DNA from: a virus
Direction: 5' to 3' (one strand)
Virus record (IMG/VR): IMGVR_UViG_3300023174_000184
Span: 1 to 59,965 of that record
DNA length: 59,965 nt
The notes under the pieces were generated by a model, which searched no databases, was not told where the DNA came from, and saw nothing but the letters and a program-made list of their open reading frames with translations. This document shows positions 1-59,965 of this stretch, in pieces (position 1 is the first letter of the stretch; each line of letters starts with the position of its first letter). A program made the translations under genes and the position numbers.

Positions 1-366
1 ACTTGGAAATGATATATCGTATTGAGTTGGTTCTTCAAACATCTTATTTGTATCTTCAAAACGACTTTCTTTAATTGTTCTCATCCAAACAAGAATATCT
101 GGTTTTCCAAATGCTGCACGAGTTAATTCTGTAGGACAAACAAAGTCAACTATGACTGGAGCAACTCCCTGTTTTGCAATAAGGCGAGCCATCTCCCCCA
201 TTCTTCTTGCCTGTTCAATTCTATCTTCAGGTGTAAAGCCTAAATCAGAATTTACTGTTGCACGAACTTCATCTGCATTAAGATGAACTGCATTAATGCG
301 TTCTTTTAATGCTTTTGCTAATTCTGTTTTGCCAGATCCAGGCAAACCTATAATTTGAATAATCAT
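1..366 (-). CDS. CysC-like (APS kinase-type) P-loop kinase, partial
   Basis: The first 122 residues of a protein whose C-terminus lies beyond the left edge. It opens with a Walker A loop GLPGSGKT (residues 7-14), followed by a segment matching adenylylsulfate kinases: ADEVR (31-35), LGFTPEDR (42-49) and the Arg-rich helix after it. APS kinases phosphorylate the 3'-OH of adenosine phosphosulfate, but phage CysC-like kinases are often of unknown substrate and could act on a nucleotide or sugar. The start ATG overlaps the stop of the upstream zinc-protein gene (TAATG), implying translational coupling. The fold is secure; the substrate is not. Confidence 0.8.
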   Translation of the reverse strand, partial: MIIQIIGLPGSGKTELAKALKERINAVHLNADEVRATVNSDLGFTPEDRIEQARRMGEMARLIAKQGVAPVIVDFVCPTELTRAAFGKPDILVWMRTIKESRFEDTNKMFEEPTQYDISFPS

Positions 367-587
367 TATTCCTCTAATCTTGATCTTTCATCAATAACTT
401 CAACCATAAACTTCATCATTTTGTCATATCCAACTGCATTGTCCATAACTTTATTGTAATGATGAGAGCAAAATAAAAGTTCTCCTGATTTGCCAATTAC
501 CTTAATATATGCCTGTGCTTGACACCTATCACATCTATCTGTTGCATCTAATAGCCAAACCTTTTGCTCTTCTGCAATCATATTCAT
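366..587 (-). CDS. DUF7455-family small zinc-binding protein
   Basis: A 73-residue protein with the pattern TDRCDRC (Cys19, Cys22) then LLFCSHH (Cys40, His42/43), matching the actinobacterial and actinophage DUF7455 family. The four ligands suggest one structural zinc. The function of the family is unknown. Its presence is a main reason for inferring an actinobacterial host. The first ATG abuts a TATAAT box, and the second in-frame ATG (position 581, residue 3) lies exactly 6 nt past that box, so the true start may be residue 3 on a leaderless mRNA. Confidence 0.85.
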   Translation of the reverse strand: MNMIAEEQKVWLLDATDRCDRCQAQAYIKVIGKSGELLFCSHHYNKVMDNAVGYDKMMKFMVEVIDERSRLEE

Positions 588-593
588 ATTATA
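588..593 (-). promoter_or_regulatory. -10 box TATAAT for the DUF7455 gene
   Basis: A perfect TATAAT on the minus strand sits 6 nt upstream of the ATG at 581, the spacing also seen at 6498-6503 and 52634-52639. There is no TG extension and only a weak -35. Transcription would start on the ATG. Confidence 0.4.
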
Positions 594-596
594 CTG

Positions 597-773
597 CTAC
601 TTTCTGTTATCAGTTGAGTAAAAGCCTTTACCATTGAAGATTACTCCTGCTGGCGCTGACCATTGTCTTGTCATTATTTGATTGCAACATGATGGTTCTC
701 TATCTTCACCAAATCCTCTTTCAAATTCAATAGAGATAGAGCACACACCACATTGATAGTCATACTTTGGCAT
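597..773 (-). CDS. FmdB-like zinc ribbon protein
   Basis: A 58-residue ORF too short for many gene callers. It begins MPKYDYQC and has Cys8, Cys11, Cys29 and Cys30, followed by SAPAGVIFNGKGFYSTD. That is the hallmark of FmdB-family regulatory zinc ribbons (MPxYxYxC at the N-terminus, then a VIFxGxGFYxTD segment). Its start ATG overlaps the stop of the endolysin gene (TAATG), so it is probably co-translated with it. Small FmdB-like proteins are common in actinobacterial genomes and phages; the role here is unknown. Confidence 0.85.
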   Translation of the reverse strand: MPKYDYQCGVCSISIEFERGFGEDREPSCCNQIMTRQWSAPAGVIFNGKGFYSTDNRK

Positions 774-1570
774 TACTTCAAAATAGCCTTATATGTTTTT
801 AGATCTACAATTCCATTTACTGGAAGTTTTGCCTTACTTTGAAAATCTTTTACTGCTTTTTCTGTTCCTGAACCAAATGATCCATCAGCCTTTAGACCCA
901 ATGCTTCTTGAACTTTCTTAACAGAAGAACCTTTTGCTCCAACCTTAAAAGGTTTAAATTGCGGTGCTGCTGGTTTAGTACCTATTGGTGCAACAGGAAG
1001 TGCTGTAGTCTTTACTGGAGCATCTGATGAACTAACTTTTGAGAGTAGTGGTAAATTTTCTTCACCAGAATAAACTGGGCGACCCCAACCAACAATTGCA
1101 TTAACTAACTTTGGCTTATTATTCTTTACATATGCACGAGTTTTTTCTACGCACATTCCACCATTTCGTTGATCTCCCTTTGCAGTTCCTGAAGTGTTTC
1201 CTTCAATAACCTGAATTGTTCCATCACCATTATTTTTAATGCAAAGACCAACATGCGAAATACGATTTACACCGTCATCTGGAAAATCAAAATAAATCCA
1301 GTCTCCTGGAGTAGGATCATCATTGCGAGCATCTGCCCAACGATCTTTATTTTTAAACCAATCTGATGCTGCTACTGTTGCAGCGGTCTTAGGAAAATCC
1401 TTAACCCCCGCAGTAAATGCACACCAAGAAACAAATGACTGACACCATGGAAGAAAGTTTGCACCTGTCCATTTACCATACTTTGTTTCATTATCTTTTG
1501 GACCTTCAATAGTTCCAATTTCTGCTTTAGCAATTTCAATGATTGCCTCTAGTGTTCCTTTTGCTGCCAT
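773..1570 (-). CDS. Endolysin: CHAP amidase/peptidase plus peptidoglycan-binding domain
   Basis: 265 residues. The N-terminal CHAP domain (about 10-170) has the motif WCQSFVSWC with nucleophile Cys43, His106 in ISHVGL, and Glu123/Asn125 in IEGNT. A linker rich in Ala, Pro and Thr (about 170-205) leads to a PG_binding_1 domain (206-265, with ADGSFGSGTEKAVKDFQ). CHAP domains cleave amide bonds in peptidoglycan, and the C-terminal domain targets the wall. There is no signal peptide, so release needs a holin, probably from the genes at 8263-8773. Expression is likely driven by a consensus promoter inside hsp20, followed by a structured leader. Confidence 0.93.
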   Translation of the reverse strand: MAAKGTLEAIIEIAKAEIGTIEGPKDNETKYGKWTGANFLPWCQSFVSWCAFTAGVKDFPKTAATVAASDWFKNKDRWADARNDDPTPGDWIYFDFPDDGVNRISHVGLCIKNNGDGTIQVIEGNTSGTAKGDQRNGGMCVEKTRAYVKNNKPKLVNAIVGWGRPVYSGEENLPLLSKVSSSDAPVKTTALPVAPIGTKPAAPQFKPFKVGAKGSSVKKVQEALGLKADGSFGSGTEKAVKDFQSKAKLPVNGIVDLKTYKAILK

Positions 1571-1590
1571 TATTATCTCCTAATATTATA

Positions 1591-1621
1591 TGAGCAGTTT
1601 ATCCTCATGCTCAGGAGGATA
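1591..1621 (-). promoter_or_regulatory. Structured 5' leader of the endolysin mRNA (pseudoknot-type pairing)
   Basis: In the leader, 1621-1615 pairs with 1606-1600 (7 bp, UAUCCUC/GAGGAUA) and 1613-1608 pairs with 1596-1591 (6 bp, UGAGCA/UGCUCA). The two helices interleave, so they form either an H-type pseudoknot or two exclusive hairpins. The 5' arm also contains CCUCCU, complementary to the Shine-Dalgarno AGGAG just before the ATG. A further 5-bp hairpin (AUAGC/GCUAU) lies upstream near 1637-1650. Confidence 0.5.
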
Positions 1622-1671
1622 GAGAGTTACAAATAGATAGCAATGCTATTAATTGTCTCGCCTCTAATACT

Positions 1672-1700
1672 ATTATAGCCTATTGGCTACTTGATGTCAA
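1672..1700 (-). promoter_or_regulatory. Consensus promoter for the endolysin gene
   Basis: TTGACA (1695-1700), exactly 17 nt, then TATAAT (1672-1677). The -35 box lies in the last codons of hsp20. The predicted start near 1665 gives a leader of about 95 nt before the endolysin ATG. This is a perfect vegetative sigma consensus. Confidence 0.8.
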
Positions 1701-2127
1701 TTTGCTTTGGCTTTTTCTCTTCAGGAAGATCACGCTTTACAATAACGTAAAGCATTCCATCCTTAAGGTCAGCATTATCAACATGTACATATTCCCCAAG
1801 TGCAAAACTGCGAGTAAATTTTCTACCAGCAATTCCCTTATGTACATATTCTTCAGCATCTTCTGGACGCTCACCCTTAATTTCAAGTGTGCCGTCATGC
1901 TCTGTAATTGATAATGATTCTTTGTTATATCCTGCTACTGCAAGTTCTACCACAAATGTATCTTCATCTAATTTGCGAACATTATATGGAGGAAATCCAT
2001 TAGTGTTAGTGTGGGCTGACATTAATCTGCTTGCTAATGTATCAAACCCAATAAAAAATGGATCATTGAAAATTTTATCCAATGAACCGCTTGTGTAAGT
2101 GTAGTTTCCGTTAATACCGTTAACCAT
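1687..2127 (-). CDS. hsp20: Small heat shock protein Hsp20 (alpha-crystallin domain)
   Basis: 146 residues. A short N-terminal arm (1-45) is followed by a full alpha-crystallin domain: YNVRKLDEDTFVVELAVAGY, then LEIKGER, FTRSFALGE and a terminal GMLYVIVKR strand. Hsp20 proteins are ATP-independent holdases that keep unfolding proteins soluble. A phage copy may protect virion or replication proteins during infection; this is inferred from phage Hsp20s known elsewhere, such as in cyanophages. It has its own extended -10 promoter and a leader hairpin, and its last codons carry the -35 box of the endolysin promoter. Confidence 0.92.
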   Translation of the reverse strand: MVNGINGNYTYTSGSLDKIFNDPFFIGFDTLASRLMSAHTNTNGFPPYNVRKLDEDTFVVELAVAGYNKESLSITEHDGTLEIKGERPEDAEEYVHKGIAGRKFTRSFALGEYVHVDNADLKDGMLYVIVKRDLPEEKKPKQIDIK

Positions 2128-2156
2128 TTTATTCTCCTTTTCAGCGAGTTAAGTTA

Positions 2157-2179
2157 TGTACCCCCATTTGGCTGGTACA
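2157..2179 (-). promoter_or_regulatory. Leader hairpin at the predicted 5' end of hsp20 mRNA
   Basis: UGUACC (2179-2174) can pair with GGUACA (2162-2157), with further CC/GG pairs in the loop. The hairpin begins at about the predicted transcription start of the promoter at 2185-2193. It does not include the Shine-Dalgarno sequence, which favours a 5' stabiliser over an RNA thermometer. Confidence 0.4.
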
Positions 2180-2184
2180 CATAT

Positions 2185-2193
2185 ATTATAACA
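2185..2193 (-). promoter_or_regulatory. Extended -10 promoter for hsp20 (TGTTATAAT)
   Basis: TGTTATAAT on the minus strand lies in the gap directly after the carbamoyltransferase stop. No good -35 box. It belongs to the recurrent TGnTATA(A/C)T set of this genome. Confidence 0.5.
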
Positions 2194-2195
2194 TA

Positions 2196-3617
2196 TTATC
2201 GACATATAGGAAAATTATACATTTTTTCCCATTTTATAATATCATTTTCATCATTTAATAATGGCTGACCCTTAATATTTAAACTTGTATTTAGTAATAC
2301 TGGACACCCAGTATCCCAATACCATTTTCTTAATGTCATATGCAGACCTGGATGTTGTTCTTTACTTACCGTCTGTATTCTTGAAGTTCCATCTTGGTGT
2401 ACAACTGAAGGTATTTTATCTGGGTACTTACATTTAACAGTATATTGCATATATGGAGATGAAAAATCCATATCAAACCATTCATTTGCAAACTCTTCTA
2501 AAACTACTGGTGCAAAAGGTCTAAAAGGTTCTCTTTGTTTAATCAGGTTAACCTTATTTTTGATGTCTGGATCTCTTGGATCAGCAAGTATGCTCCTATT
2601 CCCTAATGCTCTTGGTCCATACTCTGCTCTGCCAGTTGCAACTGCTACGATCTTATCTTTTTTAAGTCCCGAAATAATTTTATCAATAGGATATTCTCCA
2701 CCAAGATCGTATCCTAAATATGGAGACTTCCAATTTATATGCTTTCCATATAATGCTGCTGCTGCACCAAGAGAAGAGCCTGCATCTCCTGGATTTGGCA
2801 TAATCCAAACATCTTTAAATATATTCCAAAGCAATGTATTTGCAGATGAATTAAGAGCACAACCACCCATAAAGACAAGATTACTTTTCCCAGTCAACTC
2901 TTTAGCCATTATCATAAACTCTGTAAGCCTCAATTGATATACATACTGTACTGCTGCTGCTATATCAAACTTGTCTTGTTCTGTGATTGGTTCATCCCAA
3001 TCAATGATTCCTTTATGAAAATTATACTTTTGCATATCATGTCTAATAAAGTATTTAGATACTTTTGATGCATACCTTTCTGGATCCCCATACGCAGCCA
3101 TGCCCATCATAATATACTCTTCTTGATTTGGCATAAGTCCAATAAGTTGTGTAAATGCTGAATAAAATAAACCAAAACTTACTGGATAATTTTGTTTATA
3201 TTTTAATTTAATTTTTTTACCTTCTCCAACCCAAATAGTTGAAGTATTAAATTCACCAATTGCATCCAGTGCTACAATTACAGCATCAGTAAATTTACTT
3301 GTATAGTAACCAGCACATGCATGAGAATAGTGGTGATTAAAATATTTAACTGGAAGATTCATTGGAATATTTGGTTTCCAGTCTGCAGAACCACCTTTTA
3401 ATAAAATACGTGATTGTTTTAATCTTGGATGTTCATAGTAGGCAATATGTGTTGGTGTAGCATAATTAAGCATATCAAGATATATATCTTTGTTGTTATA
3501 CCAGTCATTCTTTTTTTTACTATATCTTTCTGCATGTCCAGCAAAAAGTATTTCTCCATCTTTAATTAGAGATACTGATGCATCGTGAGATGTTTCATTA
3601 ATACCTAAAATTATCAT
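2196..3617 (-). CDS. Carbamoyltransferase, NodU/CmcH/TobZ family
   Basis: 473 residues. The N-terminal Kae1-like domain has INETSHDASVSLIKDGE (His11) and NHHYSHACAGYYTS (His95, His96, His99), the metal and nucleotide site of the family. It continues to FMGGCALN and PNPGDAGSSLGAA. The YrdC-like C-terminal part has GPRALGNRSILADPR, FRPFAPVV, HQDGTSRIQTV and LLNTSLNIKGQP. The family makes carbamoyl-adenylate from carbamoyl phosphate and ATP and moves the carbamoyl group to a hydroxyl of a sugar or small molecule. It is shorter than the usual 550-600 residues and ends soon after the LNTS motif. It overlaps the SGNH gene upstream by 4 nt, so the two probably share a substrate. The acceptor is unknown. 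Confidence 0.93.
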   Translation of the reverse strand: MIILGINETSHDASVSLIKDGEILFAGHAERYSKKKNDWYNNKDIYLDMLNYATPTHIAYYEHPRLKQSRILLKGGSADWKPNIPMNLPVKYFNHHYSHACAGYYTSKFTDAVIVALDAIGEFNTSTIWVGEGKKIKLKYKQNYPVSFGLFYSAFTQLIGLMPNQEEYIMMGMAAYGDPERYASKVSKYFIRHDMQKYNFHKGIIDWDEPITEQDKFDIAAAVQYVYQLRLTEFMIMAKELTGKSNLVFMGGCALNSSANTLLWNIFKDVWIMPNPGDAGSSLGAAAALYGKHINWKSPYLGYDLGGEYPIDKIISGLKKDKIVAVATGRAEYGPRALGNRSILADPRDPDIKNKVNLIKQREPFRPFAPVVLEEFANEWFDMDFSSPYMQYTVKCKYPDKIPSVVHQDGTSRIQTVSKEQHPGLHMTLRKWYWDTGCPVLLNTSLNIKGQPLLNDENDIIKWEKMYNFPICR

Positions 3618-4405
3618 AGTAGTCCTAAATATTTTTCATATATAAAATTACTCCACCATAATTGCATTCCAGTTCCAGGATGTTCTCCGTCTCTTGCAAC
3701 ATGAAAGTATTTGCTTTTATTATTAAATTTTAGTATAGCAATTTCTTTAATCATTTTTTTAAAATCAACTTCATAAAATGTTTCAAAATTATAATTTTTA
3801 AATAATTCATTTGTTGGCAAAATTGATTTGTTTTTATCAATATCTTTTTCTTTTATTATCTCAAAATTTAAATTTTTGTAAATGTAATCCCAAGTAAATG
3901 ATAATAATTTTATATTATTTGACCTACAATATTGTTCTAACATAAAATAATATTGAAAGTTTAAAAAACAAACTTTTTTGTATTCTTCTACATCATCTAA
4001 TTTTAAAACATATCCATTTAAATCATTTTTGTATTCAAAAGATCTTAATTGATTACTTAAATTAATAAATATAACATCTGGATTTCCATATTGTTTAAAA
4101 TAACGAAACAAATTAATAGTCATATGATCTATACCAGATCCACCAACACCTAAATTAAAAAAACCAGAACATTTTTCATTATTGGATATTTTTTCATAAA
4201 CTTTATAAGCCCAAATCTCTTTTTTTTCAAGTCCAATTCCAAAAGTATTTGAACAACCAGAAAAAACTATATGCTTGCCATGATGAACATTAGTAAATTC
4301 ATCTGAGCGAAATCCTAAAGAATTAACATCTTCGTAGTTTAAATGGTTATTGCAAAATAATTCATTAGAAAAATCTTTAATTTTCTTTTTTGTAATAACT
4401 TTCAT
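3614..4405 (-). CDS. SGNH/GDSL-like hydrolase or acyltransferase, copy 1
   Basis: 263 residues. Block I is FSGCSNTFGIG, with nucleophile Ser52 in a GCSxTxG variant of GDSxTxG. NLGVGGSG follows, then a VIFINL strand, and block V RDGEHPGTG supplies Asp239 and His242. The triad looks intact. SGNH enzymes remove or add acyl groups on sugars and lipids. It is a clear paralogue of the next gene (shared FRSDEFTNVHHGKH and FKQYGNPDVIFINL). The three genes carbamoyltransferase-SGNH-SGNH overlap by 4 nt each, a tight operon. Base composition is strikingly AT-rich, more so than neighbouring structural genes. The substrate is unknown. Confidence 0.75.
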   Translation of the reverse strand: MKVITKKKIKDFSNELFCNNHLNYEDVNSLGFRSDEFTNVHHGKHIVFSGCSNTFGIGLEKKEIWAYKVYEKISNNEKCSGFFNLGVGGSGIDHMTINLFRYFKQYGNPDVIFINLSNQLRSFEYKNDLNGYVLKLDDVEEYKKVCFLNFQYYFMLEQYCRSNNIKLLSFTWDYIYKNLNFEIIKEKDIDKNKSILPTNELFKNYNFETFYEVDFKKMIKEIAILKFNNKSKYFHVARDGEHPGTGMQLWWSNFIYEKYLGLL

Positions 4406-5202
4406 TTTTTATTATTTTCTAATTTTATATATTTATCATATATAAAATTTGCATAGGCTATATGAAAACTAGTTCCAGGATGAAATCCATCTCTTGATGT
4501 TATGCTGTATTGATTTTTATCATATTTTAATATTTTTTTTATTTCTTTATAATATTCAACTTCATCAATTTTATAAAATGTATTAAAATTATAACTATCA
4601 AAAAAATCATTAGTGCTTTTAAAGTTTTTATCTCTTTTAAATAAAAAATCTTTATCTTCTTTTATATCCCAACTAAAAGAAAATAATTTAATATTGTTTG
4701 ATTTACAGTATGTTTCAAGCATTAAATAATATTCATAAGTTAAATAATAAACTAAATCTATAAAACTTTTATCTTCAAGTCTTACAACACGATACCTACT
4801 ATTTTTATTTAAAGTGAATCTTGGTAAATCTGGTAAATTAATAAATATTACATCTGGATTTCCATATTGTTTAAAATATTTAAAAAGATTAGAAATTATG
4901 TGTATTGCCCCATGACCATAAACTCCTAAATTAAAATAGCCAGAGCATTGATTATTTTTTAATATTTTATTGTATAAAACTTTTGACCAAATTTCTTCAA
5001 GTTCAAGACCATTTCCATATGTATAAGAACAACCAGAAAATAAAATATGTTTTCCATGATGAACATTAGTAAATTCATCTGATCTAAATAAAAAAGAATT
5101 TAAATCTTCTTTATGTGCACTTACATACTGTGGAATAAAAAAATTTGTTATAGGATCTAAATTTAAATTGAATTCAGTATGTTTTGGTAAAAAATGTTCC
5201 AT
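4402..5202 (-). CDS. SGNH/GDSL-like hydrolase or acyltransferase, copy 2
   Basis: 266 residues, paralogous to the adjacent gene. Block I is FSGCSYTYGNG (Ser59), then NLGVYGHGA, VIFINLPDL, and block V RDGFHPGTS (Asp238, His241). No signal peptide or membrane segment is visible in either copy, so they should act in the cytoplasm. The tandem duplication with both triads kept suggests two related substrates or a heterodimer. It is the first gene of the carbamoyltransferase operon, expressed from the extended -10 at 5292-5300 or by read-through from the tRNA. Confidence 0.75.
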   Translation of the reverse strand: MEHFLPKHTEFNLNLDPITNFFIPQYVSAHKEDLNSFLFRSDEFTNVHHGKHILFSGCSYTYGNGLELEEIWSKVLYNKILKNNQCSGYFNLGVYGHGAIHIISNLFKYFKQYGNPDVIFINLPDLPRFTLNKNSRYRVVRLEDKSFIDLVYYLTYEYYLMLETYCKSNNIKLFSFSWDIKEDKDFLFKRDKNFKSTNDFFDSYNFNTFYKIDEVEYYKEIKKILKYDKNQYSITSRDGFHPGTSFHIAYANFIYDKYIKLENNKK

Positions 5203-5291
5203 TAATATATATATTTTCTATTTTTATTTTGTTTTTTTATTTTTTTCATAATAAAAAACATTTTAATTTTATTAATAATTTTCATAATCTA

Positions 5292-5300
5292 AGTATACCA
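5292..5300 (-). promoter_or_regulatory. Extended -10 element TGGTATACT downstream of the tRNA
   Basis: TGGTATACT lies just 3' of tRNA-Asn and about 90 nt before the first SGNH gene. The leader between them is extremely AT-rich, with no other structure that I can see. No good -35. Confidence 0.35.
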
Positions 5301-5304
5301 TTTG

Positions 5305-5377
5305 CTGAGGTGGCAGGTATCGATCCTGCGACATCCGAATTAACAGTTCGGCACTCTACCATCTGAGTTACACCCCA
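5305..5377 (-). tRNA. tRNA-Asn (anticodon GTT)
   Basis: Cloverleaf drawn by hand. The acceptor TGGGGTG/CACCTCA has 7 bp with one G-T pair; the D stem is ACTC/GAGT; the anticodon stem CCGAA/TTCGG encloses CTGTTAA (anticodon GTT); the T stem GCAGG/CCTGC encloses ATCGATA. The discriminator is G, as expected for bacterial tRNA-Asn. CCA is not encoded. The T loop begins with A in place of T54, which is uncommon. It may support AAU/AAC decoding in this Asn-rich, AT-rich genome. Confidence 0.93.
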
Positions 5378-5383
5378 AAACAT

Positions 5384-6277
5384 TTACTTAAGAATGTCTA
5401 CAAATACTGTAGAAGATGTTTTTGTATTTTTAATGGGTTGTGTAATAGATTTCATATAGTCAAAAGTTGCTTTATATGTACCCTTGTAATTTTTAGCCCA
5501 ATACGCTGAGAATGCAGCAGTTGATGCAGAGGTTCCAATTGCTCTCTTTATCTGTGTATTATAAACTCCAAGTGCGTAAAAATCTGCATCAATTCCACCA
5601 TTAGACCATGTTCCAATAAAATTCTTATCATCAACATTATAGTCTGATCCACTTACAGCAATCGCTGTTGGAATGCAGGCTGGGAAATCAACACGAGAAA
5701 TATCACCATTATTGCCACTTGCAAACATTGTTGGAACTTCAAGGATAAGCAACTTATTAATGTCAGCAACTAAGGTTGCATGTGTTGCTTTAATTGGACA
5801 GTATGCTCCAGTTGTATTAAGCACATGTGTTCCAACTGAAGATGAAACTGAAATAACATTATACTTAGCCTTATTAACAATTACCCAGTCAAGTGCCTTG
5901 GTAAGTTCTGTAGTTGAGAATCCATACATTGCACCAGTCTTTGCATTAATTCCAGCAATGCGAATAAAAATAATATTTACATTTGGATTAATTTGGTTAG
6001 CAATTAATGACATGATTGTTCCATGTTCAAAACCATTGCTATAAACTTGTGTTATTGGAAGAGTTGCTGAACCCTTACCTTCTTGAAATGTTTGACCATT
6101 TGGACACACACCAGTTGTAACAATACAAACTTCTTGAATCAACTTGCCAGATAAAACTGGAATAGTTGAGTCTAGTGCAGTATCAATAATAACAATTGAT
6201 GGAGTAACATCAGCCTTTGCAGGTTGTAGTGTTGTAAAACCTAATACTAAAATAATTCCCACTGCGATTTTTTTCAT
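5384..6277 (-). CDS. Secreted subtilisin-like (S8) serine protease
   Basis: 297 residues with a signal peptide (MKKIAVGIILVLGFTTLQ, cleavage near Ala22). The S8 triad is visible: Asp32 in VIIDTALD, His85 in FEHGT, Ser250 in IGTSASTAAFSAY, with oxyanion Asn189 in ASGNNGD. Four cysteines lie near 51-58, 160 and 201. No propeptide is obvious, because the catalytic domain starts directly after the signal. It should act at the cell surface or outside the cell, which is unusual for phage. Possible roles are processing of host surface proteins, of the two phage surface proteins, or peptide scavenging. It follows the 72-residue gene directly. Confidence 0.9.
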   Translation of the reverse strand: MKKIAVGIILVLGFTTLQPAKADVTPSIVIIDTALDSTIPVLSGKLIQEVCIVTTGVCPNGQTFQEGKGSATLPITQVYSNGFEHGTIMSLIANQINPNVNIIFIRIAGINAKTGAMYGFSTTELTKALDWVIVNKAKYNVISVSSSVGTHVLNTTGAYCPIKATHATLVADINKLLILEVPTMFASGNNGDISRVDFPACIPTAIAVSGSDYNVDDKNFIGTWSNGGIDADFYALGVYNTQIKRAIGTSASTAAFSAYWAKNYKGTYKATFDYMKSITQPIKNTKTSSTVFVDILK

Positions 6278-6278
6278 T

Positions 6279-6497
6279 TTATTCCTTTATCTTGATTACT
6301 AATTGACATGGGTCGCCACCTGCTTCCCACTCTTGTTCTTCTTCTTCAGTCATGTATGGATCACCATCATGAGTATTGCAGAATGGCTCTGTTACCCATC
6401 CCCGCTCAATTCCATTTTCAAGCCAAATTTCAAACTCATTGAAATCTGACTCCTTACTTTGCATATCTTTTAGAATTTCATTAAACTCTTCGTTCAT
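6279..6497 (-). CDS. Small acidic conserved phage protein
   Basis: 72 residues, starting MNEEFNEILK and ending GGDPCQLVIKIKE, with MTEEEEQEWEAGGDPC near the C-terminus. Very acidic, with two cysteines (40 and 64) and no membrane segment. I recognise the EEEEWEAGGDPC-like tail as typical of small actinophage proteins but know no function. A longer reading frame runs back to 6758, but this start is chosen because a perfect promoter places the transcription start on this ATG. It is followed at once by the secreted protease gene. Confidence 0.8.
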   Translation of the reverse strand: MNEEFNEILKDMQSKESDFNEFEIWLENGIERGWVTEPFCNTHDGDPYMTEEEEQEWEAGGDPCQLVIKIKE

Positions 6498-6503
6498 ATT
6501 ATA

Positions 6504-6532
6504 ATTATACCCTTTCAGATATTGGCTGTCAA
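6504..6532 (-). promoter_or_regulatory. Consensus promoter giving a leaderless mRNA
   Basis: TTGACA (6527-6532), 17 nt, TATAAT (6504-6509), immediately followed by a second TATAAT (6498-6503) and the ATG at 6497. Using the first -10, transcription would begin at the A of the ATG. The -35 lies just before the DUF885 gene's stop. Confidence 0.75.
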
Positions 6533-6534
6533 AT

Positions 6535-8178
6535 CTATTTACCATTCCATTTTGATAATTCATCTTGTAAAAGATCAAGTCCCATTGGTCCCAATTTAAG
6601 AGCATACATATGAAACTTTTTAAGGTTAAACTTATTTCCAAGACGTTGTTTAGCATCTTCTCTTGCTTGTAACCAAATTCTTTCACCAAGTTTATATGTG
6701 ATAGCCTGTCCTGCCCAGGAAATATATCTCTTAATTTCATTATGGGCATAGGTTTCATTTAGTAGTGCATATTCCTGCATAAATCTTGCTGCAGACCATT
6801 CATTCCAAGGATGTCCGTCTGGATCATTATACTGTAAGTGCAATCCAATATCTACAACTAATCTTGCTGCTCTCATTGCTTGACACATTAAGTATCCCAT
6901 TTTATATCCTGGGTCTTCAAAGTATCCCAGTTCATCCATAAGTTTTTCAGAGTATAAAGCCCAACCTTCACCGTACCCTGAATTCCATGCAGCCTCACGT
7001 TGATATCGTGTAAGAGTTTCTTTATTTAATTTAGAATATCCAATTTGCATATGGTGCCCAGGAACTGATTCATGAAACCAAGTAGAATAATTTTCCCATG
7101 TAGTAAATTTAGTTCTACCTAAAGTTGGATAGTAAGTTCTGCCTGGGATAGAAAAATCATCTGATGGATCTTTATAATATGGAGATTCATCAATTGTGTC
7201 TTCATCCATAACAACTTCACATTCTTTCATACCTGCTGGAATTATAAATACTGTTCTATTAAGTTCTTTAATAGCCATAGCAATTACGCCTTCAAGAAAA
7301 TCTTTAAAATTATCTACACCCTCAATAATATAATCTGGATGATTGTTTAGATGGTCACGAACTGCTATTAAACTATCAAACTCCCCCCATTGCTTAGATA
7401 GTTCCCACATTTGATTATTAATATTTTTAAGTTCTGATAATCCCCACTCATATACTTCTTTTGGATTAATTTCTAAACCAGTATACTCTTTTACATTTTT
7501 TAAATATCTTTCTTCTCCAACAGCCCAATTGCTTGTAGTTATTGAGGCATATTTTAATTCAAGCCATGATGCTAATTGCTCACATGCCATCTCTGCTTCT
7601 TTTGCTGCTTTTGCAAGACGTTTATCGTTTGGTGCTACATTTTTAGCAATGTCAGAGAACATTCCATATGAATAATTATTTAAAATGTCTACAATATACC
7701 CAACCCTTGCCCTTGCATTTACATGCCCAAGGTTAGCAACATCAACAAGGGATGTAGCCCATTGAATAAAAGCAGTTGGAATCTTTTCCATACGCTTAAT
7801 AATATTTAATATGTCTGCTCTGGTTTTTGTTGGCATAACCTCAAAAACTTCATAAATAGACTGTGGCTCAGAATAAATAGAGCCAAAGTCTGTATACATC
7901 CAGTAATCTTCTGAACTATTAATATAATTATTTATATCATTTAGCACAACCTTTTTAGCCAATTCATCGTGGCTATCTACTGATTTTGCGTTAGATATTT
8001 TCTTTTTGTAAGATTTAACTATTTTTAAAAATGGATCTATTTTATCAAATGCATAATCATTCCAGTGTCCATTTTGATCTGACTCTCCAGCATGGGTTGA
8101 GGCAACAGCATCATATTCCAAAGACTTTTGGAAATATTCATCACATAGTTTAAAAACTAGTGAGCGTGACTTAGCCAT
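6535..8178 (-). CDS. DUF885-family zinc metallopeptidase
   Basis: 547 residues, full length for a DUF885 protein. The zinc motif HESVPGHHMQ places His369, Glu370 and His375/His376, and the downstream GYGEGWALYSEKL supplies Glu404. C-terminal ARLVVDIGLH and a GPMGLDLLQDELSKW tail are typical of the family. DUF885 proteins are HExxPGHH peptidases thought to cut peptides; no signal peptide is seen, so it is cytoplasmic. Such an enzyme is rare in a phage and may be auxiliary metabolism, recycling host peptides. It has its own promoter at 8229-8256, and its Shine-Dalgarno GAGGGG can pair with an upstream CCCC. Confidence 0.9.
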   Translation of the reverse strand: MAKSRSLVFKLCDEYFQKSLEYDAVASTHAGESDQNGHWNDYAFDKIDPFLKIVKSYKKKISNAKSVDSHDELAKKVVLNDINNYINSSEDYWMYTDFGSIYSEPQSIYEVFEVMPTKTRADILNIIKRMEKIPTAFIQWATSLVDVANLGHVNARARVGYIVDILNNYSYGMFSDIAKNVAPNDKRLAKAAKEAEMACEQLASWLELKYASITTSNWAVGEERYLKNVKEYTGLEINPKEVYEWGLSELKNINNQMWELSKQWGEFDSLIAVRDHLNNHPDYIIEGVDNFKDFLEGVIAMAIKELNRTVFIIPAGMKECEVVMDEDTIDESPYYKDPSDDFSIPGRTYYPTLGRTKFTTWENYSTWFHESVPGHHMQIGYSKLNKETLTRYQREAAWNSGYGEGWALYSEKLMDELGYFEDPGYKMGYLMCQAMRAARLVVDIGLHLQYNDPDGHPWNEWSAARFMQEYALLNETYAHNEIKRYISWAGQAITYKLGERIWLQAREDAKQRLGNKFNLKKFHMYALKLGPMGLDLLQDELSKWNGK

Positions 8179-8208
8179 TTTTACCCCTCAGAAATAGCGG
8201 GGCATAAA

Positions 8209-8251
8209 AAACCCCTAGACCTTATATAAGTATATCATTGTCTAGGGGTTT
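8209..8251 (-). terminator. Intrinsic terminator of the holin operon
   Basis: A 12-bp perfect inverted repeat, AAACCCCTAGAC (8251-8240) and GTCTAGGGGTTT (8220-8209), with a 19-nt loop, followed on the minus strand by a run of T (to 8206). The loop and 5' arm contain the promoter for the next gene. Confidence 0.85.
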
Positions 8252-8256
8252 GTCAA
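8229..8256 (-). promoter_or_regulatory. Promoter for the DUF885 gene, inside the terminator
   Basis: TTGACA (8251-8256), 16 nt, TATACT (8229-8234) preceded by TG (TGATATACT). The start near 8222 leaves out the 5' terminator arm, so transcripts from here do not form the terminator. Confidence 0.75.
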
Positions 8257-8262
8257 CTAGGG

Positions 8263-8565
8263 TCAGACTGTCTTTTTTGAGCGTGATCTACGCTCTTCTA
8301 CAACCAAATCTTCTACAGTTGTAGCATTTTTATCTGTGGTGGAGAATGCTGAATTAATCTCATCTGCTGTGAGTTTTCCATCGTCCATAAATGCACGAGC
8401 CAACTTCTCTACTACGGCTGCTACTGCTGTTAGACCTGCTACAGTAATAGCCTTAACTGTTGAAATACCTGCGATTGCTCCAGCACCAATTACCGCTAGA
8501 CCATTTGCTGCAAAAACTGCAACAATACGCATAAGGATATTCCAAATATTTTTTACACCGTTCAT
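8263..8565 (-). CDS. Holin-like membrane protein with acidic C-terminal tail
   Basis: 100 residues. Two hydrophobic, glycine- and alanine-rich segments (about 13-35 and 38-53) are followed by a soluble tail with DDGKLTADEINSAF (61-74), which resembles an EF-hand or dockerin-like loop, and a basic end (ERRSRSKK). Small size, two membrane helices, charged C-terminus and the neighbouring membrane gene all fit a holin or antiholin. It ends the operon 8263-10895, just before a strong terminator. No sequence family can be named with certainty. Confidence 0.65.
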   Translation of the reverse strand: MNGVKNIWNILMRIVAVFAANGLAVIGAGAIAGISTVKAITVAGLTAVAAVVEKLARAFMDDGKLTADEINSAFSTTDKNATTVEDLVVEERRSRSKKTV

Positions 8566-8566
8566 T

Positions 8567-8773
8567 TTACTCCCCCTTTCTTAGTGGAATTGTTATTAAC
8601 CAAATAACTGTTGTCGCTAATACGGCAATACCAACAATATCTCTGGCTGATCCCGTTAGTGTCAACCAAGCAATAAAGAAGCCAAGGAGAGTAAATGCTT
8701 GTGCGATTACTTCAACTCCAGCGTCTTTCAGCCATGTGAAGAATCCCTTCACAACTTTTTTGATTATTTTCAT
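8567..8773 (-). CDS. Holin-like small membrane protein
   Basis: 68 residues: a basic N-terminus (MKIIKKVVKG), an amphipathic stretch, two predicted membrane helices (about 22-40 and 46-63) separated by GSARD, and a short basic tail (PLRKGE). This is class II holin architecture. A clear Shine-Dalgarno (GAGGAG) precedes the ATG. It lies between the PA14 surface protein and the other membrane protein with gaps of a base or two, so all three are co-expressed. Holin and antiholin roles cannot be assigned between the two. Confidence 0.65.
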   Translation of the reverse strand: MKIIKKVVKGFFTWLKDAGVEVIAQAFTLLGFFIAWLTLTGSARDIVGIAVLATTVIWLITIPLRKGE

Positions 8774-8774
8774 T

Positions 8775-10895
8775 TTATCTCCTCATTCCAATTATCGTTG
8801 ATGCGATCTGCGAAACAATCACAACTGGGATAATTACTTCTTGTGCTTTTTCTCTCTGATCATCTGTCATATCGCTACCCAACTCAGAGAAATTAGATAG
8901 TAATGCTTTTACATCCACATTAAATACTGCTCCTAGTGGATCTTGAAGAAATGCATCTGTTTGAACTTCTGTTACTGCATCTGCCAATGTAAATGGCATT
9001 GGAGTATCTCCCGCTTCTGTTGCTTTATCATTAAATGCAATAAATGCTGCAGCAAGGGCTGGATTGGATTTCATCTGATCTGCAACTTTTGCAACTTCTG
9101 ATGCAGAGATACCAAGGTTTTCAGCAACCTGTGTTTTTGCTTCTTGTGTTAAAGCCTTAAGTGTTTGGCTAACTGCTGCTGTTTGCTCTGGTGAAAGTTT
9201 AACTAATTTATTATCTTTGCTAGTAAGATTTGCTATAACTCCAGATAAGTCTTCTGACGTACCGCTGCCTTTTTCAGGAATAAGTGCTGCTAAAACTGCA
9301 TCTTTAATTACTGGATCAATGTTTTCTGCTGGCTTAAAGTCTGGTCTTGGCAATGGCTTTGGCTCAGGTGCAGGAGGCTCTGGAGTGGGTTCTGGCTTTG
9401 GTTCTGGAGCAATAGTAGGTTTTGGATCAGGCTTGGGTTCTTGTGTAGGCTTTGGCTCTGGCTTTGGTTGCTCAGTAGGTTTTGGTGTTGGGTTATTATT
9501 ATTTGCATTATCAGTATTGCTACTACCAGTTGGTTTTGGATTTGGCTGTTCATCTGCTGGTAGTGTAGGTGGAGCAGATGGCTTAGGCTTTGGTGGCTCA
9601 ACTGTTGGCTTTGGTTCTGGAGAAGGCTCTGGCTTAGGCTGATTTGCTGCAGCATTTGCTGCTGCTTGAGCAATTGCTCTTTGAATTTCTTTTTGTGATT
9701 GCTCATCATAGTAACGCCATGCGTCATCAATTGCATTATTTAAATCATTTAACTGATTGTTATAACCTTGTGCTGTATTAATTTTAGCATCTAAATTATT
9801 TGCTGTATTAATGACAGCATTATCGTATTCAGATATTTTATTTGTTAAAGTTTGATTATCTGAATTTAATGTTGCCACTTCTGCATTATAAATAGTTACT
9901 TTATCATTATAATTTTGTTGTGCTGTATTCTTATCAGCAAGTGCTTTATCATAAGCAGCAAGTTGTTCTTGTGTTGCCCCAGATCCAGATGAAAATGTAT
10001 TTAAGTTACAACTAAAATTTTGTCCCCATACTCTTGGATTTCCAGAATAATCACAACCAGCACTAGTCCAGCCTCCAGGTATTGCCCAACCCAAACTATA
10101 ATATCCTGGACCACCACCGTTATACCACCAAATTTCTACATTTAATGCTTTTTCTTCACTTACATCATATATAGGAGAGTATGCACTCCAAGTAGTTCCT
10201 TGCTCCCGCCAATTATTTATAGCAAGGTTTCCATTGACATACATTTTAAAACCATCATCTGTATATCCTGCAAATTTTGTTGATGTAAACCATGATGGAA
10301 CTGTTATTTTTCCAGTAAACTTAACAATAAAATTTTGATAATATCCACATGTTGCAGTGCCAGGAGACATAGAGTTTCCATTTAAAATACCAGAACATAG
10401 GTATTGATATGGAACAGCCTGTCCGTTTTGTCTAATTAAACTATAGACGTCATATGTTAAACCTGCACCGCTTGCACCTTGTAAATTTAATTGTGCCGTT
10501 GCAAGATTAAGGTTTGCTAAATCAAGTGCATCTTTAGCATCATTTTTATCTTCTAGTGCTTGATCAACAACTATTTGTTGTGCGTCTACAGCATCTTGAG
10601 CAGATATTTTTGCAGCAAGGGCATCAGCCTCTGTATCTAAAGCATCCTCATATGCTTGTGCTGCAGCATCTCTAGTATCTTTCATATTTTTAGCAGATGT
10701 AAATTTATTTTCTGCTATGTCAATTAAGTCTATAAGTCCTTGTTTGTACTCTAATTTATTTACTGCAGAGTTTAGGCTTTGAATTTCTTGGGCTGCTACT
10801 GTTAATGGGTCGTCAGAATGAGCATCTTGTGGGGCTATAAAAAGCCAGCCAAATGCAAGAAATACTGCCGTAGATATACGCAAGAGTTTATTCAA
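8775..10895 (-). CDS. Envelope protein: signal peptide, coiled coils, PA14 domain, Pro-rich stalk, C-terminal membrane anchor
   Basis: 706 residues from a TTG start with AGGAG upstream. Order of parts: signal peptide (1-27), coiled coil (about 30-138), PA14-like domain (about 146-275, with YTDDGFKMYVNG and INNW), coiled coil (about 305-415), a Pro/Glu/Lys repeat stalk (about 419-530), a helical region and a final hydrophobic segment (PVVIVSQIASTIIGMRR). PA14 domains bind carbohydrate. The layout suggests a protein anchored in the membrane by its C-terminus, with the Pro-rich stalk crossing the cell wall. It shares an operon with two holin-like genes. Function unknown; envelope disruption or blocking of superinfection are possibilities. 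Confidence 0.75.
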   Translation of the reverse strand: MNKLLRISTAVFLAFGWLFIAPQDAHSDDPLTVAAQEIQSLNSAVNKLEYKQGLIDLIDIAENKFTSAKNMKDTRDAAAQAYEDALDTEADALAAKISAQDAVDAQQIVVDQALEDKNDAKDALDLANLNLATAQLNLQGASGAGLTYDVYSLIRQNGQAVPYQYLCSGILNGNSMSPGTATCGYYQNFIVKFTGKITVPSWFTSTKFAGYTDDGFKMYVNGNLAINNWREQGTTWSAYSPIYDVSEEKALNVEIWWYNGGGPGYYSLGWAIPGGWTSAGCDYSGNPRVWGQNFSCNLNTFSSGSGATQEQLAAYDKALADKNTAQQNYNDKVTIYNAEVATLNSDNQTLTNKISEYDNAVINTANNLDAKINTAQGYNNQLNDLNNAIDDAWRYYDEQSQKEIQRAIAQAAANAAANQPKPEPSPEPKPTVEPPKPKPSAPPTLPADEQPNPKPTGSSNTDNANNNNPTPKPTEQPKPEPKPTQEPKPDPKPTIAPEPKPEPTPEPPAPEPKPLPRPDFKPAENIDPVIKDAVLAALIPEKGSGTSEDLSGVIANLTSKDNKLVKLSPEQTAAVSQTLKALTQEAKTQVAENLGISASEVAKVADQMKSNPALAAAFIAFNDKATEAGDTPMPFTLADAVTEVQTDAFLQDPLGAVFNVDVKALLSNFSELGSDMTDDQREKAQEVIIPVVIVSQIASTIIGMRR
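9340..9640 (-). repeat. Pro/Lys/Glu tandem repeat region in the PA14 protein
   Basis: Imperfect repeats of the PEPKP and KPTxEPKP type encode the stalk. The DNA is a low-complexity run of CCA, GAA and AAA codons on the minus strand, which also creates a long false ORF on the plus strand. Confidence 0.8.
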
Positions 10896-10918
10896 AGTGG
10901 TGGACTCTCCTCTTGCTT

Positions 10919-10927
10919 ATTATATCA
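10919..10927 (-). promoter_or_regulatory. Extended -10 promoter TGATATAAT for the PA14/holin operon
   Basis: Lies between the terminator at 10962-10985 and the PA14 gene. The predicted start near 10912 gives a leader of about 17 nt that begins with GAGGAG. Confidence 0.55.
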
Positions 10928-10961
10928 AATTATTCAATTAGACATAACAATATAACAAAAA

Positions 10962-10985
10962 AGGGAGCCAAATTAATGACTCCCT
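10962..10985 (-). terminator. Intrinsic terminator after the Ig-like secreted protein gene
   Basis: AGGGAG (10985-10980) pairs with CTCCCT (10967-10962), then a T run to 10957. A classic hairpin plus U-tract. Confidence 0.85.
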
Positions 10986-11000
10986 CAATTGTTGGATTAA

Positions 11001-12128
11001 TTACTTAACTAGAGTAACCTTAGCCTTTGGATTCTTTGCATTCCACTGCTTTGCAAGTGCATTAAATGATGCCTTTAGTGTTGCAAGTGCAGCAGCATTA
11101 TCTGCAGTCAACTTAGCAATCTGTGCATCCTTGTCAGCAAGTGCCTTATCTGATGCAACCTTAGCATCTGCTAGTGCCTTTGCAGAAACAGCCTTTTCTG
11201 CTGCAAGTGCAGCATCTGAAGCAACCTTGGCAGCAGCAGCATCTGCAGCAGCCTTTACAACAGCAGCATCTGATGTAGCCTTAGCAGCCAATGCATCATC
11301 TGTTGCCTTCTTAGCAGCAGCAAGTTCTGAAATTAAATCACGAACTGCAATCTCTGCAAATGGTGCAAGTGTACGAGCAGTTAGTCCAACCACATCTGCA
11401 GAAGCACCATCAGTTGATGTTGTCGGAGCAAACATAATTAGTGCTCGTGTTCCAGTTGCTGGAAGTGTTGCAACAAACTTTGCAACTCCAAAATCTGAAA
11501 GTGTAGTACCAGTTGATACTGTTGCTGTATCAACTGTTGCTGTAGCAGCAAACACAGTTGCAGTAATTGACTTACCAGAAACCTTGTTTCCAAATACATC
11601 TGTTGCTGTTACTGTGATGTCCTGCTTTGTACCAGCAGCACCTGCAGATGGAGCAGATACTGTTAGATTATTAATCTTACCAGCAGTTCCCTGTACGTAG
11701 TATGTAAGTGTTGTTCCACCGTTTGTAATAGCAACTGTTCCAATTGCTGTTGTCTTTGTGTAAACATAAAATGTTGCAGTTGTTCCTGTACCAGTTGCAA
11801 CTGTCAAAGATGATGATCCTGATGTCGCTCCTACTGGTGCAGCAGTTGTGTGTAGTGCAGATACAATTGTTGCATTTGTTGCAACTGCTGTTACTGATGT
11901 TCCAGCATCTACTGTTGCTACGAACTTAAGTGCATCAGCAGCGTCTACTGTATTATCTGCTGGTACTGGCAATGAAGCAGGTGTAGCAATAGCGGATGCC
12001 GTTGTATTAGCAGTTCCGTCAATCGATACAGCGACTGTCATTACAGCAGCACTTGCAGGTGTTGCTACTAGCGTGCCCAAAGTCATGGCTGCAACCATGG
12101 CTAGTGCGATCTTCTTGAATGAATTCAT
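11001..12128 (-). CDS. Secreted Ig-like surface protein with Ala-rich coiled coil
   Basis: 375 residues with an actinobacterial-looking signal peptide (MNSFKKIALAMVAAMTLG, then ATPASA). Small Thr/Ala-rich beta domains follow (about 30-260), including a bacterial Ig-like stretch VTATDVFGNKVSGKSI, then an Ala/Lys/Asp-rich coiled coil (about 262-355) and a basic end. Cysteine is absent. It resembles surface proteins of low-GC actinobacteria and may be captured from a host. By eye its G+C is higher than its neighbours, partly because of Ala codons. It is a single-gene unit with its own strong terminator. The role is unknown; surface coating or receptor masking is possible. Confidence 0.75.
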   Translation of the reverse strand: MNSFKKIALAMVAAMTLGTLVATPASAAVMTVAVSIDGTANTTASAIATPASLPVPADNTVDAADALKFVATVDAGTSVTAVATNATIVSALHTTAAPVGATSGSSSLTVATGTGTTATFYVYTKTTAIGTVAITNGGTTLTYYVQGTAGKINNLTVSAPSAGAAGTKQDITVTATDVFGNKVSGKSITATVFAATATVDTATVSTGTTLSDFGVAKFVATLPATGTRALIMFAPTTSTDGASADVVGLTARTLAPFAEIAVRDLISELAAAKKATDDALAAKATSDAAVVKAAADAAAAKVASDAALAAEKAVSAKALADAKVASDKALADKDAQIAKLTADNAAALATLKASFNALAKQWNAKNPKAKVTLVK

Positions 12129-12149
12129 TCTTTCTCCTTGTTAGTTTGC

Positions 12150-12169
12150 CTGACCCTATTTAGAGTCAG
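12150..12169 (-). other. Short inverted repeat before the Ig-like protein gene
   Basis: CTGACTC and GGGTCAG form a 7-bp stem (one G-T pair) around TAAATA in the gap between the terminase and the secreted-protein gene. No T run follows on the minus strand, so it is more likely a leader or processing hairpin than a terminator. Confidence 0.4.
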
Positions 12170-12176
12170 AATATTT

Positions 12177-13955
12177 TTAGATTAAATCAAATCGTGCAAG
12201 ATAGTCCCTAATATCATCAGGAACTGGCTTACTATCTAATTCTACCATAGAACTCTGTTCATGTGCAAGTTGAGGCTTTGATGAACCCCAAGTATGGGCT
12301 TCTATGATTATATTAGTATTCTTGGGGGTATGAGATAGTGCTCCAAATACTGCTCCAGTTAATGCATCTGCAAGGTCTTTAGATTTTTTACGTGGGTGAT
12401 CAACACGATTACCCTTCATTATTTTAAGTTCTGTCAACTCTTCAAATAATAATGGAATCATTGGTATTGATACACGCTCTTCGTAAATCATCATAGCCAA
12501 ATCCTCATAGTGTTTTTTTGCAACAGAAACTGTTTCAGTTCTAATTCCCACAGCCTGCAGTTCATTTTGAATATCAAATGATTGCCAGCGGTCAAATGAA
12601 ACCATACCAATGTTAAAACCTTGTCGCCTAAGATTAATAATCCAGTTCTTGACATCAGAAAGGTTAACTGGACCTTCTGCTCTTGGTTCCCACCATGCAA
12701 CTGCATCAACAACGATAACAGGTGCAATCTGATTATAATCTTTAATTAATTGAACATTAACCCATTTATCAACATGTGCAATAGCAACAGCACACTTATC
12801 ATGTTTTTGTGCAAGGTCAGCATGAACAAAATAAATTTTATCTTCATCTGGTTTAAATGATTCATCAAATCTTCTAAAGTTATCTACTGGGTTTCTAGTA
12901 TTCATACATTTAGAAACCTTGTCACGATCTTTAAAAAATGCATCTGAAGCATATGTAGGCATGCATGCAAAACGCATCATTGCATCAGCAAGATCTGTAT
13001 AAAATGCTAATTTAAAGTCTTCAATCTTTCTTGTTGGATTTACTTCCCATGTAGGTTTTTTAAATGCTAATACCCTTGGAATTTTATATGAAAGAATTGT
13101 ATCTTCATCCCATGCAATTTCAAATTGATTTCCAGGATCTTCGTGTGGTAAGTCTGGATTCATAATGAATGTATGCTTTCGTTCAATAGTTTCTTTTTCT
13201 GCAATTACAGATTCATAGCGTTGTGAGATAAAGTCTCCTTGAAAACGAGGGAATGAAAGCAAAACAACCTTACCAAGATCAGGGAAACGAGAATCTACAG
13301 TACCACGAAATGCTTTATAAATATTTTCAGCAGTTTTACCTTGTTCATTTCCAGTCCCAACTTCAGACGCAAAGCCAGAAATTTCATCAAGCACTGCCAT
13401 AAATAAGTTCAAACCCTCATGAGATTCTCTTTCTGAGTGTCCAGAATATACTGTTACTGACTTATCAAAATCAATTGAATCTGCCTTTGCATTGTATTTT
13501 CCTGCAAACCATGGTGATCTTTCAATCTTTGACTTAAAACCTTTAAAGAAAACGTTCTTAGCCTGTTGAGCGTTAATAGCAACGTTAATAATATCTATAG
13601 CATCTCCCGCAGGCTTTCCATAATATACCGCTGGATCTTTAAGGCATAACATTTTATATACTACATATGCACATGCTACGGTTGATACAAAGTCTTTTCC
13701 AGATCCCTTACCAAGTTGTAAAATAACTTCATTTTTTGTATATTTATTAAAATATGCAAGACCCTGTGCATCCCCCATTAATTCTTGTAAATCTTCTTTA
13801 CGATAAATTTGACTCATTGCCTCAACAATTTGATACTGTATATCTGAAAGTGGTGGTTGTCCAAGAAAATCTGGAGACTCAACAAATGTCTTTGCGTCAA
13901 CAGGTTTTTCTACAAAATGATTTTCTTTTAAAACTTCAAAGAAATCATTGAACAT
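12177..13955 (-). CDS. terL: Terminase large subunit
   Basis: 592 residues from the ATG (a TTG three codons earlier is possible). The ATPase half has Walker A LGKGSGKD (about 81-88) and Walker B FMAVLDEIS (Asp190, Glu191). The nuclease half has HADLAQKHDK (Asp380), SFDRW (Asp455) and KDLADAL (Asp530), the RNase H-like metal site. This motor packages DNA and cuts concatemers. The start lies within the end of the small terminase gene (11-nt overlap). Unusually, it sits almost 40 kb from the portal, at the end of the replication block and before the secreted-protein genes. Confidence 0.95.
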   Translation of the reverse strand: MFNDFFEVLKENHFVEKPVDAKTFVESPDFLGQPPLSDIQYQIVEAMSQIYRKEDLQELMGDAQGLAYFNKYTKNEVILQLGKGSGKDFVSTVACAYVVYKMLCLKDPAVYYGKPAGDAIDIINVAINAQQAKNVFFKGFKSKIERSPWFAGKYNAKADSIDFDKSVTVYSGHSERESHEGLNLFMAVLDEISGFASEVGTGNEQGKTAENIYKAFRGTVDSRFPDLGKVVLLSFPRFQGDFISQRYESVIAEKETIERKHTFIMNPDLPHEDPGNQFEIAWDEDTILSYKIPRVLAFKKPTWEVNPTRKIEDFKLAFYTDLADAMMRFACMPTYASDAFFKDRDKVSKCMNTRNPVDNFRRFDESFKPDEDKIYFVHADLAQKHDKCAVAIAHVDKWVNVQLIKDYNQIAPVIVVDAVAWWEPRAEGPVNLSDVKNWIINLRRQGFNIGMVSFDRWQSFDIQNELQAVGIRTETVSVAKKHYEDLAMMIYEERVSIPMIPLLFEELTELKIMKGNRVDHPRKKSKDLADALTGAVFGALSHTPKNTNIIIEAHTWGSSKPQLAHEQSSMVELDSKPVPDDIRDYLARFDLI

Positions 13956-14481
13956 CGTGGACAACTGTAATCACTTCTCCTTCTTTAGCAATTGCTGATA
14001 GTCTTTGCATGATCATATCACGAATCTCTGGGTGTTCAGATGCAATATCCCTAAGAATTCCAATAAGAACTTCTTGTCTACGTTCAATCTCAACCATCTC
14101 TTCAGCAAGTTCTTTATTTTCAAGAAGACCAGCCTTTTGAAGCATATCAATTCTTTTAGACTCAATATCCATAACAAGTTTGATTGCTTGAGTTTTTGCA
14201 CTAAGATTGTTAGTCATTGACGCTTCATCAATAACTTCATAAGATTTAGAAATTAATTTACTATAATGTGCATCTGCTCCAGCAAGTGCATCTTTAGCAC
14301 GAGCACGAATTGCTGAGTTGTTAGATGCAGACTCTTTCCATTCATCAAGGTGTGCTACAACACGAGTTCTTGGAATATTTAATTCTTTAGAAATTTTAGT
14401 TGGATCACTGCCTTTTAAATATTCTGTAACAACATTATTAACCTCGTCAAGATGATTAATTAAATCTACTTCAGTTGACAT
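13945..14481 (-). CDS. terS: Probable terminase small subunit
   Basis: 178 residues. An N-terminal helix-turn-helix (about 18-50, with LKGSDPTKISKELNIPRTRV) is followed by a long helical oligomerisation region and a short C-terminal tail. The HTH plus coiled coil, the length and the position immediately upstream of terL with overlap fit TerS, which recognises the packaging site and loads the motor. The assignment rests on architecture and context, since TerS sequences diverge strongly. Confidence 0.8.
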   Translation of the reverse strand: MSTEVDLINHLDEVNNVVTEYLKGSDPTKISKELNIPRTRVVAHLDEWKESASNNSAIRARAKDALAGADAHYSKLISKSYEVIDEASMTNNLSAKTQAIKLVMDIESKRIDMLQKAGLLENKELAEEMVEIERRQEVLIGILRDIASEHPEIRDMIMQRLSAIAKEGEVITVVHDVQ

Positions 14482-14713
14482 ACTTGCCCTCTAATCTATT
14501 AATTTCATCTTTAATATAAAAAATTGCTTTTTCTAAATCTTGAATAGTTTTTGATTCATCTTTAAGACCTGCTCTCCAAAGATACTTAAAGGCATTACCA
14601 ATATTAAAATTACGATGACGAGTAATTTCAATACACTCTACTCCAGAAGGATCTGATATATAATGTAATGGATGGTTGACCTGATCAACAGTTATATTTA
14701 AGTTTTCACTCAT
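14471..14713 (-). CDS. DUF3310 protein
   Basis: 80 residues. VNHPLHY (12-18) followed by ECIEITRHRNFNIGNAFKYL and WRAGLK is the diagnostic pattern of DUF3310, a small helical phage family sometimes called a putative nucleotide kinase without good evidence. A longer frame begins 21 codons earlier but inside the glycosyltransferase gene; the ATG at 14713 is preferred. It overlaps the neighbours on both sides by 8-11 nt, so it is translationally coupled with TerS. Confidence 0.9.
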   Translation of the reverse strand: MSENLNITVDQVNHPLHYISDPSGVECIEITRHRNFNIGNAFKYLWRAGLKDESKTIQDLEKAIFYIKDEINRLEGKYVN

Positions 14714-15434
14714 ATGTACTCCATTCTTTTTTTTGCCATGCTTCATGACCATCATATTCCCAATTAATGCTACCATGTAAATGCTCTAATAACTTTTTAT
14801 GCATTAGTTCTGCTTCTTTCCCACCATAACAATAAAAATTGTTTTGCTTTGCTTGAATTGAATTGTTATATTTTTCATACCTAAACCTTGAAAAATTTAA
14901 TTTATTATCAATTTCAAGTACCTTCTTTATTGCTTTATTCCAAACTGCATATCCTGTATTATTTGCAATATATTCATATTTTTTAGTATATTTTTTAGGA
15001 TTTATATATTCTTCTTTTATTAAATCTAAAACACATTCTATAATTTTTGTATTTTTATTTGCAGCAAAAATAAATTGACAAATATTATCATTTTTTAAAT
15101 CTGTTGAAACAATAAAATCATATTCTTGACTAAACCAATTATCTAGTTTTTCATAACATATTGTATCAATATCAACATAAACTCCACCATTTATGAAGAT
15201 TGTTAAATATCTCCACAGATCTGCTTTCATTACATTAAATTTATAACTATTATAAATTTTTAACCATTCAGATCCAAATGATTCAAGAATAAATTTTTCA
15301 CGTTCCGATTTAGATACGTACCTATATTCCCATTCTGGATTAATTTTTTGCCAAGACTCTACATATTGTTTAATATCTGTTGGTAAATCTTTATATTCCC
15401 ATTCATGTGTTTGCCAAATTATTTTAGGAATCAT
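14706..15434 (-). CDS. GT32-type glycosyltransferase (DXD)
   Basis: 242 residues starting MIPKIIWQTHE, the classic N-terminus of the Gly_transf_sug/GT32 family. The DXD motif is in NGGVYVDIDT (Asp88, Asp90), which binds the metal and sugar nucleotide. The start at 15434 is chosen because GGGAAG lies 6 nt upstream; TTG 15452 and ATG 15440 are alternatives. It probably transfers a sugar to a phage or host glycan or protein. With the carbamoyltransferase and SGNH pair it may belong to one glycan-modification set, though those genes are 10 kb away. AT-rich like them. Confidence 0.9.
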   Translation of the reverse strand: MIPKIIWQTHEWEYKDLPTDIKQYVESWQKINPEWEYRYVSKSEREKFILESFGSEWLKIYNSYKFNVMKADLWRYLTIFINGGVYVDIDTICYEKLDNWFSQEYDFIVSTDLKNDNICQFIFAANKNTKIIECVLDLIKEEYINPKKYTKKYEYIANNTGYAVWNKAIKKVLEIDNKLNFSRFRYEKYNNSIQAKQNNFYCYGGKEAELMHKKLLEHLHGSINWEYDGHEAWQKKEWSTYE

Positions 15435-15549
15435 CTTCATCTTCCCAATCAAATGCTTCTGGAATATTTTTTAAAGTTATTATTGTCCAAGTTAATCCTG
15501 CTGCTGCTATTAATGACAACAAAAATAAATATTTTTTAATTTTATTCAT
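15424..15549 (-). CDS. Small membrane protein with acidic tail
   Basis: 41 residues, too short for most ORF tracks. MNKIKKYLFLLSLIAAAG gives a positive N-terminus and one membrane helix (about 7-25), followed by LKNIPEAFDWEDEDDS. The start ATG overlaps the stop of the HTH gene (ATGA), and its end overlaps the glycosyltransferase start region. The length, coupling and ordered acidic tail support a real gene of unknown function. Confidence 0.75.
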   Translation of the reverse strand: MNKIKKYLFLLSLIAAAGLTWTIITLKNIPEAFDWEDEDDS

Positions 15550-15701
15550 CTTTTTGATTTCCTTAATTCAAATTTTGCAAGATATACATACACAGTCTCT
15601 ACTGTGCATCCACACTCTTTTGCAATTTCTTCTGGTGTTTTTTTATCCATAAGGTATCTTTTACGCATAAAAGTTTCTGATGTATATAGTTTAGCAGCCA
15701 T
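15546..15701 (-). CDS. Small helix-turn-helix protein
   Basis: 51 residues. KRYLMDKKTPEEIAKECGC then TVETVYVYLAKFEL forms a tri-helical HTH of the kind used by sigma region 4 and small phage regulators. The 4-nt gap after the RuvC-like gene and the ATGA overlap with the next gene place it in the same operon. It may regulate late or terminase genes downstream; this is inference only. Confidence 0.75.
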   Translation of the reverse strand: MAAKLYTSETFMRKRYLMDKKTPEEIAKECGCTVETVYVYLAKFELRKSKR

Positions 15702-15705
15702 AATA

Positions 15706-16296
15706 TTATTTGTCAACTCCTATTGCTTTGTTCCAATTTTTTACTGCCCAATGACCAATACCACAAGCATCTGCTACATCATTATCACTAATAATTTTAT
15801 TATATTGAACACTAATAAATTTAATAGTTCTTTCTTTTCTTAAATCTCTTTCATACGTTTTATACCAAGATTCTGATTTGCCAGCATATTGTGCCCTAAT
15901 AAATAACTTTTCATCTTTTGATATTTTTTTATTACCAATAAAATTTTGCCAGGTTATTGGAGAAACTTTTCCAATTATACGAATACCTGATTGACCTGCT
16001 GCTCCAAGTAGTGCTCCCTGGACTAATGCTAAATCTGCAGCGGTTTTAGGACTATTCATAAAAACAGTATGCTCAATTATAAGTGCATCAACATTTACAA
16101 CATTATCAAAAAAACCTTTTGCTTTTCTACCAGCATCAATAACTTTTTCATAAATATCTTTACCCTCAAAAGTAATCTTTCCAACTTCCTTTAAATTGCC
16201 ACCATGAAATGTAGCATAGGCAAGACTATTGGTGCTTGCATCAATTGCACAGATTCTCTCTGGTTGCATTTCCAAACCCCATTTATTCTTGCTCAT
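15706..16296 (-). CDS. RuvC-like Holliday junction resolvase
   Basis: 196 residues from the ATG at 16296. The RNase H-like active site is visible: Asp19 in CAIDAST, Glu75 in LIIEHT, Asp173 and Asp176 in DNDVADACGIGHWA. This matches RuvC, which cleaves four-way junctions as dimers; in phage it clears branched DNA before packaging. It lies upstream of the terminase genes in the same run of overlapping genes, consistent with that job. Confidence 0.88.
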   Translation of the reverse strand: MSKNKWGLEMQPERICAIDASTNSLAYATFHGGNLKEVGKITFEGKDIYEKVIDAGRKAKGFFDNVVNVDALIIEHTVFMNSPKTAADLALVQGALLGAAGQSGIRIIGKVSPITWQNFIGNKKISKDEKLFIRAQYAGKSESWYKTYERDLRKERTIKFISVQYNKIISDNDVADACGIGHWAVKNWNKAIGVDK

Positions 16297-16573
16297 AATC
16301 AAAAAATCCTTTTACTTCTTTTATCATTTTATCAACTGCTTTTTTACTAACATTGCAGTTTGCACAAAACCCATCATCATTGTATATAGAAAGCGAAGTG
16401 CCACATCCACCAAGGCATAATCTTACTTTGCCTTTTCTTTTTTGCCTACTAGTTACCCTATATCTTTCAGCAATTTTTTCTTTTGTGGCAATATCTCTAC
16501 ATTCAACACTACAATAAATTTGATAACTTACTGTAGGTTTAAAGTGATTATCGCATCTATCACATAGTTTCAC
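16283..16573 (-). CDS. Double zinc-ribbon protein
   Basis: 96 residues from a GTG start. Two four-Cys clusters are seen: Cys4, Cys7, Cys21, Cys25 and Cys53, Cys57, Cys70, Cys73, joined by a basic linker (TSRQKRKGK). The pattern suggests nucleic-acid binding. It overlaps the Cas4-like gene by 14 nt and the RuvC-like gene by 14 nt. I do not recognise a named family. Confidence 0.8.
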   Translation of the reverse strand: MKLCDRCDNHFKPTVSYQIYCSVECRDIATKEKIAERYRVTSRQKRKGKVRLCLGGCGTSLSIYNDDGFCANCNVSKKAVDKMIKEVKGFFDYEQE

Positions 16574-17369
16574 TAAGCCCCTTCAAAGATTGAATCTTAA
16601 TTACACCTTCTCCAGCATCAGCACATGCTTTTTGAATTGGACATGTTTTACAAATCTTTGAGTTAGATCTATAATTTTTTGTTGGAAGTGTTCTATCAAC
16701 CCAAACTTTGCGAACATCTCTCATCCATTGGAATGTATCATCAATCCATTGGCGATAGTAATCTGTTATTTCTACTGGAAGAATAAGAAGTTCGTGATTG
16801 TTTTTATTTTCATAAATTAGTACACCCTTTGATTTCTTAAGAATCTTCATATAAATAAGCAATTGAATTAAGTGACCAGTCTTTGGCTTTAAAGCCTTCT
16901 TACGATACTCAAACCCTTCATTAAGCATTGTTTTGATTTCTCCAACGATTTCCTCGCCTTCCCAATCAAGCATTGCATCTCCATATCCAAAGATAGGAGG
17001 ATCATTATTAATAATCTTAAATTCTGTTGTTGGACCTTCATCTGATTCATAAATCTTTGCAATGCCAGAATCCATCATAGCCTGTTGAATTCTTTCATGA
17101 GATTTAGTTCCTGCAGTCATATTTGCTGCACCATAAGCATCTGCATTATCTTCAAATGTTTGACCATCAAATGCTAAATACCAATATCTTGGACATTCTC
17201 CATGACTATATGCAATAGTAGATGGAGCAAATGTTTTCTTTTGAGTATGCTTGGAAACACGCTTAATTGTATACCCTGATTGAATTTTTTCAATCATTGC
17301 CTTTGTATCTACAATTTCAGGTTCTTTTACTTCTTTAATCATTATCTGCTGTAGTAAATTTTTTGTCAT
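16560..17369 (-). CDS. Cas4/RecB-family Fe-S nuclease
   Basis: 269 residues. The PD-(D/E)XK core has GYGDAML (Asp131), GEIKT (Glu144, Lys146) and QLLIY (Gln169, Tyr173). Four cysteines for an iron-sulfur cluster sit at 59 (GECPR) and 240, 243, 249 (CKTCPIQKAC). This is the Cas4/AddB-type exonuclease layout. There is no CRISPR array nearby; phage Cas4 homologues in replication operons probably process DNA ends for recombination. It begins after an extended -10 promoter. Confidence 0.9.
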   Translation of the reverse strand: MTKNLLQQIMIKEVKEPEIVDTKAMIEKIQSGYTIKRVSKHTQKKTFAPSTIAYSHGECPRYWYLAFDGQTFEDNADAYGAANMTAGTKSHERIQQAMMDSGIAKIYESDEGPTTEFKIINNDPPIFGYGDAMLDWEGEEIVGEIKTMLNEGFEYRKKALKPKTGHLIQLLIYMKILKKSKGVLIYENKNNHELLILPVEITDYYRQWIDDTFQWMRDVRKVWVDRTLPTKNYRSNSKICKTCPIQKACADAGEGVIKIQSLKGLSETM

Positions 17370-17389
17370 TATATTCCCTTGTTTATATA

Positions 17390-17398
17390 ATTATATCA
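17390..17398 (-). promoter_or_regulatory. Extended -10 promoter TGATATAAT for the Cas4-like gene
   Basis: Sits in the short gap after the stop at 17402. The predicted start near 17383 gives a leader of about 14 nt with AAGGGA as ribosome site. Confidence 0.5.
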
Positions 17399-17401
17399 GG
17401 T

Positions 17402-17707
17402 TTAGCGCATAATATATTTGAGTGCTGCTACCAAGTCATTGATAGATTCTGCTGCCGTATAGTAAATATTTTTCTTTGCTCTATCGCTTTTATCAACATT
17501 AGCCATCCATGTAGCCTTAAAAGACATCTTTGCTGCAATAGCCTGTAATCTAACAATTTCTATAGTTGCAACGTTTAAAGGAATATCTGGTTTAATAATT
17601 AACTTAGCAATCATTGTTAAAGCAGCAGTTAATTCATCATCCTGCATATACTCAGCAATTTCTGCCAAACCATTTACCATATCAATTGTTGTTGCCTGTT
17701 GTTCCAT
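17402..17707 (-). CDS. Conserved helical phage protein
   Basis: 101 residues, mostly helical, with no Cys or membrane segment. Motifs include MVNGLAEIAEYMQDDEL and KNIYYTAAESINDLVAALKY. It overlaps the PD-(D/E)XK-like gene by 26 nt and sits inside the recombination block. Such proteins are seen beside replication genes of actinophages, but no function is known to me. Confidence 0.7.
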   Translation of the reverse strand: MEQQATTIDMVNGLAEIAEYMQDDELTAALTMIAKLIIKPDIPLNVATIEIVRLQAIAAKMSFKATWMANVDKSDRAKKNIYYTAAESINDLVAALKYIMR

Positions 17708-17993
17708 TTTTATACCCCTCTGTTAACTGTTCTAGCATTTCAACTTCAATTACTGCAAGTCTTACTTTTGCGTTACCCTCACCTAATACTAAAAATAATG
17801 CTGGATCATTACCATTTCTGATGGCATCAGTAACTGCTTTAGCCCAAATATCTTTGTTTACTGTAATTCCCTTTGGATATTCTTTAAAATCAACTGTAAA
17901 ATTTCTCCAAGTTGCATCACCTTTATGTGTATTACGCCCAGAGTTTTTGTGCTGTTTAGCACCAATTCTTTTAGACTCTGATCTTTCACTCAT
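17682..17993 (-). CDS. Possible PD-(D/E)XK nuclease (Holliday-resolvase-like)
   Basis: 103 residues from the ATG at 17993. SGRNTHKGDA, then FTVDFKEY followed by ITVNKDIWAKAV and ALFLVLGE, matches the GD...(D/E)xK...helix...strand order of small archaeal Hjc-like and phage PD-(D/E)XK nucleases. The candidate catalytic residues are the Asp of GDA and the Asp and Lys of DFK. The N-terminal part is basic (SESKRIGAKQHKNSGR). Its place between zinc protein and Cas4-like gene fits a recombination enzyme. The fold call is from motifs only. Confidence 0.55.
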   Translation of the reverse strand: MSERSESKRIGAKQHKNSGRNTHKGDATWRNFTVDFKEYPKGITVNKDIWAKAVTDAIRNGNDPALFLVLGEGNAKVRLAVIEVEMLEQLTEGYKNGTTGNNN

Positions 17994-18171
17994 CAATAAA
18001 ATCTTTTTTCTTTTTCTTTTGTGGTATCAATGAAACTTTTGAAAGATGTTTATCAGAACACATCCAAGACACATCACCGCTTGTAGACCATAATCTTGCA
18101 GAAAGAACTTCTTTATGGCATTGCTTGCATAAAAACTTTCCAGGAAATACTGTAAAATCTTTACTGGACAT
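17986..18171 (-). CDS. Small zinc-finger-like protein
   Basis: 61 residues from the ATG at 18171. Cys15, Cys18, Cys38 and His42 (FLCKQC and WMCSDKH) form a likely zinc site, followed by KVSLIP and a Lys-rich tail. The gene overlaps recA-like and nuclease genes on either side by a few nt. Function unknown; DNA-binding is plausible given the basic tail. Confidence 0.75.
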   Translation of the reverse strand: MSSKDFTVFPGKFLCKQCHKEVLSARLWSTSGDVSWMCSDKHLSKVSLIPQKKKKKDFIDE

Positions 18172-19177
18172 CAAACAACTTCTTCTTTAATGATTCTTGA
18201 AGATCTAAATCCTCACGAACTCTATTAATAAAACCATCACGACCTTGAACTTTAGTGCCATCTTCTAGTTGATACCAAGCACCTGTTCTATTTACTAGAC
18301 CAATGGATTCTGAGGTATCAACAAGATCACCAAGGCTATCAATACCAACAGCATCTCCCCTGAAATAAAAGTCATACTCACCAGACTGAAAACCAGGAGA
18401 AGTCTTAGAAAATTGTAACTCCCACCTAATCTTTCTACCAATCTTTTCTTCAATGAGTTTATCTCCAACATGAATTTTGCCCTTAATTGCTTGATTATCT
18501 GATTCTGACGAAAATAGTTTAATAACTGTAGAAGAATAAAACTTAGTAGCCTGACCACCAGTAGGCTGCTGGCTAGTATACATAGCACTAATATTATTAC
18601 GAGACTGACTAATAAGTACAAGCATAGTAGGCTTAACTTTATTATTAGCATAATTAAGCATTTTCCATGCATTACTAAAGTCTCTAGACTCCGCACCAAT
18701 TTGTTTTGTATTTTCAAGTTGTTTAAGTTCATCTGAATCCTTTTCAAAATATATTGCTGGAAGAAGTGAAGTAATGCTATCAATAACAATCATATCAACA
18801 CCAGCCTGCATAAGATTTGTTCCAATATCAACCATCTCATTAATAGTGCGACACTGAGAAACAATAAGTTTAGAAGTGTCTACACCAAGACCCTCTGCCC
18901 ACTTTTTATCATATGACATCTCAGCATCAATCCATGCACAAATCTTGCCTTCTTTTTGTGCTAAACCAATCATCTGTAAACATAAAGAAGATTTGGCTGA
19001 TGATTTTGATCCCCAAATAAGAACTTGACGACCATACGGAAGTCCACCATTTAATGCACGATTGAGTCCATAACTTGGTGTGGCTGCATACTCTGTTGCT
19101 GGAACATCGTCTCCAGACATAATAGTTTTACGTAGTTTTGGATTAAGTTGTGCCAGTACTTCTTCAATAGTTACCAT
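18161..19177 (-). CDS. RecA-like recombinase
   Basis: 338 residues. Walker A WGSKSSAKSS (about 55-64) carries Ala in place of the usual second Gly. Walker B DMIVIDSITSLLP follows, then the L1/L2 region (LISQSRNNISAMYTSQ, GGQATKFYSS) and an extended C-terminal part. It is intermediate in length between bacterial RecA and phage UvsX. It should form filaments on ssDNA and promote strand exchange. Start overlaps the MazG-like stop (TAATG). Confidence 0.92.
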   Translation of the reverse strand: MVTIEEVLAQLNPKLRKTIMSGDDVPATEYAATPSYGLNRALNGGLPYGRQVLIWGSKSSAKSSLCLQMIGLAQKEGKICAWIDAEMSYDKKWAEGLGVDTSKLIVSQCRTINEMVDIGTNLMQAGVDMIVIDSITSLLPAIYFEKDSDELKQLENTKQIGAESRDFSNAWKMLNYANNKVKPTMLVLISQSRNNISAMYTSQQPTGGQATKFYSSTVIKLFSSESDNQAIKGKIHVGDKLIEEKIGRKIRWELQFSKTSPGFQSGEYDFYFRGDAVGIDSLGDLVDTSESIGLVNRTGAWYQLEDGTKVQGRDGFINRVREDLDLQESLKKKLFDVQ

Positions 19178-19494
19178 TAAAATCTTACCCCATGTTTTTC
19201 TGGTCTAGTTAAATTAAATTTAGTCTTTTCTTCAAATGCATAATCCAAAGAAACTTTTGTATATCCTGCATCAACCATGCCAGCATAAAGATCTAGTGTT
19301 CGAATAATAATATCTGCAAACTCTTTTGCAATTTCTTCCTCACCTTTATCTTTACGAACTGCCTCAAGTACCTCTACAACTTCAGATGTAATCATCATTA
19401 ATTGCTTGGCAACAAATATATCATCAACATCTTTATCCCAAAAACCTTTTTCTACTGCAACCTTATGCAACTGTTCTGCTAAATCATCAAACAT
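19177..19494 (-). CDS. MazG-like nucleotide pyrophosphohydrolase
   Basis: 105 residues from the ATG at 19494. The MazG metal motif is clear: SEVVEVLEA (Glu38, Glu41) and EFADIIIR (Glu58, Asp61). Such single-domain proteins hydrolyse NTPs, dNTPs or alarmone-like nucleotides. In phage they may sanitise dNTP pools or lower host stress signals. Lies between polymerase and RecA genes with TAATG and 8-nt overlaps. Confidence 0.85.
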   Translation of the reverse strand: MFDDLAEQLHKVAVEKGFWDKDVDDIFVAKQLMMITSEVVEVLEAVRKDKGEEEIAKEFADIIIRTLDLYAGMVDAGYTKVSLDYAFEEKTKFNLTRPEKHGVRF

Positions 19495-22400
19495 GTATAT
19501 CCTCCAATGTAACTGTTCCATCTTTTGTTTTACCAAATTTAAACCTATATGCTTTGCCTTCTTCAAGTTTCATATATGCAGTAGCAAATGCTGTTGGAAA
19601 TACTGTTATAGAGTGTAAATCTCTTGAAGTATCTGCAAGAGTGAGAGAAGCCATCTTTTTACCAGCCTTAGTTATTCTTGGTTTAAAGGATACCACAAAC
19701 ATCTCATCTTCTTTATATGGCAATTGTTTATAACTTAAAAACTTAACTAGCGCATCTGAAGAACCTTTAATTTCATCTACTGGAACTGCTGAAACAATTC
19801 TATTATCACTTGCTAAAATCAAATATGTTTTACCTGTTTCAATAGTTGTTTGTTCTTCATCAAAAATACCAATAGATCCAGTCTTATCAAGTATTTCAAC
19901 TCTTGACCAACCAGTGCCACGCTTAATAGTTTTTACCATTCCCATTAAGATGTATGAACCCTTTTCTTCAAAGTCTTCAATCTCATTAATAAATGCATAA
20001 TAATGTGAAGGTATTGTAATATTAAACTCTGGAAGATTTAAATATTCATAAAGGTTTTCTTTGATCTCTTCATCATTACGTGGGTTATCTTGAAAAGTTG
20101 CAGCACCAATAACTCTCATAGCCTGTAATGCACGACTATTAACTCCATTACCTTTTGTAAATGTAAATTCTTCAAGTTCTTTATAAGATTTAAAAGGACG
20201 AGCAGCAATATATTTTTCAGCAATATTGTCTGAAATAAACTTAATTGCTGTTAATCCAAACCTAATACCCTTGCCTTCAATCTTAAAGTCTGCATCTGAA
20301 TCATTAATATGTGGTAACTTTACTGGAATGCCCATGCGCTTTGCTTCAATAAGGTACTCTGTTCGTCCATCTTTATCTTTTTCATTTTTAAGAAGTGCAA
20401 ACATAAATTCAAGAGGATAATGATACTTTAACCATGCTGTCCAGTATGAGACTGTTGAGTAGGCAACTGCATGTGACTTATTGAATGAGTATCCTGCGTG
20501 TGCTTCAAAGTCATGCCATAAATCAAGAGCATCGTTAGGAGCAATAAACTTACTAGCACCACTAATAAAACGATCTTTGAACTCATCAAACTCTTTAGCA
20601 TCTTTTTTCTTTCCAATGATTTTTCTAACTTTATCTGCTTCCGACATGGACATACCGCCAAGGTATACGCATGCTTGCATAACTTGTTCTTGGTAAAGAA
20701 CACAGCCATAAGTATCCTCCGTAAATTGTTTCATAATTTGATGAATATAAGACACATTTTGCTTGCCATGTTTACGAGCAATGTAGTCCTTACCAATAGT
20801 ATTAGCAGCACCTGGACGGACCAAAGCATTTGATGCTGCAAGTTCTGATAAGTTTTTAACACCCATCTTAACTAAAAGATTTGTATATGGAGTTGCTTCA
20901 CATTGGAACACACCTTTTGTATATCCATCAGAAAGCATTTGATATACATTTGCATCATCCATATTAATGTCTAATAGTTTAATATCTTTAAAGTGATTTT
21001 CTTTAATCATCTTAAGAGTGTCTTGAATAACGCTTAAAGTCTTAAGACCAAGTGCATCAATCTTAATCAAACCAATTTTTTCAGCCTCTTCCATATCAAC
21101 TGCAACTACTGGAATACGACCTTCAGAGCCAGTTACAGAGCGTGTCTCCATTGGTGCATACTTAAAGATAGGCTCTTTACTTGTAACAACTCCAGCAGCG
21201 TGAATACCTGTTCCCTTAATGCGACCTCTTAATTGATCTCCGTATACCTCTACTTCTGGATATTTTTCTCTAAACCATGCCGTGCTTTTTGAAGTACAGT
21301 ATTCATCCCAAGTATCAACCATCTTAAGAACTTTATTAACATCTGAAAGCGGAATATTAAATGCTCGTGCAACATCTCGTACAACACCCTTATCCTTAAA
21401 CTCTAAGAATGTAGAAATAGATGCAACATGTCTATACTGTCTAACTAAATAATCTTTTACCTCATCACGACGAGAGTCCTGAATGTCTGTATCAATATCT
21501 GGAAAGTCGTTGCGATCTGGATTAATAAAACGGAAAAACAAAAGACCATGTTTAATTGGATCGATGTCAGTAATACCAAGAGCATAACAAAGCAAAGAAC
21601 CTGCTGCAGATCCACGACCAGGACCAACAAGAATATCTTCTTTCTTTGCCCAAGCAATCATGCTACGAACAACAAGAAAGTACGGACCAAAATTTTTATC
21701 TTTAATAATCTTTAACTCTTCATCAAGTCTATCTAAATATTCTTGATTATTGTCAAGCCCACGCTCTGCTAAACCTTCAAGGGCAATTGCCTTTAACTCT
21801 TTGTCTGGATTTTTATATTGAACTGGAAGTAAATTAAGACCTTCCTTGATATTATAGTCCTCAACCTTGTTAGCAATCTCAATTGTTGAGGTGAACATTT
21901 CTTCATTTGTAAAACCTTGTTCAGCCATTGCTGCTTTCATTTCTTCATATGAAAGTAAATGAATATCAAAGTTTTTAAAACTCATCATTCTGTCTGCACC
22001 ATAAAGATAATCAAGACGATCCATTACATCTTCATGCTTTTGTGATTTATCATATGTTACATCTTTTTGTAACTTTGCATGAGTATTAAGAATAAGCATT
22101 AATTCTTGCATTTCTTTTTGACTTGTATCAGAGTGATGACAGTCTGGTGTTACTGCAGTTTTGACCCCAAATGACTTAGCCATTTCAAACAAAGCCTTGT
22201 TAATCTCAACAGGATTGTGTGGCATAACTTCAATATAAAAATCTTCACCAAAGTTCTCCTTAAACCATTCAACTTGCTTTTTAGCAAATGCATACTCTCC
22301 AACCTCAATTGCTTTTGCAATAAGTCCACTTTGGCATGCAGATAAAACAATAATTCCTTCTTTATACTTTTTTAAAACCTCATGATCAAATCTTGGCTTG

Positions 22401-22759
22401 CTATAAAAACCTTCAGTCCAAGCAAGTTCATTAATTTTGTTTAGGTTTTCTAAACCTTGTTCATTCTTAGCAAGAAGGACTATATGGAAGTAGTTGAGAT
22501 CAAGAGGTCCAGTACGATCCTTCTTCTCTTTTCTTTCAAATCTATCTAACGCAATATAGCCTTCTATGCCAAGAATAGGCTTGATGCCCTTTGCTTTTGC
22601 ATTGCGGTACAGTTCACGATGCCCAGATAAAGAACCATGGTCGGTGATAGCCAATGCTGGCATCCCTAACTCTACTGCACGGTTAACGTATTCTTCTGGA
22701 GTAGCAACACCATCCATAAGTGAATAGTGTGTATGGACATGCAAGCCAACGTAAGTCAT
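19487..22759 (-). CDS. dnaE: DNA polymerase III alpha subunit (C family, DnaE-like)
   Basis: 1090 residues. An N-terminal PHP domain (1-270) retains all nine metal ligands by my reading: His7, His9, Asp16, His41, Glu66, His92, Cys142, Asp206, His208. The palm has PGRGSAAGS (380-388), FPDIDTDI (Asp421, Asp423) and LIKIDALGLK for the third Asp. A helix-hairpin-helix region and a C-terminal OB fold follow. It replicates phage DNA. No separate epsilon exonuclease is seen, so the PHP domain may proofread, as in mycobacterial DnaE1. Confidence 0.95.
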   Translation of the reverse strand: MTYVGLHVHTHYSLMDGVATPEEYVNRAVELGMPALAITDHGSLSGHRELYRNAKAKGIKPILGIEGYIALDRFERKEKKDRTGPLDLNYFHIVLLAKNEQGLENLNKINELAWTEGFYSKPRFDHEVLKKYKEGIIVLSACQSGLIAKAIEVGEYAFAKKQVEWFKENFGEDFYIEVMPHNPVEINKALFEMAKSFGVKTAVTPDCHHSDTSQKEMQELMLILNTHAKLQKDVTYDKSQKHEDVMDRLDYLYGADRMMSFKNFDIHLLSYEEMKAAMAEQGFTNEEMFTSTIEIANKVEDYNIKEGLNLLPVQYKNPDKELKAIALEGLAERGLDNNQEYLDRLDEELKIIKDKNFGPYFLVVRSMIAWAKKEDILVGPGRGSAAGSLLCYALGITDIDPIKHGLLFFRFINPDRNDFPDIDTDIQDSRRDEVKDYLVRQYRHVASISTFLEFKDKGVVRDVARAFNIPLSDVNKVLKMVDTWDEYCTSKSTAWFREKYPEVEVYGDQLRGRIKGTGIHAAGVVTSKEPIFKYAPMETRSVTGSEGRIPVVAVDMEEAEKIGLIKIDALGLKTLSVIQDTLKMIKENHFKDIKLLDINMDDANVYQMLSDGYTKGVFQCEATPYTNLLVKMGVKNLSELAASNALVRPGAANTIGKDYIARKHGKQNVSYIHQIMKQFTEDTYGCVLYQEQVMQACVYLGGMSMSEADKVRKIIGKKKDAKEFDEFKDRFISGASKFIAPNDALDLWHDFEAHAGYSFNKSHAVAYSTVSYWTAWLKYHYPLEFMFALLKNEKDKDGRTEYLIEAKRMGIPVKLPHINDSDADFKIEGKGIRFGLTAIKFISDNIAEKYIAARPFKSYKELEEFTFTKGNGVNSRALQAMRVIGAATFQDNPRNDEEIKENLYEYLNLPEFNITIPSHYYAFINEIEDFEEKGSYILMGMVKTIKRGTGWSRVEILDKTGSIGIFDEEQTTIETGKTYLILASDNRIVSAVPVDEIKGSSDALVKFLSYKQLPYKEDEMFVVSFKPRITKAGKKMASLTLADTSRDLHSITVFPTAFATAYMKLEEGKAYRFKFGKTKDGTVTLEDIHV

Positions 22760-22762
22760 CTA

Positions 22763-23419
22763 TTACCAGTCAGTGTTGGTAGCAGTTGAAGTTGATGGAG
22801 TGTCAAACCCTAAATAGAACGCTTCTTGTTCTGCATAAGGAATCTTGTTAAGAGCCATCTCTAATGGATATGGCTTTACTTCTGCCCAGTTAAATGGCTC
22901 TGAGTCAGGTGCTGCTGGAATAAGTGTGTAATTAGTTTCAGTACCCTGACCATTACGCTTTAACTTCCAAAGAACATTTGAAATACTGCCTGTTTCCATA
23001 GCGTATTCTTTGATAGTGTTAAATGCAGACTGCTTGCTGATACCCATTGACCAGATAGCAACATATGGCTCTTCTACGCCATCATCTACAAGTACGTTGC
23101 AATAGAAACGTAGACGTGCTCTCCAGCCAGCCTTTGGATCTTTGCGGTGCATTTCTTCAGCCCAGTCACGACCTTCTGATTCCATTGTATCTACAGCCTT
23201 ACGCTTGTAGTCCTTTGGATTTGTGTGTTCCTTTACAACTAAGGCTAGACCACGTTCAGCATTGTAGTTTGCTGAGTCTTCATCTAGTTCTTCAATAAAA
23301 CGAATTTTTGCTGCTTGACCATCTGCTAACTTTAACCAACGAACCTTTGGCTTACTTCCGTCAAACTTTGGCTTGTCGAGTAGGGCGTTGATTGCTTTTA
23401 GTCCCTTTGTTACACTCAT
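22763..23419 (-). CDS. Probable phage single-stranded DNA-binding protein
   Basis: 218 residues. A short basic N-terminus (SVTKGLKAIN), then an OB-fold-like middle with KVRWLKLADGQAAKIRFIEE and RARLRFYCNVLVDDGVEEPY, and a C-terminal Ser/Thr/Asp tail ending DTPSTSTATNTDW. The layout resembles gp32-like SSBs with an acidic tail. It lies between primase and polymerase genes and has its own promoter, as expected of an abundant replication protein. The family assignment is probable, not certain. Confidence 0.7.
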   Translation of the reverse strand: MSVTKGLKAINALLDKPKFDGSKPKVRWLKLADGQAAKIRFIEELDEDSANYNAERGLALVVKEHTNPKDYKRKAVDTMESEGRDWAEEMHRKDPKAGWRARLRFYCNVLVDDGVEEPYVAIWSMGISKQSAFNTIKEYAMETGSISNVLWKLKRNGQGTETNYTLIPAAPDSEPFNWAEVKPYPLEMALNKIPYAEQEAFYLGFDTPSTSTATNTDW

Positions 23420-23445
23420 GATTTTCTCCTTTTGTTTTGTATTAT

Positions 23446-24369
23446 TTATTTTAGCATAGCGATAATAGAATTGTCAAACTGGTATTCTAGTTTTTTAATT
23501 GCATCATCATCCATGTCGCCTATATCTTTATATTTTTTATCTAGATTAATTACAGTAACAATATGACCAAGTTTTTCAACAAGTTTCTCAGTCATAATTT
23601 TTCCTGCTTCATCATTATCTGCTACTAGCACTACATTATTGAAGTACTTTTCTAATAGTCTGATCTGAGATACAGACACATTAGCACCCAGGGTAGCAAC
23701 TGCTGGGAATCCTACTTGGTCAAGTCTAATAGCGTCAAATGATGATTCAACTATATAGACTACATTAGAAGTTTTAACTCTATGTAAGTTAAAAAGAATT
23801 TTACTCTTAGGAAGTCCTGGAGTATTTTTAAATTCTTTACCTTCAATAGTTCTTGCAACAAATCCTATACACATACCATCAGGAGAATGCATTGGAACTG
23901 TTACAGAGTCTTGTTTTTCTGAAAACCCTAAATTAAATTTTAGCATAGATTCTTTTGTTATCTTGCGACCTTCAAAATATCTAACTGCTCTTGGTGATTC
24001 TAATGCTTGATTATTTAATCTCTTTATTAATACTTCATCATACTGAACAAAGTCAGGTGGACTATAAAGAGTTTTACTAATAACTGATTCAAGATTAACT
24101 TCAGAACCTTTGCTTTTAATATATCTAAGAGTTTCAAAATATGATCGTCCAGTCATAAACATAATAAACTCTTCTAGGCTTTTTGTTGTTTGACAACCAA
24201 AGCAAAAGAATCTTCCATGTTCTTTTGAAACTTCTCCAGCAGGTGTCCTATTGTTGTTATGATATGGACAAAAAACAATAAGTTCGTTACCAAATTCAGC
24301 CTCTACATCAACGCCTGCACCATTAAGAACACGTCTAATCTGCTCCTCAGTATAAATTTCATTTGCCAT
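23446..24369 (-). CDS. dnaG: DNA primase (CHC2 zinc finger and Toprim)
   Basis: 307 residues from the ATG at 24369 (the frame extends 12 codons upstream into the helicase gene). The zinc finger has Cys34, His37, Cys56, Cys59 (FCPYH and FFCFGC). Toprim motifs VVYIVESSFDAIRL and VVLVADNDEAG follow. It makes RNA primers for the DnaE-like polymerase. It is half the size of bacterial DnaG and lacks the helicase-binding C-terminal domain. It overlaps the helicase gene by 11 nt. Confidence 0.92.
   Translation of the reverse strand: MANEIYTEEQIRRVLNGAGVDVEAEFGNELIVFCPYHNNNRTPAGEVSKEHGRFFCFGCQTTKSLEEFIMFMTGRSYFETLRYIKSKGSEVNLESVISKTLYSPPDFVQYDEVLIKRLNNQALESPRAVRYFEGRKITKESMLKFNLGFSEKQDSVTVPMHSPDGMCIGFVARTIEGKEFKNTPGLPKSKILFNLHRVKTSNVVYIVESSFDAIRLDQVGFPAVATLGANVSVSQIRLLEKYFNNVVLVADNDEAGKIMTEKLVEKLGHIVTVINLDKKYKDIGDMDDDAIKKLEYQFDNSIIAMLK
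23448..23477 (-). promoter_or_regulatory. Promoter for the ssDNA-binding protein gene
   Basis: TTGACA (23472-23477), 18 nt, TAAAAT (23448-23453) with TGC before it (extended -10). The -35 lies inside the primase C-terminus. Downstream AGGAG precedes the ATG. Confidence 0.6.
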
Positions 24370-25582
24370 CTTCAAAATCCTTATAACGATAATAACCCTT
24401 ATCAAAATCTACTTGAACTAAGAAGTCTCCCATGAATCCATTACGGTTCTTTCTAAATACACACTCAATAATATCGCTATTAGGAGAGCGACCAAGTGCT
24501 AGTAGCCAGTCAGCATCATATGAAATCTGTCTAGACCAAGAAGTTTGTCCAAGAGTAGGAGGAGTACTTAAGTCTTTTACATCATCAGGTGTAGCAGATG
24601 AGATAGCGATAATAGGTACTTCTTCACTAATAGACATTAGTTTAAGTTCTCTTGATAGGTTCTTCATCTTTACCGTCTCAGAATCAGCCCTTTGGTTTGG
24701 ACTCATCAACTGAAGATAATCTACTACAACAAAATCTGGTTTATATTGATCAATCTTTCCACGAATAACAGATGGTGTTACTTCTCCCCCAGAGTCATTT
24801 GAAATAATGTGAAACTCTGGTCTGCCTTCAACCTTATTAGCATGCCACTTCTTAAGCATGTCAATCTCAACTTCACCATTGGATAATTTTCTATGTGACC
24901 AAAGACCTTCGCCCATAATTGCATAAACACGATTTCGAATTTCTGTTTCACTCATTTCAAGTGAAACAATCATTGGAGACTTTCCTTGCTTCCATGCTTG
25001 AACAGCAAAGTACAAAGCCATCCATGATTTACCAATTCCTGGATAAGCAAGAAACACTCCAAGTTGACCTGGCATAATTCCAGATGGTAGGTAGTTATCA
25101 AAACCTGGCAAACCTGTTTTAATTCCTTTTTGTCCAATAAGGTTTTGTGCTTGCACTCCTTCATAGTATGCAACGGCAGAATCTAAATCTGTTGCATCAA
25201 TATCACGAATTGCAGAAGTATTCTTTTTTAACTCAGATGTTTTTGTGATTAGGTGTTCTAATGCTTCTCCACCATTTCCACCTTGAACATCGCCTGCTGC
25301 AGATCTAAGGATGTCTTTTAGACTTTCATTTAAATATTCTGTTTGCAGTTCTTCAAGATGATGCTTTGTTGCACCAATGCTTTCTTCTGGTGTAAAGTCT
25401 CTAAATTTTTCAACAACAAGTGAAACTGGAGGAACGGTTCCATTGTTTTCTGAATAAAGTCTAATAAAATTCCAAATATCTTTATGAGTTCTCAGAAGGT
25501 TTTCTACATTGGCTTGAAGAAGTACATGCATTTGCTTATCTTTAAGTACTGCTGATATTACTCTTGCCTCTGTATTATTCAC
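24359..25582 (-). CDS. dnaB: DnaB-like replicative helicase
   Basis: 407 residues from a GTG start. The N-terminal helical domain (1-125) is followed by a RecA-like motor: GLPGFDNYLPSG, Walker A AYPGIGKSWMA (Lys185), SLEMSETEI (H1a), and FVVVDYLQLM (Walker B). The C-terminal part has an Arg-finger region. It unwinds the fork and pairs with the primase. The GTG overlaps the preceding gene by 8 nt. Confidence 0.93.
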   Translation of the reverse strand: MNNTEARVISAVLKDKQMHVLLQANVENLLRTHKDIWNFIRLYSENNGTVPPVSLVVEKFRDFTPEESIGATKHHLEELQTEYLNESLKDILRSAAGDVQGGNGGEALEHLITKTSELKKNTSAIRDIDATDLDSAVAYYEGVQAQNLIGQKGIKTGLPGFDNYLPSGIMPGQLGVFLAYPGIGKSWMALYFAVQAWKQGKSPMIVSLEMSETEIRNRVYAIMGEGLWSHRKLSNGEVEIDMLKKWHANKVEGRPEFHIISNDSGGEVTPSVIRGKIDQYKPDFVVVDYLQLMSPNQRADSETVKMKNLSRELKLMSISEEVPIIAISSATPDDVKDLSTPPTLGQTSWSRQISYDADWLLALGRSPNSDIIECVFRKNRNGFMGDFLVQVDFDKGYYRYKDFEDGK

Positions 25583-25883
25583 TTAACCACTTCCTCGCTA
25601 GTTCTCTGCGTTCAATTCTTTCTTTTAAATCTTGTTGTACATCTAGTCTACCATTAAGAATCTTCTCTGCATTATATGCAAAATAGTTCCAACTTGGTTC
25701 TTGTGCAATGCTAAAATAATATTCAAGCAGGTCATAACAATCTGAAATTCCATATGACTCAATAAGGGCATCTGCTGCCCACTGCTCTACGTTTATATTG
25801 AGATTAGACTTTTGCTCGTATCTCTTCAAGTAAAACTTGTTGTAGCGACTGAGCAAAGCCATTCGGTCTTTGCGATCAGCCAT
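25575..25883 (-). CDS. Conserved helical protein upstream of the helicase
   Basis: 102 residues, helical and charged (MADRKDRMALLSRYNKFYLK, SIAQEPSWNYFAYNAEKIL, ERRELARKWLSE). It lies immediately before dnaB and overlaps it. That position is often taken by helicase loaders or accessory factors, but no motif here proves it. Confidence 0.7.
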   Translation of the reverse strand: MADRKDRMALLSRYNKFYLKRYEQKSNLNINVEQWAADALIESYGISDCYDLLEYYFSIAQEPSWNYFAYNAEKILNGRLDVQQDLKERIERRELARKWLSE

Positions 25884-25886
25884 ATT

Positions 25887-26093
25887 TTACTCGTTAATTT
25901 CAGACTTAGCGTCTTGAATCTTTTCTGTTAACTTATCTTCTACAAACTTATAAACACGTTCAAAAGCCTCGTTTGTAGTTTCTCCATCACGCTTGCTATC
26001 CACTACGCCTAAATCAAGTCTCAATGATTGAAAATTTCCAAGATTGAGTGTATATCCTAATGTTACATTTACCTTTGTTGATTCGTTTTCCAT
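25887..26093 (-). CDS. Small conserved phage protein
   Basis: 68 residues. VNVTLGYTLNLGNFQSLRLD, then a helical tail with EAFERVYKFVEDKL. The beta-beta-alpha-like pattern (TLGYTxNLGNFxSLRLD) recurs in phages near replication genes. Function unknown. A strong Shine-Dalgarno precedes the ATG. Confidence 0.75.
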   Translation of the reverse strand: MENESTKVNVTLGYTLNLGNFQSLRLDLGVVDSKRDGETTNEAFERVYKFVEDKLTEKIQDAKSEINE

Positions 26094-26112
26094 TACCCCA
26101 CCTATTTCTTAG

Positions 26113-26655
26113 TTAAATACTTTCAGACCATACAGGAATGTATCGTCCATCTTCTGTCCTCGTATATGTAAGTATACCGTCCCCCATTCGCCTTGTCAAC
26201 TCTTGGCTTGTAGGTGTCATATTATTAGTTACTAGTCCATCTTTTCTTGGTTGTCCAATATGTATACTTGCAAGTATAGCACGTATATCTTTTACATGAT
26301 CTTCTGAATAATATGCCCTAATTTGAAATCCTGTTTTACCATTAATACTAGAACCAATTGGTGGAGGAATCACTCCTCGTTTAATTAAACTTGGAATATA
26401 TTTTCTGTGACGATTAATTAATTTAGCAGTCTCTGCTATGGTATATGCTCTTTGTTTATTACGTTTAAAATCAGAACGTAAACATGTTTCAAGCCTATCT
26501 TTATTAATGTTATAAACTGTTACCATGCCAGTGGATCTTGAACTATGATGAAGTCTAACAAGATCACCATTAAGAAACCATACCTTTTTATTTCCAGGAA
26601 TTATAGGTTCGTTATTGTATGCTTCGCTCTGGATTTTTCCTTTAGCAGTAACCAT
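26113..26655 (-). CDS. DNA-binding protein: SH3-like segment plus winged HTH
   Basis: 180 residues. A beta segment KVWFLNGDLVRLHHSSRSTG (25-44) precedes an HTH of MerR/excisionase type: AYTIAETAKLINRHRKY and IPSLIKRGVIPPPI (about 71-100). A further conserved part has AILASIHIGQPRKDG. It likely regulates transcription or early replication. Its first 55 nt overlap the upstream zinc gene, so the true start could be later. Confidence 0.75.
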   Translation of the reverse strand: MVTAKGKIQSEAYNNEPIIPGNKKVWFLNGDLVRLHHSSRSTGMVTVYNINKDRLETCLRSDFKRNKQRAYTIAETAKLINRHRKYIPSLIKRGVIPPPIGSSINGKTGFQIRAYYSEDHVKDIRAILASIHIGQPRKDGLVTNNMTPTSQELTRRMGDGILTYTRTEDGRYIPVWSESI

Positions 26656-26792
26656 TTGCCCTCCACAGAATCACTGGGTGGATGATAAAATTTTCTATTC
26701 CCACATGTAATACAATACGTTTCAATGTGATCGCTATTAGAATGAATTCTATCAACAAATACTTTTCCCTTGCATCTTAAACAATTTATCAT
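26601..26792 (-). CDS. Small zinc-ribbon protein
   Basis: 63 residues with MINCLRCKGK (Cys4, Cys7) and TYCITCGNRK (Cys27, Cys30), a standard zinc ribbon, then a basic tail. The ATG overlaps the stop of the tail protein upstream (TAATG). It is the fifth small zinc protein in the window. Confidence 0.8.
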   Translation of the reverse strand: MINCLRCKGKVFVDRIHSNSDHIETYCITCGNRKFYHPPSDSVEGKWLLLKEKSRAKHTITNL

Positions 26793-27232
26793 TAATTAGG
26801 AATTCCAATTGCAATAATGTTTACTCCAACTGAAGTTGTTCCAGAAGTATTAAACTTTACTACAAAATCTACTCTTTCTGTTGTTACAGATTTTAAAATA
26901 ACTGTTGTATCAGATCCTGCAGATGTTCCACTAATGTTTACCACGGTTGCAGTTACTATTGGTGGATATTTAAAATTAGAAAAAGAAACTGAATCTTGTT
27001 TTTCTTGACCTGCAGTTACAGTTGCATTATTATAAATTTCTGTATATTTTGCAAAAAACTTTGTATCTGAAGTTTTTACAGTTTGTTTTCCAGCATTTGC
27101 TGTATCAATAGTTGTATAATTATATGTTGCAGATGAAACTTGTGTAGATAAATCATTGACCGCTTCTGCCAATTGGTATAGATATGTAACGTCTAGAGGT
27201 TGCCCTCTTTCTGGTAGTGGTACTTTAGCCAT
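26792..27232 (-). CDS. Small virion/tail-tip protein
   Basis: 146 residues. A short helical N-terminus (PLPERGQPLDVTYLYQLAEA) leads into a beta-rich domain with SFSNFKYPPIVTATVVNISG and VNIIAIGIPN, like H-type lectin-like tips of phage fibres. It is the last gene of the structural block and has its own extended -10 promoter. A role in receptor contact is possible. Confidence 0.65.
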   Translation of the reverse strand: MAKVPLPERGQPLDVTYLYQLAEAVNDLSTQVSSATYNYTTIDTANAGKQTVKTSDTKFFAKYTEIYNNATVTAGQEKQDSVSFSNFKYPPIVTATVVNISGTSAGSDTTVILKSVTTERVDFVVKFNTSGTTSVGVNIIAIGIPN

Positions 27233-27248
27233 TATTTCCTCCTATTAA

Positions 27249-27257
27249 AGTATATCA
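27249..27257 (-). promoter_or_regulatory. Extended -10 promoter TGATATACT
   Basis: In the gap before the 146-residue protein; TGGACC (4 of 6 of the -35 consensus) lies 16 nt upstream. The mRNA would begin at AGGAGG. Confidence 0.5.
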
Positions 27258-27758
27258 TTAAACAGTGTGAGGTCCATCTTGATAGACCAACAAAAATGAA
27301 GAACTTCTTAAAACTGGTGATCCTACTAAGTATACTTCAATACTATATTTATTTGGTGTACTTCCTTGAACAATTCCATTAATTGTATATGTGCTTGGAG
27401 TTATTAAAGTAATTGAGTTGCCTTGAATTCTTTGTTTATAAAACCAGTCACCTGAATCATTTTTATCAAATTTAACCCAAACATCATATTCTGATGCAAC
27501 ATCAATAGTTAAATCATTTTTATTAATTTTAACAGGGTCCCACACGCTTGTAAGAATATTTCCAGATTTATTAAATTCAATACTACCAGAAACTTTTGTA
27601 TATTCTGGCTTAATTACTTCTACAGATGACCAATGCGATACTCTGTTTTTGTCTTCAGATATAAGTCTATATCTTAATACATAGCCTTCTTGATCAATGT
27701 TAATTGAGGGAAGGTTTGATTTTTTAATTCTTGTTTTTTTAATTCCAGAATCTGCCAT
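27258..27758 (-). CDS. Tail protein with fibronectin-type III-like fold
   Basis: 166 residues. After a basic N-terminus (KKTRIKKSNLPSI) comes VLRYRLISEDKNRVSHWSSV, the pattern of FN3-like domains in phage tail proteins that describe sample orientation on the baseplate. A second beta-rich half follows. It overlaps the next gene upstream by TAATG. Likely structural; exact role unknown. Confidence 0.7.
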   Translation of the reverse strand: MADSGIKKTRIKKSNLPSINIDQEGYVLRYRLISEDKNRVSHWSSVEVIKPEYTKVSGSIEFNKSGNILTSVWDPVKINKNDLTIDVASEYDVWVKFDKNDSGDWFYKQRIQGNSITLITPSTYTINGIVQGSTPNKYSIEVYLVGSPVLRSSSFLLVYQDGPHTV

Positions 27759-28876
27759 TATGAAACACCTATTGAAAACCTAAATTCAATATAATTGCTT
27801 GTATTAGGAGATTTAATAATTGTTTCTGCAGTTAAATTTTTAATTACTGAATATCCAGTTAATCCATAAAGTGGATTTGTTGTGGCAATGTTTTCTAATC
27901 GCAATGCATCAAGTGCAACATAGTAACTATCTGTTGGAACTCCACCATCAATAACTGAGGCATAAATTTTTACAACTGTTACTGCATCCCATGTAAAATT
28001 AGCACTAGAGTATAACTCCTGTAATTGTTTTTTAACTACAAAATATCTATTTGTTGCAAAATCATTACCTTCACCATTTTGAATATCAACTTCAAACCTT
28101 GCGTACTCACCAGATCCAGTATCAGTTGATGAAAAATCAATTAAAATTCTTACATTATCTGGAACCGCTAAAGATTCTCCATTTTTGTTAACTAGTGAAA
28201 ATGCAAGTCTTAACTCATCAATTGGAGAATTTTTGCTAAAGTTTACATCTGACCCAGTTAAATGAATATGATTTGAACCAGACTGAATCTGTATGTGATT
28301 ATCAACAATTTGTAGGTCAGCATCATCTCCTGCAATTAAAATTGTATTATTTAAAAATCTAGATCTTTCATATCGATTTACACGAGATGCTTTGTAAAAT
28401 ATTGAATTATCTGCATTTGTTTGAAAGACTGGACTTGCAACAACAATAATATTATCATCAAGAGGATCATCAAGAGGACTGGAAATTGTTGGTATTGCAG
28501 TTGCACTTGTAGATGTGTGATATTGCCAATTTTCTCCAGTAGTAAATGCAAAAATGTTTTTACTATCATAAGATCCAGCATATGGATTTGAGCCTGCTGA
28601 ATATAGTCCTATCTCTGTTATTTCATATCTTTCTTCTGTTGGTAGTTCTGCTGTTAAAACTATCTTGTCTATACCGTTTTCTTTTACAAATCCCCTTGAA
28701 GAAATTGGAATTCTAAACATTTCAAAATTTAAATTTTCTTGATTAGAATAATCTCCGTATGAATCAGCAGTTAATAGTGGTTTTTTGCCACAACCAACAG
28801 CCAAGTAAGATGCATATGCTGGAGCCTGTCCTAGCATATATTTGCCAATAATTGTTTTTCCAGTATTAGTTATCAT
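27758..28876 (-). CDS. Minor tail/baseplate protein
   Basis: 372 residues. ITNTGKTIIGKYMLGQ and YASYLAVGCGKKPL at the N-terminus, ERYEITEIGLYSAGSNPY, then a beta-sandwich with DELRLAFSLVNKNGESL and a C-terminal VALDALRLEN. The parts resemble baseplate-periphery and carbohydrate-binding proteins of phage tails. Coupled with neighbours on both sides. Confidence 0.7.
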   Translation of the reverse strand: MITNTGKTIIGKYMLGQAPAYASYLAVGCGKKPLLTADSYGDYSNQENLNFEMFRIPISSRGFVKENGIDKIVLTAELPTEERYEITEIGLYSAGSNPYAGSYDSKNIFAFTTGENWQYHTSTSATAIPTISSPLDDPLDDNIIVVASPVFQTNADNSIFYKASRVNRYERSRFLNNTILIAGDDADLQIVDNHIQIQSGSNHIHLTGSDVNFSKNSPIDELRLAFSLVNKNGESLAVPDNVRILIDFSSTDTGSGEYARFEVDIQNGEGNDFATNRYFVVKKQLQELYSSANFTWDAVTVVKIYASVIDGGVPTDSYYVALDALRLENIATTNPLYGLTGYSVIKNLTAETIIKSPNTSNYIEFRFSIGVS

Positions 28877-29763
28877 TATATATCCGCCTCATATATTGTA
28901 CCACTTATGCCTATTTGAATATCAAGTTGTTCATCATTGGCATTGTTTATAGTTTCTATAATTAAATCACCAGTTTCTGGCTCAATATAAATATTTTTGC
29001 CATTTGGACCATTTCCAATATTGGGTATCTTTTCATCAAGTTTTATAGAAAAATTTGCAAAATACGTATCTGATGTAGATTGAAGATTAATTATATTATT
29101 AGGGTTATACTGTTGTTGAATAGATGTTAAGTTTTTTATTGGTGAATAAGAAACCTGTTGACCATTAATAATATCATTACGGGCAATATTAATTAATTCT
29201 TGTCCTCCAATGTTTTCAAAAATAAGATCTGTCATTATTTCAATTGGAACAGATAAGTTGTCAAATAATATTGTATCTATTGGTGCAGTTTTTGCTGGTG
29301 GTGGGGGTGGAGTTGATACTACAGGTGTTGTAGAAATTAAAGATGGTGTAAGTGGTGTCGGTGAAACATCTAAAGGTTGTTGCTCTGTTGAAGAATTTGT
29401 TTTATTTGCAGCACCAATGCAATTAAGAAGTCTTCTTCCAATTTCCTTGCCATCTTGATACTCAATTTCAAATTGTCCGTATCCATTTGGACAACCAGCA
29501 CTTGAGTCTGTTGTAGTTATCCAATAATGACCAATACCTTTTCCAGTATCTGCATATGTTTTATTTTGTGGAGGATTTTCAAGTTTATCTTTTATTATTG
29601 CAATATTTTCTGATGCCTTTGCAATTCTTGCTTTTGCATCAATAATAGTTTGATATCTTGCTGCTGATGCTTCCCATGTTGCAGCACGAGATTCATTACC
29701 TGCTGCTCTTGCATCTGCTGCTCTTTGCAGTGCTGCTGCCATATTTTCTTCTGGACTTGCCAT
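28876..29763 (-). CDS. Minor tail protein with helical head and proline-rich linker
   Basis: 295 residues. An Ala-rich helical N-terminus (MAAALQRAADARAAGNESRA), a small domain with GHYWITTTDSSAGCPNGYGQ, a Pro/Thr linker (PPPPPAKTAP near 152-160) and a C-terminal beta region ending IQIGISGTIYEADI. Two Cys may form a disulfide. Its location after the large baseplate gene indicates a tail-tip component; no family recognised. Confidence 0.65.
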   Translation of the reverse strand: MASPEENMAAALQRAADARAAGNESRAATWEASAARYQTIIDAKARIAKASENIAIIKDKLENPPQNKTYADTGKGIGHYWITTTDSSAGCPNGYGQFEIEYQDGKEIGRRLLNCIGAANKTNSSTEQQPLDVSPTPLTPSLISTTPVVSTPPPPPAKTAPIDTILFDNLSVPIEIMTDLIFENIGGQELINIARNDIINGQQVSYSPIKNLTSIQQQYNPNNIINLQSTSDTYFANFSIKLDEKIPNIGNGPNGKNIYIEPETGDLIIETINNANDEQLDIQIGISGTIYEADI

Positions 29764-29764
29764 T

Positions 29765-32700
29765 TTATACCTCGCTCAAATATACTGTCATAGATGGACC
29801 ATTTAAAGATCTTGAATATTCAATGTTATAAATAACAAATCTTGAAGAGTTTGGAGCAACCATGTCTAAATTATTACTATCTTTATAGTTAATTGTTACA
29901 ATATCTCCAAGTTGCAAAGTTGGAATGCTAAAAATATTAACACCAATAGATTTTTTAGGATGCATAATTTTATTAATAATCCAATTCATTAAAGATTGTG
30001 CATCATCTTCTGTTTGAATATATGGACTGTCAATTGAAAATTCATTTTTTCCATAAATTAGTCTGCTGAGTTTAATTTCATCATATTTAGATTTTTCAAC
30101 TAATGGAGAGTATGTTAATGAACTTCCTGTAAATTCTGGATCAGAAAGATTTCCTCTTTTTTGAAAATATTCATCAACGCTATATTGATGAGTTGTATCC
30201 TGTGTAAATGTAATGCCTTGAATTCTTAAATAATTCCCTGTTGTTTCATCAAGACTTAACGCTTTATCTGTTGCATTAAATATTAAAAACTCTGCTCCAT
30301 AAGAATCAGCCTGAAATCCAGATGTTGTATATCCTTTAATTCTATTAAACGTTGGAGATAGTTGTGCATATAATGCTGGATATGCACGATCATATTTAAT
30401 GTCAAAATATGCACACTCACGCATAATAGATCCAAATTCTTCAAAATACATATTATATTTAGGAGGTTGCTGTGCACTAATTCCAGATAAGTATGTTGAT
30501 TGAACTACACCGCTCATAGCATATTTTCTAAATGATTCACTTGCATCAACACTACTATCTCCAAATGCTTTAGCCAATGTTTCTCCAACAGTAAATACTG
30601 TGTTTTGTGAATAATTTTCTGCTAATGCATAAATATTTTCAAACATAACTTTGGATGATCCACGAACAAATGGAGCCATATTATTATAAACTGGAAGAGG
30701 ATCAGAATCATCTATAACTTTAATAAGTTTATTATTAATATATAAATAAAATCTTCTTATTTTTCCAATGTCTTGATACTCAACAGATAAATCATAAACT
30801 GTTGGATTATCTTCTCCAGACATTCTATATTGACCAGTAAATCTTCCATCATCTACTAAGATGTTTGATAATCCTCCCCAAAGTTTTACTGGAATTGCTT
30901 TATCAGAAGATGAATCTTTTTTAATTTTATAAAATAAAATATTATTAACTGAAATTGTTGAATTGCCTTGTTTATCTAATTTAAGATATGAATTAATATT
31001 GTCTTCTGTAAGTGCAACTATTTCAAAGTAGTATCCATTATTTGTTTCTGGATTAAGCAAAACTGCAAGACCCCCAGATCCACCACCAATATTAACATTT
31101 TGATTTGTTTGACTTCCATTAATTTGATAATATGGAATACTGCCAGTAGGTGTTTGAGTTCTACTTGTATTGTTTTCAATCTTACCAACAATTCTCATTC
31201 TTGTTCCAAAATGTTTATATGAATTATCTAAAGATTTATTTACATATGTTACAAAGTTTAATGGTACATCAGTTGTTTTAAATGATGGACCATTCATAAC
31301 TAAAGCAGATGATTGTATTGTTCCAGTTTGTGTTGTTTTTAAACTATTAACATCTGTTTCTGTTAAATAATCTGTTGCCATAAAGTTTTTAATAATGCCA
31401 TTTCGTGTGGTTTGTCTTGCTAGAGAATTATTTATTCCCGCTGGACCCATGGTAGTTGATGGTAAAACAATATCTGCATCAAGTTTTGTAGTAAATAAAT
31501 ATTGTGTTTCCATATTACATCCACGAACATTGTCATTATTAAACCAGTATGAGTTTATTCCAGATCCATGCTGTGTAATACTTGTTCCAAATTGTGCACG
31601 TCCGTGTGACTCTACAACACCATTTTGCAAACGTGCAACCCCATTAACTGTTTCATAGTATGGAGTTGAGTATATTCTTAATAGTCCAGTTGGATATATT
31701 TTTCCATTAAATGGAAGGGATGCAAAATATTTTTGATATTCTTGATTGTCAGAAATCCAAACATTTCCAACGCCAGTTATATTAAACTGTGCTGCATCGT
31801 ATTTAATAATTTCTCCATTTGAGTAGAGATAACCTTTGTATCTTGTAAGCCAATAAATATTTTCTCCAAGATCAATTATATTGTTAGTAACAGCATGATT
31901 TACTACTGTTGGTGCTTGATCTACTAGGTTTGAATTAAGTGGCATTGCTCCTAATACATAACTGCCCTGCTTTGATGCAAGTTCATTAATTGTTTTTGTT
32001 GTTTCTGTTCCTGATACTTCCCATAACAATGCTGGCTTATAAATCCATGTTTTATCTTGATCAACCATTGTTGACTGCCTTATGCTTCCATAAGATCTTT
32101 GAATATATCTTGTTGTATAGTTAATTTTTCCATCATTATAAATTTTTTTATCTTCTGAAGCAATAGAAATAATGTTTGGTAAATTTCCAGAACTTGCATT
32201 TTCAACAACTCCAGAATCTATTTGATTATTAGATCCAGATAATATAAAATCTGTTGCTCTTTGATTTTCTGTTGGCATCATATAATCTTTACTCATAACA
32301 ACAAAGTTGTTATATTCATCAAAAAACATCGCTGTCTGTGTTGACACTGCTAATTGGTTTAATACTTGTGCTACATTTTGATCTGGAGCAATAAAGAAAA
32401 ATGGAATATTTGGTTCTGACTCTCCAGCAATTCTTTTAAAAGTATAATTGCTAAATCCAATATAATCTAATAAAGTTGTTATTGCATAACTTAAAGATGT
32501 GTTTGTTGTTAAAAGTCTTGGGGCTGGCATAGACTCAAGAAAGAAATACATATCTCTTAGGCTAAGTGATACTGTTGCGCCAGTTCCTAATGGAAATCCT
32601 TCAGAGTATAAAGTTTTTATTGGAATAGAATAATTATCTCCATCAACATTTAATATTGATTCATAAAAATTAAACTTAATATTTTTTCTTAAATAACTAC

Positions 32701-34075
32701 TTACTATGCTATTTGTATTATTATGATTGAATGCAGAATCATCATCAAAAATATTTATTTGTCCAGTAGAAGCAAGTAATTGTCCAACAGGTAAAGATGT
32801 CACACCTATATCAGATAAAGCCTTTGTAATTTTAAAATCAATAACTTTTTCAGATATATCCACTACAAGTCTTGGAGACATTTCAATAAGATCAAAAGAT
32901 GAGTCAAACTTATTCATGGTTTCAACAACAATTCTTATTCCACGAATATACTCAAATTCTCTATATGATATATTGTTATCATTTTGACTAATAAAAGAAA
33001 CTGGACTTGTTAGGTCAGTAACAAAATTACTTTGACTATTTATAACTTCTGACCCAAGTTTCCATCCATAGGTTGGAATAAAACTATCATACTGAGATGT
33101 AGATCCATTCCAAATATAAAAAGTTCCAATCTCATTATCATTTTCAATTATTAAGTATGCATAACCATTTAAAGAAACTTCTGGCAATAACGTTGTTGAG
33201 TTTAGTGTTTCTGAAAATACAAAACCAGCCTTGTACTCATCTGGAATAATTAAACCATATTCTAACTCAACATATCCATCACTTTTAACTATAGGAGTTC
33301 CATCATCACGAAGTGAATTTTCATTAAATGAATATGCATCAATCCAATTATTATTTTTTAAATATTGAACTTTCCATCTAACTGGAGTTGTTTTATTTAA
33401 ATCTCCATAAAAAGGATCTGCAATAGATGATGTTGCAGTTGCAAATGGTCCAAGATCTACTGAGCCAACATTTGTTTGCATTTTAATAATAATTCTATTT
33501 GTTGGTATTTTTTCTTTATATACAACAAATGGAACTGCATCGTCTATATAGTAAAGTGAATTAGATATATTGTTAGAAATTCCATGTTCAATATTATCTT
33601 CAGTTCTGTATGAAGTCCAATATTTAAACTGATCATATCTTGATGGCATATAGTATCTTGGTCTTTCTGCCATTGATGCACCAGAGTTTGGAAAATATCT
33701 ATTGTTAAAATAAAGTGGTTTGTTGATTCCAGATCTTGGTCTAAATGGTTTTAAACAATCTTCTAGTGAGTAGATCATTTTCATTTTGTCTTTTATTAAT
33801 GTAAAAGATTGTGGTACATCATTGTTATCGTACCCTCCATCAATAACAACATCTGAATTTGTTGCTCCAGTGTAATAATTTCCGCTATCTTGTGGATCAA
33901 AAACTATTGGAAGGTTTCTATACTGTACATTAGATCCAAGTGGTCGATATCTATAATTTCCAATTTTAAAAATATTATCTGGCATATTCATATTCCATTC
34001 AGCCAAAACTAATGACTGTAGTTGAATAGTTGAAGATGTTTCTAAATGTGTCTTTAATGTTTCATTAACAAACAC
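29765..34075 (-). CDS. Large baseplate/tail-tip protein
   Basis: 1436 residues from a GTG start with GAGG 6 nt upstream. N-terminal part: VLAEWNMNMPDNIFKIGNYR; the middle holds hub-like repeats (SIPIKTLYSEGFPLGTG, AQVLNQLAVSTQTAMFFDEY), and a large beta-rich C-terminal half contains concanavalin-like strands. The segment FDEYNNFVVMSKD and the conserved end SRFVIYNIEYSRSL resemble siphovirus tail hub proteins. It lies just after tape measure and distal tail genes, the standard place for the hub. Confidence 0.75.
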   Translation of the reverse strand: MFVNETLKTHLETSSTIQLQSLVLAEWNMNMPDNIFKIGNYRYRPLGSNVQYRNLPIVFDPQDSGNYYTGATNSDVVIDGGYDNNDVPQSFTLIKDKMKMIYSLEDCLKPFRPRSGINKPLYFNNRYFPNSGASMAERPRYYMPSRYDQFKYWTSYRTEDNIEHGISNNISNSLYYIDDAVPFVVYKEKIPTNRIIIKMQTNVGSVDLGPFATATSSIADPFYGDLNKTTPVRWKVQYLKNNNWIDAYSFNENSLRDDGTPIVKSDGYVELEYGLIIPDEYKAGFVFSETLNSTTLLPEVSLNGYAYLIIENDNEIGTFYIWNGSTSQYDSFIPTYGWKLGSEVINSQSNFVTDLTSPVSFISQNDNNISYREFEYIRGIRIVVETMNKFDSSFDLIEMSPRLVVDISEKVIDFKITKALSDIGVTSLPVGQLLASTGQINIFDDDSAFNHNNTNSIVSSYLRKNIKFNFYESILNVDGDNYSIPIKTLYSEGFPLGTGATVSLSLRDMYFFLESMPAPRLLTTNTSLSYAITTLLDYIGFSNYTFKRIAGESEPNIPFFFIAPDQNVAQVLNQLAVSTQTAMFFDEYNNFVVMSKDYMMPTENQRATDFILSGSNNQIDSGVVENASSGNLPNIISIASEDKKIYNDGKINYTTRYIQRSYGSIRQSTMVDQDKTWIYKPALLWEVSGTETTKTINELASKQGSYVLGAMPLNSNLVDQAPTVVNHAVTNNIIDLGENIYWLTRYKGYLYSNGEIIKYDAAQFNITGVGNVWISDNQEYQKYFASLPFNGKIYPTGLLRIYSTPYYETVNGVARLQNGVVESHGRAQFGTSITQHGSGINSYWFNNDNVRGCNMETQYLFTTKLDADIVLPSTTMGPAGINNSLARQTTRNGIIKNFMATDYLTETDVNSLKTTQTGTIQSSALVMNGPSFKTTDVPLNFVTYVNKSLDNSYKHFGTRMRIVGKIENNTSRTQTPTGSIPYYQINGSQTNQNVNIGGGSGGLAVLLNPETNNGYYFEIVALTEDNINSYLKLDKQGNSTISVNNILFYKIKKDSSSDKAIPVKLWGGLSNILVDDGRFTGQYRMSGEDNPTVYDLSVEYQDIGKIRRFYLYINNKLIKVIDDSDPLPVYNNMAPFVRGSSKVMFENIYALAENYSQNTVFTVGETLAKAFGDSSVDASESFRKYAMSGVVQSTYLSGISAQQPPKYNMYFEEFGSIMRECAYFDIKYDRAYPALYAQLSPTFNRIKGYTTSGFQADSYGAEFLIFNATDKALSLDETTGNYLRIQGITFTQDTTHQYSVDEYFQKRGNLSDPEFTGSSLTYSPLVEKSKYDEIKLSRLIYGKNEFSIDSPYIQTEDDAQSLMNWIINKIMHPKKSIGVNIFSIPTLQLGDIVTINYKDSNNLDMVAPNSSRFVIYNIEYSRSLNGPSMTVYLSEV

Positions 34076-34076
34076 T

Positions 34077-34712
34077 TTAAACCTCTTCCAGCGTTACCGA
34101 AATATTCCAAAGGTCAAAATTACTTCCACCACGTTTAACTACTCCATAGTTAAAGTCTGCAATGTAAACTTCCATAATTTGGTTGTATTGTTGAAGATGT
34201 CCAAATGCTGCTGGATCAGTTCCAAAATTATTATACTTATCATATGATAAAAACATCCAAAAAGATCCTTTATGCTTTTCATACCAATCCAATAACTGAA
34301 CTCCACCTGCACCACCGTCAGTTGTAAACTCTCCAGTTTGATTTTTATTTGGTGAGACTCCAGATTCATCAAAATTTGAAACGGTATAATATGATCTAGA
34401 TGGAAGCATATTCCAAGATACAGACATAGATAACTTATCTGCAATATGATATGACCTCATACGACCATTAATTGTTCTTTGGCGCTGCTCAATTCTTTGT
34501 GGATTAAATTGCATATCGCTACGATTATGGTCTGATAAAATCATAAATTGATTAAATAAAGATTCATCTGTTTCTGCTCCAGTATTTGCCCCTACCTCAT
34601 ACCCAGTAGGCACGTATAAGCCATCTACAAGCGTTCCAGGGTTTTCTGACCATAATACGCCTTGAGGTCTCTGATATCTTTTTCTACCCGTTAAATAGGC
34701 TGCTGTAGCCAT
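34077..34712 (-). CDS. Distal tail-like protein
   Basis: 211 residues, beginning MATAAYLTGRKRYQRPQGVL. It has ADKLSMSVSWNMLPSRSYYT and IMEVYIADFNYGVVKRG, and ends LWNISVTLEEV. The beta-sandwich appearance and position between tape measure and hub fit a Dit-like or minor tail protein joining tube and tip. Overlaps the tape measure stop by TAATG. Confidence 0.7.
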   Translation of the reverse strand: MATAAYLTGRKRYQRPQGVLWSENPGTLVDGLYVPTGYEVGANTGAETDESLFNQFMILSDHNRSDMQFNPQRIEQRQRTINGRMRSYHIADKLSMSVSWNMLPSRSYYTVSNFDESGVSPNKNQTGEFTTDGGAGGVQLLDWYEKHKGSFWMFLSYDKYNNFGTDPAAFGHLQQYNQIMEVYIADFNYGVVKRGGSNFDLWNISVTLEEV

Positions 34713-37700
34713 TATGCCCTCTGTCCTTTAATTCTTTGGGAATCAATATATTGGATCTGAGTCATTACTGCCTTTGCAATATCATCAGGGTTTGAATTAG
34801 ATCCGCCAACTGTTATTCCTACATTATAATTATACACTGAAGAACTGTTATTGTTTACAGAACTTGAACTTGACATATTTGTTGGTGAAACAATGGTTGA
34901 TTGTACAGTTTGATATGTAGGAGAACTTAGGTTTGATGGACTCATCATAGATGGATACTGAGATGCATTCATCTGTGCAAGCATTGGACCAAATGCTTTT
35001 GCTCCAAATTTATTCATTACAAACTCACCAGGGGTTAACATTGTTGGAACGCTATCCCCTGCGCCTGTACCTCTAACAAATCCACCAGTTGACATTCCAG
35101 ATGCTTTTAAAATTCCTGCTAACGTAGTTGTATTTACTGTGCCAGATGCCGTTGTAGTTAGTGCTGGTGTTGCACTTGCTTTTGCAATACCTGTAAGAGT
35201 AGTTGTATTTACTGTACCAGTTGGAGTTGTTGTAGGTTTAGTTGTTGTAGTTGTGGGTGCGGTTACTGTTGTAACTGTATTAATTGTATTTGTAGTTAAA
35301 GTTATAGTTTTACTGCTTAAACTATTCCAAGCAGCAACTAGTTTAGAAACTAACCCTTCGCTATATTCCATGCTTTTGCCAAAGGCATCACTGCTAACTT
35401 TAGCCATATCAATTGCACTTTGTGCTTGAAGCCATCTATCTCTTTGTGCATCAATTGCATCAAGTTCTTTTGTTAATTCTTCTTGAAGTTTGTCAAGTGC
35501 TTTTTGTTTTGTATCAAGATTGCTTTGTGCTGTTTTTAATGCACCTTGTTCAATACCATAAATTTGATCTTGAAGATCACGAATTTCTCTTTCAGCAATA
35601 ACTTTTTGTGCATCAAGTGGTGCAATTTTTGTTTCTTGAATTGCAGCAATTTGGTCTTCAATAACTTTTCTTTGTTGTTCAAGAGCATAAGTTTGTTCAC
35701 CAATTTGATATTGACGTTCTTCAATTTGTGCTCTTGTTTGTCCCGCTGCATTTCTAAGATTTGCAATTTCTAAATCTCTTGCTGCTTGTAATGTTCCTTG
35801 TGATTTATTAAGTTGATTTGCAGCCTCTATTGCTCTCATATCTTGGGCTGCTGCTGCTGCAGCGGAAATATCTCCAGAAGTTAATGCATCTGCTAATGTT
35901 AATTGTTGTTTTTGCTGGGCTGCAATTTCTGAATTAATACTTGCAATTTCTGTAAGAGCCTTTGCCTGTGTATCATATCTATCATTAATTGCACCTGCTG
36001 CATGATCCATCAAACTTAAATCATGAGAAAGTTTATTGGATTCATCTGATAGTACTGCAATTGGCTTATCAAATTGAGCCTTAATTTGTTCTTGAAGTGA
36101 ATCAATTTGTGCTTGATACTCTTCAATTTTTCTAGTAATATTAATTTCAATATTACGTTGTTTTGTATCAATAGTTCCTTGAATTCCATTAATGCTTGCC
36201 TGTGCTTCTTCAACAGCCTTTTTAGCCTTATCAACTTCTACTTGAGCATCCTTCATTGGTTGCTTAAACTTAAGTTGAATTGCTGCCTCTAATGTATTAA
36301 AGTATTCTTGAGCATTACCCATAGCCTTATCAAATAATCCTTGCATTCCTTCAGGGGTTTTCATTGCAATATCAATTTCAATTTGCTTGCGTGTTGGAAT
36401 TGAATTAATGTAATCAACTAGATCTTGTGAAACTATTTTTCCATCTTTTAGATTGTTTAACATTTCTCTTGCAAAATCAGGATTACTTAAAACCGCTTGC
36501 ACCTGATCTGCATTAAATCCAAGTGCCTTCATATCATCAACAAGACCAGGAAGTTTCTTTAACATTTCAAGTTCTTGTACAGATGTTTGCATTGTTTGCT
36601 TAAATGCTAAATTAAGATTATCTACAGCATCCTTTGCAGTCTTTGCTGCATTTGCCATATCCTTTAATTTATTTGCTGGCTCAACACTTGAATTAATTGC
36701 AATTGCAAGTTCTGCATCTGCCACCATATTAAGTGCTGTTGCACTATCTACTCCTGCAGCCTTTAGTTTAATGAATGCTGCTTGTTGTGCTTTTACCTGT
36801 GTTATTGTATCTATTTGTGCTGTATTAAAATCACCAAGGGTTTGCTCATTAAATGCTTCTGCTAAATTTTTACCTGCTTCAGTTAAAATAACTTGACCAT
36901 TTTTAACTGTCATATAGGTCTTACGAGTTGCTTCATCCATTGATTCCATGAATGAAATAAATCCTCTGTTATTACCAGTTAAATCTTTACCTGACATCAA
37001 CTGATTAATAACTCCACTAAATTTTTCAATTCCTTTACCAGCAGTTATTCTGTTTAATTCATTTATTCCGCCTTGAGCATTGATAGCAGCATCTCTAACC
37101 ATCTTTAAACGATTAAGAATATTGTCTAATGTTGTGTCTCTATTACCTGCATTACTTGTATCTACAGGACCCTTTGGTGGTGTGCTTGGTGTTTTTCCAG
37201 GGGCAAATTGTTCTCTAGTTAATAAAGCAGAAAGAGCATCCTTGTTGCCATATTGTTTAATAAATGCTGCTGCTCCCTTTCCTCTAAGTCCACGTTTTTC
37301 TGCTTCTGCTTTTGCCATAGATGCAGCATTTTCATCTGTAATTGTTTTATATACAGATATGTAAGTTTGAGTTACAGTCTTTTGAATATCTGCTGGAAGA
37401 TTCTTATATCTTTCCCAGTCATCAATAAGTCCCTGCAAACTTGGCATTTCTGGATCTTTTTGCAAATCTATTAAAATCTTTTTATCAATTGTTTTTAATT
37501 TTTCAACTTTATTAAGCAATGGTACAAGTTTATCTATTTTGGCTAATCCATCACCCTTTAAAAATAGTGCAAGATTTATTTCTTTACCATCCATTTGTTG
37601 CAGTAATGTAAGAGCATTTAATCTATCATCAAACTTGCCTTCTTGTCCCTTTGCACCAATTTCAGTTAATAATTTAAGACCAATTTCTTTACCACCCTTG

Positions 37701-40700
37701 CCATTTATATTTGTAGCAAGATTAATAAGTTCTGCCATCTTGCCTGGGTCTTGAGTTGCAAAAGTTGTTGTAAGAAGAGTTTGAAGTTTTGCCTCCCCCT
37801 CCTTGCCAAACATATTAATAAGTTTTGTTGCAGTATTAGGAGCAAGATCTCCAGCACCAACCATAGTTTTAATTGCTATTTCAAGGTCTAGGCTTTTTGT
37901 TTTTTTTGCTGTATCTAAAAATACTGATGCAAGAGGGTCATTTTTATATTTATTTTTTATCTGTTGATTAAGAGATGCGAAATATGCTGCTTGATCTGGT
38001 CTATCAAATGTTCCTCTTTCTCTTCCTCTAATCCCTCCAAAAGCCTTAAGTTGATCATCAATTGCTTTTTTTCTTTGTGCAGCAATTTTAGAATCATCAG
38101 ACGCTTGCTTTGTTTTTAAATCTTTAATTTGTTGTTCTATTTCAACTTGTTTCTTTTTATCAGTTGTAGCAGCAAGTTGTGTTTGAAGTCCATGGATCTG
38201 GTCATCATATAGTTTTGCTTGTGCATCTCTTTGTGCTTGAATAAGTTCTAATGATTGAGTTCCAGATGCAGCAAGCGATGCAGCAAGTTCTTTTGATTGT
38301 TTTGTGGATGTATCAAATGGTGTATTTTGATAAGCCTTTTGAATATCTGCAAAAGTATTTGTTTGTTCTTTAATTATTTTAACTCTTACAAGCAGTGGAT
38401 TTGTTGCAAGGTCTTGTCCATCTGGACCAAGAACTTCTCTAAGTTGTCCCTTAATGTTTGCAGCAATTGTCATATCTGACATATTTATGCCAATTGATCT
38501 TGCTACTGAATTTGCATCTTCTGCAGTCATTAATCCATCTGATACATATGCGGAAAGTTCAAGTGCAACTTGTTTTACTGCATCACCACCGCCCTTTGCA
38601 ACATTTGTTTTAAATGTATTATAAATTCCCTTACCTACATCAGATGATAAAAAGTTAGTTCCAAACTGTTGACCAGCACGATCATATCCTGTTGTATATG
38701 TATTAGCAGTACCGCCTTCACGACGCTTTGCCATAATTTCAGATGCACCTACTTTTCCAGTAAGTTGTCCAACCTGTTTCATTTTTTCAGTTGTTGCAGA
38801 AATTTGATCAATGTAATTTGATTGTGCTTCAGCCATTGCTCTTGCTTTATCATCAAGATGCTTCCACATTAATGCAAGACCTGCAATTGCTGCAGCAGCA
38901 GCAATATATGGATTAGCCTCAATTGCTAATAATAATTTTCCAAACCCACCCTTAAGTGCTGGCATTAATTGTGAAACAACTTGAATGCCAATAGCAAACG
39001 GAACAAGTTTTCTTGCAACATCTCCAATTTGACCACCTAAAAATGATCCAAGAATTGTAAGTCCAGCAAAGGCTCCAGATGCACCGTTTATCTTTTCACT
39101 CATGGTCTTTGTTGTTTTAGTTGCTTCAGCAGTAGCCTTTGTGCTTTCTTCAATTGCCTGTGCTTGCTTTATTGTATTTTGACTTATTCTAGTTTGCTCT
39201 GCAGCATTTGAAAATGGAATATTTTTAACTCCACCAGTTACACCTAATGGATTACCATTTTCATCTATTCCAGTTGCTGCTCCTGGAACAATAAATGCTC
39301 TTTGTGGAATTCTTATAAGTCTAGAATCTTTTGTACTTCCAGTTGAACTTTTAACATTTGCTGGTTTTGGAACTGTATTGTCTAAAGTTGTTTTTGTTAT
39401 TTTACCAGTTGTTGGATCAACAACTGTCTCTCCAAGACCAACAGCAACTGTTTTATCTCCACGACGAGTTGACTGTGTATCCTTAATTGGATTTCTTTGA
39501 CCAGAGGAACCTCTTCCTAGTTCTACCTTTGTGCCATCTTTTGTAGTAATTGTGATTCCAGAATTTACTACTTTGCCCTTAGACTCACTAAGTCTTTCTC
39601 TAATTTCATAATCTTTAATTAAACCTTGAGCCTTAGCCTGATCAAGTACAGCCTTGGTTGTTGTTGGTGTATCTCCAAGACCTTTACCAATTGTATACTC
39701 TCCAACCTTATTATAAAGGTTTTTCATTTTTTGATATGTTGGTGTTTTTTGAATTTCTGCAGGTAATTCATTAAATGCTTTTTCAATTATGTCATCATTG
39801 ACTGTAGCAACCTTCATTGCTGAAACTTTTTGCAAAATTGCATCATCTACAATTTGTGCTTGTGATGCTGGAATATTAGAAGAAATCCATTTTCTTGCAC
39901 CACCCTTCATCCATTTTTGTTGCCATTCTTCTAGTGGTAATCCTCGTCCAGCCATACGACGATTATCTTCTCCAGCAAAAGAATAAGCCAAGTTATGTCT
40001 TGTGCTAATTTCTTCTGGTAAACCATTTGCTCTTAAAATATCTCTATAAACTGTAAGTTTTTGTTTGTCTAATTCGCTTATACCAACCTGGCTTAAAAGT
40101 TTATCAATACCAAGATACTTAGACTTTCCAACATGTGAATATTGTTCTCCAGCATTTGCTGTTCCGATTGAATATCTTTTTACTGATCCATCAATGAGTG
40201 CTTGAATAAATGGTTTATTTTGTGGGTTTTGTGCAACATCTGCTGGAATAACTGCTTCTCCAGGTGTAAGCATTGCTGGTACTGTATCTGTTCCACTCGC
40301 ATACCCTGGAACTTTTTTAGTTCCTGTAGCAAACTTCTTTGGTATTTTTCCACCCATCATTCCTGGGTTTGCTTTAGCAAATGCTGCAGCAGCAAGAGTT
40401 GCTTCAATATATGCAGTACGTAATGCTGCAACTGCTGATGTTTCTAGTTCAAATTGTTGTGTAAGTTTTGTATGTGCTTGGTTAAGAGATGCTGCTACTG
40501 TTTCTGCTTCAAGTTGTTGTTGTGTTAAATAACTAGTTGTTGCTCCAAGATTTTTTGAATCTCCAGTCATCTTTAAGAATCCAACACGAAGGGCTAAAAA
40601 TAATTTTACAATATTTGCAACTCCATTTGCAAGTAAGCCAAATGTCATTAGCAATACTGGTCCAACTACTCCAACAAGTGTAGTTGCTACAACAAGAAAT

Positions 40701-42325
40701 TTCTTTGTTCCATCACTAAGATTATTAAATTTATCAAAAAGATTTCCAACCACTTTAACTATTGGTGTAACTGCTTGTAAAAATGTTTTACCAATTGGTG
40801 CAATAGCAAGTTTTAATTTTTCAACAGATGCTCTAAAGTTTGTACCTACAGCATCTTCTACTGTTTTCATTTCTCGTTCAGATAAAATTGCAAGTTCTTC
40901 TACTGATTTTCCAGTTAAGTCAAGAACACGATTTGCCTGACTTCCATCTTTAGTAATATTTTGAAATAATGTTGAAAGACGAGCAAACTGGAATTTGCCA
41001 AACATTTGTTCAATTGCTCTGGCACGATTAAGTGGATCTAGTTGATTTAATGCAGTTGCAAAATCAATAACTGTTTTCTTAAGGTTGCCCTTATCTCCTT
41101 CGACAATTGCTTTAACATTAATACCAAATCCTGCAAGCATATCTGATGCTTTTTTAGTTGGATTGATTAATGCTGCAAGACCAGATTTGATAGCATTTGC
41201 ACCTTCTGATGCATTAATTCCACCTTCCTTCATTGCTGTTAAGAAGAATGCTAAATCTTGTACATTGCCACCAAGTTGTTGGATTACTGGTCCTGCTTTA
41301 GGAACGGCAACAGTCAAATCTTCAATAGATGTTACAGTTTGGTTTTCAACTGCGTTAAGAAAGTCAATGTTTTTCTTTAAATCTTGTGCAGAAATACCAA
41401 ATGCATTTGTTAAAGAAATAGTTGTTTCTAATGCTTGCTGTTGATCTACACCACCAAGAACTGCAAGCCTTGTTGCTTGTGCAACTTGAGCAGTAAGGTC
41501 TGCACCCATTTTACCTGTTGCTGCTGCATCAGCAGCCATTTTCATTGTATCTGCAACTGCTACACCGTATCTAGTAAATTCTTTAGCAAGGTTTTGAATA
41601 TCTCCAAGAGCCTTATTAGTTTGTTCAGTTGTTGTAAACATATCTCCATAAACACGTTTAAATCTAACAGCCTGTGCTTCAAGATCCATAAATGTTTTTG
41701 CTGCCATTGAGCCAAAGTATGCTAATGGAACAGAGAAACCAACCATCAACTGACGACCAGCCCATTGAGTATTCTTACCAAAGTTTAAAAGATTCGTTGA
41801 ACCTTGTCTAATTAATTGATTAAATATTGCTTGTTTTTGTGATGCTAATGCTGTTTGTGTTGCTGCATCTTTCATATTTAATGAAAGTGGTGTAACAGCC
41901 ATTGCCTTGGTTGCACCATTGGCATCACGACCCATTTTAATATACTGGGTTTGCATCTTCTTGACACGTTCTTCTGCTACTTTGCCAATTGTGTCAAATT
42001 CACTCTTAAATAATTTTCCAAATGTCTTTGTTGCTCCTCCAGCATATCTGAAGTATTGATTCATTGAAAGTTTATTATTTTCAAGAGCATGGGTAAATGA
42101 CTCAGTGGATGTTCTTACAAGACCCATCTGAGCCTGGAATTTACCAGTTGCGTTGATTGCATTTAAAAGGTTAGTTTGTAAACCTTTTTGGGCAGCAGCA
42201 GATGCTGCACTACCTTTTGCTACTTGAGAATGAAAGTTGGCGAGTTGGCGTTGTAAATTCTTTAGTTCCGCTAATGCAGGGGCAGCATTTATATTTATGC
42301 CAATATTAGCATTAACATCGCTCAC
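34712..42325 (-). CDS. Tape measure protein
   Basis: 2537 residues from a GTG at 42325 (AAGG 8 nt upstream; a TTG one codon earlier is possible). The N-terminal part has the PhageMin_Tail-like region (AAMTFMDLEAQAVRFKRV-type helix, EAANAIKSGLAALINPTKKA-like). Hydrophobic segments lie near residues 541-578 and 1100-1155. Long coiled coils fill the rest. Two MLTPGE motifs occur (near residues 690 and 2435), common in tape measures. It sets tail length and helps DNA enter the cell. By the usual 0.15 nm per residue this implies a tail of about 380 nm if unprocessed. Confidence 0.93.
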   Translation of the reverse strand: MSDVNANIGININAAPALAELKNLQRQLANFHSQVAKGSAASAAAQKGLQTNLLNAINATGKFQAQMGLVRTSTESFTHALENNKLSMNQYFRYAGGATKTFGKLFKSEFDTIGKVAEERVKKMQTQYIKMGRDANGATKAMAVTPLSLNMKDAATQTALASQKQAIFNQLIRQGSTNLLNFGKNTQWAGRQLMVGFSVPLAYFGSMAAKTFMDLEAQAVRFKRVYGDMFTTTEQTNKALGDIQNLAKEFTRYGVAVADTMKMAADAAATGKMGADLTAQVAQATRLAVLGGVDQQQALETTISLTNAFGISAQDLKKNIDFLNAVENQTVTSIEDLTVAVPKAGPVIQQLGGNVQDLAFFLTAMKEGGINASEGANAIKSGLAALINPTKKASDMLAGFGINVKAIVEGDKGNLKKTVIDFATALNQLDPLNRARAIEQMFGKFQFARLSTLFQNITKDGSQANRVLDLTGKSVEELAILSEREMKTVEDAVGTNFRASVEKLKLAIAPIGKTFLQAVTPIVKVVGNLFDKFNNLSDGTKKFLVVATTLVGVVGPVLLMTFGLLANGVANIVKLFLALRVGFLKMTGDSKNLGATTSYLTQQQLEAETVAASLNQAHTKLTQQFELETSAVAALRTAYIEATLAAAAFAKANPGMMGGKIPKKFATGTKKVPGYASGTDTVPAMLTPGEAVIPADVAQNPQNKPFIQALIDGSVKRYSIGTANAGEQYSHVGKSKYLGIDKLLSQVGISELDKQKLTVYRDILRANGLPEEISTRHNLAYSFAGEDNRRMAGRGLPLEEWQQKWMKGGARKWISSNIPASQAQIVDDAILQKVSAMKVATVNDDIIEKAFNELPAEIQKTPTYQKMKNLYNKVGEYTIGKGLGDTPTTTKAVLDQAKAQGLIKDYEIRERLSESKGKVVNSGITITTKDGTKVELGRGSSGQRNPIKDTQSTRRGDKTVAVGLGETVVDPTTGKITKTTLDNTVPKPANVKSSTGSTKDSRLIRIPQRAFIVPGAATGIDENGNPLGVTGGVKNIPFSNAAEQTRISQNTIKQAQAIEESTKATAEATKTTKTMSEKINGASGAFAGLTILGSFLGGQIGDVARKLVPFAIGIQVVSQLMPALKGGFGKLLLAIEANPYIAAAAAIAGLALMWKHLDDKARAMAEAQSNYIDQISATTEKMKQVGQLTGKVGASEIMAKRREGGTANTYTTGYDRAGQQFGTNFLSSDVGKGIYNTFKTNVAKGGGDAVKQVALELSAYVSDGLMTAEDANSVARSIGINMSDMTIAANIKGQLREVLGPDGQDLATNPLLVRVKIIKEQTNTFADIQKAYQNTPFDTSTKQSKELAASLAASGTQSLELIQAQRDAQAKLYDDQIHGLQTQLAATTDKKKQVEIEQQIKDLKTKQASDDSKIAAQRKKAIDDQLKAFGGIRGRERGTFDRPDQAAYFASLNQQIKNKYKNDPLASVFLDTAKKTKSLDLEIAIKTMVGAGDLAPNTATKLINMFGKEGEAKLQTLLTTTFATQDPGKMAELINLATNINGKGGKEIGLKLLTEIGAKGQEGKFDDRLNALTLLQQMDGKEINLALFLKGDGLAKIDKLVPLLNKVEKLKTIDKKILIDLQKDPEMPSLQGLIDDWERYKNLPADIQKTVTQTYISVYKTITDENAASMAKAEAEKRGLRGKGAAAFIKQYGNKDALSALLTREQFAPGKTPSTPPKGPVDTSNAGNRDTTLDNILNRLKMVRDAAINAQGGINELNRITAGKGIEKFSGVINQLMSGKDLTGNNRGFISFMESMDEATRKTYMTVKNGQVILTEAGKNLAEAFNEQTLGDFNTAQIDTITQVKAQQAAFIKLKAAGVDSATALNMVADAELAIAINSSVEPANKLKDMANAAKTAKDAVDNLNLAFKQTMQTSVQELEMLKKLPGLVDDMKALGFNADQVQAVLSNPDFAREMLNNLKDGKIVSQDLVDYINSIPTRKQIEIDIAMKTPEGMQGLFDKAMGNAQEYFNTLEAAIQLKFKQPMKDAQVEVDKAKKAVEEAQASINGIQGTIDTKQRNIEINITRKIEEYQAQIDSLQEQIKAQFDKPIAVLSDESNKLSHDLSLMDHAAGAINDRYDTQAKALTEIASINSEIAAQQKQQLTLADALTSGDISAAAAAAQDMRAIEAANQLNKSQGTLQAARDLEIANLRNAAGQTRAQIEERQYQIGEQTYALEQQRKVIEDQIAAIQETKIAPLDAQKVIAEREIRDLQDQIYGIEQGALKTAQSNLDTKQKALDKLQEELTKELDAIDAQRDRWLQAQSAIDMAKVSSDAFGKSMEYSEGLVSKLVAAWNSLSSKTITLTTNTINTVTTVTAPTTTTTKPTTTPTGTVNTTTLTGIAKASATPALTTTASGTVNTTTLAGILKASGMSTGGFVRGTGAGDSVPTMLTPGEFVMNKFGAKAFGPMLAQMNASQYPSMMSPSNLSSPTYQTVQSTIVSPTNMSSSSSVNNNSSSVYNYNVGITVGGSNSNPDDIAKAVMTQIQYIDSQRIKGQRA

Positions 42326-42345
42326 CAACTACACCTTCTTCCTAT

Positions 42346-42678
42346 TTAATTATTTGCAAGTACTGTATTCAACAAAGCATTTGCATCAGAGAGTTTTACT
42401 CCAGATGCTGCTTCAATAATATTGTAAACAGTAGGAAGATCTAAGATATCTTCAAGTTTTGCTACGTCTGAGGCAAGTTCTGGCTTATACTGCTCCATTG
42501 CAATCTGTACACATTCGATAAGAAGTGCCATTGACTTCTCATTATCTTCTGCTACAGTTGCTACCTGCTCAAACTTCTTCATAAATGGACGAAGCAAAGA
42601 AATCTTCAAGGGACGAACCTTGATCTTTGAACCATCCATAAGTGTCAGTTCTGACCCCTCATGCACTGTTGTTGCCAT
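42346..42678 (-). CDS. Tail assembly chaperone, short form (paralogue)
   Basis: 110 residues. LTLMDGSKIKVRPLKISLLR, FMKKFEQV, then LPTVYNIIEAASG. It aligns along its whole length with the first 105 residues of the preceding gene (TLLDGKEIEITPLKIKYLRE, FMEVFEGV, LPTIYEVVDIAAG). Position just before the tape measure marks it as gpG-like chaperone. There is no room for a frameshifted extension before the tape measure start. It has its own extended -10 promoter and AGGAGG site. Confidence 0.85.
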   Translation of the reverse strand: MATTVHEGSELTLMDGSKIKVRPLKISLLRPFMKKFEQVATVAEDNEKSMALLIECVQIAMEQYKPELASDVAKLEDILDLPTVYNIIEAASGVKLSDANALLNTVLANN

Positions 42679-42706
42679 TATATTTTCCTCCTATTAGGCT
42701 TAGTTA

Positions 42707-42715
42707 ATTATAGCA
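42707..42715 (-). promoter_or_regulatory. Extended -10 promoter TGCTATAAT for the short chaperone
   Basis: TTAACT (4 of 6 of the -35) sits 17 nt upstream, in the end of the long chaperone gene. Leader of about 20 nt with AGGAGG. Confidence 0.5.
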
Positions 42716-42726
42716 TGAAAACGCTA

Positions 42727-43413
42727 TTAAGTTAAATTTTCATAATCAAGACCCATGCCAATTCCAAAACCTGCTTTTCTAGCATTTTGTCCTTGTAATG
42801 ATAAAACATCATTGGAATCGCTTGTTGCGCCACCACTGAATACTCTTGCTTTCATTGATTCCCACTCATCTTGACCCTTGCCATTTTGTGCTTCTAAATC
42901 AATACCTTGAATTGCTGCTAAAAATTTTTTTTCTTCATATTCTAACTCTCTACGTGATCCAAGAGTTGCAATTAATTCTGGCATAGATAATGACATTTCT
43001 AATTCTTGATAATCTTTCCAAATACCAATTAAAAATACTTCTGCTTCTAATTTTGCTAAATCTAATTCAGACCATGATTGACCACCAGATGTGGCTTGTT
43101 CTTTTACTGGCTCTTCAGATTTTTTATTTATTTTAATTCCAGCAGCAATGTCAACAACTTCATAAATTGTTGGTAGGTCTATATTATCTTCAATATCTGA
43201 AAGTTGTTTAGATATCTTGGGGTAAAACTGCTTCATACAAACTTGCACACATTTTGCTAAGACTGAGATTGATTCATCATCGTCTTTTGCATTTTTTACA
43301 CCTTCAAATACTTCCATAAACTCTCTTAAGTATTTTATTTTAAGTGGAGTTATTTCTATTTCTTTACCGTCCAAAAGTGTAATATTTTTTGATTGATAAA
43401 TATAAGTTGCCAT
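42727..43413 (-). CDS. Tail assembly chaperone, long form (paralogue)
   Basis: 228 residues from the ATG at 43413. Residues 1-105 match the short form; the extra C-terminal part (SELDLAKLEAEVFLIGIWKD, GSRRELEYEEKKFLAAIQG) corresponds to what is normally added by a programmed frameshift (gpGT). Here it is one continuous frame. It follows a strong terminator after the major tail gene, so its expression is set by read-through. Confidence 0.85.
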   Translation of the reverse strand: MATYIYQSKNITLLDGKEIEITPLKIKYLREFMEVFEGVKNAKDDDESISVLAKCVQVCMKQFYPKISKQLSDIEDNIDLPTIYEVVDIAAGIKINKKSEEPVKEQATSGGQSWSELDLAKLEAEVFLIGIWKDYQELEMSLSMPELIATLGSRRELEYEEKKFLAAIQGIDLEAQNGKGQDEWESMKARVFSGGATSDSNDVLSLQGQNARKAGFGIGMGLDYENLT

Positions 43414-43442
43414 TATCTTTAATTGTAGCATAAAACAACAAA

Positions 43443-43467
43443 ACCCACTACCTTTTGGGTAATGGGT
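43443..43467 (-). terminator. Intrinsic terminator after the major tail protein
   Basis: ACCCATTACC (43467-43458) and GGTAGTGGGT (43452-43443) form 10 bp with one G-T pair around CAAAA, followed by TTTTGTTGTTTT. It would leave the major tail gene strongly expressed and lower the chaperones. Confidence 0.88.
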
Positions 43468-43490
43468 CAGTTGTATAATTTATTAAATTA

Positions 43491-44123
43491 TTATGCTGGT
43501 GTCCAAGTACGGTCAACGATCTTTCCATATGAACCAGAAGTATCTTCTGGAAGCAAACGGAATGATACGGCGAACTCTGATGGAGCATCACGCTTTGCTG
43601 ATACTGTTACGTTGTCAATTGACAATGCACGGTATGCTGTGTAAACACGCTCTACATATGCAGAGTCTGCACAGTCGCCTGTTCCTGGTCCAACTGCAAC
43701 GATTCCTCGTTCAACTGGACATTCTCCGATGTCACCTGCAGAAAGGTCAAGAACCTGTCCTGCTGAAGTGCTCTTTGTGCCTGACAACTTGCTTGAAGAA
43801 TATGCAAGAGACAAAAGAAGATTCTCAAGTGTTGCTTCAGCAAATGTTGTTGCAAGGTTAACCTTCATACCCTGCTTATAAAGTTTAGCAACGTCAAGAA
43901 TCTGGTCAACCTTAACTTCACCGAAGTCTGGTTGGAACTGTAGTTCAAGACCGTTCATGGTGTAACCTGCGTTAGTGTAGTCCATTGAATCAGCAAGAGT
44001 ATCCTTGAATGACTTATTAGCACCGAATGATTCTAATGAAGCGTTATCAAGAGTAGTATCTGCGATAAAAAGGGCTGCTGCACCAACGATAATGTTAGTT
44101 GAATTACCACGAGTATATGCCAT
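43491..44123 (-). CDS. Major tail tube protein
   Basis: 210 residues. MAYTRGNSTNIIVGAAALFI at the start; GLELQFQPDFGEVKVDQIL and ATTFAEATLENLLLSLAYSS show the tube beta fold, with C-terminal FAVSFRLLPEDTSGSYG. Higher G+C and favoured codons by eye indicate high expression. Its own extended -10 promoter, ribosome site and terminator make it a one-gene transcription unit. Position before the chaperones is standard. Confidence 0.88.
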   Translation of the reverse strand: MAYTRGNSTNIIVGAAALFIADTTLDNASLESFGANKSFKDTLADSMDYTNAGYTMNGLELQFQPDFGEVKVDQILDVAKLYKQGMKVNLATTFAEATLENLLLSLAYSSSKLSGTKSTSAGQVLDLSAGDIGECPVERGIVAVGPGTGDCADSAYVERVYTAYRALSIDNVTVSAKRDAPSEFAVSFRLLPEDTSGSYGKIVDRTWTPA

Positions 44124-44186
44124 TTATTCACCTCTTTCTTAAAGAATTGATATTAAGTTTTTTTGGCGTTTGTTTCCTCAACCTTA

Positions 44187-44195
44187 ATTATAACA
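44187..44195 (-). promoter_or_regulatory. Extended -10 promoter TGTTATAAT for the major tail gene
   Basis: Directly after the stop of the upstream gene, giving a leader of about 55 nt with GAGGTG before the ATG. -35 is weak. Confidence 0.5.
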
Positions 44196-44201
44196 GTCTT
44201 T

Positions 44202-44750
44202 TTAGTTATAATATGAGTCAGTAGTATGATAATCATACTCAATAATAATCTTATCCCAGTAATTATCCTTAACTGATGACAGTTCTACTAGGTCTCTAGA
44301 TTGATCCACCTGATATACCTTGAAATTATGAAAAAATACATTTTTAGGGATTTCTGTGGTTCCATCATAAAGGGAATTATTTGATACCCATAGGTTAATA
44401 TCTTGGGCTGTTGCATCTTCTCTATCTAAAGCCTCAATAATAACCCTTGAAGCCATTTCTTTTTTATCAAAATTTCCACAGTTAAGCGTATATAGGATTT
44501 GCTCACGCTTAGTTCTATAAAAATGATTTGGTCTAAATCTAATTAATCTATCATATTGAACAAATAATGGATATGACTCCCCAGACCTTGCTTTAAGATC
44601 ATCATAGTACATCGATATATCTCCAGGTTGAACTGGCATGATTGGGGTAAAGTCTGGATTATTTGGAACCAATCCAAAATCAATTAATTGTTGACGAATA
44701 TATCCATTAATAAAAAGTGGTGGTAGTGCAAGTTGCATTGTATTTGCCAT
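44202..44750 (-). CDS. Tail completion/terminator-like protein
   Basis: 182 residues. LALPPLFINGYIRQQLIDFG, GDISMYYDDLKARSGESYPL, and RVIIEALDREDATAQDINLW. Fourth in the connector series before the major tail gene, where siphoviruses place the tail terminator that caps the tube. Named by position and size; no family-specific motif. Confidence 0.6.
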   Translation of the reverse strand: MANTMQLALPPLFINGYIRQQLIDFGLVPNNPDFTPIMPVQPGDISMYYDDLKARSGESYPLFVQYDRLIRFRPNHFYRTKREQILYTLNCGNFDKKEMASRVIIEALDREDATAQDINLWVSNNSLYDGTTEIPKNVFFHNFKVYQVDQSRDLVELSSVKDNYWDKIIIEYDYHTTDSYYN

Positions 44751-44754
44751 AGTC

Positions 44755-45429
44755 TTATTCTACACCAATCCTTGCGTTTGCAATCCATTTAAATCCAGTA
44801 GTCATACCTACTGGTTTTCCACCCTTAGATCCCGCAGCAAAATCTTTTTTATACATTATTGGATTATTGATATATTCATAAAGTCCAGATGAACGTAAAA
44901 ATGACTGCTTAAAATATTTTAACATAAACTCATCAAATATTTTTTCAAAAGATCCTTGAACTTGTGGTCCTCCAGGATCTCTAACTAATACTTCTTTTTT
45001 AGTAAAAATTGTTTGACCATCAATATCAAAAACAAGTACTGAGTTTTTTGGAGAAATTGTTACTGCTTCTCCATTTTCCATAATTGAAGCCTTATTAATA
45101 AATGGTGTTGATGATCCATTAGATACACTTCTTGATTTTTTAAATTGAGATGTAAATGATAAACCTAAATTACTAACAGTATAATTTAAATCATATAGTC
45201 TTGCATTTGGACTTCCAACTTGATACCACTCATAAATGTGATGTAATGCTTTTGGATTCATTCTTGCATTTACATCTATATATTGATACATTGCTTTCAT
45301 GGTTTCATCACCAAGATGTTTTAAAAATATTTTCTTTCCATTTTGTACACCTTCTAAAAAACCATATGAGTATTCAATAATATTATTCATTGTTTTTTCA
45401 AAAGATAGTGTATTAGTTTTAACAATCAT
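44755..45429 (-). CDS. HK97 gp10-like tail completion protein
   Basis: 224 residues with a helical N-terminus (FLEGVQNGKKIFLKHLGDET), a beta part, and a C-terminal helix FDEFMLKYFKQSFLRSSGLY. The order helix-beta-helix and location after the connector fit gp10-like proteins. The start overlaps the preceding stop. Confidence 0.6.
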   Translation of the reverse strand: MIVKTNTLSFEKTMNNIIEYSYGFLEGVQNGKKIFLKHLGDETMKAMYQYIDVNARMNPKALHHIYEWYQVGSPNARLYDLNYTVSNLGLSFTSQFKKSRSVSNGSSTPFINKASIMENGEAVTISPKNSVLVFDIDGQTIFTKKEVLVRDPGGPQVQGSFEKIFDEFMLKYFKQSFLRSSGLYEYINNPIMYKKDFAAGSKGGKPVGMTTGFKWIANARIGVE

Positions 45430-45881
45430 TAACTATAAGCCTCTTGATTTTCAGATCTACGCAAAAGAATTTTATAATATTCAATTGCCCTAAATGGTCC
45501 AAAGAATGGATCTAATGTTGCAATCTCATATATTGTTCCTCTTCCAGATCTTGGTCCAGAAGTTTCTCTATAAATTAAATTATCTGAAGCATCTCTAATA
45601 TTACTAATTAAAATATTATTTGTTGCATTGTTTGATTCTTGAGATGATATTCTTGGATCACTTTTTAGTCTTCCGATTAACTTATTACCATTTTTTAAAA
45701 TCATTTCTGGCTTAATATCTTCACCACTTTGCCTTCCAACAAAAGAAGCATTAAGGCTTATAGTTCTATCATATACCCAAGATTTTTCTGGTTGACCATA
45801 TTTATTTTGTGTGACCAATGGGTAGTAGATATCTGCCTTCATTGGATACATAAAATCTGGGGTATCGCAGCCCATCTCCAT
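45429..45881 (-). CDS. Head-closure (stopper-like) protein
   Basis: 150 residues. PMKADIYYPLVTQNKYGQPE followed by WVYDRTISLNASFVGR resembles stopper proteins (SPP1 gp16/HK97 gp7-like), small beta proteins that seal the connector. Second in the connector series. Moderate certainty. Confidence 0.65.
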   Translation of the reverse strand: MEMGCDTPDFMYPMKADIYYPLVTQNKYGQPEKSWVYDRTISLNASFVGRQSGEDIKPEMILKNGNKLIGRLKSDPRISSQESNNATNNILISNIRDASDNLIYRETSGPRSGRGTIYEIATLDPFFGPFRAIEYYKILLRRSENQEAYS

Positions 45882-46852
45882 TAGATTGCCCTTGGCTTAT
45901 AAACTGAAACAATATATTTTTGTAGAATCTTATCCACAAAGCCATTGCCAGTTCCAGCAAATAATGAAGTATCAAATTTAATATTAAATTGATCTGTTTG
46001 ATATCCAACAACATATTTTTTTGCATAGTCAAGGTTTCCACATTTAATATCTTCAACTAAACGACGAACTGCATCTTGAACATCATGCGGAATAACTTTG
46101 TATCCTGCCTCATAAATAAAAATATAATCTGTGCCTTCAGGAAACATAACTGGTTGATCATAAAGCACGGTATGAGAACTGTCAATAGGAATAGATGCAC
46201 GATATGAATCTGAAAATGCTCTTGGTAACTGTCTTGGACGTTTTTCAGCACGATTAAAATTATTTATTCTTGGAACTGGTTCTTTATAAATTGCAGAACG
46301 GTCCTGTGTAATACCGTATGTAAAACCACCAATTTCTGGAGTATCAGCATCAACATCATATACCAATTCACCATTTTCATAAACCTTAATAATTTTATAC
46401 CCTATATCCCAAAGAGGCATATAGTCTGTTCCTTCTCCAACAACTTCCATAACTGTTTTTTCAAAAATAAAACCTTTTGGTCCAACCATTGAATCAACAA
46501 GACCTCTGGCAAGTTGTTCATATTCTTTGTATTCTGCAATCTCTGTTGCTGTTGTTCCTAAAGTATTTGGATCAACATATGGCTTCATAATATTAAGAAC
46601 ATCTTCAACTACAACATCTCCATATATTGTTCCATCTGGAGTATCATAAATTAATACTGCATAGTTATGATCATATTTAACAAAATCTCCAGTAAGTTCA
46701 TATACAACTTTTGCATCTGCATTAGATGTTAAGACAACTTGAGCCTCAATTGTTTTTGGAGCATTTTCAATTGTAAAAATATATTGCTCATTGGCATCTG
46801 GTACGGAGTATGTAACTGATAAAGGATATGGTGGGAGTCTTAAAATTTGCAT
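45881..46852 (-). CDS. Head-tail connector/adaptor-like protein
   Basis: 323 residues, large for an adaptor. An N-terminal beta domain (RLPPYPLSVTYSVPDANEQY) is followed by a helical part with DVLNIMKPYVD and EYKEYEQLARGLVDSMVG, then beta strands with MEVVGEGTDYMPLWDIGYKI, and a C-terminal helix DVQDAVRRLVEDIKCG. The VGEGTDYxPLWDxGYKII and FPEGTDYIFIYEAGYKVI segments are internal repeats of one another. Probably joins portal and tail. Confidence 0.65.
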   Translation of the reverse strand: MQILRLPPYPLSVTYSVPDANEQYIFTIENAPKTIEAQVVLTSNADAKVVYELTGDFVKYDHNYAVLIYDTPDGTIYGDVVVEDVLNIMKPYVDPNTLGTTATEIAEYKEYEQLARGLVDSMVGPKGFIFEKTVMEVVGEGTDYMPLWDIGYKIIKVYENGELVYDVDADTPEIGGFTYGITQDRSAIYKEPVPRINNFNRAEKRPRQLPRAFSDSYRASIPIDSSHTVLYDQPVMFPEGTDYIFIYEAGYKVIPHDVQDAVRRLVEDIKCGNLDYAKKYVVGYQTDQFNIKFDTSLFAGTGNGFVDKILQKYIVSVYKPRAI

Positions 46853-47292
46853 TATTTGGTACCGTAGTGTCTTGCTACCTCATCAGGAGTTGCTATACGA
46901 ACTGCCTTATGAGTTATCCACTTTTCGGATGCCTCCTTAGATACTATATTGTACCCCAATTCTAATACCCCAACTCCAGTCCAAGATAAATTTCTTGTAG
47001 AGTGTACAGCAACATCATTTTTATTCTTTTTTATTTTTTTTGTTTCAATAACTTGAACTGGTTCTTGTTTTTTAGATATTGCATTAATTACATTTTCAGG
47101 ATTTTTAATTTCTTCTTCAGACTTTGCTTGTTCTTGAACTTTTTTAGCAAGACCACTTTCATTTGAATATTTTTCTAATATAGCAATAATCTGTGCTTTT
47201 TTTACATTACTTTCTAAACTTATTCCATTGTCTTCACAATAAGAACGAAGTTCTAAAACTGTCTTTTTGTTTAAAACATCATAAAGTGACAT
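46852..47292 (-). CDS. Head accessory protein with HeH/SAP-like domain
   Basis: 146 residues. The N-terminal 45 residues (LNKKTVLELRSYCEDNGISL then KKAQIIAILEKY) form a helix-extended-helix like HeH, LEM or SAP domains that can bind DNA. A Lys/Glu linker leads to a C-terminal domain with NLSWTGVGVLELGYNIVS and HKAVRIATPDEVARHY. This last domain is shared with the next gene. Between connector and capsid genes, so likely in the head. Confidence 0.7.
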   Translation of the reverse strand: MSLYDVLNKKTVLELRSYCEDNGISLESNVKKAQIIAILEKYSNESGLAKKVQEQAKSEEEIKNPENVINAISKKQEPVQVIETKKIKKNKNDVAVHSTRNLSWTGVGVLELGYNIVSKEASEKWITHKAVRIATPDEVARHYGTK

Positions 47293-47310
47293 ATTAATTC
47301 CTCCTAGTTC

Positions 47311-47319
47311 ATTATACCA
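47311..47319 (-). promoter_or_regulatory. Extended -10 promoter TGGTATAAT
   Basis: In the gap before the HeH/SAP-like gene; predicted start near 47304, with AGGAGG right at the 5' end. Confidence 0.45.
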
Positions 47320-47336
47320 GAGTAAAGGAATTACAC

Positions 47337-47672
47337 TTACTTAAGGTATGTCTTAATTTCGTCTTTGTTTGCTAAACGAACAGCCTTATGATTTGCAATT
47401 TTTTCATAACGATTTTTGCTAACAAAACTATATCCTTTTGGAATTGTAGATCCGCCTGGAAGTGTCAAACTACGTAGTGTATAAATTGCAATATCTTCTG
47501 CTGAATTATCTTCAAACTTAGATACTGACTCTTCAACCTTTGGTGCTTCTACAACTGGTGCTTCTACAACAGGTGCTTCAACCTTTGGCTCTTCTAATAC
47601 TGGTGCTTCTACAATTGCCTCAACTACTGGAGTCTCAACAACTGGTGCATTTTCATTTTTATTTTCAAACAT
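47337..47672 (-). CDS. Head accessory protein with PVEA repeats
   Basis: 111 residues. An N-terminal Pro/Val/Glu/Ala repeat (about 9-48: PVVEAPVVEAPKVEE) is followed by a C-terminal domain (about 58-111; IYTLRSLTLPGGSTIPKGYS, VSKNRYEKIANHKAVRLANK) that is paralogous to the end of the neighbouring protein. The extended repeat may be a flexible tether on the capsid. Has its own promoter with AGGAGG at the mRNA start. Confidence 0.7.
   Translation of the reverse strand: MFENKNENAPVVETPVVEAIVEAPVLEEPKVEAPVVEAPVVEAPKVEESVSKFEDNSAEDIAIYTLRSLTLPGGSTIPKGYSFVSKNRYEKIANHKAVRLANKDEIKTYLK
47521..47650 (-). repeat. Tandem repeat encoding PVVEAP-type units
   Basis: Imperfect 15-nt repeats (PVVEA, PKVEA, PVLEE) at DNA and protein level. 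Repeat number is likely to vary between related phages. Confidence 0.75.
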
Positions 47673-47688
47673 AATTCCTCCTTGTTAA

Positions 47689-47697
47689 ATTATATCA
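47689..47697 (-). promoter_or_regulatory. Extended -10 promoter TGATATAAT
   Basis: Between the capsid-arm-like gene and the PVEA-repeat gene. The mRNA would start near 47682 at AGGAGG, about 10 nt before the ATG. Confidence 0.45.
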
Positions 47698-47700
47698 TAA

Positions 47701-47934
47701 TTACTTTTTACGACTAGATCTAAACCTACCTTGTGTTGCAAGCCTAATTCCACTTGGATCTCCAGATGGATTAACTGCGTTTGCTCCAGACGTTTCCCCT
47801 AAAATTGCCACACCATTTTGTCCAAGATACTGCTGTGTCATAGGTCCTGATGGACCCATTACTATTGCACCTACTACAACAAATGCTCCCTCTCCATTTA
47901 ATGGATTATTTGCATCTGTACCTGGATATGACAT
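47701..47934 (-). CDS. Stand-alone paralogue of the capsid N-terminal arm
   Basis: 77 residues that match residues 13-82 of the major capsid protein just upstream: YPG (3-5), LNGEGAF (12-18) against LNGQGSF, GETSGANAVNPSGDPSGIRL (46-65) against GVTSGPNAVHPTGTPGGILL, then QGRF against QARRF. It stops where the capsid core begins and ends in a basic tail (RSSRKK). I know no named family. It may be an assembly factor, decoration or minor capsid component; see findings. Confidence 0.8.
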   Translation of the reverse strand: MSYPGTDANNPLNGEGAFVVVGAIVMGPSGPMTQQYLGQNGVAILGETSGANAVNPSGDPSGIRLATQGRFRSSRKK

Positions 47935-47956
47935 AAAACTCCTAAAACTAAATTAA

Positions 47957-47986
47957 GGGGAGGGAGGATATTTCACCGCCCTCCCC
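47957..47986 (-). terminator. Intrinsic terminator after the major capsid gene
   Basis: GGGGAGGG (47986-47979) and CCCTCCCC (47964-47957) form 8 GC-rich bp, extended by GG/CC inside, then a TTAATTTAGTTTT tract. It separates the capsid gene from the arm paralogue. Confidence 0.82.
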
Positions 47987-48007
47987 CTATTTGGTTATAG
48001 ACTTATA

Positions 48008-49141
48008 TTATTCATCTGCTGCAGCGTCTGCGAAAGCAACTGCATCAAGTTCTTCCCACTGAATACCAAAACGAACGAATACTGTGTATTCGATTGTGTC
48101 CTTCTTTGGACGGTATTCACGGTTTACAGTGATATCACGCTGGAATCCCCAGATACGGTTCTGTGGGAATGTCAAATCGACATATCCTGCAGGGTAGTAA
48201 GGAACTTCCTGAACATCAATTCCTAGAACACGAGTTGTACGTGCTCCACCGAATGTCTGTCCTGTACCATCAAGGTATGCCTGACGGTTCTGCGCTGTAC
48301 CAGCAGGAACTGAAGAAAATGCTTCAGCAATTGCATCTGCAAGTGTTCCATTGTACTTTACAATACCCTGGAATGCATCTGTACCAGCATAAAACTTAAG
48401 ATTATTCTTAAGTGCACGGTACTTACGTGGCATTGCAAGGATAATATCCTGCATTACATTTGTGTTCCATGCGTTATCTGTTACTGTAACTATTGATTCG
48501 TGTGCTCCTGAACCATCAGCCTTAGCCTTTTTGATAAAACCATTCATGATTGAAAGGAAGTCACCTGTTGAACCATCGCCATTAATAGCAAGGTCTTCAA
48601 TATCGTTTGCAAATGCGTTAGTCATCAAGCGAACTAGATGATCTTCCAACGCACCTCCTTCAATATTATCTTCAAGTGCTTCTGTTGCTACTTCCCAGTC
48701 AAGACGAATCTTCTTGGTAGTAAGTTCAACCTTAGTAAAAGTTGCACCGACGTTTGTGTAGTTGTATGATGCTTGAGCAGCAGCACGAATTACACGCTCA
48801 CCGACGTTAACCTTATCAAGTTCCATTGTGTTTGCACGCATTGTAACTCTACGTCCATCTTGAGCGAGGACAGTTGCATCCCACACGTAATCAATGAAGC
48901 GACGAGCCTGTTCAGGCAATAGAATACCACCAGGGGTTCCTGTTGGATGTACTGCGTTTGGTCCAGATGTAACTCCTGTGATTGGTGTTGGGATATTTCC
49001 CATTGCACCACCACGAGTAGGAACTGCTCCGCTACCTGAAGTATCTCCTGATGCGAAAGAACCCTGACCGTTTAGTTCAGCGCCTGAGCCACCAGAACCT
49101 GGATAGTTCTTTACGATTTCTGTATTTGTTGTTTCCGACAT
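48008..49141 (-). CDS. Major capsid protein (HK97 fold)
   Basis: 377 residues from the ATG at 49141, set by AGGAGG 8 nt upstream (a GTG three codons earlier is in frame). A Gly/Ser-rich N-terminal arm (1-75) leads to LPEQARRFIDYVWDATVLAQ, the E-loop and spine region, EDLAINGDGSTGD, and C-terminal EYTVFVRFGIQWEELDAVAF. Higher G+C by eye and flanking strong signals indicate very high expression. The arm is duplicated in the next gene. Confidence 0.92.
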   Translation of the reverse strand: MSETTNTEIVKNYPGSGGSGAELNGQGSFASGDTSGSGAVPTRGGAMGNIPTPITGVTSGPNAVHPTGTPGGILLPEQARRFIDYVWDATVLAQDGRRVTMRANTMELDKVNVGERVIRAAAQASYNYTNVGATFTKVELTTKKIRLDWEVATEALEDNIEGGALEDHLVRLMTNAFANDIEDLAINGDGSTGDFLSIMNGFIKKAKADGSGAHESIVTVTDNAWNTNVMQDIILAMPRKYRALKNNLKFYAGTDAFQGIVKYNGTLADAIAEAFSSVPAGTAQNRQAYLDGTGQTFGGARTTRVLGIDVQEVPYYPAGYVDLTFPQNRIWGFQRDITVNREYRPKKDTIEYTVFVRFGIQWEELDAVAFADAAADE

Positions 49142-49163
49142 ATTGTTCACCTCCTAGTGATTA

Positions 49164-49757
49164 TTATCGTTTGAATAGGTCGGTTGATTTGAGGAAACTA
49201 CCGCCCCATAGGGATTTATGAGTAGACATTTCTGCCAACTCCTGCACGATCTCGCCAAGATCGCCAGACTTGCGGAAAGCAGTGTCAGCCTCAACTTTAT
49301 CTACTCGCTTTCCAAACTCATTAAAGTTACCTTGAACATTTGCAACTTCATTTGCTACAGTTTCAACTTTATTGTTGACTGTTGCTAAATTTCCATTTAC
49401 ATCTGCAAGAGACTTTGATAGTTGAGCAACCTGATCGCTAATTGATTTTACGGTTGCTGTTAGGTCGCCAAAGGCATTAGTTAGAGAATCCTTAATGTCT
49501 GCAACAGCAGTGGCAACTGCTTCATCGTCAGACTTTTCTACTGTATGGATTTCTGGTTTAGCATCTGCATCTGAAGGATTATTTGGTGTTTCACCAATAA
49601 TATCTTGGCTATCTACAGCCTCATTGATATCCTTCTTTTCTACTTCTGCTTCTGTCTCTGGAGCAACCTCAACATTTGTAATTTCTTCTGTTGGTGCTTC
49701 TGGTGTAACTTCTTCAGTTACAACATCTTCAACAACTGTTGTTGTTTCATCTGTCAT
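49164..49757 (-). CDS. Nested in-frame scaffold protein (internal start)
   Basis: An ATG at 49757 (residue 253 of the fusion, MTDETTT) is preceded by AAAGGAGG with 8 nt spacing, one of the best ribosome sites in the window, yet inside the gene. It would give a 197-residue acidic and coiled-coil scaffold without protease. This is the arrangement of lambda C/Nu3. The start is inferred from sequence; it is in frame with the fusion. Confidence 0.7.
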   Translation of the reverse strand: MTDETTTVVEDVVTEEVTPEAPTEEITNVEVAPETEAEVEKKDINEAVDSQDIIGETPNNPSDADAKPEIHTVEKSDDEAVATAVADIKDSLTNAFGDLTATVKSISDQVAQLSKSLADVNGNLATVNNKVETVANEVANVQGNFNEFGKRVDKVEADTAFRKSGDLGEIVQELAEMSTHKSLWGGSFLKSTDLFKR

Positions 49758-50513
49758 TGGATTTGCCTCCTTTGTCATCTTAATTGTTCTAATGCCTTTT
49801 GCACTATCAACTAAGAACTTTATTGTTTCTATATTTTCATCATCGTTTTCTACGAAACCAATATTTTTCATTGTCTTGCTACATGTAGGGCAGTCTTCTT
49901 GTGACTCTGGAGACACTCTTACGATGTCATCTGAATTACACCAGTAAACATTGTCAACTACTGCTTTTGATAAATATCCACCCATAACATTTTCCCCATT
50001 AACTTTTTCAATTGAAATAACATTAGCAAATTGGTTTGCTGGACTATCTACAAGAGATAACTCAAATAATTCATATTCTTTAATAACACGAATAGCCTTA
50101 TCAATTTCTACATTAAATTCATCATCAGACTTTGTAATATTTCCACCAATTGAAAAACCAGTTAGTGTTCCATCAAGAACCTTTTCCCAAGTATCTTGTG
50201 CACCCTTTGAAACATATGCTGAAACAAAAACTCCATTATAAAATTTCTTTGTTGATGGATCAAAATACTTATCCTCTTTAAAAGATACTACTTTGCCTAC
50301 TGCTGTTGGTTGATGCATTTCACGCAAATTACCACGAAACTTTTTAAAAGCCTCAAGGCTTGCCTGTGTATCTACAATGTCGCCCTGCTTATCAATATTA
50401 TCTAGTGTTGCAAATCCTGATACAAGGCGACGTTCTTGATCTACCTTGCCAATTGGCATAGAAAATCTTAGATTGTTGCCTTCAGTTGTCCAGTGTGCTT
50501 TATTGATACTCAT
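49164..50513 (-). CDS. Prohead protease fused to scaffold
   Basis: 449 residues. The S78 protease part (1-170) has RRLVSGFATLDNIDKQGD, His67 in MHQPTAVG, Ser121 in LTGFSIGG and ELSLVDSPAN (Asp156). A Cys cluster (Cys192, Cys208, Cys211) follows, then an acidic stretch (about 253-335) and a coiled coil (335-425) typical of scaffolds. The protease matures the capsid; the scaffold guides assembly and is digested. An internal start for the scaffold alone is listed separately. Confidence 0.9.
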   Translation of the reverse strand: MSINKAHWTTEGNNLRFSMPIGKVDQERRLVSGFATLDNIDKQGDIVDTQASLEAFKKFRGNLREMHQPTAVGKVVSFKEDKYFDPSTKKFYNGVFVSAYVSKGAQDTWEKVLDGTLTGFSIGGNITKSDDEFNVEIDKAIRVIKEYELFELSLVDSPANQFANVISIEKVNGENVMGGYLSKAVVDNVYWCNSDDIVRVSPESQEDCPTCSKTMKNIGFVENDDENIETIKFLVDSAKGIRTIKMTKEANPMTDETTTVVEDVVTEEVTPEAPTEEITNVEVAPETEAEVEKKDINEAVDSQDIIGETPNNPSDADAKPEIHTVEKSDDEAVATAVADIKDSLTNAFGDLTATVKSISDQVAQLSKSLADVNGNLATVNNKVETVANEVANVQGNFNEFGKRVDKVEADTAFRKSGDLGEIVQELAEMSTHKSLWGGSFLKSTDLFKR

Positions 50514-50522
50514 ATCAACTCT

Positions 50523-50531
50523 ATTATATCA
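50523..50531 (-). promoter_or_regulatory. Extended -10 promoter TGATATAAT for the protease/scaffold gene
   Basis: The -10 is 9 nt before the ATG (TSS near 50516), so the mRNA is almost leaderless. No good -35. Confidence 0.45.
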
Positions 50532-50553
50532 AATGTTTTCAAGGTTTTCTCAA

Positions 50554-52224
50554 TTATTGAGATGATCTACCTTGACCCTTTGCATTTCTTCCAGAGACTG
50601 TTGCTGCCCCGTCAGATTGGTTATTTGCTCTTTCACCATCACGAGTCCTAGTCTTTTTATTATTAGCATTTGCATCTGCTGCTGCCCTGGCAGTTAACTG
50701 AAGAGGTTGATCTCCATGTTGTGCCTGTGGAAGATTAAGAAGTTCACGAGCCTCATTTGGAAGCATAATTTGGTTCTTAACATATCTTTCAAGAATTTGA
50801 GATTGTGCAATTTCATCTGTAAGTGTAAGTTCATTAAACTTAAATTCAAGTACATCTGTTTTTTCTTTAATAACCTTATTGATAGTTTTTTCTAGATTTC
50901 TTTGTTCTGGACGAGAAACTTGTTCTTTGAATGTTCTATCTTGTGATAAAGCACCAGCAAGTGAGCCTGAGTCAGAACCACCAATTTTTGAGATAGGCAT
51001 CTGATGAGCAATAAAAATATCGTCACGATTTTGCTTGCGATACTCTTTAAATGATCCTTCTTGAATACCATTCTCAATAGCCTTCATTTCAAACTCAACC
51101 TTATTATGGTCTTGGTCTCCAGGAAGTGGTAAATATAGTGTTCTATGAGATTGAGCCTTTAGCCCTGTTTGTAAGAATCGGAACATCTTATCTTCTGCAT
51201 CTGGTGATAGTTTTGCACCCTTCAACATAATAATATATCTTGGTACCGCTTTATTTTCAAAATAATCGATATTGTACTGTGATGCCAACTGATCACCAAT
51301 TAGTGATGGTAGGGCAGCCACAATATCTGGAACTCCATAATATGTATTAAGTGGTGAATATTCTTTAATATGGATAATCTCATTTGGACGAGGGTCAGCA
51401 GTCAGTGGATTTAGATTTGTTGCTCCAAAATTACGGAAGTAAACTAACTTCTGACCAATAATTTGAACAAACCCATCCTTTAATCTACGAACACGAAGGG
51501 TTGTAGATGGAATGTGACCAACGTAACCAATATCTCCATTTACTGTTCGACCAATTTCAAGGTAGCCATTTCCCGTTGCTTGAACATCCGTGTAAACTTT
51601 TTCCATTGTTTTTGTAAAACTATCATCATCATTTAATGATTCAAGCCAATCACGCATTTGAAGTTTCATTCTTTCAATTCGCTTACGAGCACGATCTACA
51701 GCCTCTGCATCATCATTCATTTCCATACGTAACATTGTGCTGTCATTTACATTAAAGTCATATCCTAGACCAACAACATTTTCCACCTTTGCATCAATAG
51801 CAGCATGGTTAGCAAAAGATGTATCGTAAAAATTTGCTAATTCATAAAGATTGTATGGTGGAGTTATAACGTCAAAAATTCCATAACCATTTCTATAAAC
51901 AGTTCCAGGATTTAATTGTTTTGACTCTGCTCCATCTTGTCCCGTTGGACTTGCTTTTGCACCAGTAAGATATTCATCCATTGTGGCTGCATCATATGGA
52001 CGCATTGCATTTTTTGTATCAACATTTGAAAAAGAGGTATAGTCCCCACCATATGCTTTTTCTGTTCTTGTTGTTTTTCTTTTAAAGTTAACATCTAAAT
52101 TATTAAGAGATTTTAATTCATCCCATGAACGAATAAATGGATCTTGTCTTTTAAATATATTTTCTTCTTTTTCCTGAGTATTTAAACTTGCAGGAACAAC
52201 ATATTCATATTCTTCATCAGCCAT
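50554..52224 (-). CDS. Portal protein
   Basis: 556 residues from the ATG at 52224 (a longer frame runs back to 52290 inside the neighbour). Features of HK97/PBSX portals: GTVYRNGYGIFDVI, a clip and stem region with SFTKTMEKVYTDVQATGNGY, PNEIIHIKEYSPLNTYYGVP, LASQYNIDYFENKAVPRYII, and IFIAHQMPISKIG. A long basic, Asn/Gln-rich tail follows. The dodecameric ring is the DNA gate. Overlaps the previous gene by 8 nt. Confidence 0.92.
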   Translation of the reverse strand: MADEEYEYVVPASLNTQEKEENIFKRQDPFIRSWDELKSLNNLDVNFKRKTTRTEKAYGGDYTSFSNVDTKNAMRPYDAATMDEYLTGAKASPTGQDGAESKQLNPGTVYRNGYGIFDVITPPYNLYELANFYDTSFANHAAIDAKVENVVGLGYDFNVNDSTMLRMEMNDDAEAVDRARKRIERMKLQMRDWLESLNDDDSFTKTMEKVYTDVQATGNGYLEIGRTVNGDIGYVGHIPSTTLRVRRLKDGFVQIIGQKLVYFRNFGATNLNPLTADPRPNEIIHIKEYSPLNTYYGVPDIVAALPSLIGDQLASQYNIDYFENKAVPRYIIMLKGAKLSPDAEDKMFRFLQTGLKAQSHRTLYLPLPGDQDHNKVEFEMKAIENGIQEGSFKEYRKQNRDDIFIAHQMPISKIGGSDSGSLAGALSQDRTFKEQVSRPEQRNLEKTINKVIKEKTDVLEFKFNELTLTDEIAQSQILERYVKNQIMLPNEARELLNLPQAQHGDQPLQLTARAAADANANNKKTRTRDGERANNQSDGAATVSGRNAKGQGRSSQ

Positions 52225-52627
52225 TTTCGTAAGCATCTCTTCCATATGTGCTAAGTGTATCTTGTGCTGCCTTCCATGCACCAAGATCATTCATTGATGG
52301 TATAAGACCTTCTTTTAGTCTATCCATTTGCTCTGAGTGTTCTTCCTCAGAAATTCTTGTAAGACCAGGAACAAAAACTGCTTCTCCATCACCTGGATCG
52401 CCATTTCCCATTGCTGCCTGTTTTAATTTTGCAATTTGTGATACATCACCTTTCATTGAGGGGATGTTAAGTACAGATCCATTACCATCTGTAAACCATT
52501 TTCCGTTTGACTTCTTATAAACATAAAGTCCCCAGTCATAGTTCTTATCAATGACCTTACGACGTACATTTCCTACAATAGGCTTACCAGTTTTACGGTT
52601 AATTAGCGGATTATTATTCATGTCCAT
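52217..52627 (-). CDS. Conserved protein upstream of the portal
   Basis: 136 residues. NPLINRKTGKPIVGNVRRKV, then NYDWGLYVYKKSNGKWFTDG and an acidic helical part (ISEEEHSEQMDRLKEGLIPS). It is probably a head or packaging protein, by position only. Its ATG is exactly 6 nt after a TATACT box, so the mRNA is likely leaderless. Confidence 0.75.
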   Translation of the reverse strand: MDMNNNPLINRKTGKPIVGNVRRKVIDKNYDWGLYVYKKSNGKWFTDGNGSVLNIPSMKGDVSQIAKLKQAAMGNGDPGDGEAVFVPGLTRISEEEHSEQMDRLKEGLIPSMNDLGAWKAAQDTLSTYGRDAYENG

Positions 52628-52633
52628 ACCATA

Positions 52634-52642
52634 AGTATATCA
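52634..52642 (-). promoter_or_regulatory. Extended -10 promoter TGATATACT giving a leaderless mRNA
   Basis: TGATATACT, then 6 nt, then the ATG at 52627; TTGCTA (4 of 6) is 16 nt upstream. This starts the head operon. Confidence 0.55.
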
Positions 52643-52644
52643 TG

Positions 52645-55600
52645 CTATACAGGTGTAGCAACGGTAGTGGACCAAATTGAGTTGCTATATACCTTTAATT
52701 TATCTGGATCTAATGTCATTCCTTCTCCATCATCAATGATAATCTTATTAGTTCCAAGGTATGTTTTATAAATATCTGAAATATTTACTCCATAGAGTTC
52801 TGTTGAAGATATGACCAAAACACCTTCCCATGTAAAGTTATTAGCCCAATATTGCCAGTCGTAGTTTGTTACATCTCCGTTTTCAACCTTAAACCAAGAT
52901 CTATTAATGGTGCTTTGAACTTGCTTAAGATTATTAGCCTGATAATACGCTATATTATTAAATGTTGCTGGACCAGTCATATTTATAGAGCCAATATATG
53001 AGTCAAACATAATTGCATTATTAAATATAATACCAAGTGCAGTCCAATCATTTAAACTTATAACTGGCTCACGAACCAATGTACCATTTATATAATAAGA
53101 CAAACCTTCAAAATAAGAATTATTGCTTTGATTTTTAGCATATATTTTTCCTCTTGTACCATTTTCAGAATTAGCAACTATATAAAATTTAATAATATCT
53201 GATTTATAATTAATTTCAAAAAGTTCTACCTCTGTATTACTAAAAAGCCTATCTTCATATTTTAACCATAACTGCATTGCACTAACACGATAATTTCCTG
53301 CATTAGTTTTATTTATTGGCATAGATATTCCACGATTAATTAGTGGATCAAAATCACCACGTACTTGTATCCCAGAATTTTTATTTAAATAAAGATATGG
53401 CGTACTTCCTTTATAAATACTAAATGGATTTTTTGATTTATAATCATAGTAATATCCAGAACGTTTATATGGAAAAATATCTACGCCAAATCTAGTTCCA
53501 ATCGGATTAAATGAGTTATTATTAAAGGCTTGAGATGCTACCTCTAACTTTCTTAACAATATTGGTTTTGTTAATATGCTTCTTACATTAAAGTCAAGAT
53601 GATAAACAATAGCAAGTTCATTAAAGTCAACGCTATTTGTTGGATATATTAATGTATTATCTACTACTTGAAACTTAGTTGATAACCAATTTGGGTATTC
53701 ATCCATATCAATAATTGCATTTTTTTCTGGCAAAACAATTGTAGAAAAACTGTCTTGTGTTGCATTTGCTCCATCTGAAATATATTGAAATGTTATATAA
53801 CTTTTAATTGATGCATTTTCAGTATCGTATTTAAAATATTTTAAAGCCCTTTGAGACATATCTTGGTAATTATTCCATCCAGAGTAAAGTGAGTTATCTA
53901 GTGATGAATATGTTTTTTGAATTGGAGTTTTATATGAGTTTTTAAGTTGTTCATAAGTCCATGATGTAGTTGTCTCTACTTCTAATAGTTTAGTTGGTGC
54001 TGGATACCCAATATTAAACTGCAAAAAATCTAAATCATAATATTGATTTCCAATATCATTTTCTACATATTTTGCAAAATATGATAATGGCATATAGTCT
54101 TCCCAATATCCAGAAACTCCAATATCTAAATAAAACTGACCGTAGTCTTCTGTTGGCAATAAAGTATAACTTGCGGTGTGATCAATTAATTCTTGACCAT
54201 CTTCAAGTATTGCAATACCATCATCATTAAAATGTGATGCAATATCTAAAGCATTTAAAGATGTTGAAAGTCCAACAGAATAAATTTTTCCAGTAAATGT
54301 TAAATTTCCTGTTTCATCTCCTCCTACATAAAACTTTAGACCATTTTGATTACCAAAAAATGCTGCAACATTTCCACCAAATGAATCAATCAATGTTTGA
54401 ATTTGAACTCCAAATGCTATTGGTTCTCCAACTGGAAATGAACTAACAGAATAAAATTCTTCTTCAATACCATTATAGGTTAAATAGTAATCAATATTTG
54501 AGCCATCTTTTCTTATACTAAAAAAATTTCCTGTAAGTGTATTATAAATTTTAAATAGTATTTGTTGTGAAATGTCCTCTTCATTAATTTCAAAAACACC
54601 ATAAATTGAATGAATTTGATCTGCAAGTATATTAAATCTTGGAAAGTTTATATATGTGTTTAGTCCATCCCAGGATCCATTAGGTCTAAAAGTAATAAAC
54701 TTATTTGTTCCTGATTGAATGACTTTGCAATCATCATATAAATTTTGAAGTGTTTTTGTTCCCAAAAATATTTCTGGAAGTTTATATTGAGGAGTTGTCA
54801 AAGAGGTATTTGTTGTTGTAAGATTATCAAAAGTTCCTTGTTGCCAACTTGCAAGATTTGGATAACTATAATTTGAAGCATATCCTGCAAGTGGGTAGTC
54901 AATAAATGCAGAAACACCACCATATGAAGAATTGATTTCTTCTGGAGACGTAACTCCTTGACCATAAACCCATCTACGTTTTGCAACTATAGTTGGAACC
55001 TGATATGGGTATATTGCAATACAATCAACTTCAATTGGTGTTACATCCTCATATGCATAAAACCCTAACCAATCATTTTCTTTTCCATTTAGCAAGTCTA
55101 GAATAGGTGGTAAATCTATAACTGAACTATCAATTGTAAAAGAAATAATCTCTTCACCATTCAATAATACACTTGCTAAGTTTTTAGTTATTCGAATATC
55201 AATGAGCATTGGTCTAATCCACTCACCAACAAAATATGATTGAAATGTTTTACCAATTACTAAAGTTAAAAATCCAGCCTCTACATATAAACCATCTGCA
55301 CTTGATATTGGACCAAATATTCTTTTTGCATTGTAAGTATTTGAATTAATTTTTGTCCAAAATTCTACAGTATAGTCTTTATATCTTCCTGATTCATTTA
55401 AAAAACCTTTTCCAGGAATAAGAAGTGATGGGCTTTGATTTGGATTTGCTTTTAATTGTGTAACATTTGATGCACCAAAAACCAAAGGTATGCTAGTATT
55501 TTTTGCAAGAAGATAGTTTTCATTAACAATATAGTATCCTTCATTAGATGACATTCCATATGCTGGTGCACTTATAACAAGATTGTCAGTAGTAATATTT

Positions 55601-56238
55601 ATCTGTTCTGGAAATGTGGTTGCAGTAACACCTAAAGATTGACTATTAAATTCTTCAGACCATTGTCCAAGACTTAAGCCATTAAAATAAATTTGATAAT
55701 CAGAAGAAAATTCTCCACCTTCAAGCATTGTAACTTTAATAACTAATCTTAAGTTTGTGTTTTCATTTGGAATATCAAATGTTTCTGAAATAAAAGCCCA
55801 ATTTTGATATAGAGATGTATCAAACTTTTTTAATTTTTGAACAGTAACTGATGTTGTTGTATCTGTATATTCATAGCCAATTTCAATTGAAGATAGGTAT
55901 GTACTATTTGAATAAAAATAAGATCCAAAACAAAATGTTCCAAGCGACTGTTCAAGATCTGAAAAATTAATAATATCTGGACTGATGCAAGTTATAGTAT
56001 TGGTTAGACTTGTTGGAATAATACCTTCTAAAATTGTAGTTGGACTTGCCTGGAATGGCTCATCTAAAATACTAGTTCCATTTGATGCTGATCCATTAGT
56101 TATTGTCCAACCAGAAAAAAGTTCACGATCTACATCATTTATTAAACTAATATAATCTACTTGGTCATCAAGTGCCCAAAGTACCGTTGGGTGCTCTGAG
56201 TAAATCTTTTCTGCATATAAGTTAGATGGATTAGACAT
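52645..56238 (-). CDS. Large lectin-like virion protein
   Basis: 1197 residues. N-terminus PSNLYAEKIYSEHPTVLWAL, followed by several concanavalin-like (LamG-type) beta-sandwiches, e.g. YKDYTVEFWTKINSNTYNAK and MQLWLKYEDRLFSNTEVELF. The C-terminal end holds GEGMTLDPDKLKVYSNSIWS. Such proteins bind carbohydrate and form fibres or baseplate parts. It lies next to the head genes, away from the tail module, which is unusual. Own promoter and AGGAG. Confidence 0.75.
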   Translation of the reverse strand: MSNPSNLYAEKIYSEHPTVLWALDDQVDYISLINDVDRELFSGWTITNGSASNGTSILDEPFQASPTTILEGIIPTSLTNTITCISPDIINFSDLEQSLGTFCFGSYFYSNSTYLSSIEIGYEYTDTTTSVTVQKLKKFDTSLYQNWAFISETFDIPNENTNLRLVIKVTMLEGGEFSSDYQIYFNGLSLGQWSEEFNSQSLGVTATTFPEQINITTDNLVISAPAYGMSSNEGYYIVNENYLLAKNTSIPLVFGASNVTQLKANPNQSPSLLIPGKGFLNESGRYKDYTVEFWTKINSNTYNAKRIFGPISSADGLYVEAGFLTLVIGKTFQSYFVGEWIRPMLIDIRITKNLASVLLNGEEIISFTIDSSVIDLPPILDLLNGKENDWLGFYAYEDVTPIEVDCIAIYPYQVPTIVAKRRWVYGQGVTSPEEINSSYGGVSAFIDYPLAGYASNYSYPNLASWQQGTFDNLTTTNTSLTTPQYKLPEIFLGTKTLQNLYDDCKVIQSGTNKFITFRPNGSWDGLNTYINFPRFNILADQIHSIYGVFEINEEDISQQILFKIYNTLTGNFFSIRKDGSNIDYYLTYNGIEEEFYSVSSFPVGEPIAFGVQIQTLIDSFGGNVAAFFGNQNGLKFYVGGDETGNLTFTGKIYSVGLSTSLNALDIASHFNDDGIAILEDGQELIDHTASYTLLPTEDYGQFYLDIGVSGYWEDYMPLSYFAKYVENDIGNQYYDLDFLQFNIGYPAPTKLLEVETTTSWTYEQLKNSYKTPIQKTYSSLDNSLYSGWNNYQDMSQRALKYFKYDTENASIKSYITFQYISDGANATQDSFSTIVLPEKNAIIDMDEYPNWLSTKFQVVDNTLIYPTNSVDFNELAIVYHLDFNVRSILTKPILLRKLEVASQAFNNNSFNPIGTRFGVDIFPYKRSGYYYDYKSKNPFSIYKGSTPYLYLNKNSGIQVRGDFDPLINRGISMPINKTNAGNYRVSAMQLWLKYEDRLFSNTEVELFEINYKSDIIKFYIVANSENGTRGKIYAKNQSNNSYFEGLSYYINGTLVREPVISLNDWTALGIIFNNAIMFDSYIGSINMTGPATFNNIAYYQANNLKQVQSTINRSWFKVENGDVTNYDWQYWANNFTWEGVLVISSTELYGVNISDIYKTYLGTNKIIIDDGEGMTLDPDKLKVYSNSIWSTTVATPV

Positions 56239-56253
56239 TTTTCTCCTAACCTA

Positions 56254-56262
56254 ATTATAGCA
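56254..56262 (-). promoter_or_regulatory. Extended -10 promoter TGCTATAAT for the lectin-like protein
   Basis: In the gap after the reductase stop; leader of about 9 nt with TTAGGAG. Confidence 0.45.
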
Positions 56263-56271
56263 GGCTAGAGA

Positions 56272-58302
56272 CTAATATAGTTTAATCTCACAAGCATCAG
56301 TTGAACAGTATGCTTCACCTTCTGCTTCAAGATTTTCTACTCCATCATAAATAGCAGACCAATCAATTTTACCAATTGTTCCAACATATGAATTATATTC
56401 TTCTCTTGTTATTTCTGTATATGGTTGCTGTGGATATGTTTTATTTCCCATTGGCAAAAATGAAACAGCCTTTAACTGTCCTTCATACATATTAAGTGCT
56501 GGAGCAATAAATTTTGTTTCTTCTTCTTTATCAAATGAAAGAGTTACAGAAACACCATTATCTGACCAATATTTTTGAGCAGTTGCTGCCAAACCAATCT
56601 TTTCAAATAGGCTTACTTGCTTTTCTGCACGTTTGTGTCCAGATGCTACTGGGAAATATACTACTTGAGTATTTGCTGATACAAGATCTTTTTCAATTTT
56701 ATACCCCGCTGCTTTAAATAAATGAAGCATTGGATCTTGATCTCCAAAACGAATGGCACGAAGATAGAATTCTCCTCCTGGACCCCAGTGAACTCCTGGA
56801 GTTGCTCCTGAAAGCAATGACACTGATCCTGAAGGCTTAACAGTTGTTACACGAACTGATTCACGAACACATAGCCATTCAGAATATTTATGGTCATAAT
56901 GACGAATTTTCTCATAGCCTTGATCCATCCACTCACGTAATGCTGGAAGTCCATTATTATCAGCAAATGATGCAATCCCAGTAAGTGATGTACCAATACG
57001 ACGGTTTCTTTGCATAATGCCGTTTGTTTGTTGCCAATGAGTTGGCATAAGGGTTACAGTCTTACCATAAAGATATGCAAACTTCAATGTCTTGAGGAAG
57101 TCCTCCTTAGATTCATGACGGTTTAAGTGCACTTCTACAAGAGTACAAAGTTCGTATGACTCTAATGGCTGCTCCGCACAAGGATTGAAGCCCATAATGC
57201 GAGTGTCCTTATAATCAGGAGCATCTGCAAGGCGACCATAATTACGAGCAACATCCAGCCAAATAAATCCTGGCTCTCCATTATCTGCAATTAAATCTAC
57301 ATAGTCTTCATACTTTGTTCCAACATTTGCTGATATAGAGTTATTTGACATCCATGCCCAGCCTGGTTTTTCTGGATCATATGAGTTTCTTTCTGGAAAT
57401 ACATCTGGATTCTTAAGATTAATAAACCCATCATCCTCTGGTGTTCCAAGTGCAAGAGTAGCGGAACGACGAACATTTCCTGAAACTACACATGTTCCAA
57501 TAAGATTTACAATATCTACAATTGCACGACTATCAAGAACTTCTCCTGCTCTAGAGCCAATTACATTTCTAATGCGTGTGTGTAGATCAATAAGTGGTGC
57601 TGGACCGCTTGCTACCCCTCCAAAGCCTTTAATAGGTGCTCCTAGTGGACGGATAAGATCATAGTTAAATTCTTGAATAGGTTGATTTTGACGAAGAAAT
57701 GAATTAATCAAAAGACGAACTGATTCTACCCAGCCTTCACGAGTGTCAGGAATCTCATAAATAGAAACTGGTTCTGATGGTGCATAAATAGACATTTGCT
57801 TATCTTGTCCAAGGGTATCAAATCCAACACCAATGCCAAGCATAAGTGCATCCATAACCCAGGCAAAAAGTGCACCTGGATCATTGCGATCAATATCACG
57901 AGTAGAAACCATTGCACAATTTTGAAGGGATGCTGAGTTACGTTTTTCCATTGTCATTGGTGTTCCAAATGCCCAAAGACCACGACCTGGCGGGGTCCAC
58001 TTTAATTCAAACATTCTTTGAAAGGCTTCTTGTGCAGACTTCTGTGCTTTATTATCATTCCATGGTAGACGGTTATCCTTGGCATGGTTCTTTTGAACTG
58101 AATACATACCCTCAATTACACGACGACAAACTTCATGCCAGCGTTCTTTTGTACCGTCTTCTTTGACACGAGAGTATGTACGAATAAATGTAATTTCTCC
58201 TAAAGAGTTGGATCCTGCATCCGTAAAGCCAAATGGTGCTGAAACTCCATTATATTTATTTACAAATTCTTCTGATAAACGAAACGAAAAAACTTCTGAC
58301 AT
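56272..58302 (-). CDS. nrdJ: Class II (adenosylcobalamin-dependent) ribonucleotide reductase
   Basis: 676 residues, matching monomeric RTPR-type NrdJ. LQNCAMVS gives Cys129, NPCAEQPLE gives Asn373, Cys375 (thiyl) and Glu377, and ELCTLVEVHL gives Cys386; the C-terminal redox pair is Cys666 and Cys671 in YCSTDACEIKLY. VKPSGSVSLLSGATPG is the substrate-phosphate loop. It makes deoxynucleotides and needs host cobalamin but no oxygen. Single gene with own promoter and a 5'-terminal hairpin. Confidence 0.95.
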   Translation of the reverse strand: MSEVFSFRLSEEFVNKYNGVSAPFGFTDAGSNSLGEITFIRTYSRVKEDGTKERWHEVCRRVIEGMYSVQKNHAKDNRLPWNDNKAQKSAQEAFQRMFELKWTPPGRGLWAFGTPMTMEKRNSASLQNCAMVSTRDIDRNDPGALFAWVMDALMLGIGVGFDTLGQDKQMSIYAPSEPVSIYEIPDTREGWVESVRLLINSFLRQNQPIQEFNYDLIRPLGAPIKGFGGVASGPAPLIDLHTRIRNVIGSRAGEVLDSRAIVDIVNLIGTCVVSGNVRRSATLALGTPEDDGFINLKNPDVFPERNSYDPEKPGWAWMSNNSISANVGTKYEDYVDLIADNGEPGFIWLDVARNYGRLADAPDYKDTRIMGFNPCAEQPLESYELCTLVEVHLNRHESKEDFLKTLKFAYLYGKTVTLMPTHWQQTNGIMQRNRRIGTSLTGIASFADNNGLPALREWMDQGYEKIRHYDHKYSEWLCVRESVRVTTVKPSGSVSLLSGATPGVHWGPGGEFYLRAIRFGDQDPMLHLFKAAGYKIEKDLVSANTQVVYFPVASGHKRAEKQVSLFEKIGLAATAQKYWSDNGVSVTLSFDKEEETKFIAPALNMYEGQLKAVSFLPMGNKTYPQQPYTEITREEYNSYVGTIGKIDWSAIYDGVENLEAEGEAYCSTDACEIKLY

Positions 58303-58330
58303 TTAAAAACCTTTCTAAGATTTAATAGAG

Positions 58331-58351
58331 TACTTTGAGTTTTCCAAAGTA
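58331..58351 (-). promoter_or_regulatory. 5'-terminal hairpin of the reductase mRNA
   Basis: UACUUUG (58351-58345) and CAAAGUA (58337-58331) form 7 perfect bp around a 7-nt loop, beginning at the predicted transcription start. Probably a 5' stabiliser. Much too small for a cobalamin riboswitch. Confidence 0.5.
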
Positions 58352-58357
58352 GTCTTA

Positions 58358-58366
58358 AGTATATCA
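58358..58366 (-). promoter_or_regulatory. Extended -10 promoter TGATATACT for the reductase
   Basis: Lies right after the tail fibre terminator. The -35 region is the terminator T run, without a TTGACA. Confidence 0.5.
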
Positions 58367-58382
58367 TAAATTTACAAAGAAA

Positions 58383-58407
58383 AAAACTCCACTTTATGCG
58401 GAGTTTT
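58383..58407 (-). terminator. Intrinsic terminator after the tail fibre gene
   Basis: AAAACTCC (58407-58400) and GGAGTTTT (58390-58383) form 8 bp around a 9-nt loop, followed by a T run. Confidence 0.85.
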
Positions 58408-58449
58408 AATTCTTTAACTATAAAGTTAAGGTTGAGTGCTTTTAATTAA

Positions 58450-59965
58450 TTAAAGTGCACCCATTAATTGCATTAACTGTAAATCTTGTTCGTATGAATT
58501 TGCATCAAGTGATGTAAATGCTGCAGACCGTAACTTTGTCAAACCAACAACTGTTGTTACTGTAGAACCTGAAGCAATTGATGTTGAACCAAGTGTTGGT
58601 GCTGAGTATCCTGATACTGTACCCCAAGAAAGTGTGCCTGATCCATCAGTTGTAAGATATTTTCCTGAGTTAGATGTTTGTGATGGAAGAAGTGCTGCTG
58701 CAGCAGTTGATGCTGTTGTTGCACCTGTACCACCATTTGCAATTGGTAGAGTTCCAGTTACACCTGTTGTAAGTGGAAGACCTGTTGCATTTGTAAGTGT
58801 ACCGCTTGTAGGTGTACCTAACGCACCATTAAATAATACTGGGGCACCAGCAGAGCCTGTATTAATTGCTAACGCTGTTGCAATACCAGTTCCAAATCCA
58901 GAAATGTCATTTGCGAGACGAACTGTAAGGGTATTGCTTGCACCTGAAATTGTCTTGTTTGTTAAAGTTTCTGTTACATCCTTAAGCAATGTACCATTTG
59001 CATAATAAGATTTTCCTGTGGCAAGGTTTAGATGTTCTGATGAGGTCCATGCGCTTGTAGCATTTACCCAGTTAAATGTCTTATCTGATGTACCCTTGAG
59101 AGTAATACCACCGCCATCAGCAGTTGTATTTGTTGGGGTATCAACTGATCCAATTTCAATATTCTTATCATCTACTGATAATGTTGTTGAATTAATAGTT
59201 GTTGTTGTACCATTAACAGTCAAGTTACCAGATAATGTTAGGTCTGCTGCTGATACTGTACCTGTAAATGTTGGGCTTGCAGAAAGAACTGTACTTCCTG
59301 TACCAGTTGATGTTGTTACACCAGTACCACCATTTGCAATTGGCAGAGTTCCAGTTACACCAGTTGTAAGTGGAAGTCCTGTAGCATTAGTAAGTGTTCC
59401 TGATGTAGGTGTACCAAGTGCTCCACCATTGATAACTGGTGCTCCAGCAGATCCAGCATTAACTGCAAGTGCTGTTGCAATGCCTGTTCCAAGACCAGAA
59501 ATACCAGTTGATACTGGGAGTCCTGTTGCATTTGTAAGTGTTGCAGATGCTGGCGTTCCAAGAGTTGGAGTTACAAGTGTTGGAGAGTTAGCAAATACTA
59601 GTGCTCCAGTACCTGTTTCGTCTGAAATAACTCCTGCCAATTCTGCAGAAGATGTTGCTGCAAGTGCAGATAACTTATCTGTTGTTACAACAAGTGTCTT
59701 ACTTGTAGGAATTGTTGTTGAGTTAATTGTTGTAATACCAGCAATTGCTGTTGCAGATGATCCAAGAGAAATATCAGTTGTACCAACCGTTACCTTTGAA
59801 TTAGACAACTTGGAATTTGCAATAGATCCTGCAAGCATAGTGTTTGTAACTGTGCCTGTATCTGTAGTATAAACACCGTTAGTTACTGTTGCTGCATTTC
59901 CTGTAGTAGAACCAGATGAACCAGTCACATTTCCAGTTACGTTACCTGTAATATTACCTGTAAAT
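58450..59965 (-). CDS. Repetitive tail fibre protein, 5' end outside the window
   Basis: At least 504 residues; the frame continues off the right edge as TGNITGNVTGNVTG repeats. It is built of low-complexity Thr/Gly/Ala units such as GTLTNATGLP and TGTLPIANGGTG, hallmarks of phage fibre shafts, with VDDKNIEIGSVDTPT and LNLATGKSYYANGTLL in a middle domain. The C-terminal LRSAAFTSLDANSYEQDLQL ends it. Likely reaches the receptor. Confidence 0.85.
   Translation of the reverse strand, partial: FTGNITGNVTGNVTGSSGSTTGNAATVTNGVYTTDTGTVTNTMLAGSIANSKLSNSKVTVGTTDISLGSSATAIAGITTINSTTIPTSKTLVVTTDKLSALAATSSAELAGVISDETGTGALVFANSPTLVTPTLGTPASATLTNATGLPVSTGISGLGTGIATALAVNAGSAGAPVINGGALGTPTSGTLTNATGLPLTTGVTGTLPIANGGTGVTTSTGTGSTVLSASPTFTGTVSAADLTLSGNLTVNGTTTTINSTTLSVDDKNIEIGSVDTPTNTTADGGGITLKGTSDKTFNWVNATSAWTSSEHLNLATGKSYYANGTLLKDVTETLTNKTISGASNTLTVRLANDISGFGTGIATALAINTGSAGAPVLFNGALGTPTSGTLTNATGLPLTTGVTGTLPIANGGTGATTASTAAAALLPSQTSNSGKYLTTDGSGTLSWGTVSGYSAPTLGSTSIASGSTVTTVVGLTKLRSAAFTSLDANSYEQDLQLMQLMGAL
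58730..59415 (-). repeat. Direct repeats in the tail fibre gene
   Basis: An 89-nt unit at 58730-58818 recurs at 59327-59415 (offset 597 nt, in frame), encoding GTLTNATGLPLTTGV, then TGTLPIANGGTG. A third, partial copy lies near 59500-59560. Such repeats invite recombination that changes fibre length. Confidence 0.85.

Follow-up and report, generated by a model that had tools for sequence, protein, structure and literature searches.

Tailed-phage capsid proteins are known to have full-length paralogues, both at vertices and in satellites, and scaffolds occur in fused as well as separate forms. The vertex protein gp24 of T4 is a full HK97-fold paralogue of the capsid protein with a special position in the head. 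Decoration (cement) proteins such as gpD of lambda are abundant folded domains that sit on the outside of mature capsids and have no relation to the capsid protein; the internal proteins of T4 carry capsid targeting sequences. Ccm of SaPIbov5 is a capsid protein homologue that occupies pentamers (PMC8569155), and CpmB of SaPI1 is a competitor of the phage scaffold for a capsid-protein site (PMC5644958); together they show that copying or competing with head components can reshape capsids (PMC5644958, PMC8569155). The N-terminal scaffolding domain of the HK97 capsid protein is mostly helical and missing from the mature capsid, and scaffold domains joined to the N-terminus of this protein mediate the mismatch in symmetry at the portal vertex (PMC10275583).

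The head module and the copy of the capsid arm

The window, that is the whole stretch of DNA analysed here, is a virus record of 59,965 bases (IMGVR_UViG_3300023174_000184) with its head genes on the minus strand. They run in the order portal, protease, capsid, an ORF of 77 residues (hereafter the small gene), genes for proteins of 111 and 146 residues, and head–tail genes, with the following features.

50554–52290, minus strand: portal gene
49164–50513, minus strand: head maturation protease (S78-like), with a coiled-coil C-terminal part that is likely the scaffold
48008–49150, minus strand: major capsid protein gene, 380 residues, PHROG 1623, HK97-type fold
48905–49108, minus strand: arm-coding part of the capsid gene (residues 15–82), homologous to the small protein
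47957–47988, minus strand: terminator-like hairpin in the gap between the capsid gene and the small gene (minimum free energy of the gap fold −29.1 kcal/mol)
47939–47943, minus strand: AGGAG ribosome-binding site of the small gene, seen in the sequence 4 bases 5' of the ATG
47701–47934, minus strand: small gene, 77 residues, encoding a free-standing capsid-arm copy that ends in a basic tail (RFRSSRKK), recognized by its ORF, homology, family alignment and dN/dS
47689–47697, minus strand: promoter-like TGATATAAT, directly 3' of the small gene and 5' of the next gene
47337–47672, minus strand: next gene after the small gene, 111 residues, sharing a C-terminal domain with the 146-residue protein
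46852–47292, minus strand: 146-residue protein with a HeH/Rho_N-like N-terminal domain, the conserved next gene in relatives
45881–46852: connector gene

The capsid protein matches the PHROG 1623 profile (E = 3e-75) and is related to those of cultured Streptomyces phages (45% identity to BillNye, for example) from residue 74 onward. Its AlphaFold2 model is poor (pLDDT 47.1) and was used solely for a coarse assignment to the HK97 type; Foldseek matches of the predicted fold are HK97-type capsids, with T5 first. The C-terminal domain common to the 111- and 146-residue proteins (43% identity over 47 residues, E = 8e-12) is found in only a single such protein in many relatives, so the module contains another duplicated structural gene. 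Elsewhere in the window two tandem duplicated genes of unknown function (3614–4405 and 4402–5202, 52% identical over 241 residues) adjoin a carbamoyltransferase-like gene (2196–3617).

The initial annotation, made from the sequence alone, had aligned the 77-residue protein with the N-terminal arm of the capsid protein encoded upstream and had it stop where the capsid core begins, and both observations hold. Profile–profile alignment (hhalign) pairs residues 2–69 of the small protein with capsid residues 15–82 (probability 99.2%, E = 2.2e-19), BLASTP against its own capsid protein gives E = 9e-7, and the stop coincides with the region in which homology to the cultured-phage capsids sets in, at residue 74. 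The local alignment score of 99 exceeds that of every one of 5000 shuffles (mean 34.9, s.d. 5.9, maximum 67), so composition cannot account for the likeness. An HMM built from 68 capsid arms, taken solely from loci that lack the small gene, finds all 33 distinct small proteins at 25–55 bits (the best of 3299 scored shuffles reaches 11.5). With the shuffles and this independent HMM, low-complexity similarity is ruled out. Profile and structure-database searches gave no PHROG, Pfam or PDB match to the small protein at useful significance, which excludes membership of an unrelated known family and bears out the earlier statement that no described family has this layout. From these comparisons the small protein is a duplicate of the capsid arm that has become a free-standing gene, conserved in other genomes and under selection.

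The likeness extends through an LPxQ stretch at the core boundary, beyond which the small proteins carry a short tail (basic in nearly all of them) in place of the capsid core; ending there, the 77-residue protein lacks the HK97 core fold. AlphaFold2 gives it no fold (pLDDT 47.5). The arm is glycine-rich, and neither arm nor small protein has a helix of note in these low-confidence models (pLDDT ~47), in which, owing to that low confidence, no docking site is visible.

In the cultured relatives BillNye, Belfort, Weasels2 and NiceHouse the capsid protein begins with a short N-terminus (MSNELLEKVIRTTEVG type) that leads directly into the core, and a hairpin lies after the gene. As these Streptomyces and Rhodococcus phages have neither arm nor small gene, the arm in the group of the window is best read as an insertion into the capsid protein, and the small protein as corresponding to this insertion plus the core boundary.

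The maturation protease encoded upstream and the basic tail that ends nearly all small proteins could be taken to mean that the small protein is internal head cargo, the arm serving, like the targeting sequences of T4 internal proteins, as a targeting or processing sequence in common with the capsid protein; it would bring the small protein into the prohead for cutting by the protease, so that the tail stays with the DNA. We regard this as improbable: about 10 residues would be left after removal of the arm, which is little cargo, no cargo domain follows the arm, and the homology runs through the LPxQ motif into the core boundary. Moreover, protease-dependent maturation does not require the arm, since the cultured relatives possess the protease and lack the arm.

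Distribution, selection and expression of the small gene

A first scan yielded at least 79 capsid arms and one other free copy. In profile-guided scans of related phages, proposed in the initial annotation, the pair of small gene and arm-bearing capsid gene recurred on at least 46 further IMG/VR contigs, giving at least 33 distinct small proteins in all. Wherever the contig reaches, the small gene lies directly downstream of an arm-bearing capsid gene, with a gap of 65–78 nt. This evidence is comparative and comes from metagenomic contigs, which may be incomplete; the phage group is uncultured and, judging from the contig sources, apparently aquatic. The small gene was found in no cultured phage, and no relative was present among 25 candidate stretches of a collection of cellular genomes. 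No third arm-bearing protein is present in 12 records searched whole or in the first 80 loci.

Pairwise dN/dS of the small gene is ~0.14, compared with 0.10 for the capsid core, and its motifs are conserved across the 33 distinct proteins; by these comparisons it is under purifying selection. Close relatives with a nearly identical capsid protein can nevertheless cleanly lack it, and occupied and empty sites can be compared directly (L149 and L154 versus L146, L150 and L134). Since it is missing from such close relatives, the small gene is not essential for head assembly in general, and by its distribution it is dispensable on an evolutionary timescale. On a tree of the capsid core its presence falls into four groups that need at least four changes, which implies repeated loss or gain. 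When arms and small proteins are placed on one tree, the small proteins form one group (SH-aLRT 85, or 82 without the motif region), which with moderate support favours a single duplication.

The initial annotation placed a strong terminator between the two genes. A strong hairpin is indeed present in the window and universal in the group, as all 34 distinct gaps fold below −18 kcal/mol; the terminator call itself is less secure, with an imperfect T tract in the window at which a strict terminator scan makes no call. TATAAT occurs in none of the 34 distinct gaps and stands immediately after the small gene in 34 of 34 distinct loci. At loci without the small gene the hairpin is found in 70 of 70 distinct cases and TATAAT within 110 nt of the capsid stop in 69 of them; the two cultured Streptomyces phages likewise have TATAAT after the hairpin of the capsid gene. 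In the window TGNTATAAT occurs at nine sites, all on the coding (minus) strand and within ~65 nt upstream of gene starts, and it is a probable extended −10 promoter of this phage. With the hairpin before it and TATAAT after it, the small gene is thus inserted behind the capsid terminator and ahead of the promoter that comes next. As the gap has no TATAAT, this layout suggests that expression of the gene probably depends on read-through of the capsid terminator and is hence at a low level.

Matched variation of arm and small protein

Near its start, a capsid arm has a motif of either the NGxG type or the HxH type. Among 27 distinct pairs with a complete capsid arm, arm and small protein are both HxH in 22 and both NGxG in five, with no mismatch. 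The small proteins form one family on the tree although both types occur among the pairs, and on the core tree the agreement amounts to one switch of small-protein type. Within the HxH clade, which is the densest, distances between small proteins correlate with those between arms at r = 0.76, compared with 0.43–0.53 for the capsid core, its third codon positions, the protease, the next gene and the connector. There the partial correlation of small protein and arm is 0.54 (Mantel, P = 5e-4, from permutations without correction for phylogeny), and in 95% of subsamples the small protein correlates best with the arm. Because the capsid core sits between the two coding stretches, linkage is not a ready explanation for their co-variation. 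The connector protein is the second-best correlate (partial r = 0.35–0.51), which is no more than a lead but means that the small protein may have other partners; the gene between it and the small gene shows no such correlation.

Recent gene conversion between arm and small gene was considered and is ruled out, as no homogenized DNA is seen: the longest exact match within a genome is at most 12 nt and averages 9.0 nt, versus 9.7 nt between genomes. The absence of homogenization also bears on whether the duplicated arm is a functionless by-product, its likeness to the tethered arm reflecting common descent and a shared recombination history. Related sequences always co-vary somewhat, and the patchy occurrence of the gene (in four groups on the core tree, and missing from close relatives) would fit. 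Against this stand the dN/dS of 0.14, the motifs conserved over 33 distinct proteins and a correlation with the arm that exceeds that with linked genes, including the capsid core in between; we give this explanation little likelihood.

At loci without the small gene, all 58 distinct arms keep an intact GxNAVxPxG motif. In pairs, the NAVNP motif is lost from the arm while the small protein keeps it in 10 cases, from the small protein while the arm keeps it in four, and from both in none. On the core tree the arm motif changes only about three times, so this complementary loss is suggestive, and the matched evolution as a whole rests on few independent events. That arm and small protein evolve in step suggests a common place for them in the virus shell, and the simplest account of the sequence comparisons would be that in the head the tethered arm and the free one share a site or touch each other.

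The arm-type match, the co-variation and the complementary motif loss would also fit if the free arm is a regulator that competes briefly with tethered arms during prohead assembly and sets size, curvature or timing, as a non-permanent component of the virion. A position in the capsid transcript behind a hairpin would suit such a dose-limited factor, for which CpmB of SaPI1 provides a precedent (PMC5644958). For a size determinant it would be odd, however, that very close relatives lack the gene while their neighbouring head genes are otherwise visibly unchanged, and such a role seems unlikely.

The patchy, accessory distribution also invites comparison with satellite capsid homologues that act on a helper, Ccm of SaPIbov5 redirecting helper capsids being the precedent (PMC8569155). 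The free arm might by analogy poison capsid assembly of competing related phages. Yet in the densest clade the small protein tracks the arm of its own capsid protein, so that its own assembly would be hit first, and the gene lies in the head transcript and not among the early genes; interference of this kind is highly improbable.

As an observation in its own right, HxH occurs in both arm and small protein at L085, L097–L126, L137, L149 and the other HxH loci, and may, by analogy, coordinate metal. Phage tail fibres form a metal-binding trimer through HxH motifs (PMC11705849); such a trimer was considered here, and nothing beyond the motif itself speaks in its favour.

Proposed role and comparison with known systems

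The reading that we prefer, with moderate confidence, is that the 77-residue protein is a minor head protein derived from a duplicated capsid arm and docks where the tethered arm docks. An HK97-fold capsid protein would have gained a glycine-rich arm of ~55 residues between its short, conserved N-terminus (MSE..EIVKN) and its core (GGILLPEQ), and a duplicate of this arm would then have become a separate gene behind the terminator hairpin of the capsid gene. Having no promoter of its own, this gene would be translated from capsid transcripts that extend past the hairpin, and fewer copies would be made of its product than of the capsid protein. The free arm, probably unfolded until bound, would dock at tethered-arm sites, either on adjacent capsid subunits or interwoven with further arms, and would take positions where the tethered arm is absent or out of reach; in place of the capsid core, its basic tail would bind DNA or the inner face of the shell. 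The small protein would be located in the head. The interpretation in the initial annotation is in this way partly supported: the homology, the selected free-standing gene, its place behind a hairpin and the matched evolution agree with it, and the smaller amount, the presence in virions, the special positions and an effect on assembly stand as proposals. Since the coiled-coil of the protease probably scaffolds and arm-less relatives exist, the arm would be an elaboration of the shell and not core assembly machinery.

A more specific form of this proposal, which we consider rather unlikely, is that detached arms are produced in a small, measured amount and fill the sites left empty where the portal replaces a pentamer, or at another unique place. 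Arm and free copy would then be interchangeable and share the work, completing the shell where its symmetry breaks. Placing the free arm at the portal vertex is speculation by analogy with HK97.

Comparison with the systems introduced above sets out what is particular to this locus. Like Ccm, the small protein is a separately encoded capsid homologue that is proposed to act in the same shell; Ccm, however, forms whole pentameric capsomers and is satellite-encoded, whereas the small protein is the arm alone, without an HK97 core, and belongs to the phage itself. As with CpmB, it is a small protein proposed to bind where another head component binds, but CpmB rivals a scaffolding protein, while the small protein resembles the capsid protein's own arm; their matched evolution suggests the shared site. 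The scaffolding domains of HK97 and T5 are likewise segments N-terminal to an HK97 core, and T5 capsids are the closest folds found. The arm differs from the HK97 domain in being glycine-rich, with no predicted helix in a low-confidence model, in its absence from cultured relatives, and in having beside it a protease whose coiled-coil probably scaffolds. With gp24 of T4 the small protein shares the status of a capsid paralogue in the same genome, although gp24 retains the full HK97 fold and the small protein consists of the arm alone. It is encoded beside the capsid gene and may bind the arm region of the shell, in which it resembles gpD of lambda; it differs in that it duplicates the arm, has no predicted fold and is probably scarce. 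In T4 internal proteins a targeting sequence is followed by a cargo domain, whereas the arm of the small protein is followed by a short basic tail only.

We know of no case in which a flexible arm alone has been duplicated as a gene of its own and has stayed matched to the tethered one. Phages with the pair, with the tethered arm alone and with no arm constitute a natural experiment on the function of such arms, and the unannotated gene found next to the capsid gene in many uncultured phages gains a testable role. The small protein is a new family, and a variation on the theme of capsid-protein paralogues.
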